This document shows, piece by piece, positions 1 to 64,000 of a stretch of 64,000 nt of DNA. Every line of letters begins with the position of its first letter. The stretch's first letter is position 1. The DNA is taken from the NCBI GenBank assembly GCA_016887485.1, contig CP069394.1, forward strand, positions 2,046,001-2,110,000. Reading direction: 5' to 3'. The stretch is from Chloroflexota bacterium. Lineage in GTDB: Bacteria > Chloroflexota > Anaerolineae > Anaerolineales > Anaerolineaceae. The translations under genes were made by a program, and so were the position numbers. The notes beneath the pieces were generated by a model that was not told where the DNA came from, ran no database searches, and worked only from the letters and a program-made list of their open reading frames with translations.

Positions 1-1201
1 CCAACAGGCGGTTCTTGTCCTGATCGGTTTGAAGCTTGCCAATGATCCAGGTGCCGGCATTGGAAAGCGCCTTGTAATCCAGGTCCACCGGGTTTTGGGT
101 GGCAACCATCAACCCCACGCCAAAGGCGCGGGCCTGCTTGAGCATACGCAGGATGATACCCTTGCTGGGCGGGTTCGCCACTGGCGGCAAATAGCCCGCA
201 ATCTCATCAAAGTAGACCAGAGCGCGCAGTCCGCTGGAGCCCTTCTGGGTGCGCATCCAGGATTCGATGCTGGTATAGAGCAGCGTGATGAAGAACATCC
301 GCTCCTCATCACTGAGGTGCGCAAGATAGAAAACGCTGTGCCGCGGTTTGCCATCCGCGTTGAAGAGAAAGGCTTCAATATCCAGGGGCTGCCCTTCCAG
401 CCAGGTTTGAAATGCGGGGGCGGCCAGGAAGTTATTTAACAGCATAGCCAGCTCGAAGCGGTCCTTCTCAGGATAGAACTGCTCCAGCGGGAAGACGCCC
501 AATTTATCAAAAGTTGGGGATTGCACATGGGTGATCAGCGTGGCCATATCGAGGTCTTTGCCGACTTTCCAGGCTGCCTCAAAGATATTCGCCAGCAGAA
601 TATGTTCCCGAGCGCGCACGGGGTCAATATCCTTCAAACCCACCAGTCCTAAAATCGCGGTCACAGTACTGGAAATCTTCTCGCGCAGGATTTCCTTATT
701 TCCTTCCCAGGGAATTGGCGGGGCGGAAAGCGAAGCCATAATGCTGACCGGCAGCCCAGCATCCGAGCCGGGGGTATAAATTGCAAAATCAACTGTATCC
801 CGCAGAGCTTCAATATCAGGCTTGCCCAATCCATAAGATTCCAGACCGTTCTTCCAGAGCGAGGCGGCTTTTTCCGCGGCTGCTTCCACTGTCACGCCAT
901 CCCGACGGGCCGCGTCCTGATCCACCCAGGGCTGAAAATCGGAAGGCAGCAAATCCGGGAAGTGCAGCAGGAGGTTGGTCAGGTCGCCTTTGGGGTCCAC
1001 AACGATGGCCGGGATACCCTGCAGGACGGCTTCTTCCAGCATGAGCACTGCAAGACCGGTTTTGCCGGAGCCGGTCATACCGGTGATCACGGCATGGGTG
1101 GTCAGGTCATCCGGGTCATAAAAAACCTGGTTCTCTCCCATTTCACTTTTTTGCAGGTTGTAGTTTTTACCAAGGAAAAATTTATCGGATTTACCGGACA
1201 T
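1..1201 (-). CDS. HerA-like / DUF87 ATP-binding protein (3' end cut by window edge)
   Basis: At least 400 residues are visible and the C-terminus lies beyond base 1. Residues 41-49 form a Walker A loop (GMTGSGKTG). A Walker B-like segment (ALVYFDEIAGYL) lies near residue 328, followed by a VATQNPVDLDYKAL stretch and GTWIIGKLQTDQDKNRLL. This order is typical of HerA/DUF87 hexameric pumping ATPases, which move DNA or remodel DNA ends. The ATG at 1201-1199 is preceded by an AGGAGG-like ribosome site. No NurA nuclease partner is visible in the window, so a link to DNA end resection is only an inference from the family. Confidence 0.85.
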   Translation of the reverse strand, partial: MSGKSDKFFLGKNYNLQKSEMGENQVFYDPDDLTTHAVITGMTGSGKTGLAVLMLEEAVLQGIPAIVVDPKGDLTNLLLHFPDLLPSDFQPWVDQDAARRDGVTVEAAAEKAASLWKNGLESYGLGKPDIEALRDTVDFAIYTPGSDAGLPVSIMASLSAPPIPWEGNKEILREKISSTVTAILGLVGLKDIDPVRAREHILLANIFEAAWKVGKDLDMATLITHVQSPTFDKLGVFPLEQFYPEKDRFELAMLLNNFLAAPAFQTWLEGQPLDIEAFLFNADGKPRHSVFYLAHLSDEERMFFITLLYTSIESWMRTQKGSSGLRALVYFDEIAGYLPPVANPPSKGIILRMLKQARAFGVGLMVATQNPVDLDYKALSNAGTWIIGKLQTDQDKNRLL

Positions 1202-1267
1202 CGCGCCTCCTGTTGGGTGTGGATGGTATTAGTATACAACATCACCAGTCAATGGAAAAAGAACAGC

Positions 1268-1294
1268 CCCCCTTTCGAACAATCCAAAAGGGGG
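1268..1294 (-). terminator. probable intrinsic terminator of the alpha/beta hydrolase gene
   Basis: A C-rich arm at 1268-1275 pairs with a G-rich arm at 1287-1294. On the minus strand it is followed by a short T-rich stretch. It lies between the stop of the hydrolase gene and the start of the HerA-like gene. Confidence 0.45.
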
Positions 1295-1320
1295 TGAATA
1301 TTCCAAAATTTACCTGAGCG

Positions 1321-2577
1321 TCAGTTTGTATAGGAAAAGATCCTATTTAACCAATCAAACATAACCTGATTACCTCGAGAGCGATTATCCAATTGACAAT
1401 GCTCATCAGAGCCATCTTTAGCCAATGAAAATTGATACAATGTTTTATCCTTGGAAGAAACGCCTTTAATGAATTGATTCGCTTGATCAATTAGAATTTT
1501 TCCATCGCCATCGGAAACTAAGGCCAGAACCGGGCAAGTGATTTTATCCAGATCACCAACGATGTTCATCGATTTTAGAAAATCAATATTGTGATCAAAC
1601 TTTTCCTGAATTGACATTTTTGTTTGATAAACACCGCCGGTAAGATCCGTATAATCCTTGAAAGCCTTTATGACTGGCTTATCTTTCATTTTCATTTCAG
1701 TTAATTTTGCAATCCATTTCAAGGGAATCTTTTTCATGATTCCTCCCCAAAAGGCCATTGTGACGCTGTAGGAGTCAATAATAGGGCTATTCGGAATCAG
1801 CGCTGCAACCCGTTTTTCCCTGGTAGCCACTTGACTTGAAACATATCCTCCAAAACTGAAACCCGTTAGCCCAATCCGTTCATCAACACCGGGGAGCTGT
1901 ACAAGAAGGTCAAAAGCATTCTTGAAGGGTTCTTCATAGTTAGCCCGTTTGATCAGATCTCGATTAACATGAATGGCCCCACGGTGGCCTGGAAACTCAA
2001 ATGTGAAAAAGTTATATCCATGTTGAACAGCTGAAAAGCCATTTGCAAAGAATACTTCCTCACCAGACGAATCGTTTCCGCCAATAGAAAATAAAGTTGG
2101 ACGTTTGGTTCCTGTCGAATCGGGTTGCCAAAAATACCCGGGCAGCATCGTGCCTTCAAACGGCACTTCGATAATTTTGATTTCGGTTTCGAATAAAGGA
2201 CAGGCCTTATGAAATGCCATCTGACTTGATTTCCAGAGACTGTCAAATCTTGGATCATTCGGAGGCGTACTATATTCAGCATTGCGATAATAATTCGATG
2301 CTCGCAAGTATGATTCTCGAGCGCTGACAACGTTTCCTTTTTCTAGTGACAAATCCCCTTGCTCTTCAACCCGTTGAGCAAGGTTGGTCCACTCGCTAAT
2401 CCAACTTTCACCATCTTTCGTGTTGATGCGTCTTGCAACGTAGAGACACTCTCCAATTTCAGCAGCGCCAACACCCATATATTCCAATGTTCGCCTAAAA
2501 ATGAAGTCACATTCTGCATCTTCAAAGATGCCAAAGGCTTTACTTCTTGCAGCTTGAATTATTTTTTCTTTCTTCAT
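1321..2577 (-). CDS. alpha/beta hydrolase with N-terminal helical domain (FrsA/acyl-peptidase-like)
   Basis: The 418-residue protein has about 140 helical residues, then an alpha/beta hydrolase core. The nucleophile elbow reads GFSFGGY. A late Asp (LVSDGDGKIL) and His (DEHCQL) can complete a Ser-Asp-His triad. The layout resembles FrsA-like and dihydropseudooxynicotine-hydrolase-like enzymes, which cleave esters, amides or C-C bonds; the substrate cannot be predicted. There is no signal peptide, so it is probably cytosolic. The ATG follows an AAGGAG site. The gene is clearly AT-richer than those after 5.7 kb and shares that composition with the next two genes, suggesting common acquisition. 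Confidence 0.85.
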   Translation of the reverse strand: MKKEKIIQAARSKAFGIFEDAECDFIFRRTLEYMGVGAAEIGECLYVARRINTKDGESWISEWTNLAQRVEEQGDLSLEKGNVVSARESYLRASNYYRNAEYSTPPNDPRFDSLWKSSQMAFHKACPLFETEIKIIEVPFEGTMLPGYFWQPDSTGTKRPTLFSIGGNDSSGEEVFFANGFSAVQHGYNFFTFEFPGHRGAIHVNRDLIKRANYEEPFKNAFDLLVQLPGVDERIGLTGFSFGGYVSSQVATREKRVAALIPNSPIIDSYSVTMAFWGGIMKKIPLKWIAKLTEMKMKDKPVIKAFKDYTDLTGGVYQTKMSIQEKFDHNIDFLKSMNIVGDLDKITCPVLALVSDGDGKILIDQANQFIKGVSSKDKTLYQFSLAKDGSDEHCQLDNRSRGNQVMFDWLNRIFSYTN

Positions 2578-2595
2578 TTTATTCTCCTTGTTTGA

Positions 2596-2805
2596 TTATT
2601 TAAGTTTTCTAAGAGCACACAAAGTTAGGTTCAAGTTTCCTATCCTTGCTAAAATACCAAAAAGAGCGGATTGGTCTTTCAAAGTCCCTACCATTCTCGT
2701 GAATTTTCTGTCTGAGGCTTGATTAATGGTTGAGAAAATAAAACCTTCAAATTCCATCTGCCAGTTCACGGCTATTTCGCCTTCAATCAATATTTCGTAT
2801 TCCAA
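2596..2805 (-). CDS. small conserved protein of unknown function (69 aa)
   Basis: The start is TTG at 2805-2803, with a strong GGAGG site upstream. The sequence resembles a widespread family of roughly 70-residue proteins found in Actinobacteria and Chloroflexota. These begin with a YEI.ieG-type strand, carry a central substrate-like strand pair (here FSTINQASDRKF), and end with a DQsALfGiLarIgnLnLtL-type helix. No enzyme motif is visible. In other genomes such proteins often sit beside MalT-like regulators or hydrolases, as here, but the role is unknown. It lies 18 bases upstream of the hydrolase gene and is probably co-transcribed with it. Confidence 0.7.
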   Translation of the reverse strand: MEYEILIEGEIAVNWQMEFEGFIFSTINQASDRKFTRMVGTLKDQSALFGILARIGNLNLTLCALRKLK

Positions 2806-2913
2806 CCGACCTCCTCCAACTCAAAACAATGGACTATTGATTTCTCAATTAAATCCGAAAGTGTGTCGTTTGAAATCACATAAAAAAGGGGAAATTGAAT
2901 AAATAACACAATA

Positions 2914-2940
2914 AAAACTCCCCTAAAAAAGGGGAGTTTT
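2914..2940 (-). terminator. intrinsic terminator of the MalT-like regulator gene
   Basis: A ten-base perfect stem (arms 2914-2923 and 2931-2940) closes a seven-base loop. It sits four bases past the regulator stop codon and has T-rich sequence on the minus strand. Confidence 0.8.
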
Positions 2941-2943
2941 GAC

Positions 2944-5649
2944 TTACTTAAGAATTACAAGTTCTCGAGCTACTTGAACGGCTTCTGACCGTGAGTGGAC
3001 CCCCAATTTCTGATAAATATTCTTGATATGAGTATGGACTGTACTCTGTGAAAGAAATAGTTTGGATGCAATCTCAACTTCAGAATAATGGGTGGGTAAG
3101 TAAGTTAAGATTTGAACTTCTCGTTTGGTCAGAGGAATTTGTACCGGGGAAATTTTACTTCGATCCTCATCTAATTCGTCTGGAGAAAATAATTCAAGAA
3201 ATCTCCCATCTGATTGGAACAAATCTGGCAGGTATTTTTGAACAAACATCTCTTCTTCAATAAATGGACGAAAAATTTTTTCATCCTTCGCAAGTGAAAG
3301 TGCATCATTCAATAGTCCTTTGGTTTGTTCAGGCTCTTCAATTTGATCGTAGAGAGCCGCCTCAAGTATCAAAATCGGAATCAACTTACTCACCAATCCG
3401 TCTTTTGAGAGTAATTTCTTGATCTGATCAATCATCAGAATAATCTCAGCAGGATCAACGAGATTGTTATTCTCAAAACCGATTCCGTTCACAAATCTTA
3501 AATAAGCAACATAGAGTTCAAATTTCGACAGATCAATTGGGCCAAACAAGACTTCTCTAAGCCCCTCAATTATTTTGATTGCCTCATTTTTCTGGCCACT
3601 CAAAAGTAAAACGCGGATCTTGGCAGCCATTAACCAATATTGGATGAAACCAGGCAGCTTGGTTTCCTTCGCTAAATCTTCTGTCTTTCCAATGAATTCT
3701 TCTATACCTGACATGTCCTTGATTGAAAGGGAATAATTTAGATAGCTCAGGTAACAATATCCTCTGGAAATTACTTGTCTCCCCGACTCCGCAATTCGAA
3801 GGCCTACCAAATTCGATGCCCTTGCTTCGTTTATTCTATTCTGCTGAAGTTCTATTGTTCCTATTAATGACCAATATGTGCCCACAATTGGGAGCTCGTC
3901 CATTTGATATTGGTTTGCATACTTAATGAAATCAAGAGCACCATTTCTGGCTTGAGTCAATTTACCCAAAAGATAATAATTTGTTGCCAACCGAAAACCT
4001 GCTTCAAGGGCGAGATATGGTTGATGGTTATTTTTCCCAGTCTCTACAGCATTTTCATAGGTTTCGGTGCTTTTCATTAACTGCCCAATCCACCCATACG
4101 AAGCTCCAAGGAGGAGCAAACTTGAAATTCGCCAATTATCTGTCTTTTCTGGAAATTTTATTTGGGCTTTTTCAAAATAAATTATTGCGTCAGGGATATC
4201 GCCTTCATGCAGAGCAATGGTTCCAAGTATTACGTGTAATTTGGCCTCATCGACTTCCGGTAAAACCTGATTATTTATCTCAGAGTCGATGAGAACTTGA
4301 TTCGCTCCATTGATATCACCCAGTTGACAGAGCGCTCTTAAATAATGCAAAACAAGAAGATTCGAAGAATATACTAGGTTTTTTGGTAATCGCGCAATAT
4401 ATGATCGAATTGTTTCCCAGCGCCCTTGTTGCCAAAACGCATGTAGGTTTTGAAGTAAATATTCGGCTGCTTGGTGATAATCGCCCCCCTGCAAAGCATG
4501 GTCGATAGCTGATTCTAAAAATCCATTTTCAAAATACCAACGGCTGGCTCTGTTATGCAGATCGCAAACCTCTTCTGCCAAATGAACTTTCAACTTGTGC
4601 TGAAGTAAATCTGCGAAAAGCTGATGATAACGGAACCAGATGCGCTTATCATCCAATGGGATAATAAAAAGATTATTTGTCTGCAAGAATAAAAGGCTTT
4701 TTAAGCCATTCTCCATCAGAGAGACTTTTTGACAAAGGTCAACATTCATAAACTTCAATATTGAAGTTCGTAATAGAAAAATCCGCACCTCTTCTGGCAA
4801 GGACGTCAAGACCTCATCGGTAATATAATCCGTTAAATAATTCTGATTTCCTGAAAATGTATTGATGAATGCACGATGATCCTGAGACCGCCCCAAGGCC
4901 AAGACGAATAGTTGAAGACTGGCTGCCCATCCCTCCGTTTTCTTAATTATGGTCTGTATCTGTCCCTCAGATATTTCTTCTTCAGTGTGAGCATTGATGA
5001 ATTCTAACGATTCATCAGTTGAGAATTTTAATTTGTCTATTCTTATCTCCAACAAATCACCCGAGCCACGCAAACGAGCGATCGAGAAGGGCAAATCTAC
5101 TCTACTTGATATAACAAGTGTTAAATTTGAGGGGAGAAAATCCAGCAGATTTTTAAAAAACCGGATTACTTCCGAACCATTGATCACTTGAAAGTCATCG
5201 AGAACCAAAACAATTCTTGATCCATAGTTAGTGATTGCATTGATGAAGGTCGATAAAACATCATCAAATGAATAATCCTGATGGAAATGAACAAAAGATT
5301 GAGTTTGCGCAAATACTTCTGAGTCAGCCCGATTGATTCCCCCAATCAAATAGCTTAAAAACCGATTGATGTCATTGTCAAGACTATCAAGAGTTATCCA
5401 AACAAACTTTGTACCCTTCCTAAGATCGCGTTCTTTAGCTATCCAGTGACTTAATAAGGTAGTTTTTCCGTATCCAACAGGGGCTGACAGAAGAATTAGT
5501 TTCCGATTTGCAGCTATACCTCTGGATAATTCATTAATTAATTCTTGGCGGGGAAGATTGTTTGAAGAGATTTGAGGTTCTTTGATTTTTGTCAATAGCA
5601 ATGGATAAGTATTATTTTTCACCTCACTGCCCGGCAACAATTCATCCAT
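2944..5649 (-). CDS. MalT-like (LAL-type) LuxR-family transcriptional regulator
   Basis: The 901-residue protein is the usual size for ATP-binding LuxR regulators of the MalT type. Residues 56-64 form a Walker A loop (APVGYGKTT) and residues near 150 a Walker B (IVLVLDDFQ), giving a STAND-type NTPase. TPR-like helical repeats occupy the middle, and residues from about 838 form a LuxR helix-turn-helix (LTKREVQILTYL, then SQSTVHTHIKNIYQKLGV). Family members multimerise on an inducer plus ATP and activate nearby promoters. The adjacent hydrolase and small protein on the same strand are candidate targets. Base composition is AT-rich relative to the rest of the window. Confidence 0.9.
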   Translation of the reverse strand: MDELLPGSEVKNNTYPLLLTKIKEPQISSNNLPRQELINELSRGIAANRKLILLSAPVGYGKTTLLSHWIAKERDLRKGTKFVWITLDSLDNDINRFLSYLIGGINRADSEVFAQTQSFVHFHQDYSFDDVLSTFINAITNYGSRIVLVLDDFQVINGSEVIRFFKNLLDFLPSNLTLVISSRVDLPFSIARLRGSGDLLEIRIDKLKFSTDESLEFINAHTEEEISEGQIQTIIKKTEGWAASLQLFVLALGRSQDHRAFINTFSGNQNYLTDYITDEVLTSLPEEVRIFLLRTSILKFMNVDLCQKVSLMENGLKSLLFLQTNNLFIIPLDDKRIWFRYHQLFADLLQHKLKVHLAEEVCDLHNRASRWYFENGFLESAIDHALQGGDYHQAAEYLLQNLHAFWQQGRWETIRSYIARLPKNLVYSSNLLVLHYLRALCQLGDINGANQVLIDSEINNQVLPEVDEAKLHVILGTIALHEGDIPDAIIYFEKAQIKFPEKTDNWRISSLLLLGASYGWIGQLMKSTETYENAVETGKNNHQPYLALEAGFRLATNYYLLGKLTQARNGALDFIKYANQYQMDELPIVGTYWSLIGTIELQQNRINEARASNLVGLRIAESGRQVISRGYCYLSYLNYSLSIKDMSGIEEFIGKTEDLAKETKLPGFIQYWLMAAKIRVLLLSGQKNEAIKIIEGLREVLFGPIDLSKFELYVAYLRFVNGIGFENNNLVDPAEIILMIDQIKKLLSKDGLVSKLIPILILEAALYDQIEEPEQTKGLLNDALSLAKDEKIFRPFIEEEMFVQKYLPDLFQSDGRFLELFSPDELDEDRSKISPVQIPLTKREVQILTYLPTHYSEVEIASKLFLSQSTVHTHIKNIYQKLGVHSRSEAVQVARELVILK

Positions 5650-5730
5650 AACTTTATACCTATCGACATGATCTGATTACACATCAAATTTCATGGATTA
5701 TAACATGGAGAAATTCTTCACCTTTAACCA

Positions 5731-5757
5731 AAAAGGCTGCGAAATTCGCAGCCTTTA
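5731..5757 (-). terminator. intrinsic terminator after the glgP-UPF0316 pair
   Basis: An inverted repeat at 5732-5756 with an 11-12 bp stem and a very short loop lies just past the UPF0316 stop, with T-rich sequence on the minus strand. Confidence 0.75.
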
Positions 5758-5772
5758 AATGACTAAAACCTG

Positions 5773-6300
5773 TTATTGCCGGAAAACACCACTCCGGCGA
5801 GGAGTCACTTCCTCAACCGTGATGTAGGCCTCCGGGTCACTTTCCAGCACCAGCGCCTCCACCTCATCGGCTTCCTTGCGGCGCACGGAGCAATCAATCA
5901 TCATAAAGCTGGATTCGCGGCCGCGAGCGGGAATTTCTGTCACGCCATACCCCTGAGAACGCAGCACATCGGCGATCTGGGTGCTGTGGTCCTGGCTGAT
6001 GATCGTAAAATGGCTGAAACCAATTGCCAGGCGTTTCTCGATCCACATGCCCACCACATTACCGGTAGCAAAACCGGCGGCATAGCCGATCACGTTCAGG
6101 GGGTTCTCCATATTGGTCAGAACTGACCCAATGACCACTACAAACAGCACGCTCTCAATGAAGCCCAAAATCCAGGAGATAAAGCTCTTCCCGCGCAGGG
6201 TGAACATGAAGCGCAGCGTGTCAATTGCCATGTTGACCAGCCGGGCAGCAAAAATGCCAAAGGCCGTCATCCAGGCGGCAGGTGAAGATAAAATTTCCAT
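5773..6300 (-). CDS. UPF0316/DUF2179 membrane protein
   Basis: The 175-residue protein has three hydrophobic segments in residues 1-85, one containing the NMAIDTLRFMFTLRGK region typical of the DUF5698 domain. A soluble C-terminal DUF2179 domain follows, with GFSHFTIISQD and a SFMMIDCSVRRKEADEVEAL stretch. DUF2179 domains are ACT-like and are suspected to sense small ligands; function is unproven. The gene starts nine bases after the glgP stop, so the two probably share one transcript, although a functional link to glycogen use is not obvious. Confidence 0.85.
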   Translation of the reverse strand: MEILSSPAAWMTAFGIFAARLVNMAIDTLRFMFTLRGKSFISWILGFIESVLFVVVIGSVLTNMENPLNVIGYAAGFATGNVVGMWIEKRLAIGFSHFTIISQDHSTQIADVLRSQGYGVTEIPARGRESSFMMIDCSVRRKEADEVEALVLESDPEAYITVEEVTPRRSGVFRQ

Positions 6301-6309
6301 CAGAATACC

Positions 6310-8490
6310 TTACTCGCCCTGACTGCGTTCATCAATCCCGTTCAGGAGGGCTGGCTCATACATATCGGTCATGTATTCCTTAAGCATCCGCCGAGTGCTG
6401 AATTGACCGGCCAATGTGCGAATATTTTCCTTCATGTGGGCAATCCAGTCCGCCGGTAGGTCATCAGCTGATCGCTGATCATAATAGAGCGGGACAATCT
6501 CATTTTCCAAAATGTCATAGAGGCTGGCCGCGTCCAGTTTATCTTGTTCTTCGGGGGTCGCTGCATCGGGCGTCTTCTCACTGATCGCCCAGCCATTGTG
6601 GCCATTATAGCCCTCGCACCACCAGCCATCCAGGATCGAGAAATTCAGCACACCATTCAAGGCAGCTTTCATGCCCGAGGTACCGGAGGCTTCCCGGGGT
6701 TTGCGGGGGTTGTTCAGCCAGACATCCACGCCCTGCACCATATAGCGGGCGATGTTCATGTCATAATCTTCCAGAAAAGCCAGCCGCCCGCCAAAACGGG
6801 CATCCTTGACTGCCTGGTAGACACGCTGAATCATCTGCTTGCCGGGTTCATCGGCAGGATGGGCCTTACCGGCAAAGACAAACTGCACGGGTCGGCGTTC
6901 ATTGGTCACGATCTTGAGCAGGCGATCGTAATCATGCAGGATCAGGTCAGCCCGTTTATAGGTCGCAAAGCGCCGGGCAAAACCGATCGTCAGCGCATAG
7001 GGGTCCAGTAAGACACCGCTAGCCACTGTCTGAACAGGATGCCGCTGAGCGGTCTGCCATTGGCCGCGCGCCCGGTTGATCGCGAAAGCGACCAGTTTTC
7101 GTTTCAGGTGCCGCCGAACGATCCAAAACTCATCGTCGGGGATATTCTCAACCTTGGCCCACATGTTGGGGTCATCAATATGATCCGCCCAATCGGAGCC
7201 CATATAGCGGGAGAACAACAGCCCCATCTGACGAGCCAGCCAGGTTTCCGTGTGGATACCGTTAGTGATCGAACCAATCGGCACCTGATCCGGCTTCTTA
7301 TCGGGCCAGAGGTAATTCCACATCTTGCGGGCCACCTCACCATGTAATTCCGAAACGCCGTTTCGGAATTCGGAGAGTTTCAAAGCCAGCTCTGGCATAC
7401 TGAAAGCGTCGCCGCCCCAGGATTGCTGGACTTTGGCAAGACCGATAAAATCTTCACGGGTGATGTCCAATTCAGGCCAAATATTCGCAAAGTATTTATC
7501 AATCAGCCAAAGTGGGAATTCATCATTGCCCGCCGGCACAGGGGTATGCGTGGTGAAGATATTGGTTTTGCGGATCAAAGAAATGGCCTCCTCAAAGGAG
7601 GAGCCTTTCTCCACATATTCCATCGCGCGTTCCAGAGTCAGGAAAGCGGAATGGCCTTCATTCATGTGCCAGGCAGTGGGTTCATAGCCCAATGCCCGCA
7701 GGGCACGTACGCCGCCCATCCCCAGCAGGATCTCCTGAGAAATGCGCAGTTCCAAATCGCTGATATACAGCCGATCGGTCAGTTGGCGGTCATTGGGATC
7801 GTTCTCGGGAATATTGGTATGCAACAAATAAAGCTTAACCCGGCCAACATTCAACTGATAGATCCGGGCAAAAACTTTGCGCCCGGGTAGATCAATCGAG
7901 ATTTTGAGCGGCTCGCCGTTCTCATCCATCAGACGGATCAGCGGGAGGGAATCAAAATCAATCGGAACATTATCCGCATGCTGCCAGCCATCTTCACTGA
8001 TGCGCTGGGAGAAATAGCCGTAGGTATAAACAAAACCAACGCCCACCAGGGGGATCCCCAGGTCGCTGGATTCTTTCAAGTGGTCACCGGAAAGAATGCC
8101 CAGGCCACCGGCATAAACCATCAGGGATTCATGCAGGCCAAACTCAAATGAGAAATAGGCCACCAGGTCATCCTTCATTTCCGGATAGGTCTGGGTGAAC
8201 CAGGTGTCTTTCTCGTTCATATAGCGGTCAAATTCACGCACTACCCGGTCATATTTATCCAGGAAATACCGATCATCGGTCATAGCATTCAGCCGGGACC
8301 GCTCCACATCCCGCAGGAAAGCCACGGGGTTGTGATAGGTATCTTCCCAAAGAAGTCCATCAATATCCTTGAAGAGCCGCTGGGCCTCCGGATGCCAAAC
8401 CCACCATAGGTTGAATGCCAAATCGCCTAACCGTTTGAGGCGGCGGGGCAGGTTAAATTTCACGGGGCGTTCTTTAATAATATCTACCAT
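6310..8490 (-). CDS. glgP: alpha-glucan (glycogen) phosphorylase, DUF3417 type
   Basis: The 726-residue GT35 enzyme cleaves alpha-1,4-glucans with phosphate to give glucose-1-phosphate. Residues 1 to about 120 form the DUF3417 N-terminal domain (NLWWVWHPEAQRLF) seen in the short bacterial/archaeal phosphorylase class. The PLP-binding region is EASGTSGMKAALNG, with the Schiff-base lysine near residue 605. The catalytic-domain stretch GFARRFATYKRADL is intact. The length is normal for this class, which lacks the regulatory extension of the 800-900-residue enzymes. The ATG at 8490 follows a GAGGAA site. It implies storage-glucan turnover; no glycogen synthase is in the window. Confidence 0.95.
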   Translation of the reverse strand: MVDIIKERPVKFNLPRRLKRLGDLAFNLWWVWHPEAQRLFKDIDGLLWEDTYHNPVAFLRDVERSRLNAMTDDRYFLDKYDRVVREFDRYMNEKDTWFTQTYPEMKDDLVAYFSFEFGLHESLMVYAGGLGILSGDHLKESSDLGIPLVGVGFVYTYGYFSQRISEDGWQHADNVPIDFDSLPLIRLMDENGEPLKISIDLPGRKVFARIYQLNVGRVKLYLLHTNIPENDPNDRQLTDRLYISDLELRISQEILLGMGGVRALRALGYEPTAWHMNEGHSAFLTLERAMEYVEKGSSFEEAISLIRKTNIFTTHTPVPAGNDEFPLWLIDKYFANIWPELDITREDFIGLAKVQQSWGGDAFSMPELALKLSEFRNGVSELHGEVARKMWNYLWPDKKPDQVPIGSITNGIHTETWLARQMGLLFSRYMGSDWADHIDDPNMWAKVENIPDDEFWIVRRHLKRKLVAFAINRARGQWQTAQRHPVQTVASGVLLDPYALTIGFARRFATYKRADLILHDYDRLLKIVTNERRPVQFVFAGKAHPADEPGKQMIQRVYQAVKDARFGGRLAFLEDYDMNIARYMVQGVDVWLNNPRKPREASGTSGMKAALNGVLNFSILDGWWCEGYNGHNGWAISEKTPDAATPEEQDKLDAASLYDILENEIVPLYYDQRSADDLPADWIAHMKENIRTLAGQFSTRRMLKEYMTDMYEPALLNGIDERSQGE

Positions 8491-8805
8491 AAATCAATTC
8501 CTCTATTTTAAAATGGAATGCCTGCCGAAAATAACGCGAGGTCATTTCCGCAGGAAGCCAGTACTCATTTTAGAGTCAAAGTCCATCACTGAGGTTCATC
8601 GTCCAACAATTAATCATACCACAAAGGCCTTTTGGAGAGATTTGCCCAACAGGTAAGTATTAACGAACTTTAACATAGTCATTTTGGGTCAAATTTGAGG
8701 GTGAGCGACCCAAAAAATAAATAATTCGGACGCGCCTGTGTTGGATTTTGGGAACCGCCATCCGTTATAATCAGATTTATCATAAATTTGGACAAGGAAA
8801 TTTTA
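8491..8805. other. divergent intergenic region between glgP and the HAD gene
   Basis: This 315-base gap separates divergent genes and holds no plausible coding sequence. It must carry the promoters of both directions; only the plus-strand one is recognisable by eye. No riboswitch or strong hairpin was seen. Confidence 0.5.
8741..8771 (+). promoter_or_regulatory. candidate sigma-70 promoter of the HAD/DUF2779/DinB operon
   Basis: A consensus -10 hexamer TATAAT occurs at 8766-8771, and TTGGAT at 8741-8746 can serve as the -35 with a rather long 19-base spacer. The ATG of the HAD gene lies 35 bases beyond the -10 box. Confidence 0.4.
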
Positions 8806-9522
8806 ATGACATTGAATATGATTGCCTTTGACGCTGACGACACCCTCTGGCATGGCGAGGTGCATTACACTGAGGCCCAGACGGAGTTGCGGAGCATTTT
8901 AGCGCCCTGGAGTACCCCCGCTGAGATCGATCGGCTGATGGACAAGATCGAGATGCAGAACCTGCCCCTCTATGGTTATGGGGTTAAGGCCTTCACCCTT
9001 TCCATGATGGAAGCGGCCGTCGCCCTCACCAATGGTGAGATCAAGGGCAATGAAATCGGTCAGATCCTTGCCCTGGGCCGCCAGATGCTGGAGGCCGAAG
9101 TACGGTTGTGTCCCAATGTCGGCCAGACCCTGCAAACGCTTTCGCAAACTCACCGCCTGATCGTGATCACCAAAGGGGACCTGCTGGACCAAACCGAGAA
9201 GGTCGAACGTTCCGGCCTGGCGCGCTATTTCTCAGCGGTTGAGGTCGTTAATAAGAAAACGCCGGAGATCTATCAGGCCATCCTCGACCGTTACCAGGTT
9301 GCCCCGCAGCACTTCCTGATGATCGGCAACTCCCTGCCCTCAGATATCATCCCTGTGCTGGCCCTCGGCGGCACGGCTGTCCACATCCCCGCGGATACCA
9401 CCTGGGCGCATGAGATGGTCGACGACTTTGATAGCAGCCAACCAGGCTTCTACGAACTGGAAGGCCTCGCCCAACTGCCCGACCTGATCTACAACCACCT
9501 GTCCCATAAACCTGAAGGGTAA
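8806..9522 (+). CDS. HAD-superfamily hydrolase
   Basis: The 238-residue protein starts MTLNMIAFDADDTLWHGE, containing HAD motif I (DxDxT-like, DADDT). Motif II is VITKG, the motif III Lys lies in NKKTPEIYQ, and motif IV is MIGNSLPSDI. The helical cap inserted after motif I suggests a class I phosphatase acting on a small phosphorylated metabolite; the substrate is unknown. The ATG at 8806 was chosen because AAGGA at 8794-8798 is well placed; an upstream TTG is possible but lacks a site. The next gene starts two bases after its stop, so they are co-translated. Confidence 0.88.
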   Translation: MTLNMIAFDADDTLWHGEVHYTEAQTELRSILAPWSTPAEIDRLMDKIEMQNLPLYGYGVKAFTLSMMEAAVALTNGEIKGNEIGQILALGRQMLEAEVRLCPNVGQTLQTLSQTHRLIVITKGDLLDQTEKVERSGLARYFSAVEVVNKKTPEIYQAILDRYQVAPQHFLMIGNSLPSDIIPVLALGGTAVHIPADTTWAHEMVDDFDSSQPGFYELEGLAQLPDLIYNHLSHKPEG

Positions 9523-9524
9523 TT

Positions 9525-10928
9525 ATGCTCACCAAGTCGGATTTCCTGCTTTTCCTGGATGCCCCGATGCACCTCTGGGCTAAAACGCGTGACGCCCTGG
9601 AGGAAAGAACACCGACTCTGCTGGATCAGCATCTGCGTGAGCAAGGTCAACAAGTGGAAGCACTGGCCCGAGAACACCTTCAAGAACATATCGCTGCCCA
9701 TTACGACCAGGCCCAGCTGCTCTGGCAATTCGCCTATAACGACGGCCGTTATGAGGTCCGGGCGGATGGTATTGTCCATGACCGCGCAGCGGATGCCTAT
9801 GACCTTTATGAGATCAAATCCTCCACGCGGGTCAAAGCCGAACACGAATATGACCTCACCTTCCAAACTCTTCTGCTTGAGGCCAAATTCGACATTCGCA
9901 ACGTCTATGTGCTGCACATCAACAGCAATTGCATTCTGGAAGATGAACTCGACCTGACGCAGCTCTTCACCATTGAAGATGTCACCGACAAAGTACGCCA
10001 GTTGAGGGAAGACGTTCTCTCGCTGCGTGAAGCGGCCCGGCAAGTGAACCAGATGGTCACACCTCTGCCGGAATATGCCTGCCGCACCCCCAAGACCTGC
10101 CCTTGCCCTTCGCTCTGCCACCCCAACCTGCCAGAACATCCCATATACGACCTGCCGCGGATTGGAAAGAAAGCCCTTGATCTGCGAAACCAGGGCATTC
10201 TCGATATCCGCAGCATCCCAGCGGACTTTCCGCTCAACGCCAAACAAAGACAACATATCCAAGCCGTCCAGTCTGGACAACCTCTGGTGGATGAGGCCGC
10301 CATCCGTGGCTGGCTCTCAAAATTGAGCTTCCCCCTCTACTTTCTGGATTACGAAACCTTTGGCCCTGCGATCCCGCTTTTCCCCGGTTACCACCCTTAT
10401 GAACAGATCATCTTTCAATATTCACTGTATAGACTAGCCGACCCGGAAGCAGAACCGGAACATCACGCTTTCCTGAGCACCTCCCGCGAAGACCCTGAAC
10501 CACTGTTGGCTGCTGACCTCCCGCAGCATATCGGTTCAGAAGGCTCCATTCTGGTCTGGTATCAATCGTTTGAAAAAGCACGCAATCAGAGTCTGGCCCA
10601 GCACTCCCCCGAGCTGGCTGCTGATCTGCTGGCAATCAACCAACGGATTCAGGACCTGATGCAGCCCTTCAGCAGCGGCTGGTACGTCCACCCGGCCTTC
10701 CACGGCAGCGCTTCATTGAAAGCCGTTCTGCCTGTACTCTGCCCCGAGTTGGACTATGGCGATCTGACCATTCAGGACGGCCAGCAGGCCATGCTGACCT
10801 GGTACCAGTTGCAGCAGGGCGAGTTCAGCCCCGAGGAGGAAGCTGCAATCCGTCAGGCTATGCTCGCTTATTGCCAGCGGGACACTTACGGAATGGTGGC
10901 GATTTGGGAGCATTTACGCAAGATCTAA
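9525..10928 (+). CDS. DUF2779 protein: RecB-type nuclease fused to an RNase H-like exonuclease domain
   Basis: The 467-residue protein has an N-terminal PD-(D/E)XK-like region with ADGIVHD and YDLYEIKSSTRV supplying the Asp and ExK residues. A cysteine cluster follows (residues about 183-194, CRTPKTCPCPSLC) that could hold an Fe-S cluster as in Cas4/AddB-type nucleases. The C-terminal DUF2779 domain has a DEDD-like FLDYETF motif and a late YCQRDTYGM Asp. This suggests two nuclease centres on one chain, perhaps for DNA or RNA processing; the family is not characterised. It lies between a HAD hydrolase and a DinB protein on one transcript. Confidence 0.82.
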   Translation: MLTKSDFLLFLDAPMHLWAKTRDALEERTPTLLDQHLREQGQQVEALAREHLQEHIAAHYDQAQLLWQFAYNDGRYEVRADGIVHDRAADAYDLYEIKSSTRVKAEHEYDLTFQTLLLEAKFDIRNVYVLHINSNCILEDELDLTQLFTIEDVTDKVRQLREDVLSLREAARQVNQMVTPLPEYACRTPKTCPCPSLCHPNLPEHPIYDLPRIGKKALDLRNQGILDIRSIPADFPLNAKQRQHIQAVQSGQPLVDEAAIRGWLSKLSFPLYFLDYETFGPAIPLFPGYHPYEQIIFQYSLYRLADPEAEPEHHAFLSTSREDPEPLLAADLPQHIGSEGSILVWYQSFEKARNQSLAQHSPELAADLLAINQRIQDLMQPFSSGWYVHPAFHGSASLKAVLPVLCPELDYGDLTIQDGQQAMLTWYQLQQGEFSPEEEAAIRQAMLAYCQRDTYGMVAIWEHLRKI

Positions 10929-10938
10929 GGAGTGAATA

Positions 10939-11448
10939 ATGGATATTTCAATAGCCAATAACCAATTGAAAGCACAAGGCGAAGCCATTCTCCAACTGGC
11001 GGAAGGACTCACCCTGGAACAGGCTCGCTGGAAGCCGGATGAAAAATCCTGGTCTGTGTTGGAAGTGATGAATCACCTGGTGGACGAAGAAGTTCTCGAT
11101 TTCCGCCGCCACCTGGATCACCTGCTCCATACACCAGATGCCCCCTGGCCCAAGATCGATCCCCAGGGCTGGGTGACGGCCAAACGCTATAACGAACGCC
11201 AACTGGACGCTACCCTGGCAGCCTTTACCGCTGAACGTGAAGCGTCGCTCAAATGGCTGGATACCCTCCAAAATCCCAATTGGGATTCGGCTGCCGTCAT
11301 GCCCTGGGGAGGTCTTTCCGCCGGGGATATGCTGGCCTCCTGGCTGGCTCATGACCTGCTGCACCTGCGCCAGTTAATTGAGCTGCGTTATACCCTAATG
11401 GAAGAGAGCTGTTTACCCTACAGCGTCGAGTATGCTGGCGGTTGGTAG
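10939..11448 (+). CDS. DinB-family (four-helix metalloprotein) protein
   Basis: The 169-residue helical protein has the DinB/YfiT layout: WSVLEVMNHLVDEE carries the first metal-binding His and HDLLHLRQL supplies the second pair. Family members are putative metal-dependent thiol transferases or of unknown role. An AAGGAG site precedes the ATG at 10939, ten bases after the DUF2779 stop. This is one of three DinB proteins in the window. A remnant of a fourth copy lies 92 bases downstream of its stop (11541-11576). Confidence 0.88.
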   Translation: MDISIANNQLKAQGEAILQLAEGLTLEQARWKPDEKSWSVLEVMNHLVDEEVLDFRRHLDHLLHTPDAPWPKIDPQGWVTAKRYNERQLDATLAAFTAEREASLKWLDTLQNPNWDSAAVMPWGGLSAGDMLASWLAHDLLHLRQLIELRYTLMEESCLPYSVEYAGGW

Positions 11449-11461
11449 TAACATTTTTCTT

Positions 11462-11530
11462 CGTAGGTCACGTATGATGGCTTTGCCATCTACGTGACTT
11501 TTTTGTGTCACGCTAGAAGCGTAACCTACG
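11462..11530. repeat. family A palindromic repeat, copy 1
   Basis: The element has outer arms TAGGTCACG and GCGTAACCTAC, with two further inner arms (ACGTGAC and GTCACGCT), so it can fold into a double hairpin. Related copies occur at 11616, 31929, 32249, 32570, 49723 and, in shorter form, near 54805 and 58328-58680. It resembles REP/MITE-like elements with no coding capacity. Confidence 0.85.
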
Positions 11531-11540
11531 GATGATCTCT

Positions 11541-11576
11541 CTACCCTACAGCGTTGAATACACCGGTGGTTGGTAG
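11541..11576 (+). pseudogene. 3'-end remnant of a second DinB gene
   Basis: Thirty-six bases decode as LPYSVEYTGGW followed by a stop, against LPYSVEYAGGW and stop at the end of the intact DinB gene (11412-11448). Seven of 36 bases differ, six of them in synonymous positions or within the single changed codon, so the remnant looks like an old paralogue that evolved as protein before being lost. It is enclosed by family A repeats, which may have mediated deletion. Confidence 0.7.
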
Positions 11577-11615
11577 GAATTAAAACCCCGCCAATAAGCG
11601 GGGCTACTCTTCATT

Positions 11616-11684
11616 CGTAGGTTACATTAATGGCAATTGCCGTCTACGTGACTTTTTTGTGTCACGCTGAAAGTGTGACCTACA
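11616..11684. repeat. family A palindromic repeat, copy 2
   Basis: The arms TAGGTTAC and GTGTGACCTAC match copy 1, with the inner ACGTGAC / GTCACGCT pair intact. It lies between the DinB remnant and the convergent MgtC gene. A small CCCCGC/GCGGGG hairpin sits just before it at 11586-11603. Confidence 0.8.
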
Positions 11685-11723
11685 TAAGATTTTCCTTTTG
11701 TCGGATTAGGGCAAACGCTTCTT

Positions 11724-12392
11724 CTATTCCACTTTCAAACTGCGCACACCTTCAATATCCGAGAGGCCATCAACCAACTCTTCCAGCGTCTGATCACGGT
11801 GGATTCGCGCCACAATTTGGATCCTGATGCGTTTATTCTTCACATGCTTCTGGATCGTGAAGCTCAGTAAAGTATCGGCAAATTCATTCACCAGCTGGCG
11901 AATCTCTTTGACAACACCCTTTCGATAATCCGCTTGGAGGGAGATATAGCGGGAGACTGAAGTCCTCACAAAGCGATTTTCAATCACGTTGAGTAAACCA
12001 AGGACCAACAGCATTAATGCCGTGGTTATCACGCCAATCAGATAATAGCCTGCGCCCACAGCCAGGCCGACAATCGCCATCGTCCAAAGCGAGGTCGCGG
12101 TGGTCAGCCCCTTGACGTTGAACCCATAGCGCAGGATTGCACCGGCACCCAGGAAACCGATACCAGAAATCACCTGGGCTGCAAGGCGGGCCGGGTCGGC
12201 CGGCGTGCCTGGCCGGGCAAACAGATATCCCAGGTTCACGGACAGCACCATTGCCAACGTGGCACCGATCACCAGGATCATATGGGTCCGCAGACCGGCG
12301 GGTTGGTTGTCCCGCTCGCGCTCAAAGCCAATCACGGCGCCCAATGCAGCGCCCAACAAAATTCTAAGGATGATTTGGGTTTCTGAAATCAT
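11724..12392 (-). CDS. MgtC/SapB-family membrane protein
   Basis: The 222-residue protein has the family's N-terminal membrane domain with GAALGAVIGFERERDNQPAG and GIGFLGAGAILRYG, a strongly conserved motif with an acidic residue within the membrane region. Four to five hydrophobic helices are visible. An ACT-like soluble C-terminal domain (residues about 145-222) follows. MgtC proteins modulate F-type ATPase or Mg2+ homeostasis in pathogens; the role in free-living bacteria is unclear. A GGAGAG site precedes the ATG. It is a single gene, convergent with the DinB cluster. Confidence 0.9.
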   Translation of the reverse strand: MISETQIILRILLGAALGAVIGFERERDNQPAGLRTHMILVIGATLAMVLSVNLGYLFARPGTPADPARLAAQVISGIGFLGAGAILRYGFNVKGLTTATSLWTMAIVGLAVGAGYYLIGVITTALMLLVLGLLNVIENRFVRTSVSRYISLQADYRKGVVKEIRQLVNEFADTLLSFTIQKHVKNKRIRIQIVARIHRDQTLEELVDGLSDIEGVRSLKVE

Positions 12393-12563
12393 AAATCCAG
12401 TTCTCTCCTATCCAATCAGCCCAACCGGAAGAAGCAATTTCCGGATTTGCAAAAAGAGCCCTGCCAGAGGGTGAGATCAGGGATCATTTGTCTAATTTTC
12501 GCTGATTTGTCGTTCTTAAGGTTAAAATACCCTGCCCATTTTGTCAACTCGAGCCAAATCGGT

Positions 12564-12998
12564 TCAAATGTCAGATAATCGCTTAAAATCCAGCAGCAGC
12601 CGCAACCCCACAAAGTCGGTGTGGTCTTCGATCCGCACCCATAACCAGCGGCCCTGGGGCAGAGATGAGATCGTGTTGAGCTGCTCACGGAACTTGGTGT
12701 TGAAGTAGTTGATCTTATCCAAAGCACGCTCATCTTCCTCCGGTGAGAGGATCACCAAAGCTGAAAAAGCTCCTCGTTCCGGGAAAAGGGCGACCAGCTG
12801 CCGGGCATCCTGACGGAACCGGACAGCCCAGCCATGCTGCGCGCTGTAATAAATCCATTCCGGCGAATACTCGGGGAAAGCCTCCGCCAGATAGGCTGCC
12901 ACATCATCCCAAACCGGCAGGACCTCCTTGCCAATGGTTTTTCGGACGAGTTCGGGTTCGGGTTGTGTCTCCCGCTCTAAAAAACGTTCATGTGCCAT
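12564..12998 (-). CDS. DUF3788-family protein
   Basis: This 144-residue soluble protein has the pattern of DUF3788: WIYYSAQHGWAVRFRQDARQLVALFPERGAF followed by a late strand LPQGRWLWVRIEDHTDFVGL. That first stretch is split here only by description; its key residues are the W, the GW pair and the FPE triplet. No catalytic residues are identifiable. DUF3788 proteins are small, single-domain and often annotated near DinB-like proteins, as here (the DinB gene at 13070 lies 70 bases upstream on the same strand). Function is unknown. Confidence 0.75.
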   Translation of the reverse strand: MAHERFLERETQPEPELVRKTIGKEVLPVWDDVAAYLAEAFPEYSPEWIYYSAQHGWAVRFRQDARQLVALFPERGAFSALVILSPEEDERALDKINYFNTKFREQLNTISSLPQGRWLWVRIEDHTDFVGLRLLLDFKRLSDI

Positions 12999-13069
12999 AG
13001 TTAATCATATTCTTTGGACAATCTGGATTAGATTAATCTTATCATTAAAGGTGATTGGGACAGAATCAA

Positions 13070-13546
13070 TTACAGCCAAACCTTCTGATCCCAATCGATT
13101 TGTTCCCACAACTCCCGCATGATCTCCAAATGACCAAGATGAAGGGCAGTATGCTCAAGCGCATGGGCCAACGAGAAATTGCCATCGAAATAATCCTTGT
13201 GGATGGCCGAATAACGTTTCTTTTCCAAATCTTCCATGGTGCAGTTTTCCAACACCTGATGAACTGTGGTTTCCGCCGCACGGATCAGCTCATGTAATTG
13301 GAACTTGGAAAAGCCTCTGACTGTAAATTCCTCACCGCGGTCTCGTTTCACATCCTGACCGCCCAGCATGGCGCCGATCCAATAGTGCAGAGCCGCTGTG
13401 GTGTGCACCACCAACACGGTGATGGAATTCACCGCGGGATCAGGCGTCCAGTCCAGCGCGTCCTCGGAAAGGTCTGAAAAAGCGCCATCCATGCGCTCCA
13501 GCAATTCCGAAAGCATTTTGTCATAAACTTCAAAATAAGCCAGCAT
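13070..13546 (-). CDS. DinB-family protein
   Basis: The 158-residue four-helix protein carries VLVVHTTAALHYWIG with the first His and a late ALEHTALHLGHLEIMREL with two more, the usual DinB metal triad. I chose ATG at 13546 because an AGGAAGGA site lies immediately upstream; a TTG at 13570 would overlap that site. Function is unknown beyond probable metal binding. It is the second gene on a minus-strand run that includes the lipoprotein at 13574. Confidence 0.85.
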   Translation of the reverse strand: MLAYFEVYDKMLSELLERMDGAFSDLSEDALDWTPDPAVNSITVLVVHTTAALHYWIGAMLGGQDVKRDRGEEFTVRGFSKFQLHELIRAAETTVHQVLENCTMEDLEKKRYSAIHKDYFDGNFSLAHALEHTALHLGHLEIMRELWEQIDWDQKVWL

Positions 13547-13573
13547 ATCCGATTCCTTCCTCGGGTCCAACCG

Positions 13574-13996
13574 TTATGGCATGGACGACTCGGCCAAGGT
13601 GAAATGATATTCCGCCAGGGTGACTGTAGGTGCGCCTGGCCACCAAACCCTAATGCAATAGTCCGCATCCCGGTCCAAGTCATCCGGTGCGCCTTCCACG
13701 CCCAAAGGAATGGCAAATGCCCACTCAGGCGGGGTAACCGGGAAGCACTTGCCCACTGGCCACCATTTCAGCGCTGTATCCTCCTGCACCAGTTGGGTAT
13801 ATACACAATTCCCTTCTGGTAAGGTTGTGGTACCCATTAATACTACCCGGATGCCAGGTTCCACCAAGACATCCTGAACCTGAATTTGATACTCCGCGGT
13901 CGTTTCCGGTTCAAGTGTCTGGGTCGGGGCAGGTGAACAACCGAACAACATCCCTGCCATTATCGCAATTAGCAGAGATGTGACTTTAGATTTCAT
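13574..13996 (-). CDS. predicted lipoprotein of unknown function
   Basis: The 140-residue protein begins with a signal peptide and a lipobox (MLFGC, Cys near residue 20), then a Pro/Thr-rich linker. The remainder is probably a beta-sandwich (EPGIRVVLMGTTTLPEGNC, WAFAIPLGVEG), with two further cysteines. No family is recognised. Its start overlaps the end of the upstream transglutaminase-like gene by 11 bases, so the two are translationally coupled and probably act together at the membrane surface. Confidence 0.75.
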   Translation of the reverse strand: MKSKVTSLLIAIMAGMLFGCSPAPTQTLEPETTAEYQIQVQDVLVEPGIRVVLMGTTTLPEGNCVYTQLVQEDTALKWWPVGKCFPVTPPEWAFAIPLGVEGAPDDLDRDADYCIRVWWPGAPTVTLAEYHFTLAESSMP

Positions 13997-15110
13997 AGCC
14001 TGGGGGCTTCCGTTTTGATTTCTTGGTGAAATGATCGGTTTCCATCATCTTTTCCAGCACCACCAGGATGGTCACTACGGCGATAGCCATCGCCCAACGC
14101 CCGTCCCAGGTCTTTTGTACTTTCATCTCAGCCGTAATCCCAAGTTCCTTGCCATCCTGTGACCAGGCCGCATAGACAGGGGAAGACAGTGAAACGGATT
14201 GCCAACTATCCTGTCCGGCCTCATCCCTCAAAGAATGCGCGACCGCTTCCAGATTGCCCACCTCGTCCAATACGAGATGACGGCCTTCAGTCCAGCCCAG
14301 TAATCGCTGTCTGAGGAACTGGCGGAAGCAAGTGGCATCTTCCAACTGCCAGGCGCCTTGCAAATGGGTCTCATTCCAATGCTGCAGCCCTGTTTCAGAT
14401 GTGAGCCGTTGGCTGAACAAGGGAACCAAATCCGGAAGGACCCAGCCTGTCACCACCCGGGTGGGGATTTGGGCCGCCCGGTTGAGTGTTGCGACGAAAT
14501 TAGCTCTTTCGTTTCTATCTGTGATTTCTTCCTGGGCGGCCACAGCATCATAGATCACCTTGGCCGTTGCCAGGGAGTCATTATCCACCACCATACTTTC
14601 CGCCTGAGAAATGATTTCCGGTGAATCCGCCGGAATACCCTCGCTGGGGAGCAGTTCCTCAGGTAACACTGGTTCTCCGATCCAGTTAGCTTCACCAGAG
14701 GTTGTGTCCACCCGATAGATGACCTCCGCCGTGAGCGTCTCGCCGGCCTGGATTTCTCCAACCAGCCTAAGCAACGCAATGCGCCCAATCGTCTCGACCT
14801 GCCAGGTGCCGGGCCATGTCACTTCAGGGTTCGTGAGGGTTTGGGTGGCGCCGGATGTGGGCAAAAACACCACCAGGTTCACCTCCATTGATTCCACTGC
14901 TGAAATGTTAAATGTCTCTCGGACCTTGTATGTTAAATTGGCCGGAATCCAATATAAGGAGATCAGGATGAAACTGAGGGCCAATACCGCTACAACCACC
15001 CTGGCACTCCAGCGCCGAGTCTTACGGCGAGCGAATATTTTCTTCTTTTTCTTTTTCTTTGGTATCTCGATGGAATCCAAATTTTCTTGTTCTTGATTTT
15101 TCATAGCCAT
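13986..15110 (-). CDS. membrane-anchored transglutaminase-like protein lacking the catalytic Cys
   Basis: The 374-residue protein has a lysine-rich cytosolic N-terminus, a transmembrane helix at about residues 33-55, an external domain, a second hydrophobic helix at about 338-355 and a basic tail. Residues about 200-275 match the transglutaminase-like fold (NRAAQIPTRVVTGW, QHWNETHLQGAWQLEDAT). The usual Cys-His-Asp triad should put a Cys about 13 residues before RAAQIP; here that position is Arg (ITDRNERANF). His and Asp remain. This suggests a non-catalytic binding protein. It overlaps the lipoprotein gene by 11 bases. Confidence 0.75.
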   Translation of the reverse strand: MAMKNQEQENLDSIEIPKKKKKKKIFARRKTRRWSARVVVAVLALSFILISLYWIPANLTYKVRETFNISAVESMEVNLVVFLPTSGATQTLTNPEVTWPGTWQVETIGRIALLRLVGEIQAGETLTAEVIYRVDTTSGEANWIGEPVLPEELLPSEGIPADSPEIISQAESMVVDNDSLATAKVIYDAVAAQEEITDRNERANFVATLNRAAQIPTRVVTGWVLPDLVPLFSQRLTSETGLQHWNETHLQGAWQLEDATCFRQFLRQRLLGWTEGRHLVLDEVGNLEAVAHSLRDEAGQDSWQSVSLSSPVYAAWSQDGKELGITAEMKVQKTWDGRWAMAIAVVTILVVLEKMMETDHFTKKSKRKPPGYEI

Positions 15111-15162
15111 AGCTTTGCTCGTTTTAATTTTGGTGAGAGAGATAAGCTAATCAATGAATAAA

Positions 15163-15948
15163 CTATTTTGTCAATAGCCACCAAACATCTGATCCGGTGA
15201 AGCCGCAGCGACGATAAAGACGTTCCGGATGGGTCAGGTTGTCCTCGCGGCCCGAAACGGTGGTAAACACCGCCCGATCTGCCACTCGGCGGAGAATTTC
15301 CGCCACAACAGCCTTACCAAGACCTTTTCCCTGTTCATCAGGGTGCACCTGGACCCATTCAATAGATGCCTCGCCAAGTTCCAAATCCATTTCTGCAATC
15401 CCAAGCCCTGCCTGTTTTCCGGTTTCGACCTCAACTACCCAAACCCACAAAGTGGGATCGTAGACCGGATGGTCCAGCCAGCTTCGAACCTCTGCGGCTG
15501 TCATGGTGCTTCCGGGATAACACACCCGGATCATTTCAACAATGGCTTCAATATCATTGTCCGGATCAGCGGTGACATATTGGTATTGAGGAGAACAATT
15601 ATATACCGGCGGCTCTCCTTTGTGAATAATGCGGAAGTACGGTTCCCGTCGGTCAAAAGTGAAACCGTTGAATAATGATAGGGCGTCATCATGGACCAAA
15701 ATGAATGAATAGGCGGCCAATTCCCGCCTCGAAAAAGGACAATCCGCCCGTTTCCGGCACCAAAGTGCCATCATCTTGCCCTCTCCCCACAAAGCCAACC
15801 CGCTGGCATCGCCAAAAGGATCCTGCTGAAGGCTTATCCTCAAACCGGCCAGATTTTTCTCCGTCTTCCAAAAAGCATTAGGCAGCGTCCGACAGGGATA
15901 TTTTCGATATAGGTCAAGCAATTCCGACTTCTTATCCAAACCAACCAT
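15163..15948 (-). CDS. GNAT-family N-acetyltransferase
   Basis: The 261-residue protein has a C-terminal GNAT domain: motif A reads VHPDEQGKGLGKAVVAEIL (acetyl-CoA pyrophosphate loop QGKGLG), and motif B contains LYRRCGF. The N-terminal 110 residues are a less conserved, possibly second, degenerate GNAT domain with a FSRRELAAYSFILVHDDAL region. The substrate is unknown. It stands alone between the transglutaminase-like and response-regulator genes. The ATG at 15948 has no strong ribosome site, so the exact start is less certain. Confidence 0.82.
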   Translation of the reverse strand: MVGLDKKSELLDLYRKYPCRTLPNAFWKTEKNLAGLRISLQQDPFGDASGLALWGEGKMMALWCRKRADCPFSRRELAAYSFILVHDDALSLFNGFTFDRREPYFRIIHKGEPPVYNCSPQYQYVTADPDNDIEAIVEMIRVCYPGSTMTAAEVRSWLDHPVYDPTLWVWVVEVETGKQAGLGIAEMDLELGEASIEWVQVHPDEQGKGLGKAVVAEILRRVADRAVFTTVSGREDNLTHPERLYRRCGFTGSDVWWLLTK

Positions 15949-16074
15949 TTTAAGACTTATCCTCCCCTTTTCCCTCCGCCCATTAATTTGACAGTGGGTT
16001 TGATAGGCCTATGTTCAATAGGATTAATAAATTTAACCCTTGCTGGGTTATCTTGCTTTAACCAGGTGATGCAA

Positions 16075-16719
16075 TTAGTGGGAAAGAAGGTTTTCCTGCA
16101 AGGCCTTCGCGACGGCTTCAGTCCGACTCGAGACTTGCAGTTTATTCAGGATGCTGCTCACATGGAATTTTACCGTTGATTTACTAACAACCAGTATCTC
16201 CGCAATTTCCGGGTTGGTCCGCCCTTCCACCAGCAGGCCAAGCACTTCTCGTTCACGCCCGGTCAGGTCAATGCCGGGATGATAAACCTGGCGGGAGGCC
16301 TGGATCAGGATCTGGGCTGCTTCAGGTGCCAGGGTCGGCTTTCCGGCATAAGCTTGCCGAATGGCATTTGCCAGATCGTCGGCATCCACGTCTTTCAACA
16401 GATACCCAATGGCGCCGGCTTTCAGAGCTCCTTCCACCAAATCCTGCTCCTTAAAGCTTGTCAGCGCAATAACCTTAACTTCGGGACAGTTTTTCAGGAT
16501 CGCTTCCGTAGCTTCGGCCCCGTTCATCTTCGGCATGACAAGATCCATTAGAACCACATCCGGTTTATTCATATGGCAAACCGCAATCGCTTTTTCGCCG
16601 CTATCCGCCTGTGCCACCAGCTCAAGATCATCATAAGCCATCAGAAAAGTACTGAGACCGCTGCGGACCACCTTGTGGTCATCAACGATCATCACCCTAA
16701 TCGGTCGATCAGTTTCCAT
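16075..16719 (-). CDS. NarL/FixJ-type response regulator
   Basis: The 214-residue protein has an N-terminal receiver domain with the acidic pair in MIVDDHK, the phospho-acceptor Asp in VVLMDLVMPKMNG (about residue 58), and the conserved Thr/Ser (ALTSFKE) and Lys (LLKDVDADD). The C-terminal LuxR helix-turn-helix runs LTGREREVLGLLVEGRTN to KSTVKFHVSSILNKLQV. It lies 51 bases downstream of the hybrid sensor kinase on the same strand and is its probable partner. Confidence 0.93.
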   Translation of the reverse strand: METDRPIRVMIVDDHKVVRSGLSTFLMAYDDLELVAQADSGEKAIAVCHMNKPDVVLMDLVMPKMNGAEATEAILKNCPEVKVIALTSFKEQDLVEGALKAGAIGYLLKDVDADDLANAIRQAYAGKPTLAPEAAQILIQASRQVYHPGIDLTGREREVLGLLVEGRTNPEIAEILVVSKSTVKFHVSSILNKLQVSSRTEAVAKALQENLLSH

Positions 16720-16770
16720 CGGTCTTTCCTCTCTTCTTATGGCTCAAATCAGCTCCTCTCCTATTTTAAT

Positions 16771-19524
16771 CTATTCCCGGCTTACGTTCCAATTCAAACG
16801 TAAAGTCGTTCCCTCACCGAGATGGCTCACCAAAGTCAATTCAGCGCCAACTGTCTCCGCTCTTTCTGTCATGATTTCCAAACCCAGGTGGCCAGCGGGG
16901 ATATCCTCCCTGGTAAAGCCCTGCCCATCATCACTGATGGACAGCGTGGCTTCCTGCCCCTGGCAATTAAAGCGGAACCAAACCTTGGAGGCATCCGCAT
17001 GTTTGAAGATATTGTTCAGGCCTTCCTGCGCGATCCGATAAAATACATTCTTCACTTCAACGGGCATCCCACAATCGACTGGAGCTTCCACCAAGAAATC
17101 CACCGGCACGCCTGTCCGCCCGGAAAAGGCATTGACTAAATGTTTAAACAATTCAGCCGGGTCAGCATCTTCCAGCGCCGAAGGGCGCAACTCCATCAAA
17201 AGAGTCCGCATCTCACCCAGCGCGCCTTTCGTAAGCTGACCAAGTTCTTCCAACTGTTTCTGCGCCATCTCAGGGTCTTTCGCCCAAATCTTGGGGAGTA
17301 CCTCTGCAATCAGGCTGGTTGAGAACAAAGTCTGTGTTACGGCATCATGCAGATCACGGGCGAGCCGATTCCGTTCTGCGATCACTGCCGATTCCTGCGC
17401 CTTGCCTTTCAGCACATTACTGGTAATCGCCAACGAGGCTTGATTAGCCAAGATCCTAGCTAGGTTGATGTCTTCCGGGGAGAAAGTCCGCTCCTCGTCA
17501 TAGAATAACACCAACCCGCCAAATACCGCTTCCTCCACCAAAAGGGGAACACAGATCGCTGTGCGATAATCCCCTTCGACCAATTCCCATTTCCGGCTGG
17601 CCTTCATTGTCAGCGGATCAATCCGGGAATAGATCAATAAACGATCTAGGAAAATGCTCTCTCGCAATATCCCGGCGCTGGTGGATTGCAAGTCTGTCAG
17701 GTCAATCGGCCGGGTGATGCCTTGCGGATAGGCAGACCGCACCCCTATCAGGTCTCCCTGGCGGTCAAATACCACCGCTTTACTCGCTGAGGTCAGCCCA
17801 ACAGCTTGTTGGACAATAAAGTCGAGGCTCTTTTCCAACGGTTCATTGGTATTCAATAAACGAATGACCTCACTCAACCCTGAGGCTATTTGGCGCCGGC
17901 GTTCAATTTCATTGGTACGCTCAAAGACCTGCAAAGCCAGCATCTTGCGTATCCTTTCACTTTGCGCCAGACGCCAACGATAACCCAAAACCACACTCGC
18001 CGCCAGAACTAAACCAACCAATCCAATGAACCACCAGGTGGCCCAGAAAGGCGGTTTGATATTGATCATTACGCAAGCCCCATCCGAGTTCCAGAGGGCA
18101 TCATTATTTGCGGCGATCAGCCTGAAGGTGTAGCTACCCCAGGGCATGTTGGGATAATCCGCATACCTGCGAGTTCCTGAATAGACAAAATCTTCGTTCA
18201 GGCCCTCCATCATATAGGCATATTGGTTCCGGTCCGGTGCTGTATAGTCCAGTGCAGCAAACTCAAAGGAAAGGAAATTCTGGCTCTCCGTCAAGGTGAG
18301 TGTCGTTGTGCAGTCATTGATATTTGTCTCCAATACCTTATTGAAAAGGGAAATGGAGGTAATCACGACCGGTGGAATGTGGTTATTTTCCGAAATCTGG
18401 GTCGGATAAAAAGCATTGAAGCCGTTCACACCGCCAAAATACAGTGAGCCATCATCCCCCATCGCATAGGCTTTCGGATTAAAATCACTGCCCTGGATCC
18501 CATCCTGGCTGTCATAAATGCGCACCAACCCGGAATCGGGACTTAGGCGTGCTAACCCATTGCCGGTGCTGAGCCAAAGGTAGCCAAATTCGTCTTGGGC
18601 AATACCAAACACCCGGTTGGAGGGCAGCCCATCCTGGGTAGTGTAATAGCTAAATTGTTCCGTGAGGGGGTCAAACCGGTTTAGGCCACCGCCGGCTGTC
18701 CCCAACCACAACGTGCCCGTATTATCGCTGACAATATTTGTGATACTGTTGTGGCTTGGGCCGCTCGATGTGCCGTTATATTGATAGGCCTCAATCTCGC
18801 CACTGGCAGAATCAAGCCGAACCAATCCCTGGGACTCCGTGCCCAACCAGACAATCCCATTCTCATCCACAAAGATTGTCACCACCATATCTGCTTCAAG
18901 CCCCGGCAGTGCGGTGGATGTCAATTGATAACGTTCGATCTGACCCTTGGACGAATCCAGCCGCAACAATTCACCAGTATCTTGGCTGAACCACAACGAC
19001 CCTTTCGAATCATGCGCAATAGCAGTTGTTTCCGAATCGCTTGCGATGACCATATACTTGATCGAAACGGGATTAAATCCGGGGATATCCGGATCATAAT
19101 ATTGAAGCACGCCATCAGCTGTGCTGACGTACAGAGTCCCATCCGGTCCCACATCCAGCAGTACGATCTCATTGTTTTTCAGGCCGGTAAGGCTTGCCGG
19201 ATCGGCTTCAAAATGGGTGAATGCACCGGTCACCAGGTTCATCCGGTCCAGGCCTGAATCCGCTGTCCCAATCCAAAGACTATTTCTTATGGCGTCATAA
19301 GCCAAAGCAGTGATATTATCCGCTGCCGGGGAGTTGGTGTTTCTCGAATTATGCTGATAAAAACCGAACGCTCGGGTGCTGGGATTAGCCTTATTGATTC
19401 CCCCCCCCCAGAGTGCCAAACCACATAATTCCGCCGCTGTCTTCAAGAATCGCCCAAATCTCATTCTGGTTAAGGCTGTTCGTATCGGAATCGTCATGCG
19501 AATAGACTTCCACTTGCAGCGCAT
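16771..19524 (-). CDS. sensor histidine kinase, C-terminal part (beta-propeller, Y_Y_Y, GAF, HisKA_3, HATPase)
   Basis: This frame continues the propeller domain of the gene at 19391 from a run of ten G on the coding strand (19400-19409). Homologous sequence begins near 19410 (WGGGINKANPSTRAF). In order it holds ligand-binding-type propeller repeats (GLWxGT-like), a Y_Y_Y domain, a transmembrane helix (IGLVGLVLAASVVLGY), a GAF domain, a HisKA_3 box with phospho-His (RLARDLHDAVTQTLF) and a HATPase with DDGQGF. It likely senses an extracellular signal and phosphorylates the adjacent regulator. Joined to the upstream frame it would make about 1,240 residues; as written it lacks a signal peptide. 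Confidence 0.85.
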   Translation of the reverse strand: MRCKWKSIRMTIPIRTALTRMRFGRFLKTAAELCGLALWGGGINKANPSTRAFGFYQHNSRNTNSPAADNITALAYDAIRNSLWIGTADSGLDRMNLVTGAFTHFEADPASLTGLKNNEIVLLDVGPDGTLYVSTADGVLQYYDPDIPGFNPVSIKYMVIASDSETTAIAHDSKGSLWFSQDTGELLRLDSSKGQIERYQLTSTALPGLEADMVVTIFVDENGIVWLGTESQGLVRLDSASGEIEAYQYNGTSSGPSHNSITNIVSDNTGTLWLGTAGGGLNRFDPLTEQFSYYTTQDGLPSNRVFGIAQDEFGYLWLSTGNGLARLSPDSGLVRIYDSQDGIQGSDFNPKAYAMGDDGSLYFGGVNGFNAFYPTQISENNHIPPVVITSISLFNKVLETNINDCTTTLTLTESQNFLSFEFAALDYTAPDRNQYAYMMEGLNEDFVYSGTRRYADYPNMPWGSYTFRLIAANNDALWNSDGACVMINIKPPFWATWWFIGLVGLVLAASVVLGYRWRLAQSERIRKMLALQVFERTNEIERRRQIASGLSEVIRLLNTNEPLEKSLDFIVQQAVGLTSASKAVVFDRQGDLIGVRSAYPQGITRPIDLTDLQSTSAGILRESIFLDRLLIYSRIDPLTMKASRKWELVEGDYRTAICVPLLVEEAVFGGLVLFYDEERTFSPEDINLARILANQASLAITSNVLKGKAQESAVIAERNRLARDLHDAVTQTLFSTSLIAEVLPKIWAKDPEMAQKQLEELGQLTKGALGEMRTLLMELRPSALEDADPAELFKHLVNAFSGRTGVPVDFLVEAPVDCGMPVEVKNVFYRIAQEGLNNIFKHADASKVWFRFNCQGQEATLSISDDGQGFTREDIPAGHLGLEIMTERAETVGAELTLVSHLGEGTTLRLNWNVSRE

Positions 19525-20500
19525 CCCCCTGATAGTCCGTAATCAAGTTCAAGCCGCTTTCTTCCAACCCAACCCAAAGCCCACCGGAGCGATCCAGATA
19601 TAGGGATGTGATGATATCACTGCTCAGAGAATTGGGGTCTTCTGGACTGTGCGTATAGATTTGATAGGTACGGCTGGGCCGGCCAAAATGCAACAGTCCA
19701 TTTTCAGTGCCCACCCATACACCCTGGCCGCCATCGCCAGTGATGGCATTCACATGTGAAACCCCCGTAGTTGCCCGGTCCAAGTATCGAGTGAACATTC
19801 CCGTCTCGGGGTCAAACAAGTTTAGCCCATCTGCGGTGCCAACCCAGATGATCCCATCCTCGTCCTCATATAAGGCCAAGACTTCATCGTCACTGAGTGA
19901 TGAGCGATGTTCAGGATCATGGGTATAGGTTGTAAAGCCCTGTAGATCTCCATCCAAAACGCTCAAGCCCGACCGAGTGCCAACCCAAAGCTGACCATCC
20001 GTGGTCATCAACAGCGTATTGACCCGCTCCGAAGGCAGAGCGCGCGGGTCACCCGAATCGGGTTGGAAGTGTCGAAATCTGCTGGTCTCCCGATCAAAGC
20101 GATTCAAGCCACCATAATAAGTCCCAACCCAAAGTATGCCTGTTGGATCTTCCACAATGGAAGTAATAAAAGCATCCGAAAGGGCTGCCGGGTTATCCGG
20201 ATCTGTTTTATAAACAGTGAAGTCATAACCGTTATACCGGTTTAAGCCCTCCTGGGTGCCAAACCAGAGAAAACCCAGATGATCTTCCATGATTGTGCGA
20301 ACGGAATTTTCAGAAAGGCCATCAATTACTGTGAGGTGGTCAAAGCGCATATAACCCGCGCCATAGCCAACCGCTGACCACCCGGTTTGAGCTGGGATGG
20401 CACCAGCCGTGGCTGCATCACCCGAAGTGATCGAACTTACCAGCAAGCCGACCATCAGAAATCCAATAATTAGGTTATGGGTGAGACGCTTAACGGACAT
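19391..20500 (-). CDS. sensor histidine kinase, N-terminal part (signal peptide and beta-propeller), truncated by a frameshift
   Basis: The 369-residue open frame starts with a signal sequence (about 28 residues, GFLMVGLLVSSITSG) and propeller repeats of the two-component-regulator type (FLWFGTQEGLNRYNGYDF, ILWVGTYYGGLNRFD, IIWVGTADGLNLFD). It ends IMWFGTLGGGNQ at a run of ten G and a stop; deleting one G joins it to the downstream frame as FGTLGGGINKAN. It may be a real slip-prone tract or a sequencing error in the homopolymer. The two frames overlap by about 130 bases. Confidence 0.82.
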   Translation of the reverse strand: MSVKRLTHNLIIGFLMVGLLVSSITSGDAATAGAIPAQTGWSAVGYGAGYMRFDHLTVIDGLSENSVRTIMEDHLGFLWFGTQEGLNRYNGYDFTVYKTDPDNPAALSDAFITSIVEDPTGILWVGTYYGGLNRFDRETSRFRHFQPDSGDPRALPSERVNTLLMTTDGQLWVGTRSGLSVLDGDLQGFTTYTHDPEHRSSLSDDEVLALYEDEDGIIWVGTADGLNLFDPETGMFTRYLDRATTGVSHVNAITGDGGQGVWVGTENGLLHFGRPSRTYQIYTHSPEDPNSLSSDIITSLYLDRSGGLWVGLEESGLNLITDYQGDALQVEVYSHDDSDTNSLNQNEIWAILEDSGGIMWFGTLGGGNQ

Positions 20501-20573
20501 TTTTAGCTTTCAGGATAAATATACGCCATACCCTATTTTATTCGATAAATTCCCCATATCCTGGTGGATTAAA

Positions 20574-20608
20574 GACTAAACCGGAAGTCGAGTACTTCCG
20601 GTTTAGTC
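20574..20608 (-). terminator. intrinsic terminator after the small membrane protein gene
   Basis: A 15-bp perfect stem (20574-20588 with 20594-20608) closes a five-base loop. On the minus strand it is followed by TTTAATCC. It separates the upstream small gene from the sensor kinase. Confidence 0.75.
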
Positions 20609-20671
20609 AGAGGAGAAAATGATGTTCTTTTTAGGTAAGCTTGGTCAACTTTCCTGAGGAGTTGTTGAGGC

Positions 20672-20905
20672 CTAGATCTGCTGATCCAGCCCACCACCGA
20701 TCGAAAATCCTATGCCTGCACCCAGCCCGATGATTGCCAGGTACAAGCCTTGCCCGCTCAACTGATATAGTGAAAGAGCAAGGATGCCACTGAGTGCTAT
20801 CCCAATGGCTGCGCCGAACAGGGCTTTCTTCCATTTATTGTCGTTCTGTTTTCCCAAATTCATGCGCCAGTACGGTTTTCCATTTCGTTTCGGTAAGTGG
20901 ACCAT
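20672..20905 (-). CDS. small two-helix membrane protein (77 aa)
   Basis: The protein has a basic N-terminus (KPYWRMNLGKQNDNKWKK) and two glycine-rich hydrophobic segments (about residues 30-47 and 53-70) separated by a short polar turn, ending GGGLDQQI. No family is recognised. The ATG at 20905 is chosen because an AGAGGA site precedes it; a GTG at 20938 is possible but has no site. It is monocistronic with its own terminator. Orientation rules suggest both ends may be cytosolic. Confidence 0.6.
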   Translation of the reverse strand: MVHLPKRNGKPYWRMNLGKQNDNKWKKALFGAAIGIALSGILALSLYQLSGQGLYLAIIGLGAGIGFSIGGGLDQQI

Positions 20906-20979
20906 AGGAGTCCTCTCATCCTGAATGCTATTATCCACCTTTTTCGGCGCTCTGCAATCGGTCAGAAGTGTTGTTTCAT

Positions 20980-21017
20980 ACCTGGCCGATTGGCCAGGTC
21001 ACGCTTAAGCGTTTTTA
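20980..21017. other. hairpin and adjoining palindrome of unknown role
   Basis: ACCTGGCC..GGCCAGGT (20980-20999) forms a hairpin, followed directly by the palindrome ACGCTTAAGCGT and five T. On the plus strand this looks terminator-like, but no plus-strand gene lies upstream. Confidence 0.35.
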
Positions 21018-21095
21018 GATTAACCAAGAACCTAATACTTCCCCATTATCCCCCTATCAAATAAAGAAATGATATAGATCTCTGCTATCAATGGG

Positions 21096-21983
21096 TTAAT
21101 TCGATTTATCGGCCAAAATATCCCATATGCGCAGACGTTTATCCGCTGCACCCGCAACGAGCCACCGTCCATCGGGTGAAAAAGCAATGCAATAGACCCC
21201 TTTCGGCATTATTTTTTCTTTATGAACAATCTTTCTGGTGTTGACTTCAACCAAGGTGACTAAGTGATCACTCGCAATCGCCAGTATTTTTCCATCTTCG
21301 GAAAAAGCTAAATTCTGAACCCCTTGATGCTCCAAAGGCAATTCAGCCAGCAACGACCAAGTTGCCGTATCCCAAAACTTGAGCTTTTGTTCATATCCCG
21401 CTGAAACCAGAAGCTGCCCTGAGGGCGAGAACCGTGTAGATAAGACATACCCTGAATGGGCTTCCTCAATATTATCAATCAAATCCAATTCAGGGAATGA
21501 ACGAATGGAAATATCATCGCCCTGGCCACCCAATGCGATTTTTGAATCAATTGGCGAGAAGGCATAAGCTGTTGTTCTCTTTGGAAAAGGTTTTACACGG
21601 TTTATAACCTCTCCAGAAGGGAATTCTGCCAGGGTCAACCAGGGATTGTCCAAAGCTGCGATCACTTTGTTATCAAGGGACAACAAAGCCGTATGTCCCT
21701 TGAAACCGTACTGTTGAACTTGTTTTCCAGTTCTGATATCCCAAAAACGAACCGTTCGATCAGTTGAGGCCGTGAGAACCTGCTGTCCATCCGAAGTAAG
21801 GCTGAGTGAATTTACGCTGTTTTCATGCCCTACAAGACTTTTTGTCAGCCGCCAATCACCAACGGTCCAAATATGGACCTGGTTATCCATCCCGGCCGAC
21901 AATAGAAGTTGTGAATTCGGTGTGAAAACGACGCTTGTAATATGGCCCTTGTGAGCCATGATTTCACGTAAATTATTTAGCAT
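21096..21983 (-). CDS. WD40-repeat protein
   Basis: The 295-residue protein consists of about seven WD40 repeats forming a beta-propeller (VHIWTVGDW, VRFWDIRTG, LKFWDTATW, LRIWDILAD are the repeat-end WD signatures). There is no signal peptide or other domain, so it is probably a cytosolic scaffold. I chose ATG at 21983 with GAGGTGG just upstream; an earlier in-frame start would lie deep inside the methyltransferase gene. The start overlaps the methyltransferase stop by 11 bases, giving a three-gene overlapping set with the upstream lipoprotein gene. Confidence 0.82.
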   Translation of the reverse strand: MLNNLREIMAHKGHITSVVFTPNSQLLLSAGMDNQVHIWTVGDWRLTKSLVGHENSVNSLSLTSDGQQVLTASTDRTVRFWDIRTGKQVQQYGFKGHTALLSLDNKVIAALDNPWLTLAEFPSGEVINRVKPFPKRTTAYAFSPIDSKIALGGQGDDISIRSFPELDLIDNIEEAHSGYVLSTRFSPSGQLLVSAGYEQKLKFWDTATWSLLAELPLEHQGVQNLAFSEDGKILAIASDHLVTLVEVNTRKIVHKEKIMPKGVYCIAFSPDGRWLVAGAADKRLRIWDILADKSN

Positions 21984-22587
21984 TTTCCACCTCGAATCTT
22001 CTATCGAACCTGGCCCATACCGACGGCCACCCGCCACCGCCACCCGGCCGCTCCTCATTCCCCTGACGCTGCCAGGTCAACTGCAGAAAGCTCTTAAAAT
22101 ATTGGATATCCCGTTCATCCACACCATGAAAGCCCTGAACCATTCGCTTCTGATGAGCATAGATCAGATATACGCCACCCGGTGTCAACCAACGCTGCAG
22201 GTTTTGTCGATATCGCTCTCGTCCTTCAGACGATAAATTATGAAAACAGCCAATATCAAATATCAATTCAAATTGCCGGTTTGGCAACACATCCGTTGCA
22301 ACATCTCCCTGAAAAACCTCCGCCGACACCCCAGCCTTACGGAACTTTCGACGCGCTTTTAGCACGGAAAGCAACGCCATATCCACACCTGTGACCTCCC
22401 AGCCCTTTTCGGCCAGGGTCAGCAGGTTAGTTCCCGTCCCACAGCCCAGATCAAGCGCTCTGCCAGGTTTTTCCTCTTCAATTATTTCCATCAATTCCGG
22501 AGGGGAAATGCCCGTATCCCAGGGTGGATTACCGAGATAACGCAAGTTGAATTGAAGCCATCGGGGAAGCCTGTGAATGAGCCTCAT
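21973..22587 (-). CDS. class I SAM-dependent methyltransferase
   Basis: The 204-residue protein has motif I ALDLGCGTGTNLLTLA, an acidic second strand (VTGVDMAL) and motif IV FDIGCFHNL. The substrate is unknown; the shape resembles thiopurine/tellurite-type small-molecule methyltransferases. The ATG at 22587 overlaps the TGA of the upstream lipoprotein gene (ATGA), so translation is coupled. Its own stop overlaps the WD40 gene. Confidence 0.87.
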   Translation of the reverse strand: MRLIHRLPRWLQFNLRYLGNPPWDTGISPPELMEIIEEEKPGRALDLGCGTGTNLLTLAEKGWEVTGVDMALLSVLKARRKFRKAGVSAEVFQGDVATDVLPNRQFELIFDIGCFHNLSSEGRERYRQNLQRWLTPGGVYLIYAHQKRMVQGFHGVDERDIQYFKSFLQLTWQRQGNEERPGGGGGWPSVWARFDRRFEVENAK

Positions 22588-23348
22588 TGCACGACAAAGC
22601 CTATCATTTCCATCCGGTAGCCCTCACCCTGACCATTATCCGCTTCCCAAAACAGAACCCCAATTCCTTCACAGAATGTGGCCTCTTCCGTACCAACATC
22701 CTCCGATGTAACCACGTTATAGCAGACCTTTGTGCCGCTTTCGGAAACTACCTGATTGAATGGGCCTTGCGCAAACCGGGTACCGATCTCAAAATCCTCC
22801 TCACTGGTACGAAGCCAGGGATTGGGAACCCAACCGCCCTCATCCTCCGGGAAGGGTAAAACCCATTCCAACCAGGCATCATCCAGATCTGCCTCCACCA
22901 GCCCTTCATACCGGTAGACATTTTCACCATCCACAAAATAATAATATGAACCGACAGGAGGATAGGAAGGGAAATCCAAGGGTGGGTCACCCAGCGTCAG
23001 CTCTATCGTCCGTTCGACTTCTGCAACGTAATGACCCTGCAAAATGCCACTATACACAACCGTCTCCGTCACCCGCCAGTGGGCTTCTTCATCCGGAGAG
23101 TAACCCAGGTAATCATAGACCCAGGTGCTGCCGACCCACAGCGGGAAAATCCGCAAGGTGTTCAACGTGGCAACATCCAGCGCCGGAGTGGGCGGAATCT
23201 CAGTTCCCATCTCAACCTCTGCCGGAAGGCTGGGCTGGGCAGTGAACTGGGAAAGGTCCACAGTGGCCGAAGATGCCAGCCGCAGACAGCCGCTGGTCAG
23301 CATCACGAGTATGAGAAAGCACAAAATTCGGGTCAGGGTTTTCTTCAT
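22584..23348 (-). CDS. predicted lipoprotein of unknown function
   Basis: The 254-residue protein starts MKKTLTRILCFLILVMLTSGC, where the last Cys is the lipobox residue (about residue 21), then a linker and a beta-rich domain with repeated aromatic strands (FPLWVGSTWVYDYLG, SYYYFVDGENVYRYEG). The ATG at 23348 was chosen because the upstream in-frame extension lacks a signal peptide. No family is recognised; a similar FPL..GstWvY opening occurs in bacterial envelope lipoproteins. It leads the lipoprotein / methyltransferase / WD40 set. Confidence 0.78.
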   Translation of the reverse strand: MKKTLTRILCFLILVMLTSGCLRLASSATVDLSQFTAQPSLPAEVEMGTEIPPTPALDVATLNTLRIFPLWVGSTWVYDYLGYSPDEEAHWRVTETVVYSGILQGHYVAEVERTIELTLGDPPLDFPSYPPVGSYYYFVDGENVYRYEGLVEADLDDAWLEWVLPFPEDEGGWVPNPWLRTSEEDFEIGTRFAQGPFNQVVSESGTKVCYNVVTSEDVGTEEATFCEGIGVLFWEADNGQGEGYRMEMIGFVVQ

Positions 23349-23529
23349 ATGGTAATTAAGTATACCTTTTTCCAATTGTGGACGTCTGTATTTATCTGAA
23401 ATATTTTTATGAGGATAAGCCAGGTAAATAATATTAAGCATATATCAACTGGACAACGTCTACCGGAATGAACGCCCGATTAATCCCCTTGAGGAGCGCC
23501 AACCTGGATTGATAAAAATGAAGTAAAAA

Positions 23530-23550
23530 GGCCGTGGAAAATCCACGGCC
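23530..23550 (-). terminator. intrinsic terminator after the SWIM-protein gene
   Basis: A nine-base perfect stem (GGCCGTGGA with TCCACGGCC) is followed on the minus strand by TTTTTAC. It lies about 40 bases past the stop. Confidence 0.75.
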
Positions 23551-23591
23551 TAAGGTTTTAATAAGCAGTTAGTGATCGGGAAAATAAAAGC

Positions 23592-23834
23592 CTAGACCGC
23601 TTCGGCAATATCAACCATGCCTTCAAGGATCATCTCAAGCGCCATGGTATGACTGCAGCGACCGCGCGATTGGAAGAAATCGCAATCACAATCCCATTGA
23701 CCGTTATTATAGGTCACCGTATGGTCATTGTTCTCGCCCTCAAAGGTCACAGTAAATTTCGTAAAAGTGATCCGATCGCGTTGGTTCGCATAACGTTTGG
23801 CTTTTTCAATTTTGCCGATCAATCCGGAGTCCAT
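23592..23834 (-). CDS. small SWIM zinc-finger protein (80 aa)
   Basis: The protein has a SWIM motif CDCDFFQSRGRCSH (CxC..CxH) at the C-terminal half, preceded by a strand pair (ITFTKFTVTFEGENN) and a basic helix (KIEKAKRYANQRDR). SWIM domains bind DNA or protein and coordinate zinc through C, C, C and H. Very similar stand-alone proteins are common in Chloroflexota, but no function is known. The ATG at 23834 was chosen with AAAGGA upstream. A terminator-like hairpin lies in its 5' leader (23874-23901). Confidence 0.78.
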   Translation of the reverse strand: MDSGLIGKIEKAKRYANQRDRITFTKFTVTFEGENNDHTVTYNNGQWDCDCDFFQSRGRCSHTMALEMILEGMVDIAEAV

Positions 23835-24152
23835 GATGCACTTGTCCTTTCGATAGGTAGGGATATAAAAAAGAGCACGCGCGGGGTTCACCCGGCGTGC
23901 TAAAAGTCACTTTTACGTGCTACAGGTCTTTGCATTTACACTCGTTGTCCTTGCATAAAGTTGATTCAGTATATCCCGAACCAGGCTCAAAGTCAACGCA
24001 AGAGATTGGTTATTAAGGCTAAATGTTTCTTATATGGGAGATTTATGAAATTAGCACCGACTCCCATGTTCCGGGTTTTTATCTACCTGTCCCTAAGCAC
24101 AGCCAGCGCTATAATACAAGAGTCAACAATGAAAATAAATGAAAGGATAAAA
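23835..24152. other. divergent intergenic region between the SWIM and PLDc_N genes
   Basis: The 318-base gap holds a hairpin at 23874-23901 on the SWIM side and otherwise AT-rich sequence. I see no coding sequence or repeat family in it. Confidence 0.5.
23874..23901 (-). promoter_or_regulatory. hairpin plus T-run in the leader of the SWIM gene
   Basis: AGCACGC..GCGTGCT with a GC-rich middle folds into an imperfect hairpin that is followed on the minus strand by TTTTTTAT, i.e. it looks like an intrinsic terminator placed 40 bases ahead of the SWIM start. It may be an attenuator or the end of a small leader RNA. Confidence 0.4.
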
Positions 24153-24365
24153 ATGAGTCTAGTTAGCGTCATTTTTAGTAGCTTCAACATTCTAGTCGTC
24201 CTGGCCTGGATCGTCCTCACCATTGTGACCCTCTTACAACTAAAGGATCGGCCCCTCTCCGCCACGAACAAAGTCCTTTGGGTAATGGTAATCTGCTGTA
24301 TTCCCATTCTGGGGGCCATTGCCTTCTTCATCATCCAGCCCGCCAAGGAAGAGCCAACCGAATAA
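24153..24365 (+). CDS. PLDc_N-domain small membrane protein (70 aa)
   Basis: The protein has two hydrophobic helices (about residues 8-28 and 38-58) with the tryptophan-containing turn LLQLKDRPLSATNKVLWVM and ends in a short acidic tail. The LWVMVICCIPILGAIAFF region matches the phospholipase-D nuclease N-terminal membrane domain found alone in many small bacterial proteins. The ATG at 24153 follows GAAAGGA; upstream in-frame ATGs at 24129 and earlier are less likely. Function is unknown. Confidence 0.75.
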   Translation: MSLVSVIFSSFNILVVLAWIVLTIVTLLQLKDRPLSATNKVLWVMVICCIPILGAIAFFIIQPAKEEPTE

Positions 24366-24388
24366 TAATTAACAAGCTCATTGAAGTA

Positions 24389-24425
24389 AAAACCCCTGCT
24401 GAAAATGCATATTCAACAGGGGTTA
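24389..24425. terminator. bidirectional intrinsic terminator
   Basis: AACCCCTG (24391-24398) pairs with CAGGGGTT (24416-24423), with further pairing inside the loop and T/A-rich flanks on both sides. It sits between the convergent PLDc_N and GNAT genes. Confidence 0.7.
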
Positions 24426-24457
24426 TTTTTATTATGATCAAATCCGGGTCTATCAAA

Positions 24458-24955
24458 CTACGGACGGCAAACTTTCTCCAGGACCAAGGCATCTTCGCCA
24501 CCGACATAATACTTCAGCCAGCGGTCCACCTGCTGATATCCATTGACTTCATATAACTTAATCGCGCCGGTGTTGGATGCGCGCACGCTTAGCCGAATCC
24601 TGCGCATATCGAGCACATCCTCTGCCCGCTCCAATAAAGCCTGCGCAATCCCCCGTCTGCGATAAGCAGGGTCCACCGCCAGGGTAGTGATCCATCCCAG
24701 ATGTTTACTGACTTCCCGTTCTCCACCGATAAATCCGACCAGTTTGCCATCCAATAATGCCTTGAATCGGACAATTCCTGGCAGGGTCAACACTCCGATC
24801 AGATCCCAAAAAGGCCAATGATCTTCCGCCCGGAAGCAGGCCTTTTCAAGCTGACTGAGCTGGGCGTAATCCTTCCAATCCGCTTCCAGAATCACCCAGC
24901 GGCTCTCACGATCCGCAGACCGTCCTTGAATCTCGCTGGAAATAGTCATCATCAT
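24458..24955 (-). CDS. GNAT-family N-acetyltransferase (RimI-like)
   Basis: The 165-residue protein has a single GNAT domain: strand LGWITTLAVDPAYRRRGIAQ gives motif A with RRGIAQ, and LYEVNGYQQV supplies the C-terminal motif B. The layout is close to RimI-type N-alpha-acetyltransferases, but the substrate is not known. The start has three consecutive ATG codons (24955, 24952, 24949) and no clear ribosome site, so the exact N-terminus is uncertain. It is monocistronic. Confidence 0.85.
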   Translation of the reverse strand: MMMTISSEIQGRSADRESRWVILEADWKDYAQLSQLEKACFRAEDHWPFWDLIGVLTLPGIVRFKALLDGKLVGFIGGEREVSKHLGWITTLAVDPAYRRRGIAQALLERAEDVLDMRRIRLSVRASNTGAIKLYEVNGYQQVDRWLKYYVGGEDALVLEKVCRP

Positions 24956-25097
24956 AAAAAATCTTGGTCTATATCTAAGAGAAATATGTTTTCCTATTAT
25001 ACCTGTTATCTACAAGATGCTATCCAGAGGTCTTGCTCGTTTAAAAGAAAGTAAAATAGAGACACACTGACTTTCTGCTGTAAAGAAAAGGTCCCTA

Positions 25098-25955
25098 ATG
25101 AAAATCAATATCGCCCTGGCACAATTCAATACCAAACTCGGAGAGGTCCAGGCCAACCTGGCCACCCACCTGGCGCTGATCGAAGAAGCCAAACAAAAAG
25201 GTGCAGATTTGATCATCTTCCCCGAGCTCTCCCTTACGGGTTATGTCTTGCAGGACCTGGCCGTGACCACAGCCATCCAGCCCGACCAGAACGATCCCGT
25301 GTTCAATACCCTGCTGGATGCCAGCAAAGATATTGACCTGATGGTCGGCTTCGTCCACGAAGACCGGCGGCACAGATTCTACATCGCCTCCGCCTACCTG
25401 GCAGAAGGCAAGATCGTCCATATCCATAATAAAGTCTATCTGCCCACTTATGGCATGTTTGACGAGGGGCGCTTCTTTGCCTGGGGAGATTCAGCCCGGG
25501 CATTCGACACCCGCTTTGGCCGGATGGGTATGTTGATCTGCGAGGATTTCTGGCACGCATCCCTGCCCTACCTGCTCTGGCTCGATGGGGCGGATGTGTT
25601 GCTCTTCCAATCCGCTTCACCTGGCCGCGGGCTGACAGCCGAACCCCGCCTGAGCAGCTCCGCCTGGGTGGAACACACCAACCAAGCCTACGCCAGCTTG
25701 TTCACGGTCTTTGTCGCCCATGCCAACCGGGTGGGCTATGAAGATGGGCTGAACTTTTGGGGCGGCTCCACAATCTTTGATCCCGATGGCAACCTGATCG
25801 TCAGGGCAGCGGATTTTGAAACGTCACTGACCGTGGCCGAAATTGACCTCAATCAATTCCATCGCTCCCGCGCCCGGCTACCGCTCCTGCGGGATGAACG
25901 CACTAACCTGGTCCAAAGTGAACTGAATAGGATATTGGGCAACCATGAAAACTGA
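25098..25955 (+). CDS. glutamine amidotransferase (nitrilase-fold) subunit of NAD synthetase
   Basis: The 285-residue C-N hydrolase has the Glu-Lys-Cys triad: Glu in FPELSLTGY, Lys in HNKVYLPTYG and Cys in LICEDFWH. In glutamine-dependent NAD synthetases this domain releases ammonia from glutamine for the synthetase domain. Here it is a separate gene whose end overlaps the synthetase gene by 11 bases, so a two-subunit enzyme is inferred. AAAGGT precedes the ATG. Confidence 0.88.
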   Translation: MKINIALAQFNTKLGEVQANLATHLALIEEAKQKGADLIIFPELSLTGYVLQDLAVTTAIQPDQNDPVFNTLLDASKDIDLMVGFVHEDRRHRFYIASAYLAEGKIVHIHNKVYLPTYGMFDEGRFFAWGDSARAFDTRFGRMGMLICEDFWHASLPYLLWLDGADVLLFQSASPGRGLTAEPRLSSSAWVEHTNQAYASLFTVFVAHANRVGYEDGLNFWGGSTIFDPDGNLIVRAADFETSLTVAEIDLNQFHRSRARLPLLRDERTNLVQSELNRILGNHEN

Positions 25956-26769
25956 TCTGACTATCAATACCAAACTGGCTGAAAAGATCCTCACCGGCTT
26001 CATCCGCACGGAACTGCACCGGGTGGGCATCACTAAAGCGGTACTTGGGCTTTCAGGCGGAATCGACTCCGCCCTCAGCCTCTACCTTTCCGCCCGCGCC
26101 CTGGGACCGGAGAATGTCCTTGCGGTGCGCATGCCCTATAAGACCTCGGCGGCCGATACCCTTTCGGACGCCCAGACCATGATTGACGACCTGGGTGTGC
26201 AGTCGCTGACCGTGGAGATCACCGACATGGTGGACCCACTCATTCAGCGTTATGAAGATATGGACCGAATACGGGCCGGCAACATCATGGCCCGGATGCG
26301 GATGATCGTGCTCTATGACCAATCAGCGGTTTTTCCTGGGTTGGTGATGGGCACCAGCAACAAGACAGAAATCCTTCTTGGCTATTCCACCATCTTTGGC
26401 GACTCCGCCGCCGCCATCCAGCCGATTGGCGATCTGTATAAAACCCAGGTGCGCCAGCTTTCCAAAGCCCTGGGCGTGCCGGATTCTGTGATTGATAAAG
26501 CCCCATCCGCCGACCTCTGGCAGGGGCAAACCGATGAAGCCGATCTGGGCTTCACCTATGCCGACGTGGATCAGCTGCTTTACCTGTTGGTAGATCAGCG
26601 CTACCGGCCGGAAGATTGCGTGGCAGAAGGCTATGACCCGTCCTTTGTGGATCAGGTTGTGGAGCGGATCCGCCGCAACCACTTCAAGCGGGTGATGCCG
26701 CCGGTCGCCAAGCTCTCCCAACGCACGATTGGGTATGACTTCCTCTATCTCCGGGATTGGGGAACGTAA
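25945..26769 (+). CDS. nadE: NAD(+) synthetase subunit
   Basis: The 274-residue PP-loop ATP pyrophosphatase has the signature LGLSGGIDSALSLYL (SGGIDS) and matches the NadE synthetase domain, including LVMGTSNKTEILLGY and DKAPSADLWQGQTDE. It adenylates nicotinate adenine dinucleotide (NaAD) and amidates it to NAD in the last step of NAD synthesis. The length is that of the synthetase domain alone, with the glutaminase in the overlapping upstream gene. Its start lies in the upstream gene, so expression is coupled. Confidence 0.93.
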   Translation: MKTDLTINTKLAEKILTGFIRTELHRVGITKAVLGLSGGIDSALSLYLSARALGPENVLAVRMPYKTSAADTLSDAQTMIDDLGVQSLTVEITDMVDPLIQRYEDMDRIRAGNIMARMRMIVLYDQSAVFPGLVMGTSNKTEILLGYSTIFGDSAAAIQPIGDLYKTQVRQLSKALGVPDSVIDKAPSADLWQGQTDEADLGFTYADVDQLLYLLVDQRYRPEDCVAEGYDPSFVDQVVERIRRNHFKRVMPPVAKLSQRTIGYDFLYLRDWGT

Positions 26770-26803
26770 ATTTCGTCATTGCGAGCCCCAACATACTTTA
26801 TAT

Positions 26804-26830
26804 AACAGCCCTGTTTAGGGCTGTTTTTTG
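26804..26830 (+). terminator. intrinsic terminator after nadE
   Basis: AACAGCCCT and AGGGCTGTT form a nine-base stem with a short loop and a following TTTTTTG run. Confidence 0.85.
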
Positions 26831-26872
26831 TTTATATTCATTGGAAATATAAACCTTATCACAAAGGAATAC

Positions 26873-26956
26873 TGAGATTGCTTCGTCGCTATCACTCCTC
26901 GCAATGACAAGAGTTTTGTCATTGCGAGGAAGCCGAAGGCGGAGGAAGCAATCTCA
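26873..26956. repeat. family B repeat, inverted pair
   Basis: TGAGATTGCTTCGTCGC...CGCAATGACA is followed by the inverse TTGTCATTGCGAGGAAGCC...GGAGGAAGCAATCTCA, so the two halves can pair into a long hairpin. A partial copy (GTCATTGCGAG) sits at 26776. This 'cattgcgag/gaagcaatct' family recurs through the window. Confidence 0.8.
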
Positions 26957-26974
26957 ACATAATTGTTTAATCAT

Positions 26975-27002
26975 AAAAGCAGTTCAACAATGAACTGCTT
27001 TT
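26975..27002. terminator. terminator of rnhB, possibly bidirectional
   Basis: AAAAGCAGTTCA (26975-26986) and TGAACTGCTTTT (26991-27002) form a 12-base perfect stem with a four-base loop; T-rich sequence follows on both strands. It lies between the repeats after nadE and the rnhB stop. Confidence 0.7.
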
Positions 27003-27028
27003 CATTTTCTTTTTTTCACACCAAGTCT

Positions 27029-27691
27029 TTAGTCTTCATCCAGCCGGATCGGGGCGAATGAATGTCGATGCTGGGCACAGGGGCCAAGACTGGTAATGGC
27101 AGCTCGATGCGCTGCGGTAGCATAGCCTTTATTCTGCGCCAGGCCATAGCCCGGAAACTCTGCATCCATCGCCACCAGGATCGCATCCCGGCCTGTCTTG
27201 GCCAGCACGGAAGCCGCCGCAATCGTCAGCGAACGGGCATCTCCTTTAACAAGGGAAGTCTGAGGCGTGGCGACCTCCGGCAGGGAAATGTAATCAATCA
27301 GGATATGTTCCACTTTCACTGCCAGTTCCCCCAGGGCGCGTCCCGCTGCCAGACGAGTAGCCGGGGCAATCCCAATTTGGTCAATCTCGGGTGCGGAGGC
27401 ATAGCCTACCGCCCAGGCAACCGCTGTTGACTGAATTTCAACAGCCCAATAGTCCCGCTCTTCAGGTTTCATCTCTTTGGAATCCTGCACACCCTCCAGG
27501 CGGTCGAATAGATTAGGTTGGTCACATGGCAGCACCACCGCGGCTACAGCCACCGGCCCAATTAGCGCACCGCGACCGGCCTCGTCCACGCCGGCAACCA
27601 GGCGCAGCCCTTTTTTCCATAAAGCTTGTTCAAATTGAAGATCCGGCCGGGCCGGTATCAGGGAAAGGTCAAACTTCACTCGGGGCATCAT
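27029..27691 (-). CDS. rnhB: ribonuclease HII
   Basis: The 220-residue enzyme has the signature VAGVDEAGRGALIGPVAVAA with the first catalytic Asp and Glu, then the Asp in HILIDYISLP and the late Asp in DAILVAMDAEFPGYG. RNase HII removes misincorporated ribonucleotides and RNA primers from DNA. The start (ATG ATG at 27691/27688) lies inside the upstream glycosyltransferase gene: a 23-base overlap in a different frame, so translation is probably coupled. Confidence 0.95.
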   Translation of the reverse strand: MMPRVKFDLSLIPARPDLQFEQALWKKGLRLVAGVDEAGRGALIGPVAVAAVVLPCDQPNLFDRLEGVQDSKEMKPEERDYWAVEIQSTAVAWAVGYASAPEIDQIGIAPATRLAAGRALGELAVKVEHILIDYISLPEVATPQTSLVKGDARSLTIAAASVLAKTGRDAILVAMDAEFPGYGLAQNKGYATAAHRAAITSLGPCAQHRHSFAPIRLDED

Positions 27692-28406
27692 AGATCCCTT
27701 TGGCGGATTTCAGCCGGATATCCAACAGATCAAAGGCCATCCGCATCGAATCCTGCACCAGGCGCACCCGGCTGTCTGCGTCAAAGGTCCAATCAATCGG
27801 GACTTCCTGGATCCGGTAGCCCATTTTACGTGCAATGAAAAGGACCTCCGCGTCAAAGGACATCCCGGTGAGCGTCTGCAGGGCAAAAACATTATCCGCA
27901 ATATCCCCTCGAAAACATTTGAATCCACATTGGGTGTCCTGCAGCCCGGGCAGCACAATCCAACGGACGATAGTATTGAATACCCTGCCGATCAGGTGCC
28001 GATATTCCGGCTCATCAATCCGGTGTGATCCACTGACCTCCCGAGAACCAATCGCCACTTCCACGCCTTCTAACGCTGGCGGGATAAATCGCAGGACCTG
28101 TTCAATTGGCATGGAAAGGTCGGCATCACAAAAGAAACGGTATTCTCCTTTGGCCTCCAACATTCCCCGTTTTACCGCCAACCCCTTACCGCGTTCTTCC
28201 TCGTGAATCACTCGCAGATAGGGCATTTTTTCGATGAAGGACTCGGCCACCGCCAGGGTGTTATCTGTGCTGCCATTTTCAACAACCAGGACCTCAAAAG
28301 TAAACGCCTGCTGTGATAAAAAGGAATGAATCTTCTCCAAAGAAGGTGGGAGTCTTTTAGCTTCGTTATAGGCTGGGATAACGATGGAGAGGAAAGGTTT
28401 GGTCAA
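27669..28406 (-). CDS. family 2 glycosyltransferase (dolichyl-phosphate-glucose/mannose synthase-like)
   Basis: The 245-residue GT-A enzyme has VIPAYNEAKRLPPSLEKI, a sugar-nucleotide motif VENGSTDNTL, the DxD-type FFCDADLSMP, and LPGLQDTQCGFKCFRG, which is typical of the Dol-P-Glc/Man-like branch. It likely transfers a sugar to a polyprenyl phosphate on the inner face of the membrane. The start is TTG (28406), with AAGGGTG upstream. It overlaps rnhB by 23 bases. Confidence 0.87.
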   Translation of the reverse strand: MTKPFLSIVIPAYNEAKRLPPSLEKIHSFLSQQAFTFEVLVVENGSTDNTLAVAESFIEKMPYLRVIHEEERGKGLAVKRGMLEAKGEYRFFCDADLSMPIEQVLRFIPPALEGVEVAIGSREVSGSHRIDEPEYRHLIGRVFNTIVRWIVLPGLQDTQCGFKCFRGDIADNVFALQTLTGMSFDAEVLFIARKMGYRIQEVPIDWTFDADSRVRLVQDSMRMAFDLLDIRLKSAKGIYDAPSEV

Positions 28407-28498
28407 AATATCACCCTTGATTTTTTACCTTGTTTATTATAAAAAATGGCAAGGAGAACGATCTTACTTTTCGCTCACCTTCCCATTCTTTTGGTAGG

Positions 28499-28572
28499 TC
28501 GGGGTGGGCGGACTTGAACCGCCGACCTCCGCGTCCCAAACGCGGCGCGCTGGCCGACTGCGCTACACCCCG
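28499..28572 (-). tRNA. tRNA-Pro (anticodon TGG)
   Basis: The minus strand folds into a complete cloverleaf: acceptor CGGGGTG/CACCCCG with discriminator A, anticodon stem CCGCG/CGCGG with loop TTTGGGA (anticodon TGG), and T arm GGCGG-TTCAAGT-CCGCC. CCA is not encoded. No other tRNA is seen in the window. Confidence 0.95.
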
Positions 28573-28596
28573 GCAGATAAGAGTATAATCCGAACC

Positions 28597-29535
28597 ATGA
28601 CCAGACGTCAAGCCACCCCCACCTTTCTAATACTGTTGCTTCTCCTGGTGTTGATATTCGCTCTCAGCGCCTGCCAGGGCCAACCCGAATTTGTTGAGAG
28701 CACACCGACGGAAGCGCCTGAGAGTACTTCTCTCTTCAACAGTCCGGCCACTCCAGACACCTCCGAACAGGTCACTGCGGAGCCAATCGAGCCGACCCCC
28801 ACGCCGGATTGTTTGCTGCAGGGTGGAACTGTGACCAGCGAGCAGATCACCAGCGAAGCGCTGGCAACTGACCTGGACTTCGATATCTACCTGCCGCCCT
28901 GTTACGGCACCGATCCCGAAACCCGGTATCCCGTGGTTTATCTACTGCACGGCCTCTCCTACCGCCAGGATCAATGGCAGCGGTTGGGTTTGGTATCAAC
29001 AATGAACGATCTGATCGCAGCAGGTGAGATTCCACCCTTCATCGCAGTGATGCCGCTGGAATCCCCTTTCACCGCACCACAGGTTTCCCAATTCGGCAAA
29101 GCCCTGGTCACAGACCTGATCCCCTGGGTGGATGAGCATTACCTGACCTTGCCGGAAAGGGAGTACCGGACTATAGCCGGTGTTTCCCGCGGCGCGGCCT
29201 GGGCTGTCCATTTGGGCTTTGAGTATTACAACCTTTTCTCAAGAGTTGGGGCCCACAGTTTGCCGCTCTTTGAAGCTGATGCCGGACGTATTCCCAGTTG
29301 GCTGGGCCTTGCGAATGAAGACCTGCCGCTGTTCTTTATTGATATTGGCCGCAATGATCAGGAATGGGTTACGGCTGAGGCCTTCGCCGCTTTGCTGGAC
29401 AAGAATGGCATTCCCCACGAGTGGTATCTGTTCAACGGCGACCACAATGAAGAATATTGGGCCAGTCATCTTGAAACTTACCTCCTCTGGTATTCAGCCG
29501 ATTGGGATGAAGCCCAAGGAAATGAAGTAAAATAA
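28597..29535 (+). CDS. lipoprotein esterase (esterase D-like alpha/beta hydrolase)
   Basis: The 312-residue protein starts MTRRQATPTFLILLLLLVLI, with a lipobox LSAC near residue 28, then a Thr/Pro/Glu-rich linker. The core begins VVYLLHGLSYRQDQW and has the nucleophile elbow GVSRGAAWAVHLGF. The final catalytic His is in DHNEEYWASHL. This is the PF00756 (esterase D / feruloyl esterase) fold; it is probably surface-anchored and acts on acylated sugars or similar esters. The start was chosen because upstream codons fall in the tRNA. Confidence 0.85.
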   Translation: MTRRQATPTFLILLLLLVLIFALSACQGQPEFVESTPTEAPESTSLFNSPATPDTSEQVTAEPIEPTPTPDCLLQGGTVTSEQITSEALATDLDFDIYLPPCYGTDPETRYPVVYLLHGLSYRQDQWQRLGLVSTMNDLIAAGEIPPFIAVMPLESPFTAPQVSQFGKALVTDLIPWVDEHYLTLPEREYRTIAGVSRGAAWAVHLGFEYYNLFSRVGAHSLPLFEADAGRIPSWLGLANEDLPLFFIDIGRNDQEWVTAEAFAALLDKNGIPHEWYLFNGDHNEEYWASHLETYLLWYSADWDEAQGNEVK

Positions 29536-29571
29536 AATCAGTCCTCAAATTAGTATGAAAGGGAGAAACTA

Positions 29572-29997
29572 ATGTTCCAACAACTGACCATCGTCGGGTA
29601 CCTCGGCAGAGACCCGGAAATGCGGTTCACCCCCGGCGGACAGGCTGTCACCAGTTTATCCGTCGCATCTTCACGCAATTACACCACCAACGCCGGCCAA
29701 AAGGTCGATGAGACCACCTGGTTCCGGGTGTCTGTATGGGGCGCGCAGGCCGAATCCTGCAATCAATATCTGAAGAAGGGCAGCGCCGTCCTGGTGATTG
29801 GCCGTCTGCGTCCCGACCCCGAAACCGGCGGACCGCGCACCTTCACCCGTAATGATGGCACCCCCGGCTCTTCCTACGAAGTCACGGCTCAAACCGTCCG
29901 CTTCCTGCCCTCCAACCGCACAGGCGGTGGTGGCAACTACCAAGAAGACATGGGCGATATGCCAGGGGGCGCAGAGGACGACGAAATCCCCTTCTAG
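29572..29997 (+). CDS. ssb: single-stranded DNA-binding protein
   Basis: The 141-residue protein has an OB-fold (TIVGYLGRDPEMRFTPGG, WFRVSVWG) and ends in the conserved acidic tip DDEIPF, used by SSB to recruit partner proteins. The length is at the short end of the family. A GGGAGA site precedes the ATG. It heads a closely spaced same-strand set: DUF3467 (12 bases downstream), translin and the two Cas4-like genes. Confidence 0.95.
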   Translation: MFQQLTIVGYLGRDPEMRFTPGGQAVTSLSVASSRNYTTNAGQKVDETTWFRVSVWGAQAESCNQYLKKGSAVLVIGRLRPDPETGGPRTFTRNDGTPGSSYEVTAQTVRFLPSNRTGGGGNYQEDMGDMPGGAEDDEIPF

Positions 29998-30009
29998 AAT
30001 GGAGCAATA

Positions 30010-30324
30010 ATGCCCAATCCCATACCGAATTTCATCCTGCCGGATGATTTGGAAGCCCAATATGTCAACTTCGTCCGGATCTCTCATACCGCGGCTGAAT
30101 TTGTGATGGATTTTTCCCTGCTGCTGCCCGGCACCAAGGAACCCACCGTCAATTCCCGAATTGTGATGTCCCCCACAGCGGCCAAGCTCTTTTTAGGCGC
30201 TATGAACGAGAACATCAAACGCTACGAGAACAAATTCGGCCAAATCAGTCTGCCTGGCAGCCACACGCTGGCAGATGAACTATTTCACCCCAACAATGAG
30301 AACCCCGAGAAGCCCAATGGTTGA
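30010..30324 (+). CDS. DUF3467-family protein
   Basis: The 104-residue protein matches the DUF3467 pattern: YVNFVRISHTAAEFVMDF and NSRIVMSPTAAKLFLGAM followed by a helix ENIKRYENKFG. The family is a small alpha/beta domain without known activity. A GGAGC site lies just ahead of the ATG. Its stop overlaps the translin ATG by eight bases, showing that the genes are translated together. Its recurring location beside ssb or nuclease genes is not something I can check here. Confidence 0.8.
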   Translation: MPNPIPNFILPDDLEAQYVNFVRISHTAAEFVMDFSLLLPGTKEPTVNSRIVMSPTAAKLFLGAMNENIKRYENKFGQISLPGSHTLADELFHPNNENPEKPNG

Positions 30325-30973
30325 TATTGAAGAACTTGCCGATCGAATCCGTGAATCATTTGAACGTAAGAACACCATCCGGGATCAGGCCCTGGCGCAA
30401 AGCCGGGTGCTGACCCGCCACGCGGCCCATGCCATTCGCGCCATCCACCGAGAGGACGCCGATTTAGCCCGGGAACATCTTGTGGAAGCCGATAAACTTG
30501 CGACCTCCATCCGAGAGAGCCTGGCCGGTGACCCGGATCTTTATTTCTCCGGCTATGCCCAGGATGCCCTCAAGGAATATTGCGAGGCGCATCTGACCGT
30601 CGCCAGCATTCTGGATGAAGAATGGCCCAGCCCGGAAGACCTCCAGGTGGTTTATGCCACCTATCTGAACGGCCTCTCCGAGGTTGTCGGTGAACTCCGC
30701 CGCCGCATCATGGACATCATCCGCCACGGGCATTCGCCTGAAGTGCAGCGCCTGATGAACGTCATGGAAGACATCTATGCCCAGCTGGTTACCATGGATT
30801 TCCCCGATGCGCTGACCTTTGGCCTCCGTCGCCGGACGGATATCGCCCGCAGCATCATCGAACGAACCCAGGCGGATATCGCCGTTAGTTTCCGCCAACA
30901 GGAACTTGAAAAAACGATTCTGGCCCTTTCAGCGCAGCTTTCTGAAATGGAAGAATCCGATGAAGACGATTAA
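30317..30973 (+). CDS. translin-family nucleic-acid-binding protein (COG2178-like)
   Basis: The 218-residue all-helical protein follows archaeal translin: an N-terminal helix rich in Arg (ALAQSRVLTRHAAHAIRAIH), YFSGYAQDALKEYCEAHL, YLNGLSEVVGELRRRIMDI and MDFPDALTFGLRRRTDIARS. Translins bind single-stranded RNA and DNA as ring-shaped octamers, and with TRAX form the C3PO RNase in eukaryotes; this is the first such gene in an SSB/nuclease set that I recognise. No TRAX-like partner is present. The ATG overlaps the DUF3467 stop, and its end overlaps the next gene by 14 bases. Confidence 0.85.
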   Translation: MVDIEELADRIRESFERKNTIRDQALAQSRVLTRHAAHAIRAIHREDADLAREHLVEADKLATSIRESLAGDPDLYFSGYAQDALKEYCEAHLTVASILDEEWPSPEDLQVVYATYLNGLSEVVGELRRRIMDIIRHGHSPEVQRLMNVMEDIYAQLVTMDFPDALTFGLRRRTDIARSIIERTQADIAVSFRQQELEKTILALSAQLSEMEESDEDD

Positions 30974-31202
30974 CGCATCCGACCTGGGTGCTTATCTCTA
31001 TTGCCAGCGTGCCTGGTGGTACCGGAAAGAGGGGGTTGAATCCGGCAACCAGGAAGCGATGGCAGCCGGAACCCGCCACCACACTTTGCACGGTCGCAAG
31101 GTGTTCATCGCTGGCGGGTTTCGCTTACTAGGCTGGATCCTCCTGCTGGCTGGTCTGGTGGTGCTCACCCTCTATCTCTCGCTGTCCCTCTTCGGCTCAT
31201 GA
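30960..31202 (+). CDS. Cas4-like nuclease, N-terminal half with a membrane helix (80 aa)
   Basis: The protein begins with the Cas4 N-terminal pattern (INASDLGAYLYCQRAWWYRK, where the Cys would be the first Fe-S ligand), then GTRHHTLHGRKV with the His pair that sits near the metal site. It continues into a hydrophobic segment of about 25 residues (GGFRLLGWILLLAGLVVLTL) and stops. The nuclease core is missing and is found in the next gene. Its start overlaps the translin end by 14 bases; its stop overlaps the next ATG (ATGA). Confidence 0.75.
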   Translation: MKTINASDLGAYLYCQRAWWYRKEGVESGNQEAMAAGTRHHTLHGRKVFIAGGFRLLGWILLLAGLVVLTLYLSLSLFGS

Positions 31203-31717
31203 TCTGGTACGCATTAGCCCTGATAGCGGCTGCGGTCCTTTTCCTCTGGCTGGCTAATCGCCAGCGCCGTCAGTCTGGCCTCCCCGCAGGGCGGATCAGC
31301 TACGCGGACGTGGGCGAATGGCAGCCTAACCACCAGGCGCTTTATGATCCCAAGCTGGGATTGGCCGGAAAGCCGGATTACCTGGTTTATGTCAACAGCA
31401 CGCCGGTACCAGTGGAGGTCAAATCCGGCCGAACACCAGCCGCGCCCTATGATTCACACATCATCCAACTGGCCGCCTATTGCTATCTGGTGGAAGTGAC
31501 CACCGGCAAGATGCCGCCCTATGGCCTGCTGCGTTACCCCAAGGAAACCTTTGAAATTGACTATACGCCGGAACTGAGGGAGGAACTTTTAGCATTGGTG
31601 GAAGCCATTCGCTCCGAATCACGCCGCCGGACCCCACCGGAACGTTCGCATGACAACGCCCGTCGTTGTTCAGGATGTGGCTACCGGGAGACCTGTGATC
31701 AGCGGTTGAAAATGTAA
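31199..31717 (+). CDS. Cas4-like nuclease, C-terminal half with a membrane helix (172 aa)
   Basis: An N-terminal hydrophobic helix (about residues 3-20) is followed by the PD-(D/E)XK core: GLAGKPDYLVYV (Asp), VPVEVKSGRT (ExK) and the QxxxY-like IIQLAAYCYLVEV. It ends with CSGCGYRETC, the three remaining Fe-S cysteines of Cas4/Dna2-type nucleases. Read with the preceding gene, it completes a Cas4-like fold split between two membrane-anchored chains, probably assembling at the membrane. It starts at an ATGA overlap in a different frame, so a frameshift of a once-single gene is an alternative. Confidence 0.82.
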   Translation: MIWYALALIAAAVLFLWLANRQRRQSGLPAGRISYADVGEWQPNHQALYDPKLGLAGKPDYLVYVNSTPVPVEVKSGRTPAAPYDSHIIQLAAYCYLVEVTTGKMPPYGLLRYPKETFEIDYTPELREELLALVEAIRSESRRRTPPERSHDNARRCSGCGYRETCDQRLKM

Positions 31718-31730
31718 CAGGGATAACTCC

Positions 31731-32710
31731 TCATCCGGCACTGCGTGCCACCTTCCCCCCAGGGGGAAGGCTTAATTTTGTCATTTCGAGGGAACATCCT
31801 TCGGATGCGACGACATCGTCCCCAAAGTGAAGCAGCGTGGGAAGTAGTCTCGTAGCAAAGTAACTAATCCTATTCGTCACGCTGGAAACATAACCAACAA
31901 AACTTTTCCCAAAATTTACAATAGAACACGTAGGTCATGTATGGTGAGACCAAGGGTCGAACCTACGTGACATTATTTTGTCACGCTGGAAGCGTGACCT
32001 ACCAGATACTCACCTTGTTCCCTTTCACCAAAAAACGTGTTAGACCTACATTTCCCTTCATCTGGCACTGCGTGCCAACTTCCCCCAAAGGGGAAGGCTT
32101 AATTTTGTCATTGCGAGAGAATATCCAAAGAATGCGACGACATCGTCCCCAAAGTGAAACAGCGTGGGAAGCAATCTCGTGGCGCACAATCCTTCGTCAC
32201 GCTGGAAGCATGACCAACAAAACTTTTCCCAAAATTTACAATAGAACACGTAGGTCACGTATGGTGAGACCAAGGGCCTCACCATACGTGACATTCTTTT
32301 GTAACGCTGGAAGCGTGACCTACCAGATACTCACCTTGTTCCCTTTCACCAAAAAACGTGTTAGACCTACATTTCCCTTCATCTGGCACTGCGTGCCACC
32401 TTCCCCCTAGGGGGAAGGCTTAATTTTGTCATTTCGAGGGAACATCCTTCGGATGCGACGACATCGTCCCCAAAGTGAAGCAGCGTGGGAAGCAATCTCG
32501 TGGCGCACAATCCTTCGTCACGCTGGAAGCATGACCAACAAAACTTTTCCCAAAATTTACAATAGAACACGGAGGTCACGTATGGTGAGACCAAGGGGCG
32601 AACCTACGTGACATTATTTTGTCACGCTGGAAGCGTGACCTACAAACTACAACCCCTCATACCCCGCCAAACTCAGCTTGTTCCCTTTCATTACAAAACG
32701 TGTTAGACTC
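31731..32710. repeat. three tandem copies of an approximately 320-bp intergenic unit
   Basis: Unit starts fall near 31736, 32058 and 32378 (periods 320 and 321); the third is truncated near 32710. Each unit concatenates a family C hairpin (CTGGCACTGCGTGCC..CTTCCCC), a family B element (GTCATTGCGAG..GAAGCAATCTCG), a family A palindrome (TAGGTCACG..GCGTGACCTAC) and the tail ATACTCACCTTGTTCCC. Copies differ by scattered substitutions. This fills the gap between the Cas4-like gene and the M23 peptidase; no coding gene or direct CRISPR-type spacing is present. Confidence 0.9.
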
Positions 32711-32724
32711 TTGTACGGAGTCTT

Positions 32725-33945
32725 ATGATGGCTGAACCTACTAATCCCTGGCAAAAACAGGAGATCGTTCCTGTTGACGCCGATCCCACTTCTCAGAAGA
32801 TAATCGAATCCCAGCAAACCGGGCTGAACCGGATCTGGGACCGTTTGCGCCAGCTTGGCCTGGGTGATTCCACCCTGCGCTTCCTGACCGCCGCCATCAC
32901 CCTGATCCTGATCCTGGTCGTGGTGGGCGTGGTGAATGCCTTCAACCTGCCCGAGACTGAACTGACCCGTAACCCCGATAGTGCCGCTCTGGCAGCTGCT
33001 GACGCCGAACCCACAGAGCTGATCGCCGCCCCGGAATTCGCGATGGGTGGCGCCATATCCGATGGCATCGACCGCCAGGCAGACCTGCATACCGTCCTGC
33101 CCGTGCTGAACGAACGCCAGGGTGTGATCAAATACACCGTTGAGGCCGGCGATTCGATCTTCTCGATTGCCGAGAAATTCGACCTCAAGCCGGAAACAAT
33201 CCTCTGGGGCAACCGCTATTCACTGGGAGACAACCCGCACTTCATCGTGCCCGGTCAGGTGCTCAACATCCTGCCGGTTGACGGCGTCCTCCACATGTGG
33301 AGCGCCGGTGAGGGCCTGAACGGTGTGGCTTCCGTCTACAACGTGACCCCTGAAGATATCATCAACTGGCCCGGTAACAACCTGGACCCCGACACCATCG
33401 GTGATTATGCCGACCCCAATATTGCGCCGGACACCATGCTGGTGATCCCCGGTGGCACGGGCACCTACACCGACTGGTCCACCCCGCGCATCACCCGCTC
33501 CGAACCCGCTACCGCCAAATATCTTGGGCCTGGCGCCTGCACCGCTTCTTACGACGGTATCGTTGGCTCGGGGACCTTCATCTGGCCATCCACCGAACAT
33601 TATCTCTCAGGCTACGATTACACGCCTGAAACCAACCACTTCGGGATTGATATCGCCGGCCGTTTGGGCAATCCAATCTACGCCGCCGACAGCGGCGTGG
33701 TCACCTATGCCGGCTGGAACGATTACGGCTACGGTGAGATGATCGTGATTGACCACGGCTCCGGCTGGCAGACGCTTTATGCCCACCTGAGCCAGATCAA
33801 CGTGACCTGTGGACAGGAAGTCTACCAGGGCGACATCATCGGTCTGATGGGCAGCACCGGCCAATCCACCGGACCGCACCTGCACTTTGAAATGCGTAAT
33901 GATGACTACGGCCGCGTCAACCCATGGGATTTCTTGATTCCGTGA
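32725..33945 (+). CDS. membrane-anchored LysM / M23 metallopeptidase
   Basis: The 406-residue protein has an N-terminal cytosolic region, a transmembrane helix (about residues 51-72), a LysM domain (YTVEAGDSIFSIAEKFDLKP, then WGNRYSLGDNPHF) and a second LysM-like stretch (VASVYNVTPEDIINW). The C-terminal M23 domain has HFGIDIAGR (HxxxD) and GPHLHFEM (HxH). It is expected to cleave peptidoglycan cross-links outside the membrane. The ATG at 32725 (or 32728) follows ACGGAG. Confidence 0.9.
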   Translation: MMAEPTNPWQKQEIVPVDADPTSQKIIESQQTGLNRIWDRLRQLGLGDSTLRFLTAAITLILILVVVGVVNAFNLPETELTRNPDSAALAAADAEPTELIAAPEFAMGGAISDGIDRQADLHTVLPVLNERQGVIKYTVEAGDSIFSIAEKFDLKPETILWGNRYSLGDNPHFIVPGQVLNILPVDGVLHMWSAGEGLNGVASVYNVTPEDIINWPGNNLDPDTIGDYADPNIAPDTMLVIPGGTGTYTDWSTPRITRSEPATAKYLGPGACTASYDGIVGSGTFIWPSTEHYLSGYDYTPETNHFGIDIAGRLGNPIYAADSGVVTYAGWNDYGYGEMIVIDHGSGWQTLYAHLSQINVTCGQEVYQGDIIGLMGSTGQSTGPHLHFEMRNDDYGRVNPWDFLIP

Positions 33946-33983
33946 TCTGGAACGTAATTTTAGGGTCTATAAATTGATAAAAT

Positions 33984-34010
33984 AAAGTCAGGCGAAAAAT
34001 ACCTGACTTT
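33984..34010 (+). terminator. intrinsic terminator after the M23 gene
   Basis: AAAGTCAGG (33984-33992) pairs with CCTGACTTT (34002-34010), and the sequence is T-rich afterwards. Confidence 0.75.
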
Positions 34011-34048
34011 TAAATTTAATCCTGAGAATAATCGCTGGAGAATACACT

Positions 34049-34867
34049 GTGGAAAAGAAAAATTCTCTCGTCCTCCTTATGCTGGCCCTGCTGATTGGCG
34101 GCATTGTTGTTTTAAGCTGCCCGTTGCATTTCGCAGAAGCCCAGACCCGTGCCAGCACATCCTTCCTCGCTTTCACAGACAATTTTGACACCTACAACAC
34201 CACCCTCTGGCACAAGGCCGATGGCTGGACCAATGGCGACCCCTTCGATTGCTGGTGGCAGGCGGATAATATCAGCTTCTCCGGCGGCATCCTCTCCCAC
34301 CAATTGGATAATGACGGCTGTCCCGGCAGCTGCGACGGCCTGGATTATGCTTCCGGGGAATATCGCACAAACGGGCATTACCAATACGGCACGTATACCG
34401 TCAGAATGAAAGCCGTCGCTCAGGATGGCGTGGTGAGCAGTTTCTTTATCTACACCGGCCCCTCCGAGGGCAACCCCTGGGATGAAATTGATATTGAGAT
34501 CACGGGGAACCACCCCACCCAGCTCCAAACCAACTATTTTACGAATGGCGTTGGAGGGCACGAAGCCTATATCGCCCTTGACTTTGACGCTTCAGCCGAT
34601 TTTCACACCTACCGCATTGATTGGATGCCGGATGAAATCAATTGGTATGTGGATGGCGTTCTGAAGCACACGGAGAATGGCTCCAATGGGACGCTGCCCA
34701 GTACGCCGGGTCGGATCATGATGAACCTCTGGCCCGGGACCGATTCGGTCAATGCCTGGTTGGGAGATTTCGTTTATACCAGCCCCCTCCAGGCACAATA
34801 CGATTGGGTTTCCTTTGAGCCGGTGAGCTGGCCGATCAAATCCTTTGTTCCAGCGGTTTTCCGCTAA
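34049..34867 (+). CDS. secreted GH16-family beta-glucanase
   Basis: The 272-residue protein has a signal peptide (about 31 residues, LLIGGIVVLSCPLHFAEA) and a GH16 beta-jellyroll. The catalytic motif is WDEIDIEITG near residue 145, with the nucleophile and acid/base Glu in the E-x-D-x-E pattern; EYRTNGHYQYGTYTVRMK is also typical. Members cut beta-1,3-1,4 or beta-1,3 glucans. The start is GTG at 34049 (CTGGAG site upstream). Its stop overlaps the DinB gene on the opposite strand by four bases. Confidence 0.9.
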   Translation: MEKKNSLVLLMLALLIGGIVVLSCPLHFAEAQTRASTSFLAFTDNFDTYNTTLWHKADGWTNGDPFDCWWQADNISFSGGILSHQLDNDGCPGSCDGLDYASGEYRTNGHYQYGTYTVRMKAVAQDGVVSSFFIYTGPSEGNPWDEIDIEITGNHPTQLQTNYFTNGVGGHEAYIALDFDASADFHTYRIDWMPDEINWYVDGVLKHTENGSNGTLPSTPGRIMMNLWPGTDSVNAWLGDFVYTSPLQAQYDWVSFEPVSWPIKSFVPAVFR

Positions 34868-35319
34868 AGATCCAGCCCCTCCCGCCCGAGGATCCCGGTG
34901 ATCAGGGAAAGTTCGCCGCGGTGGTGAATTTCGTGCTCGAGGACATGCCAAAAGACCCAGGATGCCGTTGGTGCAAAATCATCAGCATAGCGGATTTCCT
35001 TCTGCCAGTCAGCGGGGTTTAAATCGGTCAATAACTGCATTGTCCGCTGATGTTCATCCGCAAGGTATGCCATTACTTCTTCCAGGGTCCGGCATTTATC
35101 AGAAACCCGAGACTTGTTGGTCTTCACCCCCAACACTTTGAACGCCCCGCCATGCAGCCAGAAATTCGCCGTCTCAGCGATATGGCACATGATGGTAGCT
35201 ACCGGCCAACCCCCTCTGACCGGAATGAATTCCAGGTCTTCATCCGAAAAAGTTTCCAATATCGCCAGAGTATCCTGACGGACAACCGGCCAGCGCTTGA
35301 GATAGAATTCCTTTTCCAT
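34864..35319 (-). CDS. DinB-family protein
   Basis: The 151-residue protein has the DinB layout with metal-binding His residues in TIMCHIAETANFWLHGG and WHVLEHEIHHRGEL. It is the third DinB protein in the window and leads the CYTH/membrane/helicase-associated minus-strand group, but these genes differ in spacing. Function is not known beyond probable metal binding. Confidence 0.88.
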   Translation of the reverse strand: MEKEFYLKRWPVVRQDTLAILETFSDEDLEFIPVRGGWPVATIMCHIAETANFWLHGGAFKVLGVKTNKSRVSDKCRTLEEVMAYLADEHQRTMQLLTDLNPADWQKEIRYADDFAPTASWVFWHVLEHEIHHRGELSLITGILGREGLDL

Positions 35320-35334
35320 GCCACTTCCTGACTA

Positions 35335-35943
35335 CTAACGGTCGGCGGGCTGGACCTCCAAGTCTGCTGCGGTGATATTCACCCCCTCAAAATTGTGGAA
35401 CGTCAAGTCCCGAAATTCAAATGCCAGATGAGAACGAGCGATCGCGAAAAGCCCTAAATAACTGGTGTTGATACTCTTGGACCAGTCCAGCCCCAGCATC
35501 TGGGCCACACCTTCAATCAAAACGGCATCCGGCGCTTCGATCTCGATGAAGTTTCCAAAGGGCATTTCATCAAACATCACCTGAACAGCGCCGATTTGGT
35601 ACACCTGGCGATATTTCTCATAGATTACGGTCACCTGAAAACCCAGCGCTTCAAAAAGCTTGCGGGTCACCTCAAGATTATCCGTGGAAAACTCAATCTC
35701 CGTCCGGACCACCATGCCATTCTCATTACGGGCATTGTCCTTATAAGTCACCCGCACGCCGTCATCCTGACGAATCCGCAGAACCCGGTTTTCACGGATG
35801 AAATCTCCCTCAGACGTGTCCAGCCGCAGGTTACGCTCAAAAACACGCGGATGGATCAGGTCTGCGCCGGTGGCTTGTGCCCGGGCGATCAACTCATCGA
35901 GATCCTCGATATAAAATTTTGCTTCCTGTTCCTGATAGTCCAT
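35335..35943 (-). CDS. CYTH-domain protein (class IV adenylate cyclase / thiamine triphosphatase fold)
   Basis: The 202-residue protein opens with the CYTH signature ExExK (QEQEAKF, residues 4-10) and has RVLRIRQDDGVRVTYKD and VVRTEIEFST, which line the triphosphate tunnel with Arg/Lys/Glu. CyaB-type enzymes act on ATP or inorganic triphosphate; the exact substrate here is uncertain. The start shares one base with the preceding stop (TAATG). Confidence 0.88.
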   Translation of the reverse strand: MDYQEQEAKFYIEDLDELIARAQATGADLIHPRVFERNLRLDTSEGDFIRENRVLRIRQDDGVRVTYKDNARNENGMVVRTEIEFSTDNLEVTRKLFEALGFQVTVIYEKYRQVYQIGAVQVMFDEMPFGNFIEIEAPDAVLIEGVAQMLGLDWSKSINTSYLGLFAIARSHLAFEFRDLTFHNFEGVNITAADLEVQPADR

Positions 35944-36398
35944 TAAGCCTTCTTCTCCGGAAAATAAGCCCGGCCTGTTTTACTCAGCAAGCCCCAACAA
36001 ACCACACCCAGCCACAGCAGGGTCAGGGCCAGCATAAATGCCCAGTTGCCCTGGCTGTTCTCGTCCTGCCAAAGGAGCAGCCTCTCCATCCAGTATAACG
36101 CCGGGTAAAGCACCGCGTCTATGGCAATGAGCAGCCGTGCCCAGTTGGCCCGTTGCATCAAGCCCCAAAGTGCGGGCAGCCCAATCAGCCCCCAGGCCAG
36201 CCCTGCGCCAACCATGTAAGCCCACACACCCGGTGAGGCATAGGCCTGCACCAATGCCCGATTCTGCAGCGCCTGGCTGAAACGCAGCCATCCTAAAATC
36301 GTCCACAGGATCAGCGTCCAAAAAACCAGCCGCATGGGGAATGGCCGCCGCTGGTGCACGAGTTGGGTGGGGTCGCGGGGATCAGACGATTTTGTCAT
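35943..36398 (-). CDS. membrane protein of unknown function
   Basis: The 151-residue protein has three or four hydrophobic segments (LVFWTLILWTILGW near the N-terminus, WAYMVGAGLAWGLIGLPAL, WAFMLALTLLWLGVVCWG) and short basic loops. No family is recognised. It starts ten bases after the stop of the upstream helicase-associated gene, and its end abuts the CYTH gene, forming one transcription unit. Confidence 0.68.
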   Translation of the reverse strand: MTKSSDPRDPTQLVHQRRPFPMRLVFWTLILWTILGWLRFSQALQNRALVQAYASPGVWAYMVGAGLAWGLIGLPALWGLMQRANWARLLIAIDAVLYPALYWMERLLLWQDENSQGNWAFMLALTLLWLGVVCWGLLSKTGRAYFPEKKA

Positions 36399-36407
36399 CG
36401 GGTACGA

Positions 36408-38072
36408 TCACTCCTCTTCTTCCAAGGGCTCATCCATCTTCGCCCCGATGAAGGTCACATCCGAGAGATATCCCAGCCGCGCCAGGGCCACGCGGACCTT
36501 TTCCGCCGCGTCGGGGTGGATGATCACCGCCGTGGTGCTAAGCGGATCGCTCAGGAAACGCTCCGCCGGGGTATTGCGCAGCGCTTGCAGGATCTTCGGG
36601 TCTTCCACCCGCAGCACCACGCAAGGATGGATGCGCGCCTGACCACCGTCCTTCTGCCAGTGGTGCAGTGCTTCCACCAGGCTGGGCGGCATCGGCTCAC
36701 CATATTTCGAGAGTAAGGTTTCCAAATGGGTAATTTTCAAGCCCTGTCCGGCGGCTTCCTCCAAAGACTGAGGGCTAAGTTGATAGGTATAAGACTCCGA
36801 GGTCTCTTTCTGCCAGAGGCCAAAGCGGGAAACCTGATAGCGGGCCAAACGGGAGGTATGACACCCGGCGATGATCCGACCGTCCGAAAGCGCTCTGAGG
36901 GACTCGTCTTCCTCAGCAAGTCCGGCTGCCGGCCGCTTCGCCAGCAAATCGGTCGCCCTGGCGGAAAACCGGAAGGCTGTGGCAGGCTGCCCTTCAGCAG
37001 GGGCTGCCAGATCCGCCAAACCCAGCCAATGCATCGGGCCGGTGATCAGGTAGCGGATCAGTCCGCCATCCACCTCAAACCAATGCTCAATCCCGCTCAA
37101 GGAATCTCCGGACTCGGCGTCGCGGATCAGCCAGGTGTCGAAATCACCGGCTGGCCGCTGATAATCCGGAGTCCGTTCAAAAATAGCCGTCTCAAAAGAA
37201 TCCAGACCCCACCAAACCCCTTCCGGGAGTTCTCTCATCCAATCCAGCACCTGGGCGCGGGCAGTGCGGGGGTCATTTCGCCAGGCGCCCTCGCAAATCA
37301 GTCCGGGCACCTGCCAGAGTTCATTGAATTCATCCGATTCCAGCCAGCCACTCACCAGCCAACTCAAAGCCTCTCCACGGGACATCTCAAGAAAGTCACG
37401 GGCATCTTCCAGCACGGCTTGTTCGCCGGGAGTGATCAAATGCATTGCACTCAGCAAGGCTTCCACGATTAACGCTGGCGGCTGCCAACTTGCGATTGCA
37501 GGGGACCGTTCCGGGTCACCCAGGCGTAACGCAGCCAGCAGCGTACAGCAATGATCCAGCACACGGTCGTTGGCTGGGATTTCAACTTTGATATCGCCGG
37601 GGGTCGCTTCACGTCCAAGAGACTGCGGCCCAAGCGGGCGGACCGGCGGCAGCAGTTTCATGAGGTCATTAGGGATATAAGCACATTCCTGCAGCTCGCC
37701 TTCGCGGCGCAGGAAGTCCCGGCCAATCATGCCCCGGTACCAGAGCACCTCGGTCGCAGAAATAGGATTTAGGTAGGGTTTCTCCCGGTCGCGTTTGCCT
37801 GGGCCGACTTCCCGCAAGCCGCCATAGTCCCGGACGAAGCGGCTCCACGGCATCCAGCCCCCATTTGCCAACAGCGCATCCAAAGCCTGCCGGGCAGTTT
37901 CGGGCAGCGCTTCAGCGACTTCCAAAGCCAAAGTGGGGACCAGCAGGGCTTCCACCAGCCGCGGCAGGGCCTGGCGCGCATCTGCAGCGGTCAGGTCTAC
38001 ACCCCAAAGTTCGGCAACGATTTGCAGAAAACCCAAATCTTGAATTTGAAGGCAATGACTAATATCAGGCAT
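36408..38072 (-). CDS. helicase-associated (XPB N-terminal-like) domain protein
   Basis: The 554-residue protein lacks helicase motifs but its C-terminal region from about residue 430 (SYTYQLSPQSLEEA, ITHLETLLSKYGEPMPPSLV, ARIHPCVVLRVEDPKIL, DAAEKVRVALARLGYL) resembles the PF13625 domain of XPB/Ssl2-like helicases. The N-terminal part is helical. It could be a partner or regulator of a DNA helicase, which is inference only. It is the largest protein of the minus-strand group and probably cotranscribed with the membrane and CYTH genes. Confidence 0.7.
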   Translation of the reverse strand: MPDISHCLQIQDLGFLQIVAELWGVDLTAADARQALPRLVEALLVPTLALEVAEALPETARQALDALLANGGWMPWSRFVRDYGGLREVGPGKRDREKPYLNPISATEVLWYRGMIGRDFLRREGELQECAYIPNDLMKLLPPVRPLGPQSLGREATPGDIKVEIPANDRVLDHCCTLLAALRLGDPERSPAIASWQPPALIVEALLSAMHLITPGEQAVLEDARDFLEMSRGEALSWLVSGWLESDEFNELWQVPGLICEGAWRNDPRTARAQVLDWMRELPEGVWWGLDSFETAIFERTPDYQRPAGDFDTWLIRDAESGDSLSGIEHWFEVDGGLIRYLITGPMHWLGLADLAAPAEGQPATAFRFSARATDLLAKRPAAGLAEEDESLRALSDGRIIAGCHTSRLARYQVSRFGLWQKETSESYTYQLSPQSLEEAAGQGLKITHLETLLSKYGEPMPPSLVEALHHWQKDGGQARIHPCVVLRVEDPKILQALRNTPAERFLSDPLSTTAVIIHPDAAEKVRVALARLGYLSDVTFIGAKMDEPLEEEE

Positions 38073-38216
38073 ACAGTGAGAGTATACATCAATTTATTGC
38101 AATTGATATTTGCCTCTTCTTGTGTACAAAGGTTATACAAAATATTGAACGACCTCCCTGTGACAAGTATGATTTTTATAAGTTGGACAAACAATATATA
38201 AATAAAAGGAGTAAAA

Positions 38217-39179
38217 ATGTTTAAGAAAAGTAGTCTACTAGCCATTTCAATTATGACAATTCTGGCAATAGCCATTACCGCTTGCGCCCCAGCGGCAACG
38301 CCAGAACCAACCCCTGCTCCCACTCAGGAGCCAACCATGGAACCAACTGAAGAAATGCAGTCCATTGTTGACATCGCTGTGGCCGATGGGCGGTTTGAAA
38401 CCCTTGTTGCTGCCCTTCAAGCAGCCGGCCTAGCTGAGGCCCTGGCTGGTAAAGGTTCCTTCATGGTTTTCGCCCCCACAGATGATGCTTTTGCCAAACT
38501 TCCCGAAGGTACTGTGGAAGCCCTCCTTGAGGACCTTCCTGCACTGACCGACATCCTGCTCTATCATGTCGTTGACGGCAAAGTGATGGCCGAAGATGTG
38601 GTCACCCTCGAATCAGCCCAAACGCTTCAAGGTGAAGCCGTCTCCATTAGTGTGGAAAACGGTATGGTGTACATCAATGATGCCCAAGTCATCATTACGG
38701 ACATCATGGCTTCCAACGGCGTAATCCATGTCATTGACACTGTGCTCCTGCCGCCTGCAGAAGAACCCATGAGCAATATTGTGGAAATCGCTGTCGCTGA
38801 TGGACGTTTCACGACCCTGGTCGCCGCCTTACAGGCCGCTGGTCTTGATGAGACCCTGGCTGGCGAAGGTTCCTTCACCGTATTTGCCCCCACCGATGAT
38901 GCCTTTGCGAAACTTCCCGAAGGTACAGTCGAGGCTCTTCTTCAAGATATTCCCGCTTTGACCGACATCCTTCTCTATCACGTCGTGGATGGCAAAGTGA
39001 TGGCAGCCGACGTGGTCGCCTTGGAAGAAGCCCTAACCCTGCTGGGTGAGCCCGTGAGTATTCGCGTTGAGGGTGATATGGTATATATCAACGATGCACA
39101 AGTCCTCATCACAGATATTGTTGCCGACAATGGCGTCATTCACGTTATTGACAGCGTACTTCTCCCGCCTGAGTCGTAA
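38217..39179 (+). CDS. fasciclin-domain lipoprotein (two FAS1 domains)
   Basis: The 320-residue protein has a lipobox (IAITAC, Cys near residue 22), a Pro/Thr/Glu-rich linker, then two FAS1 domains of about 135 residues each. Each repeats [19 protein letters not shown] (VFAPTDDAF motif) and [13 protein letters not shown]. The two domains are highly similar, so they arose by internal duplication. FAS1 domains mediate adhesion. The ATG follows AAAGGAG. Confidence 0.93.
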
Positions 39180-39202
39180 AGGCAATAGAGACTAAAAAAA
39201 TT

Positions 39203-39236
39203 AAAACAGCGGTGGTTATATGCAACCACCGCTGTT
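39203..39236. terminator. terminator between the fasciclin and M42 genes (bidirectional)
   Basis: A 14-base perfect stem (39203-39216 with 39223-39236) is present; the minus-strand side continues into a TTTTAATTTTTTT run, the plus side is less T-rich. Confidence 0.75.
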
Positions 39237-39255
39237 TGCAGTTAATAGAATGTAT

Positions 39256-40305
39256 CTAGCTAAGCATATAGGCAAGGCACCAGCGCGTGGTGGCTTCGAG
39301 GGCTTCGGTGTGGCTACGCTCATAGTTATGCGAGGCATCCACGCCAGGGCCAATCAGCGCCACGGCTACATTTCCGCCCGCCCGCCAGAAGGCCTCACCA
39401 TCCGAGCCATAATAGGGATAGATATCTACCTTGTAGGGAACCTTAAATTCCTCCGCCAGCTCACGCATCCGCTGACCGAGACCGTGATGATAGGGGCCGC
39501 CGGAATCTTTGACGCACAGGGTGGCATGGAACTCATCCGAAGCCTGCCCGTCGCCCACAGCCGCCATATCGACGGAGATCAGTTCCGCTACTTCCGCCGG
39601 AATGCCAGCCGCCGCGCCATGCCCCACTTCTTCGTAGTTGCTGATCAACAGGACAGTTGTGACCTTGGGTTTCAGCCCGGCATCCAGCAGGGCTTTGAGC
39701 GCGTAAATGATATTCGCCACGCAGGCCTTATCATCCAGATGGCGGGAGCGTACAAACCCGTTGGTGATCTCCACCCGCGGATCGAAAGCAACAAAATCGC
39801 CCACGCCAATCCCCAGAGCCTCAGTCTCAGCGGCGTTGGTGGTGCGGGCATCCAGCCGCACTTCCATCGTGTCCTCATTGCGTTCGGTTTTGTTCACATC
39901 AGCGCCGTGAACGTGACTGGAGGCTTTATTGAGCAATAGCGATCCTCGAATGGGGTCGCCTTTGCGGGGATAGACCCACACGCCTTCACCTTCCACCGCG
40001 TTCATGGCATAACCGCCCAGCTTGGTCACCTTGAGGCGGCCGTTGCCCTTCACCTGCTTAACCATCGCACCCAGTGTATCCACATGGGCGGTCAGCGCGC
40101 GCCAGGGGCCATCCGTTTCACCTTTCACCACAGCGACCAGTGCACCTTTATTCGTCCGGTGCAGCGCTACGCCCGGCAACCCGGAGAGGGTCTCTTCGCA
40201 GAGCGCAATCGCCTTTTCAGTGAACCCCGTGGGGCTGTGGGTGTTGAGCAGCCGGCTCAGGAAATCCAGCATATCAGCGGTGTTAATTTCAGGCAGTTTA
40301 GTCAT
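39256..40305 (-). CDS. M42-family glutamyl aminopeptidase-like metallopeptidase
   Basis: The 349-residue protein follows the M42/M20 clan pattern: ALTAHVDTLGAMV (metal His and Asp), HLDDKACVANI (bridging Asp), NYEEVGHGAAAG (catalytic and metal Glu) and a late SHNYERSHTEAL. Di-metal aminopeptidases of this family assemble into large tetrahedral particles. ATG at 40305 was chosen; it overlaps the end of the upstream thioesterase gene by eight bases. A longer N-terminus upstream lacks homology. Confidence 0.9.
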   Translation of the reverse strand: MTKLPEINTADMLDFLSRLLNTHSPTGFTEKAIALCEETLSGLPGVALHRTNKGALVAVVKGETDGPWRALTAHVDTLGAMVKQVKGNGRLKVTKLGGYAMNAVEGEGVWVYPRKGDPIRGSLLLNKASSHVHGADVNKTERNEDTMEVRLDARTTNAAETEALGIGVGDFVAFDPRVEITNGFVRSRHLDDKACVANIIYALKALLDAGLKPKVTTVLLISNYEEVGHGAAAGIPAEVAELISVDMAAVGDGQASDEFHATLCVKDSGGPYHHGLGQRMRELAEEFKVPYKVDIYPYYGSDGEAFWRAGGNVAVALIGPGVDASHNYERSHTEALEATTRWCLAYMLS

Positions 40306-40732
40306 TTTTAGTATTCCCTTCAAATTCGGATAATTTCTCCCGCCACTCAGGTGGGATCGGCCGGCTCGACTCGGTCGCATTGTCATAAGCCACCATCACG
40401 GATTGCCCGCGGGCAAAAGCCCGGCTGCCGTCTGCGGCTTCCACCAGGAAATCAAAGACCATGCTCTTGGTGCCCATTTTTTCCAGCCGGACGCCCACTC
40501 GCAGGGGCTGGCCGTATGCAATTGGTGCCAGGAAATCAATTTCGGCATGCGCCACGACCATCCCGGTGTGATCCCCACTCTCGGGTGACCAGATGCCGGC
40601 GCGTTCGTAGTAACCCAGCCGTGCAGCTTCCAGATAGGTCATATAGGCCGCATTGTTGACATGCCCCTGAGGGTCCAGATCAGCATAGCGGACTGTGATC
40701 GGATGATAATAAGGTAACGTTTTTTCTTCCAT
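40298..40732 (-). CDS. acyl-CoA thioesterase, 4HBT hotdog fold
   Basis: The 144-residue protein has the 4-hydroxybenzoyl-CoA thioesterase pattern: VRYADLDPQGHVNNAAYMTYLE with the catalytic Asp (DLD..GHVNN). The hot-dog fold continues with MVVAHAEIDFLAPIAYGQPL. The ATG at 40732 is preceded by AAAAGG; a TTG at 40744 is the alternative. It is coupled to the M42 peptidase gene. Confidence 0.88.
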   Translation of the reverse strand: MEEKTLPYYHPITVRYADLDPQGHVNNAAYMTYLEAARLGYYERAGIWSPESGDHTGMVVAHAEIDFLAPIAYGQPLRVGVRLEKMGTKSMVFDFLVEAADGSRAFARGQSVMVAYDNATESSRPIPPEWREKLSEFEGNTKND

Positions 40733-40868
40733 AGGCCTTTTCAAACCTTATCGTGAATAACCCTTTAATTATAAGCCATCAGGAAAGCATATGACTGAAT
40801 GGAAGGGGAAAGAACCACAATGCTAACCCGGTTATTTTCCTTTACAAACCCTCCAAATATGGATAAAA

Positions 40869-40908
40869 TAGACAATAAGGCTATTTTCTACCATAATGGT
40901 AGAAAATA
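40869..40908 (+). promoter_or_regulatory. promoter with overlapping 27-bp palindrome (putative Rrf2 operator)
   Basis: TAGACA at 40869-40874 and CATAAT at 40892-40897 are separated by 17 bases, a good sigma-70 promoter. The -10 box is inside a perfect inverted repeat (40882-40894 and 40896-40908, 13-base arms around one base). It lies about 90 bases ahead of the Rrf2 start, so autoregulation is inferred. Confidence 0.65.
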
Positions 40909-40997
40909 CTTTTTTATTGATTCCTCACTTTGACTCCCAGAGAAGTTCTTTCTCTGTTTCAAAGTCCATTTACAGCACCAAACGAAGAGAGAAGAAC

Positions 40998-41420
40998 ATG
41001 CAAATCACCCGACAGGCAGATTACGCTTTACGTGCAATGTTATATCTGTCCCGGCTGGATTCCAACCAACGGGCAGCTACCAGTCAGATCGCCGAAGAGA
41101 TGGAGATTCCACCCTCATTCCTCGCCAAGATCATCTCCCAACTATCCATAGCCGGCCTGATCCACACCTCCCGCGGCGCTCGCGGCGGTGTCTCATTGGC
41201 ACGCAAACCAAATGACATCTCACTTCTGGATGTGGTCGAGGCCATTGATGGACCCATCACGCTCAATGACTGCACAGAAGACCCGGATATCTGCACCTTT
41301 GGCGACAACTGCCCGCTCCACGAAGTCTGGTGTGAGACCCAGGCAGAACTAATCCGGCGGCTTCAGGGAGCAACATTCGACAAGCTCCTGGAGCGCGAAG
41401 CCAAGAAACTCGCCCAATAA
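40998..41420 (+). CDS. Rrf2-family (IscR-like) Fe-S transcriptional regulator
   Basis: The 140-residue protein has the Rrf2 winged helix (MQITRQADYALRAMLYL; QIAEEMEIPPSFLAKIISQL; SRGARGGVSLA). The ligand region DCTEDPDICTFGDNCPLH gives Cys92, Cys99, Cys105 and His108, close to IscR's three Cys plus His, so a [2Fe-2S] cluster is likely. It may sense Fe-S, oxygen or nitrosative stress. The ATG at 40998 follows AGAGAAG. The palindrome over its promoter supports autoregulation; no isc or suf gene is adjacent. Confidence 0.9.
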   Translation: MQITRQADYALRAMLYLSRLDSNQRAATSQIAEEMEIPPSFLAKIISQLSIAGLIHTSRGARGGVSLARKPNDISLLDVVEAIDGPITLNDCTEDPDICTFGDNCPLHEVWCETQAELIRRLQGATFDKLLEREAKKLAQ

Positions 41421-41445
41421 TCGCAAATCAAACCGTTGTACACTC

Positions 41446-41485
41446 ACCCCTGGTAAATAAACTTTTTTTACCAGGGGTATTAATT
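41446..41485 (+). terminator. terminator after the Rrf2 gene
   Basis: ACCCCTGGTAA (41446-41456) pairs with TTACCAGGGGT (41468-41478). The loop is T-rich and a moderately T/A-rich tail follows. Confidence 0.6.
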
Positions 41486-41582
41486 TAACAAATATCCCTT
41501 TTTATCGTATTTTGGGGCCTCTCCTGGGATAAAATCAGGTGAAATCCAAATCATCAATTTGTTTTTAGGGTCGTCTTTCACG

Positions 41583-42035
41583 ATGGATTATTTTCTGATC
41601 GAATTACTCGCTCTGCTGATCGTACTGCTTCTTCTGCTGATTGTGCGCGTCATACGGCTGAGAAAAGCCCACGCAACGGAGCCTATCACCCAAACTGAAC
41701 ACGAACTGCAGTATCAAATGCTGATGCAGGAGATCCAGGTGTTGGAAGAAGCCTGCGATCAGGGTCATGCCTCGAGGAAGCTGCGTAATAAACTGGAAAC
41801 CAAACGTGAACAATCGCAAAAACTCAAACCCCTGATCTCCGAATCAATGATTGCAGACGTCTCCGATCACTACCAGGCCGAGGACGAGGAGATACCCACC
41901 CGGTCCCCCAAGAAGACCCAACCCGTCAACCAGAATGCGATCTATCTTTGCCCAAAGTGCCGCAAACAAATCCTGTCTGGCGATAAATTTTGCGCCAATT
42001 GCGGCTTCAAACTCCAGACCAAACGCCAGATCTGA
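41583..42035 (+). CDS. membrane-anchored zinc-ribbon protein (possible cytochrome c maturation accessory)
   Basis: The 150-residue protein has an N-terminal transmembrane helix (FLIELLALLIVLLLLLIVRV), a coiled-coil-like middle (LMQEIQVLEEACDQGHASRK, LRNKLETKREQ) and a C-terminal zinc ribbon CPKC..CANC. Location directly ahead of ccmABC suggests a role in haem export or cytochrome maturation, but that is inferred from neighbours. ATG at 41583 was chosen over an upstream TTG. Confidence 0.78.
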   Translation: MDYFLIELLALLIVLLLLLIVRVIRLRKAHATEPITQTEHELQYQMLMQEIQVLEEACDQGHASRKLRNKLETKREQSQKLKPLISESMIADVSDHYQAEDEEIPTRSPKKTQPVNQNAIYLCPKCRKQILSGDKFCANCGFKLQTKRQI

Positions 42036-42079
42036 CCCCCGACTATCCTTTGCAATCCGTCATGCAATATAATGAGGGT

Positions 42080-42805
42080 ATGACAATTGCCCAAGATGCC
42101 CAAAAACCGGCTGCCATTGCCGTGCAGGGCCTTTCCAAACGCTATAACCTGCAGCCCGTCCTGAAAGATCTCTCATTGGAGATCGCGGATGAGAGCTTGT
42201 GTGTATTGGTCGGCGCAAACGGCGCTGGAAAGACCACCTTGCTGCGGATCATCACCTCACTGGTCCGGCCGGATGCGGGAGATGTCACCCTGTGGGGTGC
42301 GGCGCTGAAAGGCAACCCTGCCCTGCGCCGCCAAATCGGCTATCTGGGGCACCAGTCCCTTTTTTACAGCGACCTGAATGCCATTGAGAACCTCAGCCAT
42401 TATGCCCGGCTCTACCAATTAGATGACATGCGGCAGCGAGTAACCGAGGCCATCGAATCAGTAGACCTCGCCAAACACCAGCATAAACCTATTCGCACCT
42501 ATTCCCGCGGGATGCTCCAGCGGCTTGCGATCGCGCGGGCCCTGCTGCATGAACCATCCATCCTCCTGTTGGACGAACCCTATACCGGATTGGATAAGGA
42601 CGCCGCTCAGGCTTTGGATGAACGGCTGCGCTCCCTGCGCCAACCTGGGCGGGCACTGTTGGTCGCCGCCCACCACCCCCAGCGCCTGCTGCCCTTTGCC
42701 AGCCATGTCGCCTGGCTGAGGGACGGCCGGATCACCCACCACCAACCTGTGCACCGGTTAAACGAAACCCCTGACCTCCACCAATACCTGCAGGAGGCCG
42801 AATGA
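42080..42805 (+). CDS. ccmA: haem exporter ATPase CcmA
   Basis: The 241-residue ABC ATPase has Walker A GANGAGKTT, the signature YSRGMLQRLAIARAL (SRGMLQR), Walker B ILLLDEPYTGLD and the H-loop AAHHPQR. With CcmB it forms the ABC transporter of the System I cytochrome c maturation pathway. I chose the ATG at 42080; an upstream in-frame ATG at 42062 is possible. The end overlaps ccmB by four bases. Confidence 0.9.
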   Translation: MTIAQDAQKPAAIAVQGLSKRYNLQPVLKDLSLEIADESLCVLVGANGAGKTTLLRIITSLVRPDAGDVTLWGAALKGNPALRRQIGYLGHQSLFYSDLNAIENLSHYARLYQLDDMRQRVTEAIESVDLAKHQHKPIRTYSRGMLQRLAIARALLHEPSILLLDEPYTGLDKDAAQALDERLRSLRQPGRALLVAAHHPQRLLPFASHVAWLRDGRITHHQPVHRLNETPDLHQYLQEAE

Positions 42806-43485
42806 CAGGCTTTTCCAACTACCTGCATACCCTCTGGCAGGTCTTCCGCAAGGACCTGCAGGTGGAATGGCGCGGTCGGCAAGGGCTGCCGGTGATGCTG
42901 GTCTTTGCCCTGCTGGTGGTGTTCCTGTTCAACTTTGCCCTGCAGCTCACCCCCAGCCTGCAATCCGGCCTGGCATCCGGGCTACTCTGGGTGTCCCTGG
43001 CTTTCGCCTCCACCCTGGGGCTGAACCGCAGCGTGAGCCTGGAGCGGGAGAACCAGGCTCTGGACGGCCTGCTGATGACGCCCACGGATCGGTCAGCGAT
43101 CTTCTTCGGCAAGACCCTCAGCAACCTGACCTTTACCACCGTGGTGGCCCTGGTGCTGCTGCCGGTGTTCAGCCTTTTTTATCAGCAAAATATGCTCAAT
43201 CCCCGCCTGCTGTTGGTCGTCCTACTGGGGCTGGGAGCCTACACTTCCCTTGGCACCCTATTGGCCGCCCTCAGCATCCAGACCCGCACCCGTGATGTCC
43301 TGCTGCCCGTGCTGCTCTACCCACTGGCGCTGCCGGTCTTGATCGCTGCCGTGGAAGCCACCCGGGGGATCCTGGCTGGGCAGTCATTCGCAGAGTTACA
43401 GTCCTGGATCCTGCTGCTGATCGCCTGCAATATCCTCTTCCTGGCCGCGGGGCTATTGCTTTTCGATACCATTCTGGAGGAATAA
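42802..43485 (+). CDS. ccmB: haem exporter membrane protein CcmB
   Basis: The 227-residue protein has six hydrophobic segments and the CcmB pattern (WRGRQGLPVMLVFALLVVFL, SVSLERENQALDGLLMTP, LLPVLLYPLALPVLIAAV). It is the permease partner of CcmA. The ATG overlaps the ccmA stop (ATGA). Confidence 0.92.
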   Translation: MTGFSNYLHTLWQVFRKDLQVEWRGRQGLPVMLVFALLVVFLFNFALQLTPSLQSGLASGLLWVSLAFASTLGLNRSVSLERENQALDGLLMTPTDRSAIFFGKTLSNLTFTTVVALVLLPVFSLFYQQNMLNPRLLLVVLLGLGAYTSLGTLLAALSIQTRTRDVLLPVLLYPLALPVLIAAVEATRGILAGQSFAELQSWILLLIACNILFLAAGLLLFDTILEE

Positions 43486-43486
43486 G

Positions 43487-44164
43487 TTGCTCAAGAAACA
43501 ACCACTCCTGACCATTCTGAATATCCTGTCCGTCCTGCTTGTCACCGGTGCGCTGATGCTGATCCTGTTCTTCACCCCTGAAGAAGCCCAGATGGGCGCG
43601 GTACAAAAGGTCTTCTACTTCCATGTGGCCGCTGCCTGGGCCGGGATGCTCAGTTTCGTGGTTGCCGCCGTGGGAGGTGTACTCTATCTGATCAAGCGCG
43701 AGATGCGTTGGGACTGGCTGTCGTTGGCTTCGGTTGAAGTCGGCATTGTCTTTGGCCTGGTCGCCATTCTGAGCGGCATGATCTGGGCACACCCCATCTG
43801 GAACACCTGGTGGGTTTGGGAGCCGCGGCTGACCACCACCGCCATCATGGAACTGATCTACCTGGCCTATTTCATCCTGCGCAGTGCGCTCACCACCCCC
43901 GAAGCCAAAGCCCGTCTCGGCGCGGTCTTTGCCATCGTCAGCGTGATCACCGTGCCGCTGACCTTTTTCTCAATCCGGCTCTATCGTACGATTCACCCCG
44001 TCGTTTTTACCTCGGAGACCAACACAGCTTTTACTATGAGCCCCCGGATGTGGACAGCTTTCATCGCCAGCCTGGTCGCCTTCACCGTCCTGCTGGCCGC
44101 ACTGCTCTGGAACCGAACCCGGCTGGCTGCATTGCAGGCCCAAAATGCACAGGAGGGTAACTAA
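43487..44164 (+). CDS. ccmC: cytochrome c biogenesis protein CcmC (CcsA family)
   Basis: The 225-residue protein has six transmembrane segments and the WWD motif region WNTWWVWEPRLTT, which binds haem with flanking His (FYFHVAAAW and YRTIHPVVF). CcmC delivers haem to CcmE. The start is TTG at 43487 (CTGGAGG upstream), directly after the ccmB stop. No ccmE, F or G gene is in this window. Confidence 0.92.
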   Translation: MLKKQPLLTILNILSVLLVTGALMLILFFTPEEAQMGAVQKVFYFHVAAAWAGMLSFVVAAVGGVLYLIKREMRWDWLSLASVEVGIVFGLVAILSGMIWAHPIWNTWWVWEPRLTTTAIMELIYLAYFILRSALTTPEAKARLGAVFAIVSVITVPLTFFSIRLYRTIHPVVFTSETNTAFTMSPRMWTAFIASLVAFTVLLAALLWNRTRLAALQAQNAQEGN

Positions 44165-44167
44165 GCC

Positions 44168-44278
44168 ATGACACCCAACACCACCCCCGATATGATCCTC
44201 GGTTTTGCCGTCCTGCTGGGCATCCTGCTGATCTACGTCATTTCATTGGTCATCCGCTTGCGCAAAGCCCGTCGCTGA
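44168..44278 (+). CDS. CcmD-like small membrane protein (36 aa)
   Basis: A short frame (MTPNTTPDMILGFAVLLGIL, then LIYVISLVIRLRKARR) forms one hydrophobic helix with a basic C-terminus, the usual shape of CcmD, which stabilises CcmC-CcmE complexes. It starts four bases after the ccmC stop and ends the cluster. The call rests on position, size and charge pattern, since CcmD sequences are poorly conserved. Confidence 0.6.
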   Translation: MTPNTTPDMILGFAVLLGILLIYVISLVIRLRKARR

Positions 44279-44407
44279 TCCCTTTACCCCAAAAAAACCG
44301 CATACTCCCCCTCCACTAACGTTAATCCTACACTTTGTTAACGATCTTCTATGACTCGCTTAGTATTCTCATAATTAGATTTATGAGCAAGACAAAGGAG
44401 ATGTATT

Positions 44408-46312
44408 ATGGCAAAGATAATTGGAATTGACCTTGGAACAACCAACAGCGTTGTTTCCGTTGTGGAAGGTGGCACAGCTAACGTTATCTCGACCGCTGAA
44501 GGTTCCCGCCTACTCCCCTCCGTTGTTGCATTTAACAAGAACGGCGAACGGCTGGTGGGTATCCCCGCCAAACGACAGGCTGTTGTGAACTCTGAAAACA
44601 CTGTTTCGTCCATCAAGCGGTTTATGGGCCGCCGATACGACGAAGTTAAGTCCGAACGTGAAATGGTCCCCTATGATGTCGTGGCTGGTCCTGCTGGCGA
44701 TGCCCGGGTGCATATCCCGATCGTCGACAAGACCTATACGCCCCAGGAGATCTCCGCAATGATCCTTGAGAAACTCAAGAAAGATGCGGAGGCTTATCTC
44801 GGTGAACCGGTGACCAAAGCCGTCATCACCGTCCCTGCCTACTTTAATGACAGCCAACGTCAGGCAACCAAGGATGCCGGCAAGATCGCCGGCCTGGAAG
44901 TGATGCGGATCATCAACGAGCCGACGGCCTCAGCCTTGGCTTACGGGCTCGATAAGAAAGAATCGGAAGTCATCCTGGTCTTTGACCTGGGCGGCGGCAC
45001 ATTCGATGTCAGCCTCTTGGAGGTTGGCGACGGTGTGATCGAAGTCCGGGCCACCAACGGCGACACCCACCTGGGCGGCGACGATTGGGACGAAGTGATC
45101 GTCAACTGGGCAGCCGATGAATTCAAGAAAGAACAGGGCATTGATCTGCGCAAGGATCGCCAAGCGCTCCAGCGTCTGCGTGAGGCTGCAGAAAAGGCCA
45201 AGATCGAACTCAGCTCCGTGATGGAGAGCGAGATCAACCTGCCCTATGTCACAGCCGATGCCAGCGGTCCGAAACACATGCTGCTGAAGCTGAACCGGGC
45301 GAAATTTGAACAAATGACCAGTCATCTGGTGGAACGGGCCCGCAAGCCCTTCAATGCAGCCATCAAAGACGCGGATATGTCCATTGACCAGATTGACGAA
45401 GTGGTTATGGTGGGCGGCGCAACTCGGATGCCCATGATCCAAAACCTGGTCCGTGACCTGACCGGCGGCAAGGAACCCAATAAGGGTGTGAACCCTGATG
45501 AGGTGGTTTCCGTTGGTGCAGCCATTCAGGGCGGCGTCCTGGCCGGTGACGTCAAAGACGTCCTCCTGCTGGATGTGACCCCGCTTTCGCTGGGTGTTGA
45601 GACCCTGGGCGGTGTGATGACCCCCTTGATCGAACGCAATACGACAATCCCGGTCAAAAAGACCGAGACCTTCTCGACGGCTGAAGACAGCCAGACCTCC
45701 GTGGACGTCCATGTGCTGCAGGGCGAACGCCCGATGGCAGCGGACAACATGAGCCTGGGCCGCTTCCGGCTGGAAGGTATCCCGCCTGCGCCCCGCGGCA
45801 TCCCACAGATTGATGTGACCTTCGATATCGACGCGAACGGCATCATCCATGTGACCGCCAAAGACAAGGCCAGCGGCAAGGAACAGAGCGTGACCATCAC
45901 AGCCTCTACCAACCTGGACAAATCCGATGTAGAGCGGATGGTTGAAGAAGCCAGCAAGAACCGCACCGCAGACGAAGCCCGCAAGGAATTGGTGGACCTG
46001 CGTAACCAGGCCGACACCGCAGCTTACCAGGCTGAGAAACTGGTCAAGGACATTGGTGATAAGATCCCTGCCGATCAGCGCAGCCAGGTGGAAAGCAAGG
46101 TGAAAGACCTGCGTGAGGCGATCCAGGGTGACGATAAGGCCCGGATCAAGAGCCTGATGGACGCACTGCAAGCAGACCTCCAGGCTATCGGTCAGGCAGC
46201 CTATGCCCAGCAAGACGCTGCAGGCCCGCAGGCCGGTGGCGCACAAGCCCCGGCCGGTGAACCCTCCGGCAGCGACGAAGACGTCGTCGAAGGCGAGTTC
46301 CACGAGGCATAA
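44408..46312 (+). CDS. dnaK: molecular chaperone DnaK
   Basis: The 634-residue Hsp70 opens [19 protein letters not shown], has the phosphate motif [17 protein letters not shown], the linker region ([18 protein letters not shown]), and a C-terminal lid ending with an acidic VEGEFHEA tail. It folds proteins with GrpE and DnaJ. It stands alone with a strong AAAGGAG site; no grpE, dnaJ or CIRCE-like element is seen nearby. Confidence 0.97.
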
Positions 46313-46350
46313 AAGCTGGAGAGTAGTGAATAGGGTAATAGTGAATAGGA

Positions 46351-46378
46351 AGGCTGGGTCAAATGACCCAGCCTTTTT
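46351..46378 (+). terminator. intrinsic terminator after dnaK
   Basis: AGGCTGGGTC and GACCCAGCCT form a ten-base perfect stem with a four-base loop and a TTTTT tail. Confidence 0.85.
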
Positions 46379-46384
46379 GATATC

Positions 46385-46671
46385 TGTAGGGTGTGCACCT
46401 CTTTGTGCGCACCGCCTTCTTAGGTGCGCTCAAAACCGTAGCGCACCCTACTTTTTTTAATTTTTGTCATTGCGAGGAACGAAATGACGACACAGGAAAC
46501 CCCTTTCCTGACCCTTCCCCTTGAAAGGGGAAGGGAACCTGTGAAGCAGGGGGTAGGGGTTAATTTCTCTTTGTCATTGCGAGCGAAGCGAAGCAATCTC
46601 AGTAGTCAAAGTTACAATTTTTCAGATTGCTTCTTCCGCCTTCGGCTTCATCGCAATGACAAAATTTCTCG
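46385..46671. repeat. repeat cluster upstream of the OLD gene (families D, B, C)
   Basis: In order: a family D palindrome at 46385-46451 (TAGGGTGTGCACC..GCGCACCCTAC), a partial family B element from 46464, a family C-like hairpin (CCTTCCCCTTGAAAGGGGAAGG) near 46517, and an inverted family B pair at 46571-46671 (GTCATTGCGAGCGAAGC..GGCTTCATCGCAATGAC). Nothing else is in this 405-base gap. Confidence 0.8.
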
Positions 46672-46717
46672 TTTTATTTGAAGAAATACTCATAGTAAAA
46701 TAGCAGAGGAGGGAATT

Positions 46718-48511
46718 ATGAATTTCATTGATGGAATTGCTATTTCAAATTATCGAAGCTTTGGTGCTGAGCCGAAAAATATTGGCCCTTTCTCGAAAAT
46801 AAACATTTTTATTGGGAAAAATAACTCAGGAAAATCGAACATACTTCGGTTCATAAATCAATATATTCCAAAACTCAATAATTTCTTCAAAAAAAAACCG
46901 CGTTTTACTCGAAATCCAACTGAAATTCATAACGACCTATATCCTAATGACTTTATCTGGGGAGTTGCTTCAGATTTTAGTAAAAACGAGAATCTAATTC
47001 AATATGAAAAAGCGTTGAAATCAAGAGGTATACATAAAGCGTATATCAACGACATAATTAAATTTGTTGAACTTTTTAGAAAAAATTATTATGGTCTTCT
47101 CTGGACATATAGAGAAGGTTTAAACTTTACTTCACCACTAATCCATCAAGAAAACCTAAAAAATCTGGTTACGAGAAATAATATCAATATAACATCTATC
47201 GTTAGAGCGTTAAACCTCAATGAGAACAGAACAATTGACGAGAGAATTGGCGATATTTTAAAAACAATAGTTATATCTAATACTAAATTTCCAAAATCTA
47301 CTTTAATTTCTGATTTTCGCAGGATCAAAAGAGGAGAAAAAGTCTCAGAAGAAAACTTACCTGGTTCTCCTGACTTTTCTGAGTTTGATGGATCAAATTT
47401 AATTCTACAACTTGCCGCTTTAGAACAATCCCAAGAAAATGAATACGAACAAAATATGGAACTGTTTAATTCAATTGAAAGATTTGTTAGAACAGTGACC
47501 CATTCTCCAAATGCAAAAATAACAATTCCTTACACACACGATAAGATTCTGGTTGATTTAGAGGGAGATCATCATATTCGCCCAATTGAAAGTTTAGGAA
47601 CCGGTATCCATGAAGTCATAATACTTGCCGCTGCATGTACAATTTTACAGAAACAGATTGTCTGCATTGAAGAACCAGAGCTTCATCTACATCCCCTCCT
47701 ACAAAAAGACTTCATAAACTACATTACTGACTTCACAAATAATCAATATTTTATATCCACCCATTCAGCACATCTTCTAAACGCACCAGGAATCTCAATC
47801 TTTCATATCACATTAAAAAATGGAGAAACAAAAGTATCAAATGCATATAAAATTTCTGAGAAATTTTCCATATGCAAAGATCTTGGGTATCAACCTTCTG
47901 ATTTATTTCAGACAAATTCTATTATTTGGGTTGAAGGGCCATCAGACAGGATCTATTTAAATTATTGGATTAGCTCCTTTGATCCAGATTTAATTGAAGG
48001 TTTGCATTATTCAATTATGTTCTATGGTGGGAAATTATTAAGTCACCTGACACCCTCAAATGATGAAAGTATTGATAACTTTATTTCGTTAAGTAAACTA
48101 AACCAACAATTAATGATAATTATGGATAGTGATATATCCCCATCAAGAAAAGTTATTAATGCTACAAAAAAACGGATAAAAGACGAATTTGTTGAATTTT
48201 CTGATCTGGCATGGATTACAAAAGGGCGAGAAATTGAGAATTATTTAAATCCCGACTTATTGTTTGAAGCTGTCAAAGTATGCCATCCGAGAAAAGGCGT
48301 CACTAAGTTAGACGGTTCAGGCCAATTTGAGTGTGTTACAAAATTCGTGAAAAACAATAATGAACTAGAGACATACGACAAGCTTCGGGTGGCTTTGAAA
48401 TACATAGAGATTGAAGAACAGCCAGATTTTAGTGTTCTAGATTTAGAAAAGAAAATAAAAACAGTAACAAATTTTATCCGTGAATCTAACCAACTTCCAT
48501 TAATCGATTAA
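46718..48511 (+). CDS. OLD-family ATP-dependent nuclease (AAA ATPase plus TOPRIM)
   Basis: The 597-residue protein has an SMC/ABC-like ATPase: Walker A GKNNSGKSN (residues 33-41), signature-like ESLGTGIHEV, Walker B VCIEEPELHLHP (near 315) and STHSAHLL. The C-terminal TOPRIM domain has WVEGPSDRIYL (Glu, near 407) and IMDSDIS (DxD, near 468), with EIENYL later. Such proteins cleave DNA and act in phage defence or recombination. It is about 30-35% GC, far below its neighbours, and sits between repeats; no helicase gene (as in Gabija) adjoins it, so it looks like a stand-alone class 1-type OLD. Confidence 0.88.
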   Translation: MNFIDGIAISNYRSFGAEPKNIGPFSKINIFIGKNNSGKSNILRFINQYIPKLNNFFKKKPRFTRNPTEIHNDLYPNDFIWGVASDFSKNENLIQYEKALKSRGIHKAYINDIIKFVELFRKNYYGLLWTYREGLNFTSPLIHQENLKNLVTRNNINITSIVRALNLNENRTIDERIGDILKTIVISNTKFPKSTLISDFRRIKRGEKVSEENLPGSPDFSEFDGSNLILQLAALEQSQENEYEQNMELFNSIERFVRTVTHSPNAKITIPYTHDKILVDLEGDHHIRPIESLGTGIHEVIILAAACTILQKQIVCIEEPELHLHPLLQKDFINYITDFTNNQYFISTHSAHLLNAPGISIFHITLKNGETKVSNAYKISEKFSICKDLGYQPSDLFQTNSIIWVEGPSDRIYLNYWISSFDPDLIEGLHYSIMFYGGKLLSHLTPSNDESIDNFISLSKLNQQLMIIMDSDISPSRKVINATKKRIKDEFVEFSDLAWITKGREIENYLNPDLLFEAVKVCHPRKGVTKLDGSGQFECVTKFVKNNNELETYDKLRVALKYIEIEEQPDFSVLDLEKKIKTVTNFIRESNQLPLID

Positions 48512-48564
48512 CAACAAAGGTCGTTTTTCCCGTTCCATCTACGAGGGACAAAATTGACAAACTT

Positions 48565-48653
48565 TTAGCGCGCTCAAAACCAGAGCTCACCTTACACATA
48601 ATAAAATGATTGCCTCGCCGCACCATTAAGGTGCTTTGCCCACAATGACAAGA
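48565..48653. repeat. degenerate repeats downstream of the OLD gene
   Basis: GCGCTCAAAACCAGAGCTCACC (48570-48591) resembles a decayed family D element and GATTGCCTCGCCGC..CACAATGACAAGA (48608-48653) a decayed family B element. They mirror the families found on the other side of the OLD gene. Confidence 0.5.
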
Positions 48654-48685
48654 TTTTCCCAACCACAAGATGATAAAATACCTCT

Positions 48686-49684
48686 ATGACTTGGCACATC
48701 CACGGACACGACTGGGCAGTGAAGCTCCTGCGCGCCCACGCGGGGGGCGACAAGCTGCGCCACGCCTACATGCTGGTCGGCCCGCAAGGCGTGGGCCGGC
48801 GCAGCCTAGCACTGCGCTTTGCCCAGGCACTCAACTGCACCGCCACTGATACCCCCGGCGAACCCTGCGGCGAATGCCGGGAATGTCGCCAGATCTGGGC
48901 GATGGCCCACCCCGATATGAGCCTGCTGGAGCCCGAAGAGGGTCATAAGGATATCCGCATCGACCAGGTGCGCGCCTTGCAGCACACCCTGGCGCTCTCC
49001 CCCTACACTGCCAAATACCGGATTGCGCTGTTACCTAATTTCCAGCGTGCCACCGAAGAAGCCTCCAACGCCCTGCTCAAGACGCTGGAAGAACCGCCCG
49101 ACAAGGTCGTCCTGCTGCTGACTGCCGATACACTGGAAAACCTGCTGCCGACGATCGTCTCGCGCTGCGAGGTGATCCGATTGCGTCCGGATTCCATCGC
49201 CGATGCGGAAGCCTATCTCCAATCCGAAAGATCGCTCGATGCTGAGATGGCTCATTTGCTGGCGCACCTCTCCGGTGGGCGGATCGGTGCCGCTATCCAA
49301 CTGGCAGAGGAACCCGAGAGTCTCACTAAACGCCAGGAGACCCTCGAAACCCTGCTCGAGATGCTCTCAGCCACCCGTGTGGACCGCTTCCGGTTGGCCG
49401 AGGATCTCTCCAAGCCCTATGATAAGGCCCGTGAGAAAGCGGGGGCGGCGATCCCCATCTGGCTTTCGTTCTGGCGGGATGTCTTCGTGGATGCCTCCGG
49501 GGCAGACCTGCCGCTGGTCAATGTGGATTTCAAGGATCAGGTAGATCAGGTCGCGGCCGCTCTTGATCTGGCAAGTGCGCGAGCCCTCGTGCTAAGGCAT
49601 GAAGAGGCCCTGGCCCAGTTGGATGCTTATGGCAATGTACGTTTGGTGCTGGAAGACCTGATGCTGCACTGGCCGAGGTTATAA
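48686..49684 (+). CDS. holB: DNA polymerase III subunit delta'
   Basis: The 332-residue AAA+ protein has a Walker A-like GPQGVGRRS (residues 32-40, with Arg replacing the usual Lys), a zinc knuckle CGECRECRQIW, and the delta'-typical EASNALLKTLEEPP and PTIVSRCEVIRL (SRC motif). It is part of the clamp loader. The altered P-loop fits a delta' that does not hydrolyse ATP. The ATG has only a weak site. No tmk gene is adjacent. Confidence 0.9.
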   Translation: MTWHIHGHDWAVKLLRAHAGGDKLRHAYMLVGPQGVGRRSLALRFAQALNCTATDTPGEPCGECRECRQIWAMAHPDMSLLEPEEGHKDIRIDQVRALQHTLALSPYTAKYRIALLPNFQRATEEASNALLKTLEEPPDKVVLLLTADTLENLLPTIVSRCEVIRLRPDSIADAEAYLQSERSLDAEMAHLLAHLSGGRIGAAIQLAEEPESLTKRQETLETLLEMLSATRVDRFRLAEDLSKPYDKAREKAGAAIPIWLSFWRDVFVDASGADLPLVNVDFKDQVDQVAAALDLASARALVLRHEEALAQLDAYGNVRLVLEDLMLHWPRL

Positions 49685-49688
49685 ATTG

Positions 49689-49989
49689 TCGGTGCACCCT
49701 ACGCCCGTCAAAATAAAATTTTGGTAGGTCACGCATGCTGGCAAAGCCGTCTACGTGACTTTTTTGTCACGCTGGAAGCGTGACCTACATCTTTTGTCAT
49801 TGCGAGCGTATGACATCGTCCCCGAAGCGAAGCAGAGTGGGAAGCAATCCTCTTTTGTCATTGCGACGGAGCTGAAAGCGGAGGAAGCAATCTAGTAAGC
49901 AGAAAATTCGAAAACATAGATTGCTTTGCGAAGCTCGCAATGACAAGATATAAAGCAAAAGGTGCGCTCAAGATCGGAGCGCACCCTAC
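49689..49989. repeat. repeat cluster after holB (families D, A, B, D)
   Basis: A partial family D element (GGTGCACCCTAC, 49690-49701) is followed by a family A palindrome (49723-49788), two or three family B elements (49793-49950, including an inverted pair) and a family D palindrome (GGTGCGCTC..GCGCACCCTAC, 49961-49989). This fills the 342-base gap; no gene is seen. Confidence 0.82.
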
Positions 49990-50026
49990 AAATCACCCAA
50001 TTACCTGATATCTAATAACTAATTTC

Positions 50027-50839
50027 CTACTCCCCGCTCACCCGGTAAATCTGCAGATCCGATAAGCGCACGGTCATCGCGGTGCCGCTGATGGTGCGGA
50101 CAAAGACTCCCAGGTCACCTGTGCGATTACGGGCAATGTTTTCTTCAAACTGGAAGGCGTCGTTGATATATAGCTGGAACTGGCCATCTCTCACCCAGAC
50201 ACCAAAGCGATTGGAGGCGGGGGCCCCCGGTCGCAGCCGGCTGGCCACTTCCCAATTATGAACCACAACGGTCGTGCCGCCCTGAACCACTTCCAGACGA
50301 TAACTGCCCTCACAAGTCACCATCAGCCGGTAGTAATCCCCTTCGGACTGCTGCCAGAAGATAATGCCATATTGGTCGTCACCCTGACAGAGATTGGTAT
50401 CAATCGAAAATTCAAGGTAGAAATTTGCGGAAAGGGTATAGCGGCTGCGGCTGAGCAGGAATGCCCCGTTCTGAGCTGCCGCCAGGGTCAAATTGTTATT
50501 GCCATAAGCCACGTTGCCGGCCGCGGTGTGCGGTGTGGTCCAAAGCGACTGATCCGTGAAATCATCCGAGATCAGCACCTCCGTGACGCCCTCTCGCGCA
50601 TCCGCCAGGGTGGGCATGGCGGTCGGCGCTATGGTTGCCAGGAGGGTCGGGGTGGGGGTGGCCGGGAACCAGTCGATCGTCGCGGTTGGCGTCAAGGTCT
50701 GGGTCGGTGTCTCCGTGGCCAGAATGGGTCCCGGGGGCAGCAGAATATCACACCCGGTCAGCAGCAACAGGGTAAGTACCAGCGCCAGGAGAATTCCCAG
50801 CCGGAAAAAACGGGAGAATGATCGTTTAATTTGCATCAT
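50027..50839 (-). CDS. lipoprotein with a LamG-like/concanavalin-type domain
   Basis: The 270-residue protein has a lipobox LLLTGC (Cys near residue 29), a Thr/Pro linker and a C-terminal beta-sandwich: FTDQSLWTTP, ANFYLEFSIDTNLCQGDDQY, YYRLMVTCEGSYRLEVV, RFGVWVRDGQFQLYIND. This resembles LamG/DUF1080-type carbohydrate-binding jellyrolls. It is probably an envelope protein; ligands are unknown. ATG ATG starts at 50839/50836. Confidence 0.8.
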   Translation of the reverse strand: MMQIKRSFSRFFRLGILLALVLTLLLLTGCDILLPPGPILATETPTQTLTPTATIDWFPATPTPTLLATIAPTAMPTLADAREGVTEVLISDDFTDQSLWTTPHTAAGNVAYGNNNLTLAAAQNGAFLLSRSRYTLSANFYLEFSIDTNLCQGDDQYGIIFWQQSEGDYYRLMVTCEGSYRLEVVQGGTTVVVHNWEVASRLRPGAPASNRFGVWVRDGQFQLYINDAFQFEENIARNRTGDLGVFVRTISGTAMTVRLSDLQIYRVSGE

Positions 50840-50942
50840 GCGGGCATAATTATATAATTAAAGCAGGTTTCCTCCAACTCTTCCTAAACTAGCGAACATT
50901 TTGATAGATGTTATAATGCAAGCTTAGAAAGAAAAGGCGCTT

Positions 50943-51758
50943 ATGAAAAAACATATACTTCTTTTGACAATGGCTCTGTTGGTCCTGATCGGTGCACTGT
51001 TCCTTGCACGGCCACAGCTGGTGGATGCCGGCGCGCTCGCTCAGTCGGTTTACTCCACGCCCACACCCAATGCGGAAGGTCAGATCATCTACACTGTTCA
51101 GGAAGGTGATAGTTGTACGCGCATTTTCCTGCTCACCAATGTGTCGATTGATACGATCATCACACTCAATGGTCTGGACGAAGATTGCAGCATCGTCCCC
51201 GACCAACAGCTGCTGCTGGCCACCGTTGCCCCGGCCACAGCCACACCCGAAGGGCCCACACCCACGCCTACGCTGAGCCCGCCAACGCCAACGCCCTTCA
51301 ACGGCAGCGCAATGGTCTGCGTGGTACTCTATGAAGACCTCGATGGCAACCAAAAACGCTCCGAGGATGAGTATTATATGGCCGGCGGTGTTGCCAACCT
51401 CAATAACCGTGAGGGTACTTTCTCACAGACGGTTGAAACCTTCTATGGCTTTCCTGATAACTATGCAGTAGAAGATCTGCCATGTTTCTCTGACGTGCCT
51501 GAAGGGGAGTATAACCTGAGCATGGGGATCCCAAATGGCTACAACGCCACAACCAGCCTCAACTACCCCTTGACCGTCACCGCTGGCGACACCGTCATCG
51601 TTGATTTCGGCGCTCAGCCGGGGTCAGCTGCGGCCACCAATGAGGACCCGGGGGCCAGCACAAACCGTTCACCGCTTCTGCTGGCGATCGGTTTCCTGAT
51701 GCTGGCTGGCGGCGCTGCTTTGGCGTTCTTCTTCATCCGCTCCCGTCAGAACGGCTGA
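50943..51758 (+). CDS. secreted LysM-domain protein with C-terminal membrane helix
   Basis: The 271-residue protein has a signal peptide (about 29 residues), a LysM domain (IIYTVQEGDSCTRIFLLTN, then TIITLNGLDEDC), a Pro/Thr-rich linker, a probable SdrD-B-like Ca2+-type domain (VCVVLYEDLDGNQKRSEDEY) and a C-terminal transmembrane helix with basic tail (ALAFFFIRSRQNG). It is probably cell-wall bound. Its stop adjoins the convergent oxidoreductase stop with no gap. Confidence 0.82.
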   Translation: MKKHILLLTMALLVLIGALFLARPQLVDAGALAQSVYSTPTPNAEGQIIYTVQEGDSCTRIFLLTNVSIDTIITLNGLDEDCSIVPDQQLLLATVAPATATPEGPTPTPTLSPPTPTPFNGSAMVCVVLYEDLDGNQKRSEDEYYMAGGVANLNNREGTFSQTVETFYGFPDNYAVEDLPCFSDVPEGEYNLSMGIPNGYNATTSLNYPLTVTAGDTVIVDFGAQPGSAAATNEDPGASTNRSPLLLAIGFLMLAGGAALAFFFIRSRQNG

Positions 51759-52352
51759 TCAACGCGAAAAACGCTGCTCCTTCCAAATATCAGCTTCATT
51801 GCTATACCCATTGGCTTCCCAAAAGCCCAATTGATCCGCGCTTAGAAATTCAAGCCCGCGCAGCCACTTGGCGCCCTTCCAGAGATAGACATCTTTCAGA
51901 TCGTCTCTTTCTGGAATCGCGCCTACCACACCCCGCAGAGGGTAACCATGCTCCGGTGTGAGGGGCTGGCCATCAACGTGGGTTGCCAATAGAAAATTAT
52001 CCTGCAGCATCACCTCCAGGGGTAGATTGGTGGTGTAGCCGCCATCGGCATACTGCATCACATATCGGGCACTCGGTTTGGGCTGTATAAAACCTTCCTC
52101 CACCAGATGCCGGAGGGAAATGCCTTCCCAGAGCATATCAAGCTTGCTCCAGGTCGTCACACAGTGCAGGTCCATAGTCAGCCTGACCCGTGGGAGCGCC
52201 ATCACCTCATCCCAGGTCCAGGTCACGGGCTGCTCAACCTCGCCCCAGACGCTGAAGTCCCAGGTGCTGGGATTGAAAACCGGAGGACTGCCATAATGCA
52301 GGACCGGGAAACGTTCGGTCAGATGTTGGCCAGGGGGTACACGAGGGTTCAT
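51759..52352 (-). CDS. molybdopterin-dependent oxidoreductase (sulfite oxidase-like catalytic domain)
   Basis: The 197-residue protein matches the YedY/sulfite-oxidase cofactor domain: WDFSVWGEVEQPVTWTWDE, the Mo-ligand Cys in DLHCVTTWSKLD, and TPEHGYPLRGVVGAIPERD. The dimerisation domain of full sulfite oxidases is missing, and no Tat signal is visible, so it is probably cytosolic. The ATG at 52352 was chosen with GGAG upstream; a GTG at 52370 overlaps the UPF0173 stop. The substrate is unknown. Confidence 0.85.
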   Translation of the reverse strand: MNPRVPPGQHLTERFPVLHYGSPPVFNPSTWDFSVWGEVEQPVTWTWDEVMALPRVRLTMDLHCVTTWSKLDMLWEGISLRHLVEEGFIQPKPSARYVMQYADGGYTTNLPLEVMLQDNFLLATHVDGQPLTPEHGYPLRGVVGAIPERDDLKDVYLWKGAKWLRGLEFLSADQLGFWEANGYSNEADIWKEQRFSR

Positions 52353-52366
52353 TTTATTTCTCCACT

Positions 52367-53053
52367 TCACTCACAAACAAAGCTCTCACCAGGGCGAAGC
52401 AGGTGAACTTTGGTATCCGTTTGTGCCTCAACTTCCTCCGCCCAGGCCGCAGCATCCTGCTGGATCAGGTCAAAGGTGTTGTAGTGGATCGGGACTACGT
52501 GCTGGGGATGCAGCAGTTTGACCGCCCGCAGTGCATCCGCCGGCCCCATGGTGTAGTTATCACCAATCGGGAGTACAGCGAGGGTGATCCCTTCCTCGCC
52601 AATCAATGCCATATCGCCAAAGAGCCCCGTATCACCCGCCATATAAATCTTCTCACCGGCATTGGTTGTCAGCAGCAATCCGGCCGGGTTACCGCCATAG
52701 CTGCCATCCGGTAAACCTGAACCATGCAGGGCCAGGGTCAGCTTAAGGTAACCAAAAGGATAGGTATGCCCGCCACCCAGATGCTGGGCGTGTGTGCTGA
52801 TGCCTTTTTTACCCAACCAACCACAGATCTCAGCGTTAGCAATCACTGGTGCGCCTGTGCGCTGGGAAATGGACACAGAATCACCAATGTGGTCACCGTG
52901 CCCGTGGGTGACGAGAATATAATCCGCTGCCACGGTATCCGCGCTGACCGTTGCCGCCGGGTTATGAGAGAGATAAGGGTCCACCAGCAGGTGATATCCA
53001 CTGGTTTCCACAGCCAGGGCCGCATGCCCCAGCCAGGTCAATTTAAAGGCCAT
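52367..53053 (-). CDS. UPF0173 metal-dependent hydrolase (metallo-beta-lactamase fold)
   Basis: The 228-residue protein has WLGHAALAVET, the metal motif VTHGHGDHIGD (HxHxDH), MAGDTGLFGDM (Asp) and the late His of VVPIHYNTFDL. UPF0173 proteins have this short MBL fold; substrates are unknown. It lies just upstream of the oxidoreductase gene on the same strand, 15 bases before its ATG. Confidence 0.9.
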   Translation of the reverse strand: MAFKLTWLGHAALAVETSGYHLLVDPYLSHNPAATVSADTVAADYILVTHGHGDHIGDSVSISQRTGAPVIANAEICGWLGKKGISTHAQHLGGGHTYPFGYLKLTLALHGSGLPDGSYGGNPAGLLLTTNAGEKIYMAGDTGLFGDMALIGEEGITLAVLPIGDNYTMGPADALRAVKLLHPQHVVPIHYNTFDLIQQDAAAWAEEVEAQTDTKVHLLRPGESFVCE

Positions 53054-53347
53054 TCAAGGCTCCTTTCGCGTCGGTAAATCCATTATACAGCGCAGACCAG
53101 TTATGTCACAATTCAAATCCTTCTAAGTAAACTATGTGGAATTTAAAAAGAACCCAAGCCAGCTTTTCAACTGTGTGTTAAAATCGGGCAAAGGTTTAAT
53201 CCTTTCCTTGGAAATTTGGTTTGAGCTGCAGTGCCTCACCAAACGGCGCCGTCCACTTTTTCACTACTTTGTCACCAACAGAATTTATTGTGCCGTCCTC
53301 AACTGGCGATATTTATAATTGTGTTTATCTATGCCAAGGAGTTCATC
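53054..53347. other. intergenic region ahead of the PLP enzyme gene
   Basis: The 294-base gap between divergent genes holds no recognised riboswitch or repeat. AAGGAG at 53337-53342 is the ribosome site of the PLP gene. Confidence 0.4.
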
Positions 53348-54583
53348 TTGAAACAACCACCCAGCAGTTATGAAGGCCTGAACACCTTCCTGACCCACTA
53401 CACGGAATCTGACAACCCGGAAAACTCGCACCTGCCCCCGATTTATCAGAATTCAGTGTTCACTTTCAATGACACCGAATCCGGGGCGGCGATTGCCGTC
53501 GGTGAAGCTCCTGGCTATTATTACACCCGGCTAAACAACCCCAACCACCAGCAGCTGGCCCAAAAACTGGCCGCCCTCGAAGCCTGGGATCTCATCAAAC
53601 AGCATCCTGACGCCAACCCCGAAGACCTGTCAGGCGGTTTAGTCTTTGCCTCTGGGATGGCAGCGGTCACAGCGGCTATCCTGGCCTGCGTCTCCACTGG
53701 GGAGACCGTGCTGGCCCAGGCCGCGCTCTATGACGGTACTTATCTGTTTCTGAACAACCTGGCCCCTCGTTACGGCATCCAGGTCATCTGGGTGAGCGAT
53801 AACACCCCGGAGGGCTGGGCAAAAGCCTTTGAAGAACATCCTGAAACCAGGCTGGCCTATATTGAAACTCCCGTCAACCCGACCCTGCGGCTGACGGACA
53901 TCGAAGCGGTCACCGAGTTAGCCCATGCCCACGGGGCGCGGGTCGCGGTGGATAACACCTTCGGCACGCCCTTCTGCCAGCGGCCGATGCTCTATGGAGC
54001 AGACATCGTAATCCACTCCACCACCAAGTACCTCTCCGGTCACGGTCAGGTGCTGGGCGGTGCGGTGCTGACCACCGATTTGGACCTCCTGCACGGGCAG
54101 CTCTACCAGGTCTACAAATTGATCGGCGGCACCCCAAGCCCAATTGACACCTGGATGACCAATATCGGGCTCAAAACCTTCATGCTGCGGATGGACCGCA
54201 TCTGCCAGAACGCCATCCGTTTGGCAAAGACGCTGGAGAAGCACCCCGCAGTTAACCAAGTCTATTACCCCGGCTTAACCAGTCACCCCGACTATGAACT
54301 GGCCCGCAGGCAAATGATCTACTTCGGTGGGATGATCGCCTTTGACCTCAAGGGCGGCCTGGAAGCGGGCAAACACATGATGAACAACCTCAAGGTCGCC
54401 ACCCTGGCCGTCAGCCTGGGCAATGTGGACACCCTGATCCAGCACCCCGCCAGCATGACCCACTGCAACACCCCACGGGAAAAGCGCTTGGCCGCCGGGA
54501 TCACCGATGGCCTGGTGCGCCTCTCAGTAGGAATTGAAGACGCCGCAGACCTGAGCCGTGACCTGCTGAACGCAATTGAGTAA
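53348..54583 (+). CDS. Cys/Met-metabolism PLP-dependent enzyme
   Basis: The 411-residue protein is of the cystathionine gamma-synthase class: FASGMAAVTAAILACVS, YIETPVNPTLRLTDI, VDNTFGTPFCQRPML and the PLP-lysine motif HSTTKYLSGHGQVLGGA. It could be a methionine gamma-lyase, O-acylhomoserine sulfhydrylase or cystathionine enzyme; these cannot be told apart by eye. The TTG start at 53348 is preceded by AAGGAG; no ATG is placed as well. Confidence 0.9.
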   Translation: MKQPPSSYEGLNTFLTHYTESDNPENSHLPPIYQNSVFTFNDTESGAAIAVGEAPGYYYTRLNNPNHQQLAQKLAALEAWDLIKQHPDANPEDLSGGLVFASGMAAVTAAILACVSTGETVLAQAALYDGTYLFLNNLAPRYGIQVIWVSDNTPEGWAKAFEEHPETRLAYIETPVNPTLRLTDIEAVTELAHAHGARVAVDNTFGTPFCQRPMLYGADIVIHSTTKYLSGHGQVLGGAVLTTDLDLLHGQLYQVYKLIGGTPSPIDTWMTNIGLKTFMLRMDRICQNAIRLAKTLEKHPAVNQVYYPGLTSHPDYELARRQMIYFGGMIAFDLKGGLEAGKHMMNNLKVATLAVSLGNVDTLIQHPASMTHCNTPREKRLAAGITDGLVRLSVGIEDAADLSRDLLNAIE

Positions 54584-54608
54584 AATCTTCAACTAAAGTC
54601 AATAACAC

Positions 54609-54640
54609 AACCCCTTTCACAATGGCGTGAGAGGGGTTTT
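54609..54640 (+). terminator. intrinsic terminator after the PLP enzyme
   Basis: AACCCCT..CAC pairs with GTG..AGGGGTT, with a six-base loop and a TTTTTGG tail. Confidence 0.7.
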
Positions 54641-54691
54641 TGGATATATAAGATGCACGCAATAACAATGCAGAGTGGGAAACATTCCTCT

Positions 54692-55187
54692 TTTGTCATT
54701 GCGAGCTTGCGAAGCAATCCTTTTTTTTTATAAAATAATCTTCACTTCCAAATCTAAGATTGCTTCTTCCGCCTTCGGCTCCATCGCAATGACAAGAATA
54801 GTGACTTTTTTATCATGCTGGAAGCGTGACCTACTATTTATATTGCGCAGTCCCTGATCTATGTAGGTCATGTGCCGCGCAGCGCACGTGACTATTTCGC
54901 CTCTAGCAAATTTCCCCTCATCAGTCTGCTGCGCAGACAGCTTCCCTGCCAGGGGGAAGCCTAGGCAAATCCGATATCTTTTTTCCAAAGCATTGTGATC
55001 CCAGAAAGACAATATAAGAATAAATAACCAATTTATTAAGCCTTCCCCTAGAGGGGAAGGTGGCGCACAGCGCCGGATGAGCTGGGCTATTTACTCCACC
55101 TTTTTCATTACGAGGAGGCACAGAAAAGAAGATTGCTTCCCACTCGGCTTCGCTTCGGGGACGATGTCGCAAGCTCGCAATGACAAG
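54692..55187. repeat. repeat cluster (families B, A, C, C, B) ahead of the PolB operon
   Basis: An inverted family B pair (54692-54797), truncated family A half-elements (54805-54893), a family C hairpin (54919-54962) and an inverted family C copy (55038-55080), and another family B element (55105-55187) fill the 670-base gap. Otherwise nothing is seen. Confidence 0.8.
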
Positions 55188-55253
55188 ATAATTCCCGACA
55201 AAACAACCAAATATCGAATCGACATAGAACATTTGTTCTGTTATAATAAGGGT

Positions 55254-55811
55254 ATGTTAGCACTGAAACCGGATAATCTCTCTCTCCCCGCTCCCCAACG
55301 GGGAAAAATATCACTGGTGGTCGCACCCCGTGCCGTGACCGGCAAGATGATGACGATGCTCGCCACCCTGGCCTTACACAGCAAGGTCCTGGTTATTGAT
55401 GGCGGGAACCGCTTTGACGCCTACGCCCTCTCCCGGGAACTGCGCCAGCGAACTGTGGAAGTCTATGCGGCGCTCAACCGGGTGATCCTCTCGCGGGTGT
55501 TCACCTGCTACCAAATGACCGCCACCCTCTCGCAACTGCCGCTGGATGGCACCCCGGTGGTTATCCTGGACCTGCTGGGTACCTTTCTGGATGAAAGCGT
55601 CGCCTTTGGCAAACGCCGCTATCTGCTAAACAACAGCCTGGGCCGTCTCCGCCAGATCTCTGCCAGTGCCCCGGTCGCCCTTTGGGTACGCACCCGCACC
55701 ACCCCGACCGATGAAGACCAAAAATTACTTCCCCTGGTCCTGGAGGTCGCTTCCGATCTCTGGGAACTGCAGGATGCCGAAGTTCCTGACTATCAATTAC
55801 CGTTATTTTAA
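55254..55811 (+). CDS. RecA-like fold protein with a degenerate P-loop (185 aa)
   Basis: The 185-residue protein has a RecA/KaiC-like strand order: KISLVVAPRAVTGKMMTML is a degenerate Walker A (the usual GKS/T is GKM), then VLVIDGGNRFDAYALSREL, and PVVILDLLGTF, a Walker B-like strand. It starts a three-gene set with a small helical protein and a B-family DNA polymerase, recalling ImuA-type partners of error-prone polymerases. ATP binding is doubtful. The ATG at 55254 was chosen after AAGGG. Confidence 0.65.
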   Translation: MLALKPDNLSLPAPQRGKISLVVAPRAVTGKMMTMLATLALHSKVLVIDGGNRFDAYALSRELRQRTVEVYAALNRVILSRVFTCYQMTATLSQLPLDGTPVVILDLLGTFLDESVAFGKRRYLLNNSLGRLRQISASAPVALWVRTRTTPTDEDQKLLPLVLEVASDLWELQDAEVPDYQLPLF

Positions 55812-55823
55812 ACAGGAGGCCAA

Positions 55824-56093
55824 ATGGGACGCACACTCCCTTCCGCAACCCAAATCATGCAACAGGACGAGGCCGCCCTGGCCCGTTTCCGGCGGGCCTT
55901 GCGCCGCAGCGACCAGTTGATCCTTGACGATCTGTTCAATGCCGCCCAAAAACATCTCTCCGCAGCGGCCTATGCCGCCAACATCCTCCCCTTTGAGTCT
56001 TTTTTGCTCTCTATGCTGCTGGAGGAGCATAAGGAGGTTTTGCGGCTGAGAGAATCGGTGGAAAACCTCCAGAAGCGGCATGATTGCGTTTGA
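55824..56093 (+). CDS. small helical protein of unknown function (89 aa)
   Basis: The protein is almost entirely helical (EAALARFRRALRRSDQLIL, HLSAAAYAANILPFESFLLS, EVLRLRESVENLQKRHDCV) with amphipathic heptads, so a coiled-coil adaptor is plausible. No family is recognised. The ATG follows an AGGAGG-like site 12 bases after the RecA-like gene, and its end overlaps the polymerase start by 14 bases. Confidence 0.7.
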   Translation: MGRTLPSATQIMQQDEAALARFRRALRRSDQLILDDLFNAAQKHLSAAAYAANILPFESFLLSMLLEEHKEVLRLRESVENLQKRHDCV

Positions 56094-58329
56094 TGGCTGG
56101 CTGCTGGATCTGTTCGAGGACGAAAATGAGGGGATCGTTCTATATTTCATGGATCGCAAGGGGCCGCGCTGGCGGTTGACCACTCCCTTCCCGGTCACGT
56201 TTTATGCCCAGGGCGATCCGGAGCAGCTACGCGCCCTCTGGCGTTACCTGCGGGGGCTCCCCCAGGTCAGCAAAATTGACCGCACTGAACGGATGGACGT
56301 CTTCAGAAGGCAATGGGTGCCTGTTCTGGCAGCCACAGTCCAAAACCCCGTTGCACTTAGCCGGCTGATCCAAAATGTCGTCGCCCGCTTCCCCGAGCTG
56401 GAATACAGCGATGCCGACATCTCCATCACGGTCCGTTTCGCAGCGCAGACCGGGGCCACTCCGCTTTCCTACTGCCATGTCACTGCGGATGAGGAAACCC
56501 ACGAATTAACCGGCATCGAGGTGCTGGAGGATGCCTGGGTGATGACACCCCAGCCAATCCCCTTCCGCAGCCTCTTCCTTTCCCCCTCCGGCGACCCCAA
56601 TCACGGGCGCCCGCGCTATTTGCGCGTGATATATGGCAAACGAGAAAACCGCTACCTGCTGAGTGATATGCAGAACGTGCTGGTCTGCCTGCGAGCCACC
56701 CTCAAACGCGTGGACCCGGACCTGATCATCACGGAATGGGGCGACACCTGGCTGCTCCCCCTGCTGCTTGAAAAATCGCAAGAGTACCAAATCCCCCTAA
56801 AATTCAACCGTGAAACCGGGCGGGACGTTTTGCTCAAAAAAGAGCTCACCTATTTCTCCTACGGCCAGATCATCTACCGCGGCCAGCAGGTGCACCTTTT
56901 TGGCCGCTGCCACCTGGACCGCAGGAATGCCATGCTTTGGTCCGATTATGATATGGATGGCACCATCGAATCCTGCCGGGTGACCTCGCTGCCGCTGCAG
57001 GTCGCCGCCCGGGTCTCCCCGGGGACGGGTATCTCATCAATCGAGATGCTGACCGCCCTGCGCCAACAGGTGCTGGTGCCCTATCAAAAACAGCAGGCGG
57101 AATTCTTCAAACCGGTCGCTGATCTCTATTCCGCGGACCAGGGCGGCATCGTCTACCAGCCGCTGATCGGGCTGCACCGCAACGTGGGGATGGTTGACTT
57201 CACCTCGATGTACCCCGCTGTGATGGTCTATTTCAACCTCTCGCCGGAGACCATCCTGCCCAATGGCATGGGCGGCACGCCTGTGCCCGCGCTGGGTATC
57301 ACCATCGACAACAGCCAGGAAGGACTGGTACCCAAAGCACTGCGCCCCCTGCTCGAAAAGCGGATCGCCCTCAAAAAGCGGCTGGCCATGCAAAAGGTCT
57401 GGTACCCGCCGGATCGGGAGCGGATCGAACACCGGGCCTCCGCGCTCAAATGGCTGTTGGTGGTCTGCTTTGGCTATTTGGGCTATAAAAATGCCCGCTT
57501 TGGGCGGATTGAGGCCCATCAGGCCGTGACCGCCTATGGGCGCGAGGCGATGATGCAGGCCAAAGAAGCCGCCGAAGATATGGGCTGCGAGGTGATCCAG
57601 ATGTATGTAGATGGGCTTTGGGTGCAGCACCCGGATTGGTCACAACCCGCGGATTTTGAGGCGCTGCTGTTGGAGATCGAGGACCGCACCGGTTTGCCCA
57701 TCGCCCTGGACGGCGTTTACCGCTGGATCGTCTTTGTGGGCTCAAGAGGAAACAAGGCCCGGCCGGTGGCGAACCGCTATTTTGGCGTCTTTCAGGATGG
57801 CTCAATCAAGGTCAGGGGAATTGACGCCCGCCGCCGGGACGCGACGCCCTTCGTCAAGGAGACCCAACTGCACCTGCTCGAACTGTTGGCCAAACACGTG
57901 GACCCCTTCGATGGGCTGCCCTCGGCCGTCAAGTACCTGCGGGGGCAAGTCCGCAAACTTCGCAGTGGCAAGGTTCCCCTGGCCGACCTGCTGGTCAAAC
58001 AGCGGCTGGGGCGCAAGCTGGAGGCCTATCGCACACTCTCCCCGGCAGCCCGAGCCGCTTTCCAGCTCAAAGCCGTGGGCAAAGAACAGCGCCCCGGTCA
58101 GCGGGTGGCCTTTCTCTTCACCCTGGGGAAGCCGGGCGTCCATGCTTGGGACCTGCCTGAGCGCCCCGATCCGGAGAGTGTGGACCTGGCCCGCTACGAA
58201 GCCCTACTGATCCGCTCTGCGGGGATTGTGCTGGAAGCCTTCGGGCTGGATGAAAAGGAATTGACGAGGTTGATGAAAACTGACCTGAAGCAGCTTGGAA
58301 TTCCCCAACTAAGGCAGAGCCGGCTGTAG
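56080..58329 (+). CDS. divergent B-family DNA polymerase
   Basis: The 749-residue protein has a PolB palm/finger region: motif A is VDFTSMYPAVM (Asp near 371), motif B region KWLLVVCFGYLGYKNARFG (near 453), and motif C YVDGLWV (near 508) in place of the usual YxDTD. The N-terminal 220 residues resemble the PolB exonuclease region but I see no complete DxE motif, so proofreading is probably absent. Loss of the second motif C Asp may abolish or alter polymerisation. Operon partners suggest a repair or translesion complex; this is inference. Confidence 0.85.
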   Translation: MIAFDGWLLDLFEDENEGIVLYFMDRKGPRWRLTTPFPVTFYAQGDPEQLRALWRYLRGLPQVSKIDRTERMDVFRRQWVPVLAATVQNPVALSRLIQNVVARFPELEYSDADISITVRFAAQTGATPLSYCHVTADEETHELTGIEVLEDAWVMTPQPIPFRSLFLSPSGDPNHGRPRYLRVIYGKRENRYLLSDMQNVLVCLRATLKRVDPDLIITEWGDTWLLPLLLEKSQEYQIPLKFNRETGRDVLLKKELTYFSYGQIIYRGQQVHLFGRCHLDRRNAMLWSDYDMDGTIESCRVTSLPLQVAARVSPGTGISSIEMLTALRQQVLVPYQKQQAEFFKPVADLYSADQGGIVYQPLIGLHRNVGMVDFTSMYPAVMVYFNLSPETILPNGMGGTPVPALGITIDNSQEGLVPKALRPLLEKRIALKKRLAMQKVWYPPDRERIEHRASALKWLLVVCFGYLGYKNARFGRIEAHQAVTAYGREAMMQAKEAAEDMGCEVIQMYVDGLWVQHPDWSQPADFEALLLEIEDRTGLPIALDGVYRWIVFVGSRGNKARPVANRYFGVFQDGSIKVRGIDARRRDATPFVKETQLHLLELLAKHVDPFDGLPSAVKYLRGQVRKLRSGKVPLADLLVKQRLGRKLEAYRTLSPAARAAFQLKAVGKEQRPGQRVAFLFTLGKPGVHAWDLPERPDPESVDLARYEALLIRSAGIVLEAFGLDEKELTRLMKTDLKQLGIPQLRQSRL

Positions 58330-58856
58330 GTCATGTGCCGCACAATGCGCATGACAACAAAGCACTTAATCACATATTTTGTCATAGCAAGGAAACCGAA
58401 GGGGGAAGATAAAGTACCCAGAGCGTTGCGATAAGGCAAATCGTCTCAAGCATGTAAGTTGAGATGACATAATCAAAACAGATTGCTTCGCAAGCTCGCA
58501 ATGACAAAGACAGATGTAGGTCATGCATGGTGAGACCACAGGTCGAACCTGCTTGACTGCTTTAATCGTCTCGAATCAGAGGGGGAAATAGCGCTGACCC
58601 CACCCCAGCTTCGCCATCCTCTCCCCCTCCCGCCACTTCGTTCTTGTTGTAGGTCATGCGCCGCGCGGCGTACATGTTAATAAAACACCGAATCATTTAT
58701 TTTGTCATTGCGAGATAGCATCCACAAGATGCGACGACATCGTCCCTAAAGTGAAATAGCGTGGGAAGCAATCTCAATCACACAGATTTCGTATTGCATG
58801 ATTATTTCCGAGATCGCTTCGTTCGTCCCTTCGGGACTTCCTCGCGTTGACAAATA
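58328..58856. repeat. repeat cluster after the PolB gene (families A and B)
   Basis: Family A-derived pieces (TAGGTCATGTGCCGC near 58328, TAGGTCATGCATGG near 58514, TAGGTCATGCGCCGC near 58649) and family B elements (58481-58507 and an inverted set at 58701-58856) fill the 630-base gap to the glutamate dehydrogenase terminator. Confidence 0.78.
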
Positions 58857-58907
58857 TAGGAAAAAAAACGCTAATCCCATCCCAACTTCGCCCCCCAACC
58901 AAACTAA

Positions 58908-58935
58908 AAACCCCTCAACGAATGTTGAGGGGTTT
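58908..58935 (-). terminator. intrinsic terminator after the glutamate dehydrogenase gene
   Basis: AAACCCCTCAAC (58908-58919) and GTTGAGGGGTTT (58924-58935) form a 12-base perfect stem with a four-base loop and T-rich sequence on the minus side. Confidence 0.85.
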
Positions 58936-58959
58936 ATTTATCATCATTTTCTCAAGAGC

Positions 58960-60246
58960 TTAGAGCCAGCCACGCAGCTCCATTGCCTTGACCACACGGT
59001 CAATCGCCACCATGTAGGCAGCGTCCCGCATGTAGACACCCTGGCCAATGGACATGTCATAGACATCCTTGAAAGCCTGGGTCATCTTGTCATCCAGTTT
59101 TTCCAGGACTTCCTTCTTGGTCCAATAGAAGTTCATATCATTCTGAACGCCCTCGAAGTAGGAGGTGGTCACGCCACCGGCGTTGCAGAGGAAATCGGGA
59201 ATCACAAAAAATCCGCGCTCCTTGATGACCTCATCCGCCTCAGGTGTCGTGGGGCCATTAGCGCCTTCAGCCATGATCTTCACCCGGTCATGCACCTGCT
59301 GCACGGTCTCAGCGTTCACCTGCCCCTCAAGGGCTGCGGGGATGAGTACATCGGCTTCTTTGCTGATCCAGGCGTTGCCATCTTCGATCACGTAACCGGC
59401 TTTGGTGGCTTTGTCTTTATTAATACCGCCGTATTGGTCAGTGATGCTCATCAGGAAGTCAGGATCAATCCCATCCGCCTTACTGACGGTATAGGAAGTG
59501 CGATCGGCACGATCCCAATAGCTCACGCAGACGACCTTGCCGCCCAATTGGCTGATGAAGCCCTTCGCGGCATATTGCGCCACATTACCAAAGCCCTGAA
59601 TCGCTGCGACAGCCTTGGTTGAATCAATTTTCAGCCGGTTCATCGCTTCACGTACAGTAAAAATCACACCAGAGCCAGTAGCTTCCGTACGTCCAAGCGA
59701 TCCACCGCCACCGACCGGTTTGCCTGTGATCACACCGGGAGTATATTTCCCTGTGATCCGGGAATATTCGTCCATCATCCAGCCCATCATCTGGGGTGTG
59801 GTGCCAACATCTGGTGCAGGGACGTCCTGGCGAGGGCCAATCACCCGCCATAGTGAGCGGATGAAGGTTCGGCAAAGACGTTCCTTCTCATCAACGGACA
59901 GGGTAGCCGGGTCAATCACGACTCCGCCCTTGCCGCCGCCGAGGGGGATATCAGCAACGGCGCATTTCCACGTCATCCACATTGCCAGGGCGCGGACTGT
60001 GTCCACTGTCTCAGCGGGGTGGAAGCGCAGGCCGCCTTTGTTTGGGCCGCGGGCATCATTGTGTTGCACACGGTAGCCCTGGAGTACCTGAATGCTGCCG
60101 TCATCCATTCTGACCGGGATACGCAGGTGATATTCGCGCATCGGCCAGCGCAGCATCTCTCGTACCTGATGATCCAGGCCCAATAGATCAGCAACATGAT
60201 CAAATTGCTGCTGGGCCATTGCAAATGCGTTGGTTGTTTCTGCCAT
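58960..60246 (-). CDS. gdhA: glutamate dehydrogenase (Glu/Leu/Phe/Val dehydrogenase family)
   Basis: The 428-residue protein has the GDH N-terminal domain with GPNKGGLRFHP, the catalytic Lys in MTWKCAVADIPLGGGKGGV and PAPDVGTTPQMMGWMMDEYS, then a Rossmann domain with VAAIQGFGNVAQYAA (GxGxxA). It interconverts glutamate and 2-oxoglutarate plus ammonia. Coenzyme preference is not clear from the sequence. It is monocistronic. Confidence 0.93.
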   Translation of the reverse strand: MAETTNAFAMAQQQFDHVADLLGLDHQVREMLRWPMREYHLRIPVRMDDGSIQVLQGYRVQHNDARGPNKGGLRFHPAETVDTVRALAMWMTWKCAVADIPLGGGKGGVVIDPATLSVDEKERLCRTFIRSLWRVIGPRQDVPAPDVGTTPQMMGWMMDEYSRITGKYTPGVITGKPVGGGGSLGRTEATGSGVIFTVREAMNRLKIDSTKAVAAIQGFGNVAQYAAKGFISQLGGKVVCVSYWDRADRTSYTVSKADGIDPDFLMSITDQYGGINKDKATKAGYVIEDGNAWISKEADVLIPAALEGQVNAETVQQVHDRVKIMAEGANGPTTPEADEVIKERGFFVIPDFLCNAGGVTTSYFEGVQNDMNFYWTKKEVLEKLDDKMTQAFKDVYDMSIGQGVYMRDAAYMVAIDRVVKAMELRGWL

Positions 60247-60572
60247 AGTCTCTCCTATTGATTAATTTTGGTGAGGGTGAGATTGTACTACGATTATCTC
60301 GTTACTGGGCTGCAGTTCCTTAAATAAATAAGCGGGCACCTCGGTCCAGTGCCCGCATGGTTTTTCGCTCAGTTGTTGCTGAACTAAGAACATGCCTGCT
60401 CCACAATCGTATAATATGCTTAACCATAAACGAGAATCAAGAACCCGTCAATGGTCGCGCGATACGAAGGTAAACACTTCTTTATGGTACCAAAAATCAT
60501 CTTCACTTCGGCACATCTCTAAATCCGCCCAAGATGTCACACCTATATTGTCAAAAGGTTATTACCCCAATT
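60247..60572. other. intergenic region between the gdhA start and the DUF3955 gene
   Basis: The 326-base gap holds one hairpin (60332-60356) and otherwise AT-rich sequence with no coding potential I can support. It must contain the gdhA promoter. Confidence 0.45.
60332..60356 (-). terminator. probable terminator of the DUF3955 gene
   Basis: GCGGGCAC (60332-60339) and GTGCCCGC (60349-60356) form a stem; on the minus strand it is followed by TTATTTATTT. It is about 215 bases past the DUF3955 stop. Confidence 0.55.
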
Positions 60573-60821
60573 TTATCCAGCAGTAGTTTTTCTTCTGTTT
60601 GACCGCACAATCCGGGTAATGACATTCACTACAACCGTGATGACACCGAGCAATAAAAACAGCCAAAACAGCGGAACCAGAAAAAACGGTTCTTGTAAAA
60701 ATCCTTGGGCATCAATTTCCTGCCCTATGATAGTATATGCGCCCAAACAAAATATCGCACAAATCAGGAAAATAACACCCAGCCAGGTTGAGGTTTTTAT
60801 TGACTTCTCTAATTTAATCAT
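60573..60821 (-). CDS. DUF3955-like small membrane protein (82 aa)
   Basis: Two hydrophobic helices (about residues 14-33 and 47-69) are separated by IIGQEIDAQGFLQEPFFLVP, which resembles the G.eVDa.G.L.EPFFLiP loop of DUF3955 proteins. A basic tail follows (RIVRSNRRK). Function is unknown. The region 60.4-61.5 kb is AT-rich compared with its surroundings. Confidence 0.65.
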   Translation of the reverse strand: MIKLEKSIKTSTWLGVIFLICAIFCLGAYTIIGQEIDAQGFLQEPFFLVPLFWLFLLLGVITVVVNVITRIVRSNRRKTTAG

Positions 60822-60974
60822 ATTATCCTTTTCAAAATTGAGTTTCTGGATTTTTTATAAATATCTTCTGTTTAGCAAATACCAAAGGAGTTATATGACA
60901 AAATTGCTGTCAAACACTATCATTACCTATCAACTCTTGGGTCTTCTTCAATAGGGTACTTCAATATCAAGAAA

Positions 60975-61274
60975 CTATTCCCAGGATTTGTCTGATTTAG
61001 CGTACCGAACAATCTGATAAATACCAATGTCCTGACCAACTAACTCCCTAACAACATCTGGGACACATTGAATTGGCATCTCAATCTCGTAACCATGCGG
61101 CAGCTGCCGCAAGTGATTCTTTTTTTCAGGTCCAAGGTATTCTTGGATGATCTTTAATGCTTGTTCATTAATTTCCCCAACCTCAAAATAAATGAAGTAC
61201 ATATCGCTTGAATAATCTTTGGGCGTGCCAATCTCCAAGGTCTCATAAGGGGGGTCAGCATCGGTTAACTTCAT
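60975..61274 (-). CDS. protein of unknown function (99 aa)
   Basis: A small acidic soluble protein with strands (YFIYFEVGEINEQALKII, GYEIEMPIQCVPDVVRELV, GIYQIVRYAKS) suggesting an alpha/beta fold. No family is recognised. It lies 153 bases upstream of the DUF3955 gene on the same strand. Coding potential rests on length and composition only. Confidence 0.5.
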   Translation of the reverse strand: MKLTDADPPYETLEIGTPKDYSSDMYFIYFEVGEINEQALKIIQEYLGPEKKNHLRQLPHGYEIEMPIQCVPDVVRELVGQDIGIYQIVRYAKSDKSWE

Positions 61275-61518
61275 ATTCTTCAGCCTCTCAACCAGGTGTA
61301 GATTTTTCCAGGATGTTCACTAGATCCTGCAGGTTTTCATTTTACCCCAAAGAGCCTCATCGCTTTTTCAGAAAACACAATAATTAAACTTTACTGTCTG
61401 TTCTCTTATCAAGATAGCCCATCAAACCAATCTGGTTTATGGAACTTTTTCATCCCGGCTTGCGTTAATAACATATGCTCTAAAATAACATTTATCGTAT
61501 CTATGGAGGAACGACAAA

Positions 61519-62238
61519 ATGCAAAAGAAACAAACCCTTATTCTAGTTGGATTGGTAATAGTTAGCCTGTTAGCTGCCTGCACTCCTGCACAAGCCCCCG
61601 CTTCAAGTACCAAGCCCAGCCGCTCAATGAACGTCAACGGCACAGGTGAAGTCTCCCTTGTCCCGGATATCGCCAGCATCAATATCGGCGTCCATACGGA
61701 AGCGGATGAGGTATCCGATGCCCTGAGTCAGAATACAGATCAGGCCAATGCGATTGCAGATGTATTGCAAACCCTCGGGGTGGAAGAAAAAGACGTCCGG
61801 ACTTCAAACTTCAACGTCTATCCCTCAAACCGCTATGATCCCATGACCGGTCAGGTCACCGGCACCTACTTCGTTGTGGATAACACCGTGACGGTGATCG
61901 TGCGGGATCTGTCCACCCTCGGCGATGTACTCTCGGCAGTTGTCAATGCCGGTGCCAACAACATCAACGGCATCACTTTTGATGTCGAGGATCGTGACGC
62001 TGCTGTGGCCCAGGCCCGTGAGCTGGCCATCCAAAACGCCAAGGAAAAAGCTCAGGAAATCGCTGATGCAGCCGGCGTTGAACTCGGTGAACTGCTGAGC
62101 ATCAATGTCTATGGCGGCAACAACTACGTGACCTATTATGATGCCAAGGGCGGTGCCTATGCAGAAAGCTCCGTCCCCGTCTCGGCCGGCACGCTGACCA
62201 TCACGATGGAATGCAGCCTGGCTTACGAATTAAAGTAA
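61519..62238 (+). CDS. SIMPL-domain (DUF541/YggE-like) lipoprotein, copy 1
   Basis: The 239-residue protein has a lipobox LLAAC (Cys near residue 21) and a SIMPL domain: NVNGTGEVSLVPDIASINIG, VEEKDVRTSNFNVYPSNRYD, NTVTVIVRDLSTLGDVLSAV, AGVELGELLSI. YggE-type proteins are linked to oxidative stress, but their biochemistry is unknown. GGAGGA precedes the ATG. A paralogue follows. Confidence 0.88.
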   Translation: MQKKQTLILVGLVIVSLLAACTPAQAPASSTKPSRSMNVNGTGEVSLVPDIASINIGVHTEADEVSDALSQNTDQANAIADVLQTLGVEEKDVRTSNFNVYPSNRYDPMTGQVTGTYFVVDNTVTVIVRDLSTLGDVLSAVVNAGANNINGITFDVEDRDAAVAQARELAIQNAKEKAQEIADAAGVELGELLSINVYGGNNYVTYYDAKGGAYAESSVPVSAGTLTITMECSLAYELK

Positions 62239-62254
62239 GAGTAATAAACATAAT

Positions 62255-62280
62255 TCCGGGAAGGTTTCCGCCTTCCCGGA
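62255..62280 (+). other. hairpin between the two SIMPL genes
   Basis: TCCGGGAAGG and CCTTCCCGGA form a ten-base perfect stem around TTTCCG. No T-run follows, so it is more likely an mRNA processing or stability element than a terminator. Confidence 0.55.
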
Positions 62281-62316
62281 TAACCACTAACCGGAAACTG
62301 TTAGGAGAAGTACAAA

Positions 62317-63048
62317 ATGAAGAAAACATTTATCGCGATCTTTACCGTTTTGGCCCTTGCTATTTTGATGACCGGCTGCTCTGGTCTGCAAAACACCACT
62401 ATCACCAATGAAGAGATCCGCACGCTCAATGCCAGCGGCACCGGGACGGTCTACATCGTACCTGACATTGCCCGTGTGACCATCGGCGTGAATACTCAGA
62501 ACGAAGATGCGGCGACTGCACTCAGCGAAAATACACGAGATGTCAATGCAGTTATGCAGACCCTGACAAACCTCGGGGTTGCTGAAAATGATATTCAAAC
62601 CAGCAATTTCTATGTCTATCAGCAGACGAACTATAACTATGCAAACATGGAAATGGACCCTGAAAGCGAACCCCAGACTATCTTTGTGGTTCAGAATACC
62701 GTATTCGTTGTGGTACGCGATATCAATTCACTGGGCGAGATCCTCGCTGCCGTTGTTGACCAGGGTGCTAACACAATCAACGGTGTCAGCTTTGATATTG
62801 AAGACTCCACCGCAGCATATGCTGAAGCCCAGCAGAAAGCAATTGATGACGCTGCCAGCCAGGCACAGGAAATTGCCGATGCCGCTGGCGTGGAATTAGG
62901 CGAAATTACATATATCAATGTCAGTGATGGCTACACCGCCCCCACCGATTCAGTGATGGCCGCATATGGAGGTGGCGGAAGCGTTCCAGTTTCCAGCGGC
63001 ACCCTGACAATTCAAGTCACGGCAAGCATCACCTACACATTCAAGTAG
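62317..63048 (+). CDS. SIMPL-domain lipoprotein, copy 2
   Basis: The 243-residue paralogue has a lipobox MTGC (Cys near residue 21), NASGTGTVYIVPDIARVTIG and AENDIQTSNFYVYQQ, matching copy 1 throughout. It lacks the Pro-rich stretch of copy 1. The pair shares a transcript across the hairpin; divergence suggests an old duplication. Function is unknown. Confidence 0.88.
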   Translation: MKKTFIAIFTVLALAILMTGCSGLQNTTITNEEIRTLNASGTGTVYIVPDIARVTIGVNTQNEDAATALSENTRDVNAVMQTLTNLGVAENDIQTSNFYVYQQTNYNYANMEMDPESEPQTIFVVQNTVFVVVRDINSLGEILAAVVDQGANTINGVSFDIEDSTAAYAEAQQKAIDDAASQAQEIADAAGVELGEITYINVSDGYTAPTDSVMAAYGGGGSVPVSSGTLTIQVTASITYTFK

Positions 63049-63096
63049 AAGGATTAATTTGACTTTTATAGCCTGATTAATCATACCTATCTCCCA

Positions 63097-63137
63097 AACC
63101 CTGCTGGTCTCTTAAAGGCCAGCAGGGTTATTTTATT
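63097..63137 (+). terminator. intrinsic terminator after the SIMPL pair
   Basis: AACCCTGCTGG (63097-63107) and CCAGCAGGGTT (63119-63129) form an 11-base stem followed by ATTTTATT. Confidence 0.8.
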
Positions 63138-63261
63138 AACATAATTAATCAACAATTTCTAATCGAAATATGACAAATATACGGTATACTGAATTAGTAA
63201 TTTATTTATTTAATTTGCCTCTGGGAAAGCCATTATTTTTTTACGATCAGGAGTAAGCCAG

Positions 63262-64000
63262 ATGCAAATTGTTACTGATAGTGGTTTTGACCTTTCACTA
63301 AAGCAAAAACAAGGGGTAAACCTACATACCTTGCCACTGAAACTCACCTTGGATGGTGTGAGCTATAGAAGCGGTGTTGATATTCAATCGGAAGATTTCT
63401 ACCGGTTGCTTGAAGATACTGACGGCATGCCTATAACCTCCACGCCTTCACCAGGAGAATTTCAGGAGATCTATGAAGAGGTTGCCAAAGACGACCCTGA
63501 GATCCTGTCAATTCACATATCATCCGGGCTAAGCGGCACATTCAATTCAGCTGTAACGGCAGCTAAGGAGGTTGGTGACGCGCATATCACCCATGTGGAT
63601 ACGCGCTCACTGTCCATTGAAATGGGCTGGCAGGTGGAAGCAGCTATCCGCGCTGTTAAAGCCAATTGGCCAATCAAGAAGATCACAGATTTATTGGATA
63701 GCATCCGCGATAAATCCGAAGTGATCTTCACCTTGCCGGATCTTGCCTATCTCATCCACGGTGGCCGGATCAGCCATCTCAAAGGGCTACTGGCCTCTTT
63801 GTTGGGAATCAAACCTCTCATCGGCGTGGACAAAAACGATGGCAAATACTATGACCGTGGCAAGAGCAGGACCTTCAAACGCGCAGTTGAAGCCATCCCA
63901 ACCTATATCGCCAATAAATTTGGTGAGGGAGCTACCCTGCGGTTACAAATCGGACACGCTGGAAACCCGGAAGGTGCCAAGATGCTGCGGGATGCACTCG
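63262..64000 (+). CDS. DegV-family lipid-binding protein (3' end cut by window edge)
   Basis: At least 246 residues are present. It opens MQIVTDSGFDLSLKQ, has TSTPSPGEFQEIYEEV, SIHISSGLSGTFNSA and VIFTLPDLAYLIHGGRIS, all DegV hallmarks. DegV proteins bind fatty acids and some serve as FakB subunits delivering them to the kinase FakA. The ATG follows CAGGAG; the C-terminus lies beyond base 64000. Confidence 0.92.
   Translation, partial: MQIVTDSGFDLSLKQKQGVNLHTLPLKLTLDGVSYRSGVDIQSEDFYRLLEDTDGMPITSTPSPGEFQEIYEEVAKDDPEILSIHISSGLSGTFNSAVTAAKEVGDAHITHVDTRSLSIEMGWQVEAAIRAVKANWPIKKITDLLDSIRDKSEVIFTLPDLAYLIHGGRISHLKGLLASLLGIKPLIGVDKNDGKYYDRGKSRTFKRAVEAIPTYIANKFGEGATLRLQIGHAGNPEGAKMLRDAL

Follow-up and report, generated by a model that had tools for sequence, protein, structure and literature searches.

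Why would a Chloroflexota genome place a single-stranded DNA-binding protein, a DUF3467 protein and a translin homologue in one tightly packed run with two small genes that each resemble a part of the nuclease Cas4? The question is raised by positions 29572-31717 of the window, by which we mean the whole 64,000-nucleotide stretch of DNA analysed. The five open reading frames lie on the plus strand, with a gap of 12 nt followed by overlaps of 8, 14 and 4 nt (Table 1); the recomputed coordinates agree with the arrangement described in an earlier note on this DNA, and its gene identities are borne out by profile matches and by comparison with a solved archaeal Trax. To judge by the overlaps of their reading frames, the five genes would be co-transcribed. 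Our best reading of the locus is a predicted membrane-tethered, two-subunit single-strand DNA nuclease residing in a variable nucleic-acid-processing neighbourhood.

Table 1. The five genes of the operon, with window coordinates and the main match of each product
Gene product	Position	Strand	Match or feature
ssb paralogue (141 aa)	29572..29997	+	Pfam SSB 2e-26; acidic tip DDEIPF
DUF3467 protein (104 aa)	30010..30324	+	PF11950 3.1e-18
translin/Trax-family protein (218 aa)	30317..30973	+	AfTrax 3zc1 3.2e-22
Cas4 N-half (80 aa)	30960..31202	+	TIGR00372 positions 1-40
Cas4 C-half (172 aa)	31199..31717	+	Pfam Cas_Cas4 1.5e-12; TIGR00372 positions 61-178

The two Cas4-like genes

The metal site of Cas4 is built from a histidine, an aspartate and an ExK motif, accompanied by a QxxxY motif, and four cysteines hold a [4Fe-4S] cluster. 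Genes 4 and 5 appear, from their sequences, to be complementary halves of one predicted Fe-S nuclease of this type. The C-half exceeds the family cut-offs (Pfam Cas_Cas4, PF01930, 48.3 against 22.7 bits; TIGR00372, 69.5 against 65 bits), the latter match being confined to positions 61-178 of the model. Its predicted N-terminal membrane helix is followed by G57, P59-D60-Y61, E73-x-K75, Q90 with Y94, and Cys157/160/166; D60, E73, K75, Q90, Y94 and the three cysteines are invariant in the 26 rows of alignment A1. The N-half matches the same cas4 model at positions 1-40 only, at a score that is under the cut-off when taken alone (1.6e-4, 21.5 bits), and displays Cys15, Gly37, His41 and His44 ahead of a predicted C-terminal membrane helix. 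C15 and H41 are invariant in alignment A2 (24 rows), and the Cys and His are retained, as judged by eye, in 14/14 N-halves fetched away from the C-half. Because it carries the Cys and His absent from the C-half, the N-half is probably the missing part of Cas4. Profiles of the two halves also match non-overlapping portions of a single Cas4 chain, 8d3l_I (residues 4-49 at E 0.006 for the N-half, residues 102-201 at E 5e-7 for the C-half). The N-half is easily overlooked, being about 80 aa long and, in the window copy, without a match in the Pfam search of the five proteins; 11 of the 24 aligned N-halves match Pfam Cas_Cas4 at E up to 0.1.

The C-half was also modelled by itself (mean pLDDT 77.7, a usable core), and the predicted structure is of the Cas4/MGME1/AdnA/Dna2-type core, aligning with Cas4 7mi4 (Z 12.7, rmsd 3.9, 111 aligned), MGME1 8xa9 (Z 10.5, rmsd 3.1, 110 aligned) and AdnA 9np6 (Z 9.9, rmsd 4.6, 114 aligned). 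Relative to the MGME1/AdnA/Dna2-type exonucleases, the present protein lacks a helicase domain, is split and is predicted to be membrane-anchored. With CRISPR Cas4 (type I-C 8d3l; the Cas4/Cas1 fusion 7mi4) it shares the core fold, the D-ExK-QxxxY motifs and the number and order of cysteines, but CRISPR Cas4 is one polypeptide, whereas here the metal-site and cluster residues are distributed over two chains, each with a membrane helix. The curated cas4 cut-off exceeded by the C-half unaided, and its usable core model, could also mean that the C-half is a complete solo-Cas4 and the N-half an unrelated small membrane protein travelling along. We consider this improbable, since the N-half matches the stretch of these cas4 models that the C-half leaves uncovered, carries the Cys and His that the C-half lacks, and co-occurs with it even where the two are unlinked.

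The earlier note had remarked on membrane helices attached to a Cas4-type nuclease, and each window half indeed has one hydrophobic helix, as do 95/96 N-halves and 85/88 C-halves scored. Counting K+R in the 8 residues on each side of the helix, we find means of 1.78 before and 0.42 after it in N-halves (before exceeding after in 82/96, the reverse in 2), and of 0.41 before and 2.99 after it in C-halves (after exceeding before in 84/88, the reverse in 0). The N-terminal part of the N-half is predicted to be cytoplasmic, and a membrane location of both halves would follow from these predictions.

Is the split a local accident? A class-level sample of 150 genomes yielded 105 with both halves (104 split, 1 fused), 1 with the C-half only, 1 with the N-half only and 43 in which neither was found. 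These absences are upper estimates, since scoring was limited to the best first-look candidates of each genome (at most 23 for the C-half and 36 for the N-half), and the statistical test of this co-occurrence takes no account of common descent. C-half matches of at least 97 bits were kept (106 genomes, including G100, interrupted by masked bases, and the fusion G107), and those of 43-71 bits were excluded, taken as ordinary Cas4. In the phylum sample, 48/48 genomes with a C-half of at least 157 bits also have an N-half, and 14 of the 19 with a C-half of 100-142 bits have one at E 1e-5 or better; two further N-halves occur without such a C-half, in G183 (a 76-bit C match) and G205 (no C match). 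The survey of the pair covered Chloroflexota only; a tblastn search for the C-half in PLSDB plasmids returned no match. The split noted at the window locus is thus real but not local: it is lineage-wide across the phylum, and the halves are often unlinked.

This distribution bears on the most mundane explanation, that the split is a frameshift, a sequencing error, a decaying pseudogene, or a case of programmed frameshifting or stop read-through. A 4-nt overlap in the -1 frame is indeed seen in 7/9 pairs from the window and its near relatives, and in four loci (L050, L056, L067, L105) the halves share one reading frame, a single stop codon separating them. Among the 105 class genomes, however, the halves lie at most 250 nt apart in 49 and are separated by 0.66-2.5 kb in 27, and the remaining 29 have them far apart or on different contigs (confirmed for 21 on flanking sequence of 3.5 kb or more); even the 49 close pairs vary in spacing and are spread over the three relative frames (23, 17 and 9, the 9 including the fusion G107). 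Together with the motifs invariant in both alignments, this variability rules out a frameshift or pseudogene for the family, and we regard this explanation as extremely improbable. We conclude that genes 4 and 5 quite probably encode a two-subunit, membrane-split nuclease of the Cas4 family (RecB-like, Fe-S).

In the first set of pairs examined beside translin, 41/41 were split, and among all fetched loci the halves are fused only in L196, a natural fusion via the membrane hairpin, and in L283, both with altered catalytic residues. A split relative of one fusion, L197, has also had its catalytic residues lost or changed, so some copies of this Cas4 may lack nuclease activity. Two relatives from the same genus, G305 and G335, carry translin, but neither half was found in them, which suggests that the split enzyme is dispensable.

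Translin and the variable neighbourhood

Translin and Trax form an octameric ring that binds nucleic acid. The window protein falls just short of the curated Pfam Translin threshold (1.6e-5, 25.4 against 25.9 bits) and below the cut-off of the NF011160 equivalog (231.5 against 291 bits), and scores 82.7 bits against the solved archaeal AfTrax (3zc1). It shares family, size and the E-x-x-E-A motif with archaeal translin/Trax (AfTrax 3zc0/3zc1, NEQ131 5jr9). E87, E90 and E122, which we take to be the positions of the acidic catalytic residues of Trax, with Glu and not Asp as the third, are present in 153/153 ungapped rows; at the Asp position in which 3zc0 and 3zc1 differ, all of these rows have Glu. 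The earlier note called translin mainly archaeal and eukaryotic, but it is no rarity here: it was found in 136/150 genomes of the class and 139/251 of the phylum sample. A published link between Chloroflexi and translin, in the accessible part of its source, concerns SepRS operons containing an archaeal TRAX gene.

The association of translin with the split nuclease is conserved among relatives. The N-half follows translin in 70/136 loci from 30 families, with strand and order identical each time, and both halves follow it in 55/136. Where the C-half is elsewhere, the N-half still follows translin in 13/29 genomes, 7 of them with at least 4 kb of sequence beyond translin. Both halves are present in 103/136 translin-positive as against 2/14 translin-negative class genomes, several of the 14 being incomplete and one of the 2 being the altered fusion G107. 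These observations weigh against an RNA-directed unit built around translin as a Trax-like RNase, in which SSB, DUF3467 and the nuclease would be incidental companions in the operon. Such a unit would fit the wider spread of translin relative to the other genes, and the fact that none of the other four is present in 28 of the 100 translin loci whose flanks are sufficiently long on both sides; we deem it unlikely.

The other genes of the operon are looser partners: DUF3467 precedes translin in 40/136 loci and ssb in 28/136. The neighbourhood recurs across many families, as the five-gene module proposed earlier would have it, but the complete set is uncommon (7/136 translin loci in the class sample) and the partners vary, which lends no support to an obligate five-gene complex. 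The window ssb (PF00436, 92.5 against 26 bits) is one of four SSB-type places in its genome and not the top-scoring one. The DUF3467 protein (PF11950, 66 against 25 bits) is the sole copy found in the genome, and has no sequence match in the PDB and no relevant paper in the open-licence literature, as far as its accessible text goes. Its model (mean pLDDT only 72.9) has a predicted beta-beta-beta-alpha fold that is weakly PC4/Pur-alpha-like: the best Foldseek match, 4bhm, is weak (E 0.33, prob 0.77), and the weak alignments with COMMD 8f2r (the best Z, 4.3; rmsd 3.5, 62 aligned), Pur-alpha 3nm7 (Z 3.8, rmsd 3.0, 60 aligned) and the PC4 homologue 5a4o (Z 3.5, rmsd 3.0, 60 aligned) are tied.

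Beyond the five genes, an L,D-transpeptidase, a member of a cell-wall enzyme family, lies between the halves in 25/25 of the fetched loci with a separation of at least 500 nt; in another branch an M50 site-2-type protease is immediately upstream, and in part of the lineages recN is downstream. The recN/nadK pair is not a constant partner (16/57 C-half loci with 3.5 kb downstream; 8/63 translin loci without a C-half).

Possible role of the predicted split nuclease

CRISPR-associated Cas4 is encoded with cas1 and cas2. No cas1 match was found in the window genome (95% complete), and both halves are present in 64/90 cas1-positive and 41/60 cas1-negative class genomes (p 0.72), which rules out a role in CRISPR adaptation, as the earlier note had suspected. 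Nor is this a known defence system: PADLOC returned only Cas4-type/PD-(D/E)XK cross-matches (DruK, Cas1b, Cas1g) to genes 4 and 5, and none to genes 1-3. Genes 1-4 have no match to non-Cas4 defence families, gene 5 giving only nuclease-superfamily cross-matches such as DruK.

What could the mechanism be? We suppose that one Cas4-family nuclease was split at a membrane hairpin into two subunits. The N-subunit would bring the metal-site histidine together with the first of the cluster cysteines, and the C-subunit would contribute the other three cysteines along with the Asp-Glu-Lys core and the QxxxY motif. One helix in each subunit, the two having opposite topology (N-in/C-out and N-out/C-in), would keep each soluble part at the cytoplasmic side of the membrane; the two parts would pair there as a physical heterodimer, completing the cluster and the active site. 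By homology, the assembled enzyme, predicted to be an active nuclease, would work at the membrane, degrading or trimming the ends of single-stranded DNA, its candidate partners in the window being the ssb paralogue, the translin/Trax-like protein with its conserved acidic site, and DUF3467. Homology and context would suggest single-strand nucleic-acid processing. We advance tentatively, as a possibility hinted at by recN, that the enzyme serves in DNA repair or end processing. Alternatively, it could work not in repair but on DNA that enters the cell by transformation or phage injection, as an exonuclease at the membrane face with SSB at the point of entry. The predicted anchors and cytoplasmic soluble parts and the recurrent L,D-transpeptidase would suit such a role, and defence or repair roles have been suggested for solo-Cas4 in the accessible part of PMC5704561. 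The lack of matches to other defence families in genes 1-4 and a presence that does not track cas1 speak against it, as does the lack of any competence or defence gene among the ten recurrent neighbour clusters named by Pfam, most clusters being left unnamed; on balance this role seems rather unlikely.

Solo-Cas4 has been described as 'present and monophyletic in ... many Chloroflexi' (Hudaiberdiev et al. 2017, PMC5704561), and the split Cas4 of the predicted two-subunit enzyme probably belongs to the same lineage. The main text of that paper never uses the words 'split', 'transmembrane' or 'translin', so the split and the translin link are not described there under those words. No description of a split membrane Cas4 was found in the open-licence literature, which does not prove its absence from print, and no papers were found there on Cas4 with translin, a split-gene transmembrane Cas4, or Chloroflexi Cas4 with RecN.

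A bolder form of this reading is an obligate two-gene, membrane-anchored Fe-S nuclease, its genes up to hundreds of kilobases apart, whose cluster and active site are each put together from two chains and whose cutting centre is controlled by co-assembly in the membrane. We find this a serious possibility, although one we would sooner doubt than assert; if true, the L,D-transpeptidase, M50 protease and translin partners would link single-strand DNA processing with envelope state. Cas4 is much studied as a nuclease of CRISPR adaptation, and what its forms outside CRISPR do is not settled. A phylum-wide, two-subunit membrane Cas4 drawing its Fe-S ligands from both chains would, if true, be a new architecture for the superfamily, and the two genes, their co-occurrence and their link to translin may offer a handle on the jobs of solo-Cas4 and of bacterial translin.

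A probable Cas4-type nuclease encoded as two genes

Reading the open frames of the window bore out the arrangement described in the earlier note, five genes on one strand separated by a 12-base gap and then overlapping by 8, 14 and 4 bases; their domain matches are, in order, SSB, DUF3467, the translin family, and the N-terminal and C-terminal parts of Cas4. In profile searches gene 4 (80 aa, the N-half) matches the start of Cas4 models only and gene 5 (172 aa, the C-half) the remainder only. Among solved structures both profiles find the same Cas4 chain, 8d3l_I, at residues 4-49 (E 0.006) and 102-201 (E 5e-7), respectively. Invariant in alignments are Cys15, Gly37, His41 and His44 on the N-half (n = 24) and P59-D60-Y61, E73, K75, Q90, Y94, C157, C160 and C166 on the C-half (n = 26), which we take together to be the Cas4 residue set. 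With a mean pLDDT of 77.7, the C-half structure predicted by AlphaFold aligns with the Cas4 of 7mi4, a Cas4/Cas1 fusion (Z 12.7, rmsd 3.9, 111 residues aligned), followed in turn by MGME1, type I-C Cas4, AdnA and Dna2. Its match starts about 60 residues into the Cas4 chains (7mi4 66-181, 8d3l 59-182), and thus past the part matched by the N-half.

The nuclease is truly encoded as two genes. In a class sample of 150 genomes from 51 families, that of the window among them, both halves were found in 105, the C-half only in one, the N-half only in one and neither in 43 (Fisher 2e-35, uncorrected for ancestry); the lone C-half lies 300 bases from a contig end (G043), and the genome with the lone N-half is 82% complete (G044). 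The halves lie at most 250 nt apart in 49 of the 105 (including the fusion of G107), 658-2470 nt apart in 27, far apart on one contig in two and on different contigs in 27; the distance is 5.5 kb on one contig in G084, and 2.8 Mb on the single 3.3-Mb contig of G010, or roughly 0.5 Mb along the shorter arc should that contig be a circle. Some of the different-contig pairs may be due to contig breaks. No C-half match turned up in 14 N-half loci with flanks of at least 3.5 kb in both directions, nor in seven translin loci followed by at least 4 kb of sequence, so that 21 of 29 pairs are unlinked by direct inspection; Cys and His are retained, by eye, in all 14 of these N-half loci.

Nine pairs within 250 nt share a reading frame, and eight of them are separate open frames, the single one occurring only in G107. 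Beside translin the pair is split in 41 of 41 examined loci holding both halves, the window included. In the phylum sample (251 genomes) a C-half scoring at least 157 bits occurs in 48 genomes, all 48 with an N-half. The N-half precedes the C-half at 27 of 30 C-half places across the phylum (a few from the same genomes), sharing its frame at none; at the other three (G041, G003, G237) it is on another contig, in G237 at the contig start.

Natural one-frame forms number two among the fetched loci, L196 (G169), which carries a membrane hairpin, and L283 (G107), which has no membrane helix. Catalytic residues are altered in L196 (PDY to PAY, EVK to DIK) and in the related split pair L197, the Glu of ExK is replaced in L283, and a stop interrupts the frame of L194. 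One phylum branch with both halves present (L193, L198, L199, L200) has GRC[DE]x, PVEQK and Q-V-G-A-L in the C-half (L199 not read to the last) in place of GKPDY, PVEVK and Q-L-A-A-Y: the acidic, Glu, Lys and Gln positions are kept in altered surroundings and QxxxY has lost its Tyr, so the activity of this branch may differ.

Predicted membrane anchoring and neighbouring genes

Both halves are predicted to be membrane-anchored. One strong hydrophobic stretch stands at the split end of 95 of 96 scorable N-halves and 85 of 88 C-halves, the exceptions being a contig-end fragment, L192, L196 and L197. Lys plus Arg within eight residues of the helix come to 1.78 before and 0.42 after it in the N-half, and to 0.41 and 2.99 in the C-half, which by simple hydropathy and the positive-inside rule would place both soluble parts in the cytoplasm.

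In all 25 fetched loci with the halves at least 500 nt apart (L054, L055, L060, L061, L064 and others), a gene for an L,D-transpeptidase (YkuD) separates them. Of 57 loci with 3.5 kb of sequence beyond the C-half, 16 have nadK and/or recN there. In 11 loci of another branch (L202-L204, L207, L221-L227) the gene directly upstream of the N-half encodes a PDZ-containing protease of the M50 (site-2 type) family; with a predicted membrane-anchored nuclease beside it, regulated intramembrane cleavage may be involved.

Translin and the looseness of the five-gene set

Translin was found in 136 of the 150 class genomes, and is therefore close to a core gene there. The phylum sample has it in 139 of 251 genomes, and the controls in three of 14, all archaea. 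AfTrax and NEQ131 are its top matches among solved structures. E87, E90 and E122, at the places of the acidic catalytic residues of Trax, are kept in 153 of 153 ungapped rows; since E122 falls opposite the Asp by which the AfTrax structures 3zc1 and 3zc0 differ, a Trax-like acidic site is plausible.

For each of the 136 translin-positive genomes, the sequence surrounding the top-scoring translin match was retrieved. The N-half is found downstream in 70 loci spanning 30 families, accompanied by the C-half in 55 spanning 26 families; upstream, DUF3467 occurs in 40 loci from 19 families and ssb in 28 loci from 12 families; the complete set occurs in seven. Where flanks suffice, both halves are present in 44, the N-half only in seven and neither in 60 (n = 111), DUF3467 in 37 and ssb in 24 (n = 119), and none of the four partners in 28 and all in five (n = 100). 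No match in another order or on the opposite strand was listed among the translin loci, and none of the 136 has the C-half without the N-half. Of the 29 genomes with unlinked halves, 13 keep the N-half beside translin, seven of them with at least 4 kb after translin. Both halves occur in 103 of 136 translin-positive against two of 14 translin-negative genomes (p 9e-6, uncorrected); several of the latter are incomplete, and one of the two is G107.

The reading of the five genes as a tight module is disfavoured by the relatives. L032-L039 (translin 69-76% identical) have ssb-DUF3467-translin with no Cas4 in the fetched flanks, neither half was found in the same-genus G305 and G335, and in the order-mates G027, G061, G089, G111, G130 and G148 the pair lies away from translin (by 10 kb in G130).

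The window genome (2.9 Mb, two contigs) has as its nearest named relative in the collection an Anaerolineaceae MAG (L031; translin 90% identical), and so probably belongs to the Anaerolineaceae within the Chloroflexota. Searched against itself, it holds a single DUF3467 and four SSB-type places, making the operon ssb a paralogue.

Features of the window and its genome
Feature	Coordinates	Strand	Remarks
Five-gene operon	window:29572-31717	+	
tRNA-Pro(TGG)	window:28497-28572	-	overlaps longest mechanical start of upstream esterase-family ORF
Esterase-family ORF	window:28504-29535		true start probably near 28597
Direct repeats	window:31731-32708		stretch of about 1 kb following the operon; repeat period near 321 nt; 95% identity between two 300-nt copies; ORFs probably spurious
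Two SSB-type frames	G000:C1:1383798-1384519		in tandem; same genome, outside window

A solo-Cas4 and its possible role

The suggestion that the pair does not serve CRISPR adaptation held up: both halves occur in 64 of 90 cas1-positive and 41 of 60 cas1-negative class genomes (p 0.72), and no cas1 was matched in the window genome, which makes this a solo-Cas4. Monophyletic solo-Cas4 has been described in many Chloroflexi (Hudaiberdiev et al. 2017, PMC5704561); in the main text of that article the words split, transmembrane and translin are absent.

We suggest that the two chains would meet at the inner membrane and jointly complete the [4Fe-4S] cluster and the metal site. By analogy with the nearest families, the paired halves would degrade single-stranded DNA ends, with the ssb paralogue coating the strand and translin serving the same pathway by acting on RNA or on single strands. 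Single-strand binding is a possible function of DUF3467, whose fold matches to PC4 and Pur-alpha are weak and score level with others. Given ssb and recN, we lean slightly towards repair over entry-site processing. The split Cas4 is real, conserved and undescribed in the literature searched, and we class it as a variant form of Cas4, not as an enzyme of a new kind.
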